From: an uncultured Flavihumibacter sp.
GTDB taxonomy: Bacteria > Bacteroidota > Bacteroidia > Chitinophagales > Chitinophagaceae
Length of the DNA: 8,964 bases
Direction: 5' to 3'
Assembly (NCBI GenBank): GCA_946481605.1
Contig: CAMLPA010000114.1
Location: 1 to 8,964 of the forward strand
Of the stretch, positions 1 through 8,964 are shown piece by piece. How positions within the stretch are numbered: position 1 is the first letter of the stretch; every line of letters begins with the position of its first letter. Position numbers and translations under genes: made by a program. The notes beneath the pieces are model-generated. The model searched no databases, was not told the origin of the DNA, and worked only from the letters and a program-made list of their open reading frames with translations.

Positions 1-56
1 ATGCTGCTCAGGTTGTTGCCTTCTCCTTCGGGAACCAGTATGGTAATATGTTTCAT
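1..56 (-). CDS. GlxA-like AraC-family transcriptional regulator, N-terminal fragment (gene leaves the window)
   Basis: The reverse strand from an ATG at 54-56 reads MKHITILVPEGEGNNLSSI before the window ends, so only 19 codons are visible. The start MKHIxILVPEG resembles the first beta strand of the DJ-1/PfpI (class I glutamine amidotransferase-like) domain that begins GlxA-type AraC regulators in Bacteroidota. In those proteins a C-terminal AraC helix-turn-helix binds DNA; that part would lie outside the window. The gene is divergent from the SRPBCC gene starting at 180 and they share a 123-base intergenic region, a common regulator-target arrangement, although regulation is only inferred. 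There is no Shine-Dalgarno sequence, as is usual in this phylum. A stand-alone DJ-1/PfpI protein is an alternative. The reading frame looks real; the family call rests on very few residues. Confidence 0.55.
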   Translation of the reverse strand, partial: MKHITILVPEGEGNNLSS

Positions 57-179
57 GCGATGGACTTTGTTTAAAGGTACGAAAGAGGGTTGTCTAAATT
101 GCCCCGTTAAAATGTCTGTTCAGCCACCCTTCCGGTTGGAAGAGGAGCGGTAGATTTACAGAAGAAAATCTTATCGAAT

Positions 180-620
180 ATGTCAGCTAAACATTTCACT
201 TGCACGCTTGAAACCACACAGTCTCCGGAAAAAGTTTTTGAAGCGATAACGCAGGTCCGGGATTGGTGGGTAGGTTATTATGGGGAAGAAATTATGGGAG
301 AAACGGCGAAGCTGAACGACACCTTCAGCTTCCGGGCCGGAGAGGGCGCGCATTATAGTGAACATCGATTGGTTGAAGTGGTTCCCGGGGAAAAAATAGT
401 GTGGCTTACCACCAACAGTGATTTCAATTTCATTCAGCATAAAGAAGAATGGACCGGAACAAAAATCATTTTCGAGATTACAACAACGGGGGATAAAACC
501 AGACTTGTTTTTACACACGAAGGCCTTACGCCCGATGTTGAATGCTATAATGCCAGTTCACCTGCATGGACGCAGTATTTGCAACACAAGTTACTTCCGC
601 TGATCAATGCTGATCTTTGA
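180..620 (+). CDS. SRPBCC domain-containing protein (AHSA1/START-like)
   Basis: This is a 146-residue protein of the SRPBCC superfamily, whose helix-grip fold binds small hydrophobic ligands or, in AHSA1, the Hsp90 middle domain. Visible landmarks are the first helix with SPEKVFEAITQVRDWW (15-30), a beta-rich middle with GEKIVWLTT (70-78), WTGTKIIFEI (91-100), the LVFTHEGL strand (109-116) and a closing amphipathic helix from about residue 125. The length is normal for a single-domain family member, and no signal peptide or membrane segment is seen, so it should be cytoplasmic. The ATG at 180 is preceded by an A/T-rich stretch without a Shine-Dalgarno sequence. The gene is divergent from the AraC-like gene at 1-56 and converges with the efflux gene ending at 653. 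The ligand cannot be predicted; family membership is confident, function is not. Confidence 0.85.
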   Translation: MSAKHFTCTLETTQSPEKVFEAITQVRDWWVGYYGEEIMGETAKLNDTFSFRAGEGAHYSEHRLVEVVPGEKIVWLTTNSDFNFIQHKEEWTGTKIIFEITTTGDKTRLVFTHEGLTPDVECYNASSPAWTQYLQHKLLPLINADL

Positions 621-652
621 ATCGTGAAGCGCCTCACCATTCAATAGTTTTG

Positions 653-2176
653 TTATCCGGTTTTCTCGCCACCTACTTTTTTCAGCGCCACTACAACTAA
701 TGCCACAAGGAACAACACACTCACCCAGGCACTCACCTGCATTCCCGTGCCGAAGGCATTCTGCGCCGCGATAATAAGTGCCTTACCCTGCTCCGCCGGC
801 AATGCAGCGGCTTCGTTTACCGCGCCACCAAATGTTTCTATGGATTTTTCTGAAGCCTGAGCGGGAATAGATTCCTGGCTCATCAACCGTACATAAATAG
901 CCGTACCCAGACTTCCAAAAATGGCCATGCCCGTGGCGCCACCAAATTCAGCGCTGGTTTCAGAAATGGCGCTTGCGGAACCGGCCCTTTCAGGTGGAGC
1001 AGAACCCACTACCAGATCGGTGGCCAGGGTAACTACAGGCGCAAACCCTACCGAAGTGAGGAACATGGCGGCCACCACCATCCATACACTACTCTGGGCA
1101 TCAAGCTGCGCGATCACAACAAAGCCTGCGATAGCAAGGCAGAGTCCCAGTGCCATTAACTTACCTGGCGAAAACAGTTTAAGCATTTTCGGCCCTTGTG
1201 TTGCGCCGAGGATAAATCCCGTAAACGAGGGAAGGGCCCAGAGTCCTGCCGCAAGCGGTGATAAACCCAGCCCCAACTGCATGTATTGGTAGATAAAAAA
1301 GAACGAGCCAAACATCACAAAGCAACCCATCCCATAAATGGTGAGCGAGGCACTGAAAGCAGGTATCCGGAATAAACTGATGTCTATCAACGGATCACTG
1401 AGTTGCTTTTGTCTCCTGAAGAAGATGATTCCTGTGCATATCCCCACTGCGATAGAGGTTAACCATAGCCAGTTGAATCCGTTGGTGGCAATTTGTTTCA
1501 GTCCGAAAATAATCAGCAGTACCGCGATGAGGGACAGCAAGGCGCTTGCGAAATCAAGGCGTCGTGCGGAAGGGTCTTTGAACTCGGGGAGCAGATAAGG
1601 ACCTGTAATCAGCAGCAGCAACATCACGGGAATACCCACCAGGAAAACGGAGCCCCACCAGAAGTATTGCAGCATAACGCCGCCCACGATAGGACCCACC
1701 GCGCCACCTGCGGCATAGCCCATGGCCCATATCCCGATTGCTTTCGTGCGCTCTTCCGGATCCGGGAACATATTTCTGATCAGCGATAAAGTGGAAGGGG
1801 CAATGGTGGCACCTGCAATACCGAGTACCGCCCTGGCGAAGATGAGCATATTCGCTGATTGAGCGAAGGCTGCGAACAAAGAGGCCAATCCGAAAAAGGC
1901 CGCCCCAATCAGCAGCAGTTTACGCCTGCCGATCCTGTCGCCGAGGTTGCCCATGGTGATGAGGAAACCCGCTACGAGAAACCCGTAGATGTCCATGATC
2001 CAGAGGAGTTGGTTGCCGGTGGGTTGCAGGTCGGCGCTTAATTGAGGAACGGCCAGGTTCAGTACCGTGAGGTCCATGGAATAAAGCATACACGGCAGGG
2101 CAATCACGATGAGGCCGAGCCATTCCTTGCGGGTGGCTTTGGCTGGTGCGGAAGCCAGTATGGGTGCATTTTCCAT
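653..2176 (-). CDS. MFS transporter, DHA2 family (14-TMS drug:H+ antiporter, SmvA/QacA-like)
   Basis: This inner-membrane protein of 507 residues is predicted to expel cationic or lipophilic toxic compounds in exchange for protons. Family motifs are all present, numbered from the chosen ATG: motif D1-like MDLTVLNLAVP (34-44), LLWIMDIYGFLVAG (57-70), motif A GNLGDRIGRR (76-85), motif B RAVLGIAGATIAPSTL (115-130) and antiporter motif C GGAVGPIVGG (157-166). Hydrophobic segments continue to a helix ending near the C-terminal KKVGG, and the length is typical of the 14-helix DHA2 group. The MDLTVLNLAVP and WIMDIYGFLVAG signatures resemble SmvA/LfrA-type exporters of quaternary compounds; the actual substrate is unknown. 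The frame extends to a TTG at 2197, but the ATG at 2174-2176 is preferred because a good -7 box (2195-2202) lies just upstream and would overlap the longer start. The gene is alone in its transcription unit. Confidence 0.9.
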   Translation of the reverse strand: MENAPILASAPAKATRKEWLGLIVIALPCMLYSMDLTVLNLAVPQLSADLQPTGNQLLWIMDIYGFLVAGFLITMGNLGDRIGRRKLLLIGAAFFGLASLFAAFAQSANMLIFARAVLGIAGATIAPSTLSLIRNMFPDPEERTKAIGIWAMGYAAGGAVGPIVGGVMLQYFWWGSVFLVGIPVMLLLLITGPYLLPEFKDPSARRLDFASALLSLIAVLLIIFGLKQIATNGFNWLWLTSIAVGICTGIIFFRRQKQLSDPLIDISLFRIPAFSASLTIYGMGCFVMFGSFFFIYQYMQLGLGLSPLAAGLWALPSFTGFILGATQGPKMLKLFSPGKLMALGLCLAIAGFVVIAQLDAQSSVWMVVAAMFLTSVGFAPVVTLATDLVVGSAPPERAGSASAISETSAEFGGATGMAIFGSLGTAIYVRLMSQESIPAQASEKSIETFGGAVNEAAALPAEQGKALIIAAQNAFGTGMQVSAWVSVLFLVALVVVALKKVGGEKTG

Positions 2177-2194
2177 AAAATGGTTTTGTGGTAC

Positions 2195-2202
2195 CAAACT
2201 TA
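2195..2202 (-). promoter_or_regulatory. Putative Bacteroidota -7 box for the DHA2 efflux gene
   Basis: The reverse strand reads TAAGTTTG, a full match to the Bacteroidota sigma-ABfr consensus TAnnTTTG. It would start transcription about 12 bases before the ATG at 2176. No convincing TTG element is seen at the expected distance upstream, so this is a half-site prediction. Confidence 0.4.
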
Positions 2203-2272
2203 CGGTGTAAGGAAGAAATAAGCAGGGTGCAATTATGACTTTAAGCAGGGGGAATGCGACAGGGGAGGAATT

Positions 2273-2298
2273 AAAAAAGCCGCTCCCTCAGAAGCGGC
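2273..2298 (-). terminator. Rho-independent terminator of the peptidyl-prolyl isomerase gene
   Basis: On the reverse strand a perfect 6-bp stem GCCGCT/AGCGGC (2293-2298 with 2279-2284) encloses an 8-base loop and is followed directly by six T residues (2278-2273). It lies 35 bases beyond the stop codon of the gene at 2333-2953 and upstream of the efflux gene, so it should separate the two transcription units. Confidence 0.8.
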
Positions 2299-2307
2299 CC
2301 ATAATTT

Positions 2308-2333
2308 ATCATTCAACATCCATCATTCAACAT
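2308..2333. repeat. Short direct repeat, two copies of ATCATTCAACAT
   Basis: The 12-mer ATCATTCAACAT occurs at 2308-2319 and again at 2322-2333, a 14-base period with a two-base spacer. On the reverse strand the tract reads as TGTTGAA and TGATgga/aaa units in a 7-base rhythm, starting at the stop codon of the isomerase gene and ending before the terminator. It is non-coding and of unknown role. Confidence 0.6.
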
Positions 2334-2953
2334 TATCTCCCATTTGCCCTCAACACTGTAATGTTCTTCTTCACCCTGTCGTCATGGGTTTTTTTAATGA
2401 TATAGTGCCATTGTTTGTCCGATACATCCACGAAAAATACTTCTCCTGTTTTGTGTTCTGCCACTGCATCCTGGAATTCTTTGGGGAAGCTGTATTCACC
2501 AAAGAACCAGTCGGTATCGCCGCGGGTGGTATTGCCGTCCATCGTGTATTTGTCGGAGAGTTCAGCGAAAGAAACGCCTTCATTGGCTTTCTGCACGATC
2601 TCTTTTTTCAGTTTTTCGATTTCCGAAGGGGTGAGCGATCCACCATCGAGGAACACATAGCTGGCGCGGTAAGCCACGGAGCCAACGGCTTCCAGCACTT
2701 TATAGGTAACATATCCCACGGAGAAAACATCGCCCTGCTTCTGGCGGAGCAAACGTTTATCGATAAGCGTAGTGTCTTTATCTGCGGAAAGTTCGAGGAT
2801 AGCAGGCTTCAATTCCGGGTTATCCTTGATGAACTGCTGCGCCTGCTGCAGCGTGGTGATCTTTTTGAATTTCTCGGTAACGGTTTCCTGCGCGAAGATG
2901 GCGGTGGAAAAAAGAAGGAAGGCCATTACAAAACGGTATCTCATATTTTTCAT
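2333..2953 (-). CDS. Exported parvulin-type peptidyl-prolyl isomerase (PpiC-like)
   Basis: This 206-residue protein carries a signal peptide (basic MKNMRYR, hydrophobic 8-19, likely cleavage after AIFA-21), so it should act in the periplasm. A helical stretch (24-75) precedes a parvulin (rotamase) domain at about 95-190, a fold that catalyses cis-trans isomerisation of prolyl bonds during protein folding. Landmarks are RASYVFLDGG (96-105), EGVSFAELSDKYTMDGN (125-141), RGDTDWFFGEYSFPKEFQDA (144-163), KTGEVFFV (168-175) and WHYIIKKTHDDR (182-193). The two positions that usually hold catalytic histidines (RxxHIL and xHIIK) appear to carry Tyr99 and Tyr184, so it may be a weak enzyme or a binding domain. 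The start could also be Met4. The gene has its own putative promoter and a strong terminator, indicating a single-gene unit. Confidence 0.8.
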   Translation of the reverse strand: MKNMRYRFVMAFLLFSTAIFAQETVTEKFKKITTLQQAQQFIKDNPELKPAILELSADKDTTLIDKRLLRQKQGDVFSVGYVTYKVLEAVGSVAYRASYVFLDGGSLTPSEIEKLKKEIVQKANEGVSFAELSDKYTMDGNTTRGDTDWFFGEYSFPKEFQDAVAEHKTGEVFFVDVSDKQWHYIIKKTHDDRVKKNITVLRANGR

Positions 2954-2967
2954 TTTTTCTGTAGATG

Positions 2968-2997
2968 CAAAATTCCTACCTGAGGTTGATCGGACAA
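2968..2997 (-). promoter_or_regulatory. Putative Bacteroidota promoter of the isomerase gene
   Basis: On the reverse strand a TTG (2995-2997) is followed after exactly 19 bases by GAATTTTG (2968-2975), one mismatch from the TAnnTTTG -7 consensus. It lies 14 bases before the ATG at 2953. The spacing fits the Bacteroidota vegetative promoter; this is an inference from consensus only. Confidence 0.4.
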
Positions 2998-3064
2998 TGA
3001 AGTATCATGGAAGATAACATTTTTTTGGCGAAAAAGATCGGTGTTTCACCCCATGATTTCGTTA

Positions 3065-3862
3065 CTATTTCAGTTCCTTCAGTTGTATTCTTCTGAAATC
3101 GATGGGCTGTCCTTCACTCTGGAAGGCGATATACCCTTCTTTGAGCATTTTCCCGTTCAGCTTCTGCGTGGGGTCGAACCTGTTCACCACGCTGCCGCCA
3201 ATCTGTGGTTTACTGTAGGTTAATACTGTGTCGCCTTCTATGATGTGTTGCACCAGGGAATCGCCGTACACAATAAGTTCAGCCTTTACCCATTGCTCCG
3301 GGGGATAAGTTTTAGAAGAAGAATTGATGCAGTGGGTAGAATCCAGTTTTCCGTTATAAACAACGTGTGTACCGGGTGAACACATATTGCCCGTGGGCCT
3401 GGGTTTGCCATCGGGCAGGCCGGCCAGCAACTGCATTTCCACGGATATCGGCCAGTCCTGTTCTTTGGGCATGGTGCGCGGATCCTGGGAATGGAACATG
3501 ATGCCGCTGTTCAGGATGGTATAGGAAGGAGCGTCCTTCCGCCAGTCGCTGGTGAACTTATATTCGAATTTGAGGTGGAAGCTGGAGAGCGGTTTCTTGT
3601 AATAAAGATGACCATACCTTTCGTTGAAGGTATCGTATTGGTCATACCTTACTTCGAGCACGGAATCTTCGGTAATGCGGAAAGTATTGCCATAGTTATC
3701 ACCGGTTTCATGGTGGTGAATCTTTACCATCCAGTCTTTGAGGTCTTTTCCGTTCAGCAGGTCCTGCCATCCGGCCTGTTGGTTTTGAATGGGGGGCTTG
3801 CAGGAAAACAACACCAGTAGAGCGCTGAGCGAAAGGGTCATGTTGCGAACAATCGATTGCAT
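3065..3862 (-). CDS. DUF1080 (3-keto-disaccharide hydrolase domain) lipoprotein
   Basis: This 265-residue protein starts with a lipoprotein signal peptide: hydrophobic LSALLVLFSC with the lipobox cysteine at residue 21, so it is probably anchored to a membrane facing the periplasm. The rest is one DUF1080 domain, a concanavalin-like beta sandwich: WQDLLNGKDLKDW (32-44), NSGIMFHSQDP (118-128), WPISVEMQLLAG (137-148) and a closing GYIAFQSEG...IDFRRIQLKEL. Members of this family have been linked to hydrolysis of 3-keto-glycosides formed by periplasmic glycoside 3-oxidoreductases, so carbohydrate breakdown is the likely role; the substrate is unknown. No partner oxidoreductase is present in the window. 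The ATG at 3862 gives the best signal peptide; Met8 is possible but loses the basic residue. The gene is divergent from the large CHAT gene and 111 bases upstream of the isomerase gene. Confidence 0.88.
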   Translation of the reverse strand: MQSIVRNMTLSLSALLVLFSCKPPIQNQQAGWQDLLNGKDLKDWMVKIHHHETGDNYGNTFRITEDSVLEVRYDQYDTFNERYGHLYYKKPLSSFHLKFEYKFTSDWRKDAPSYTILNSGIMFHSQDPRTMPKEQDWPISVEMQLLAGLPDGKPRPTGNMCSPGTHVVYNGKLDSTHCINSSSKTYPPEQWVKAELIVYGDSLVQHIIEGDTVLTYSKPQIGGSVVNRFDPTQKLNGKMLKEGYIAFQSEGQPIDFRRIQLKELK

Positions 3863-3882
3863 ATCAAAAAGTTTTTCAACCT

Positions 3883-3912
3883 GTAATTTATCTTCCTTTT
3901 TCCGTTCAGCAA
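3883..3912 (-). promoter_or_regulatory. Putative promoter of the DUF1080 gene
   Basis: On the reverse strand a TTG (3910-3912) is followed after 19 bases by TAAATTAC (3883-3890), which matches four of the six fixed positions of the TAnnTTTG -7 box. It sits 20 bases before the ATG at 3862. The weak -7 match keeps confidence low. Confidence 0.3.
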
Positions 3913-4015
3913 GTATTCAGCGTCGGCATTTAAAATTTTCCTAATATTATGTCCCTTTTCTTTCCGCAAGGGCGCTCTGGTTAGTCTGCATATTCTTCAT
4001 AATCAATTTATACTC

Positions 4016-7000
4016 ATGAACGGGTTGAACATTGTTATAAGAGGGCATAAGCAGGCGCCCGCAGTGGCCACCAATGCAGGCGATGTATTGGAACTGGAAG
4101 CGTCTTACACAATTACCGGGGTTTCCCGCGGCGATGCCTCCGCCCATAAGATCACACTGAACAGGGAGAAATTACTCGAGTTTGTTTTTGAAGATGAAAC
4201 CACCTGGATGTGCAGCGATGCATCTATCCATGAACTGTTTCCTGAACTGGATGCGCCTGGCGTGGCTTCGGCTGTACGTGGCGGCGATGGGGCATTCGAA
4301 ATACCTGCGGCGTTAAAGGCGCCGGGAGCGGAACGCGGACTGATCACCAACGTGGCCATTAAACTCATCAATGTATTCGCGAAAAAGAAGATAGGCATCA
4401 CCGTTGAAAAAGCCGCCCGCAATTATGAGCTGAAAAACCTGGGCAATGTGGTCGGACTTTTTAAAGTAGATACCGGTTTTCATTTGCACGAGTTCCGTGC
4501 GCCGGAGGCGGGGAAGCCGGTGCTGTTGCTGATCCATGGAACAGCGTCTTCCGTATGGGGTTGCTTTGGCGGAATGAAAAATACAGAACTCTGGAAATAC
4601 CTCTGCCAAACCTATGGTAACAATATTTACGCTTTTCAGCATGAAACGCTGAGTAAAAGTCCGCTGGACAATATCCGCGAACTGGTTGGGTTGTTGCCTT
4701 CCAACCTGCACCTGCACATCATTACACATTCACGCGGCGGATTGCTGGGAGATGTACTCTCCAGGTTCACCGATTCTGATGCGGGGAAAAATGGCTTTAC
4801 AGATGAGGAACTTGCTTTGCTGGAGAAAGAAAAACGACATGCGGACCTGCGTAACATTGAGGCGATAACTAAGTTGATGGCGGGGAAACAACTGCGCGTA
4901 GAGCGTTTTATCCGTGTTGCCTGTCCGGCCGCAGGAACAATACTGGCTTCCAAACGACTGGATATTTATTTTAATGTGATCGCCAACTTAACAGGGTTGT
5001 TAACCGGTTCACTGGCCAACCCGCTGTTCACGGCCTTTCGCGAGCTGATCGCCTCGGTGATTGATACGAAAGATGACAGCGATGTATTACCGGGCATTGA
5101 AGCCATGAACCCGGAATCGCCGTTTTTGAAAGTGCTGAATAACCCATCTACGTCAGCGCCATTGAACAATCAATTGGTGGTGGTAGCCGGTAACTGTGGA
5201 TTGAACTTCAGTATGAAGGCGTTGAAGATACTTGCCGTTCGCCTGTTTTTCCTGGAAGCCAACGACCTTGTGGTGAACAGCGATTCGATGTACCTGGGGG
5301 CCAAAAGGAAATTACCGGTTCAGTATTTCTTTGATGATGCCGATGATGTGGACCACTTCAGCTATTTCCGGAATAAAAAAACAGGTCAGGCCATGGTGCG
5401 CGCCTTCCAAACCCAGCCCGATAAGCCTGTGCCCGGGTTTTCACTCTTCAACAGTCCCAGTTCGGAAGAGGCCCTCCGCAATGCGTTGTTTAACCCCGAA
5501 GGCGGTGAACTTTTCCCTGATGAAATCACGGGAAAAAGACCGATCGCCGTATTGTTGCCCGGAATCATGGGTTCCAATATTGGTCCTAAGGAAGACCTGC
5601 TCTGGATCAATTACTGGAAGTTCATTAAGGGTGGGTTAAAAGACCTGAACAACCTGGAGGAATACACCGCAACTTCAGTGGTGAAAACCTCGTATAAAAA
5701 ACTGAAAGATGAACTCTCCGCGAAATATGATGTGGAAACCTTCCATTTCGACTGGCGCCGTCCGCTAACCGAAGTGGCCGCTATCTTCAACGAAAGAATA
5801 AAACAACTGATGGCCTTCGGCCAGCCGATCAAACTGATTGGTCACTCCATGGGCGGTGTGGTGGTCCGTGATTTTATGGTGAACCACCGCGAAACCTGGG
5901 AGCAGCTCAATAACTCCACGGGCTTCCGGCTTATATTTCTGGGATCCCCGCTGGGCGGCTCTTTCAGAATTCCCTACGTATTATTCGGGAAAGATTCCAT
6001 CATCAAGAAACTCGCGATGATCGATATGCGCCACAGTAAAAAGGAGCTGCTGCGTGTGTTTTCAGGGATGCAGGGGTTGTTAAGTTTACTTCCACTTGAT
6101 AAAAACAACCCGGAAAATGATTTCGGCAACGGAGAAACCTGGCGACAAATGGCACTTGCAGCAGGCGATGCCACCTGGCCACTTCCCCCAGCCAATGCGA
6201 TTAAAGCGTTTGCAGATTACCGTGATGATATGACGGAACTTTCAGCAGATGACTTTAAGAACGCCGCTTACATCGCCGGGAAAGACAAGTCCACACCTTG
6301 CGGTTATCGCATCGCAAACGGACAACTCGTGTTCCTCAGTACCGCCGAAGGCGACCAGAGTGTTACCTGGGAAACAGGTATCCCCGCTTTAATGACTTCA
6401 GCTAACAATGTTTATTATGTGAATGTGTCCCATGGTGCGCTGGCCAACGAACCGTCTATGTTCAAAGGCATCAGTGAAATCCTTGAAGCGGGTACCACTA
6501 ACCTTTTGAGTAAGAAGCGACCGGTGGTGCGCGGGGAAGAAAAAGTATTCCGTACACCCGAAGTGCACGATTTCGATACATCCATGATAGGACTGGAAAA
6601 AACACTGCTGGGGTTGGGCGGTGAAACCACCGGGATAGAGCGCGGTGAAACACCGATCAGGGTATGGGTAAGTAACGGAGATCTTTGTTATGCCGCAAAC
6701 CCGGTGTTGGCGGGTCACTTTGAAGATGACGGCGTATTGTATGCAGAATCTTATATGGATGCGCTGCTGGATGGCGCTTTGCGGAAGCGGCACCAACTTG
6801 GATTATATCCTGGAAAAATCGGTACCAGCGAAGTATTCCTGCCTGATGCAGGTCGCTTTACCGGCGCAATTATAACCGGTTTGGGAAAACCCGGTACATT
6901 AACGGCGCACCAGCTCACGCTTACCGTAGAGCAGGGGGTCACCAATTATTTACTCGGCTTCAACAGCGGTCTGGAGCGTAGCCAGAAAAAAACGGATGGT

Positions 7001-8964
7001 TCAGGTATTTCTTCCCTCATTATAGGGTGCGGATATGGCGGACTGAGTGTGGAGAATTCCATCCGCGCGATCTTACAGGGCGTTCAGAATGCCAATGTAA
7101 AAATGGCCAAATTGTATGGAACCCATTGCCGGATGGTGGAAGACGTAGAATTTGTGGAGAAGGACCACAGCCGCGCACTCGGATGTTTCTATTCACTTGC
7201 GCGGATAGAACAGGAGCGCAACCGCTGGCTCAACATCACTTTACCTGAGAAAAAGATCAGGCTCCTGCTGGGCAGAACCAAAAGAATACCGCACGATGCC
7301 AGCGAGGAATGGTGGAACCGCATCACCGTTAGGCAATATAGTATGGAGCCTTTGGAAAGAAAGGCCATCAGCAGCCTGCATTTCAGCGCCTCCACCGGAG
7401 GGGCGAGGGAGGAGGTTCGGGTACTGCATTGCAGCACTGGAATCATTGATGAACTGGTGAACAATATTTCCACCAGCAATGAATGGACACCACAACGTGC
7501 CAAGACCATCTTCGAATTGCTTATTCCCAATGACTTTAAAGAACAACTGAAAAGGCAGTGTCATATCTCCTGGATATTGGATAAGGAAACAGCGGCCTAT
7601 CCCTGGGAGTTGCTGCAGGATTCGATACAGCATGCAAAACCATTGTGCATCAGTGCTGGTATGATCCGGCAGTTGGCTACGGAGCAATACCGGACCATTA
7701 TCAACCCTGCGGTGAAGAATAATGTCCTGATTATTGCCGAACCTCAGCTTCAGGGTGCTGCCCCGGCGCTTCCCGCCGCAAAAGAAGAGGGGCTGCAGGT
7801 AGCGGATATATTGAAGGAGAACGGGTACGAAACAAACCTGGTGGCGGAAGGCACGGCCCCGGAAATAATCCAGGCTTTATACGAAGACGATTACCGTATT
7901 ATCCACCTGGCGGGACACGGTTTTTTCAACGAACAGGAACCGGAAAATTCCGGCATGATGATCGGTCAGAATGTCTATCTCTCCACCCGTGAAATCGCCC
8001 AGATGAGTGTGGTCCCCGAGTTGGTGGTGGTGAACTGCTGTTTCCTGGGCAAAACTTCCGGAGCCTCCGAAGCGCTGTACAATAAAAGATACCGGCTGGC
8101 CGCCAACATAGGCACACAACTGATTGAAAATGGCGTGAAAGCCGTGGTGGCCGCAGGATGGGCTGTGAACGATGCAGCAGCGCAGGAGTTTACCAATGTG
8201 TTCTACAAACATCTCTTCGATGGGTACAACTTCGGAGAAGCGGTGCTGGAAGCACGAAAGGCTGTTTTCACGCAGTTTCCCGGAACGAACACCTGGGGCG
8301 CGTATCAATGCTATGGTGATCCGTTCTTCAAATTGAAAGCGAACGGGCCTTCAAAGAAAGAAACCCGTCCGTTGTCGTACGTTATTTCGGAAGAAGCGGA
8401 ATACGACCTGTTCAACCTGCTGAATGAACTGGAGATGGGCAACCGGCCGGTAGCTGAATACAACCAAAAACTGGTCGCCATCATGGATGCCGTTGACCGC
8501 GCGGGCATCAGGAATGCGGAGATCACCGAAAAAGAAGCATGGGTGCTCACTGAACTCGCGAGCTTTGATGAGGCCATCGTTAAATACGAGCAGTTGCTCA
8601 GAATGGAAAAAGCGCTTTTCACTTTCCTCAGTATGGAAAGGTATTGCGATATCAGGGGCAGAAAATTGTTACGCGATCTTCAGCGGAAAGTCATTACTGC
8701 GGCCCAGGCGGAAGAAGGCATCCTCCGCGTGATTGCCGACCTGGCGGTACTGATCAACGCCGGTGGTACAGCAGAGCGGTTCGGACTTCTGGCGCGCACT
8801 TACAAAAGAAAAGCGCTCATGACCAACCAGGCCGCAGCCCGGACAAAACTCTTGGAAAAAGCCGCGGCGCTTTGTTACCAGGCATACCAGGTAGCAGGAA
8901 AAGGAGAAAACATGTATGCGCTTACCGCATGGTTGGAAATGGAAAGCGTGCTGGTATTGGTGCA
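4016..8964 (+). CDS. Giant multidomain protein: two alpha/beta hydrolases, macro/M17-like module, CHAT protease, TPR-like C-terminus (3' end outside window)
   Basis: The frame is open from 4016 to the window edge: 1,649 codons and two bases, no stop. No signal peptide or membrane helix is seen, so it should be cytoplasmic. Residues 1-165 are a family-specific N-terminal segment. An alpha/beta hydrolase follows (about 165-455) with LIHGTASS (172-179), nucleophile elbow HSRGG (Ser239), VACPAAGT (301-308), Asp417 and His447. A second, LCAT/lipase-like hydrolase (505-815) has LLPGIMGSNI (513-522), FHFDWRRP (576-583), GHSMGG (Ser611), GSPLGG (643-648), GDQSVTW (Asp780) and SHG (His806). Residues 880-1090 resemble an M17 aminopeptidase N-terminal, macro-like domain (LGLYPGKIGTSEVFLP, 928-943). 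A CHAT caspase-like protease spans 1135-1440: PWELL (1196-1200), HLAGHG (His1301), NCC (Cys1342), YGDP (1433-1436). From 1450 the protein is alpha-helical, TPR-like. ATG 4016 is the first in-frame ATG after an upstream TAA at 3884. Defence or regulated cell death is plausible but inferred. Confidence 0.92.
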   Translation, partial: MNGLNIVIRGHKQAPAVATNAGDVLELEASYTITGVSRGDASAHKITLNREKLLEFVFEDETTWMCSDASIHELFPELDAPGVASAVRGGDGAFEIPAALKAPGAERGLITNVAIKLINVFAKKKIGITVEKAARNYELKNLGNVVGLFKVDTGFHLHEFRAPEAGKPVLLLIHGTASSVWGCFGGMKNTELWKYLCQTYGNNIYAFQHETLSKSPLDNIRELVGLLPSNLHLHIITHSRGGLLGDVLSRFTDSDAGKNGFTDEELALLEKEKRHADLRNIEAITKLMAGKQLRVERFIRVACPAAGTILASKRLDIYFNVIANLTGLLTGSLANPLFTAFRELIASVIDTKDDSDVLPGIEAMNPESPFLKVLNNPSTSAPLNNQLVVVAGNCGLNFSMKALKILAVRLFFLEANDLVVNSDSMYLGAKRKLPVQYFFDDADDVDHFSYFRNKKTGQAMVRAFQTQPDKPVPGFSLFNSPSSEEALRNALFNPEGGELFPDEITGKRPIAVLLPGIMGSNIGPKEDLLWINYWKFIKGGLKDLNNLEEYTATSVVKTSYKKLKDELSAKYDVETFHFDWRRPLTEVAAIFNERIKQLMAFGQPIKLIGHSMGGVVVRDFMVNHRETWEQLNNSTGFRLIFLGSPLGGSFRIPYVLFGKDSIIKKLAMIDMRHSKKELLRVFSGMQGLLSLLPLDKNNPENDFGNGETWRQMALAAGDATWPLPPANAIKAFADYRDDMTELSADDFKNAAYIAGKDKSTPCGYRIANGQLVFLSTAEGDQSVTWETGIPALMTSANNVYYVNVSHGALANEPSMFKGISEILEAGTTNLLSKKRPVVRGEEKVFRTPEVHDFDTSMIGLEKTLLGLGGETTGIERGETPIRVWVSNGDLCYAANPVLAGHFEDDGVLYAESYMDALLDGALRKRHQLGLYPGKIGTSEVFLPDAGRFTGAIITGLGKPGTLTAHQLTLTVEQGVTNYLLGFNSGLERSQKKTDGSGISSLIIGCGYGGLSVENSIRAILQGVQNANVKMAKLYGTHCRMVEDVEFVEKDHSRALGCFYSLARIEQERNRWLNITLPEKKIRLLLGRTKRIPHDASEEWWNRITVRQYSMEPLERKAISSLHFSASTGGAREEVRVLHCSTGIIDELVNNISTSNEWTPQRAKTIFELLIPNDFKEQLKRQCHISWILDKETAAYPWELLQDSIQHAKPLCISAGMIRQLATEQYRTIINPAVKNNVLIIAEPQLQGAAPALPAAKEEGLQVADILKENGYETNLVAEGTAPEIIQALYEDDYRIIHLAGHGFFNEQEPENSGMMIGQNVYLSTREIAQMSVVPELVVVNCCFLGKTSGASEALYNKRYRLAANIGTQLIENGVKAVVAAGWAVNDAAAQEFTNVFYKHLFDGYNFGEAVLEARKAVFTQFPGTNTWGAYQCYGDPFFKLKANGPSKKETRPLSYVISEEAEYDLFNLLNELEMGNRPVAEYNQKLVAIMDAVDRAGIRNAEITEKEAWVLTELASFDEAIVKYEQLLRMEKALFTFLSMERYCDIRGRKLLRDLQRKVITAAQAEEGILRVIADLAVLINAGGTAERFGLLARTYKRKALMTNQAAARTKLLEKAAALCYQAYQVAGKGENMYALTAWLEMESVLVLV

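What the first reader, a model, noticed from the sequence alone, without database searches (positions are those of the whole stretch)
4016..8964. Two serine hydrolases, a macro/M17-like module and a caspase-like CHAT protease in one polypeptide
The sequence shows one unbroken frame of at least 1,649 codons with two complete Ser-Asp-His hydrolase triads followed by a complete His-Cys CHAT dyad and a helical repeat tail. CHAT domains are established as caspase-like proteases, for example the TPR-CHAT partner of the type III-E CRISPR effector and proteases activating bacterial gasdermins. The inference is a self-contained effector in which the helical tail senses or binds a partner, CHAT cuts the chain or another target, and the lipase-like units attack lipids or another ester. 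This would be a candidate anti-phage or abortive-infection protein, or a stress-response protease.
Basis: partly seen in the sequence, partly recalled or inferred. Interest (0 to 1): 0.78.

Follow-up and report, generated by a model that had tools for sequence, protein, structure and literature searches.

The report
Single-protein caspase-like protease with two lipases
A very large bacterial protein joins two lipase-like enzymes, a macro-like module, a caspase-like cutting domain and a sensor-like helical tail; it looks like a self-contained, switchable membrane-attack protein, but this was inferred from sequence and not tested.

Summary
Window 4016-8962(+) is the first 1,649 codons of one gene; its closest relative has 1,819 aa. 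Order: beta-rich N-domain, alpha/beta hydrolase 1 (DUF7379; S239-D417-H447), LPLA2/LCAT-like hydrolase 2 (S611-D780-H806), linker, peptidase-M17-N/macro-like domain, CHAT caspase-like protease (H1301, C1342), and a TPR-S tail with the fold of the ASK1 central regulatory region. All eight catalytic residues are invariant in the 120 best of 713 relatives, and purifying selection is strong (dN/dS 0.037). The gene is patchy in Bacteroidota and Proteobacteria: 34 of 394 genomes in one family survey, 14 of 28 Aequorivita. In Aequorivita a roughly 6 kb stretch at one site, holding this gene, is present or absent, with about four changes on the tree of flanking genes. So it is accessory, not core. Hydrolase 1 plus CHAT is the constant pair; the LCAT module can be missing or dead. 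Identified neighbours are largely ordinary; a defence-island role is not shown. Best reading (inferred): a latent effector in which the tail senses, CHAT cuts and the lipases attack membrane lipid. Ten paper searches (open-licence library) listed no description of this architecture.

The parts
4016..8962 (+). Protein-coding gene, 5' 1,649 codons (runs off the window; full length about 1,819 aa)
   Evidence: P0001; G051 matches P0001 1-1819 at 99%
4016..4390 (+). N-terminal beta-rich domain, residues 1-125, family unknown
   Evidence: AlphaFold model of residues 1-852, mean pLDDT 86.7, several blocks of this region lower
4451..5428 (+). Alpha/beta hydrolase 1 (DUF7379), residues about 146-471
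4730..4732 (+). Nucleophile S239 (D417 at 5264-5266, H447 at 5354-5356)
   Evidence: invariant 120 of 120; the roles are assigned by me from motif and position
5531..6502 (+). Alpha/beta hydrolase 2, LPLA2/LCAT-like, residues about 506-829
5846..5848 (+). Nucleophile S611 (D780 at 6353-6355, H806 at 6431-6433)
   Evidence: invariant 120 of 120; S611 and H806 lost in L037
6506..6667 (+). Linker, residues 831-884; P836, R839, F845, D854 invariant in 37 of 37 nearer relatives though parts are modelled with low confidence; proposed (untested) cut region
   Evidence: two overlapping ORFs split near here in L047
6668..7240 (+). Peptidase-M17-N / macro-like domain, residues about 885-1075
   Evidence: model made on L001
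7499..8320 (+). CHAT caspase-like protease domain, residues 1162-1435
7916..7918 (+). CHAT catalytic H1301
   Evidence: 120 of 120
8039..8041 (+). CHAT catalytic C1342
   Evidence: 120 of 120
8336..8962 (+). Helical tail from residue 1441, TPR-S match at residues 1517-1637 (8564-8926), continues past the window

Best explanation
A latent, cytosolic, single-polypeptide effector. Shown: domain order, intact and invariant catalytic residues, purifying selection, patchy distribution. Inferred: the TPR-S tail and the M17-N/macro-like domain form the sensing part (a small molecule, perhaps NAD-derived, or a partner protein); sensing frees the CHAT protease; CHAT cuts the chain, most simply in the flexible linker before the M17-N domain, and perhaps other proteins; this releases hydrolase 1 (constant) and, where present, the LPLA2-like hydrolase 2, which break membrane phospholipids and stop the cell. 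The use would be abortive, anti-phage-like defence or another self-limiting stress response.
Against: The neighbours that could be identified are largely ordinary, and each of the 25 defence models shown (of 61 with a hit) matches 1-2 of 113 neighbours. No phage copy in 50,697 records. In Aequorivita half the species keep the gene in a fixed place beside metabolic genes. Cleavage site, signal and substrate are unknown and could not be tested. The linker motif is not kept in more distant relatives, e.g. L024, L032 (in part), L037, L040, L042, L049.
Confidence: 0.42

Rival explanations
1. A non-defence regulator of membrane lipid or envelope: a scaffolded lipase pair whose activity is tuned by CHAT proteolysis in response to metabolism or envelope stress.
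For: Identified neighbours are largely ordinary. In Paracoccus it follows, at 37 bp or with a 4-bp overlap, a protein of 1,081-1,094 aa with a solute-binding match in one species and, by eye, long hydrophobic stretches; in Chitinophaga tropicalis a 1,206-aa protein with weak, below-cut-off receiver and PKD matches lies 9 bp upstream.
Against: Patchy distribution and presence/absence at one site; no common partner: the two upstream partners are unrelated by BLAST and no neighbour family recurs in more than 7 of 50 loci.
Confidence: 0.25
2. The hydrolases and the protease act on different targets in parallel: CHAT cuts another protein (as type III-E TPR-CHAT cuts Csx30; recalled), and the lipases are not released by cleavage.
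For: Closest protease structures include TPR-CHAT complexes; the linker motif is not universal; L047 carries the two halves as two overlapping ORFs, so covalent linkage may not always be needed, though a frame error in that assembly cannot be excluded.
Against: No recurrent neighbour that could be the substrate; the fusion is kept in the 120 listed full-length relatives.
Confidence: 0.22
3. A secreted or injected antibacterial lipase toxin.
Against: No signal-peptide-like or membrane-helix-like stretch near the N-terminus by hydropathy; no recurrent small neighbour; a CHAT protease and TPR-S tail are not known to me from such toxins (recalled).
Confidence: 0.05

Closest known systems
[quoted passage not shown] 2020, PMC7159879, passages seen)
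   Same: A caspase-superfamily protease always accompanied by an alpha/beta hydrolase, proposed to operate together
   Different: There they are separate genes within MoxR-vWA-VMAP systems; here one chain with two hydrolases, M17-N-like and TPR-S domains, and no such genes among the four upstream window genes
Type III-E TPR-CHAT (Csx29, Craspase)
   Same: CHAT protease fold and a helical repeat region in the same chain
   Different: TPR lies before CHAT there and after it here; no lipases there (recalled); no CRISPR effector among the models listed for the window genes
SAVED-CHAT protease
   Same: CHAT protease joined to another domain that reads a ligand (fold match; ligand role recalled)
   Different: SAVED instead of M17-N/macro-like domain and TPR-S; no lipases
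BovA (Borvo system; system name recalled)
   Same: CHAT-type match, best PADLOC hit, E 8.8e-8
   Different: Only the CHAT part matches (profile 530-666 of 711)
ASK1 central regulatory region
   Different: Part of an animal kinase; here attached to a protease-lipase chain
Lysosomal phospholipase A2 / LCAT
   Same: Fold and Ser-Asp-His arrangement of hydrolase 2
   Different: Eukaryotic enzymes without protease or sensor parts

Membership tests
CHAT (PF12770) proteases | Profile match above curated cut-off and His-Cys dyad | tested here: met
   109.7 bits against 24; 41 of 41 members at E up to 1; H1301 and C1342 in 120 of 120
CHAT (PF12770) proteases | Proteolytic activity | not testable with these tools
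   needs assay
DUF7379 hydrolases (PF24096) | Profile match and Ser-Asp-His triad | tested here: met
   109.3 bits against 33; triad 120 of 120
LCAT/LPLA2 (PF02450) | Profile match, fold and triad | tested here: met
TPR-S (PF20308) | Profile match and ASK1-like fold | tested here: met
TPR-S (PF20308) | Recognition of NAD-derived signals (predicted by Burroughs and Aravind 2020; recalled, paper not held) | not testable with these tools
   needs binding assay
Peptidase M17 (leucyl aminopeptidase) | M17 N-terminal domain | tested here: inconclusive
Peptidase M17 (leucyl aminopeptidase) | M17 catalytic domain after it | tested here: not met
   CHAT follows instead; no M17 catalytic profile or among the 25 of 42 families shown
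Borvo (BovA) | Full-length BovA match | tested here: not met
   only profile positions 530-666 of 711
Type III-E Craspase | TPR before CHAT in the chain | tested here: not met
   order here is CHAT then TPR-S; the CHAT match falls at the end of the TPR-CHAT chains
Type III-E Craspase | gRAMP/Cas7-11 gene beside | tested here: inconclusive
   none among the four upstream window genes nor among the 25 of 61 families shown for 113 neighbours; the window's downstream side not scanned
VMAP ternary system | MoxR, vWA and VMAP genes beside | tested here: inconclusive
   none among the four upstream window genes; downstream genes not scanned by profile
Defence-island gene | Neighbours enriched in defence genes | tested here: inconclusive
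   113 neighbours of 32 loci; each PADLOC family shown hits 1-2 of them; no control set run

The most novel reading that the evidence does not exclude
A bacterial caspase-switched phospholipase in one chain: an ASK1-like TPR-S sensor and a macro-like pocket read an infection signal, CHAT cuts the linker, and two lipases dissolve the membrane. It would be a protease-triggered lytic death route that needs no gasdermin, exchanged between strains as a one-gene cassette.
Probability: 0.28. Interest if true: 0.82.

Novelty: new variant of a known kind. Interest (0 to 1): 0.57.

Why it matters
CHAT proteases studied so far act on separate partners (recalled); here the presumed executioners (two lipases) and a tail with the ASK1 fold are built into the same chain, with every active site kept over a wide evolutionary span. 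If the order sense-cut-lipolysis is right, it would be a compact, testable model of protease-triggered membrane death in bacteria and would give a bacterial setting in which to ask what TPR-S, the relative of the ASK1 regulatory region, senses.

Tried and rejected
Rejected: core housekeeping gene (34 of 394 and 14 of 28 genomes). Not shown: defence-island membership. Rejected as a source: phages (no match in 50,697 phage records); 13 of 72,556 plasmid records have a match. Rejected: active M17 aminopeptidase (no catalytic part seen). Secreted toxin: kept as a weak rival.

Passages only were seen of PMC7159879, PMC8195603, PMC10907252 and PMC9503650. A look for TPR statements in the last of these found nothing on TPR-S.

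Mixed results: the F4 tree alone did not reject a single origin of the Aequorivita insert (AU p 0.213); F4+F5 gave 0.024, seven flanking genes 0.00057 (quick tree), the five upstream genes 5.6e-43, a figure probably inflated by rows L133 and L152, which share an odd F13. Rows left out: for the neighbour survey I took 32 of the 66 loci and ORFs of 100 aa or more not touching contig ends; for the flanking trees 25 of 28 Aequorivita genomes were fetched and 22 used in the seven-gene tree; alignment A1 holds 37 of the 120 listed relatives; the 13 LCAT-less proteins were picked because their listed domains lack LCAT, and H447 falls in a gap in 6 of them. Which proteins gave the DpdE/ZorD/DrmD hits was not resolved; L002's SNF2 helicase is a likely source. 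ORFs were called by a simple longest-frame script, so short or unusual genes may be missed. From recall and no call: TPR-S reading NAD-derived signals, statements on Csx30, SAVED ligands, Borvo, gasdermins, and the names YEATS/pYEATS.

Full report
1. The observation. The + strand frame from the ATG at 4016 is open to the window end, 1,649 codons. Pfam finds, above its curated cut-offs, DUF7379, LCAT, CHAT and TPR-S in that order. The closest protein, P0001, covers the whole query at 96% and has 1,819 aa, so about 170 residues of the tail lie beyond the window. A genome related to the window's (G051) holds a protein 99% identical to P0001; its DNA is 91.6% identical to the window over 2517-8961, upstream genes included. 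Between these two, dN is 0.0175, dS 0.47 and the ratio 0.037 over the ORF, and 0.018-0.085 in the six domain stretches; all eight catalytic residues are the same. This is a real, constrained gene.

3. Conservation. S239, D417, H447, S611, D780, H806, H1301 and C1342 are invariant in 37 of 37 and 120 of 120 full-length relatives, these being the best 120 of 713. Among the genome loci, full-length proteobacterial relatives (L035, L040, L042, L049 and the split L047), at about 28-31% identity, keep all eight. One exception among the loci aligned, L037, has lost S611 and H806 but kept the first triad and the protease. Thirteen relatives chosen for lacking LCAT in their domain list have at most 50 of 331 hydrolase-2 columns filled, yet keep S239, D417, H1301 and C1342 (13 of 13; H447 is in an alignment gap in 6). 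So hydrolase 1 plus CHAT is the constant pair, hydrolase 2 an optional module. Beyond the family, 34 of the 42 weakest listed hits of the hydrolase half (P0313-P0354) carry CHAT or Peptidase_C14; candidate lengths are limited by the tool, so this is an indication, not a rate.

4. Distribution. At E 1e-50, 34 of 394 genomes of the family of G003 (Parafilimonas terrae, L005; drawn evenly from a larger group), a few of them partial matches, and 14 of 28 of the genus of L007 (Aequorivita) have it. Thirteen of 14 genomes checked whole hold one copy, the other the split L047 pair.

5. Presence and absence at one site. In Aequorivita all 14 carriers have the gene beside the same biotin-carrier gene F3, and in 12 of 14 non-carriers the left neighbour F8 stands next to F3. 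In the fetched regions the F8-F3 gap is 5.9-6.1 kb in 11 carriers and 53-118 bp in 10 non-carriers; in L007 no other ORF of 90 aa or more lies in the gap. On a tree of seven flanking genes presence needs 4 changes, 3 of them forced by starred branches; one clade is rejected (AU p 0.00057, quick tree); F4 alone does not reject it (p 0.213). The F3 protein splits perfectly by presence, but only its first 90 columns differ (identity between groups 0.35-0.48, within groups 0.59-0.74); its last 80 columns are as alike between as within groups (0.82-0.87). That is what exchange by homologous recombination with an end point inside F3 would leave; co-adaptation of F3 is not excluded. The unit that comes and goes thus seems to be this gene with some flanking sequence and no partner gene.

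6. Neighbourhoods. Of 32 loci, 3 have a same-strand ORF within 60 bp upstream and 4 downstream. No neighbour family recurs in more than 7 of 50 loci. Of 113 neighbours, the 25 of 146 Pfam families shown match 1-6 each: acetyltransferases 6, receiver domains 4, the rest 1-3 and largely metabolic or regulatory; each PADLOC family among the 25 of 61 shown matches 1-2; no control set was run. Exceptions: L025 (Spirosoma arboris) lies between TIR-nSTAND1-LRR and LRR-Roc-COR-TIR genes; an Azotobacter plasmid copy lies near a type I restriction system and a recombinase; Paracoccus copies follow a protein of about 1,090 aa, 48% identical between two species. I fetched 5 of 13 plasmid hits, one of them without annotation. 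Hence the defence reading rests on anatomy and distribution, not on neighbours.

7. Mechanism. Two parts that could sense (TPR-S; M17-N/macro-like), one that cuts (CHAT), two that could break lipid esters. Burroughs and Aravind 2020 predicted (my recall; paper not held) that the TPR-S scaffold reads NAD-derived signals and passed into the animal ASK system; the fold match found here fits the second statement. In VMAP systems a caspase domain is reported to be always accompanied by an alpha/beta-hydrolase gene (PMC7159879, passages), and autopeptidase activation through a constant caspase domain was proposed for related systems (PMC8195603, passages). The simplest model is that the signal frees CHAT, CHAT cuts the flexible linker at about 831-884, and hydrolase 1 with its optional partner attacks the membrane. 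In favour of that site: P836, R839, F845 and D854 are invariant in 37 of 37 nearer relatives although the models give parts of the linker low confidence, and L047 carries the two halves as two overlapping ORFs split there (an assembly error is possible). Against: more distant relatives do not keep the motif. None of these steps is shown.

8. Verdict. A conserved, accessory protein that combines known parts in an order for which ten paper searches listed no description. New variant of a known kind (caspase-hydrolase effector systems), of fair interest, with a clear set of experiments.

Noticed in passing
Aequorivita loci L099-L126, L132-L156: Biotin-carrier gene F3 beside the insert differs between carriers and non-carriers only in its first 90 columns, as if a recombination tract ends inside it.
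   Followed up: partly
L127 8679-11963, L129 6679-9963, L131 6279-9524: In Paracoccus plasmids a protein of 1,081-1,094 aa (SBP_bac_3 above cut-off in one) sits directly upstream, in one case overlapping the CHAT gene by 4 bp; possible sensor partner.
   Followed up: partly
L003 6362-9982: Chitinophaga tropicalis: 1,206-aa upstream protein with weak receiver and PKD matches, 9 bp from the gene, unrelated to the Paracoccus partner by BLAST.
   Followed up: partly
L025 6320-9838 and 16780-20289: Spirosoma arboris: the gene lies between a TIR-nSTAND1-LRR gene and, beyond one other ORF, an LRR-Roc-COR-TIR gene.
   Followed up: partly
L002 15105-19127: Chitinophaga sp. YR573: SNF2-type helicase gene 10 bp downstream.
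   Followed up: no
L047 9692-12388 and 12349-15051: Hydrolase half and M17-N/CHAT/TPR half encoded as two overlapping ORFs.
   Followed up: no
P0142/P0263, P0146/P0269, P0186/P0241: Pairs of N- and C-pieces whose longest contigs have the same lengths (66267, 471293, 19003), so other split or broken copies probably exist.
   Followed up: no
P0060, P0071: Relatives with extra listed domains PF03366 and PF20305 (YEATS-type names recalled) and a longer N-terminus.
   Followed up: no
P0295: Partial relative of the hydrolase half listed with a TssF domain; real fusion or assembly join unknown.
   Followed up: no
L037 401-5782: Hydrolase 2 has lost its serine and histidine (S611G, H806Y); hydrolase 1 and CHAT residues intact.
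   Followed up: partly
G218 (L088); G421:C34:50744-56153: One copy with an internal TAA and one copy in two frames; described only.
   Followed up: no
window 180-620(+), 653-2197(-), 2333-2953(-), 3065-3862(-): Upstream genes: AHSA1-type, MFS efflux transporter, PPIC-type isomerase, 3-keto-disaccharide hydrolase; ordinary.
   Followed up: partly
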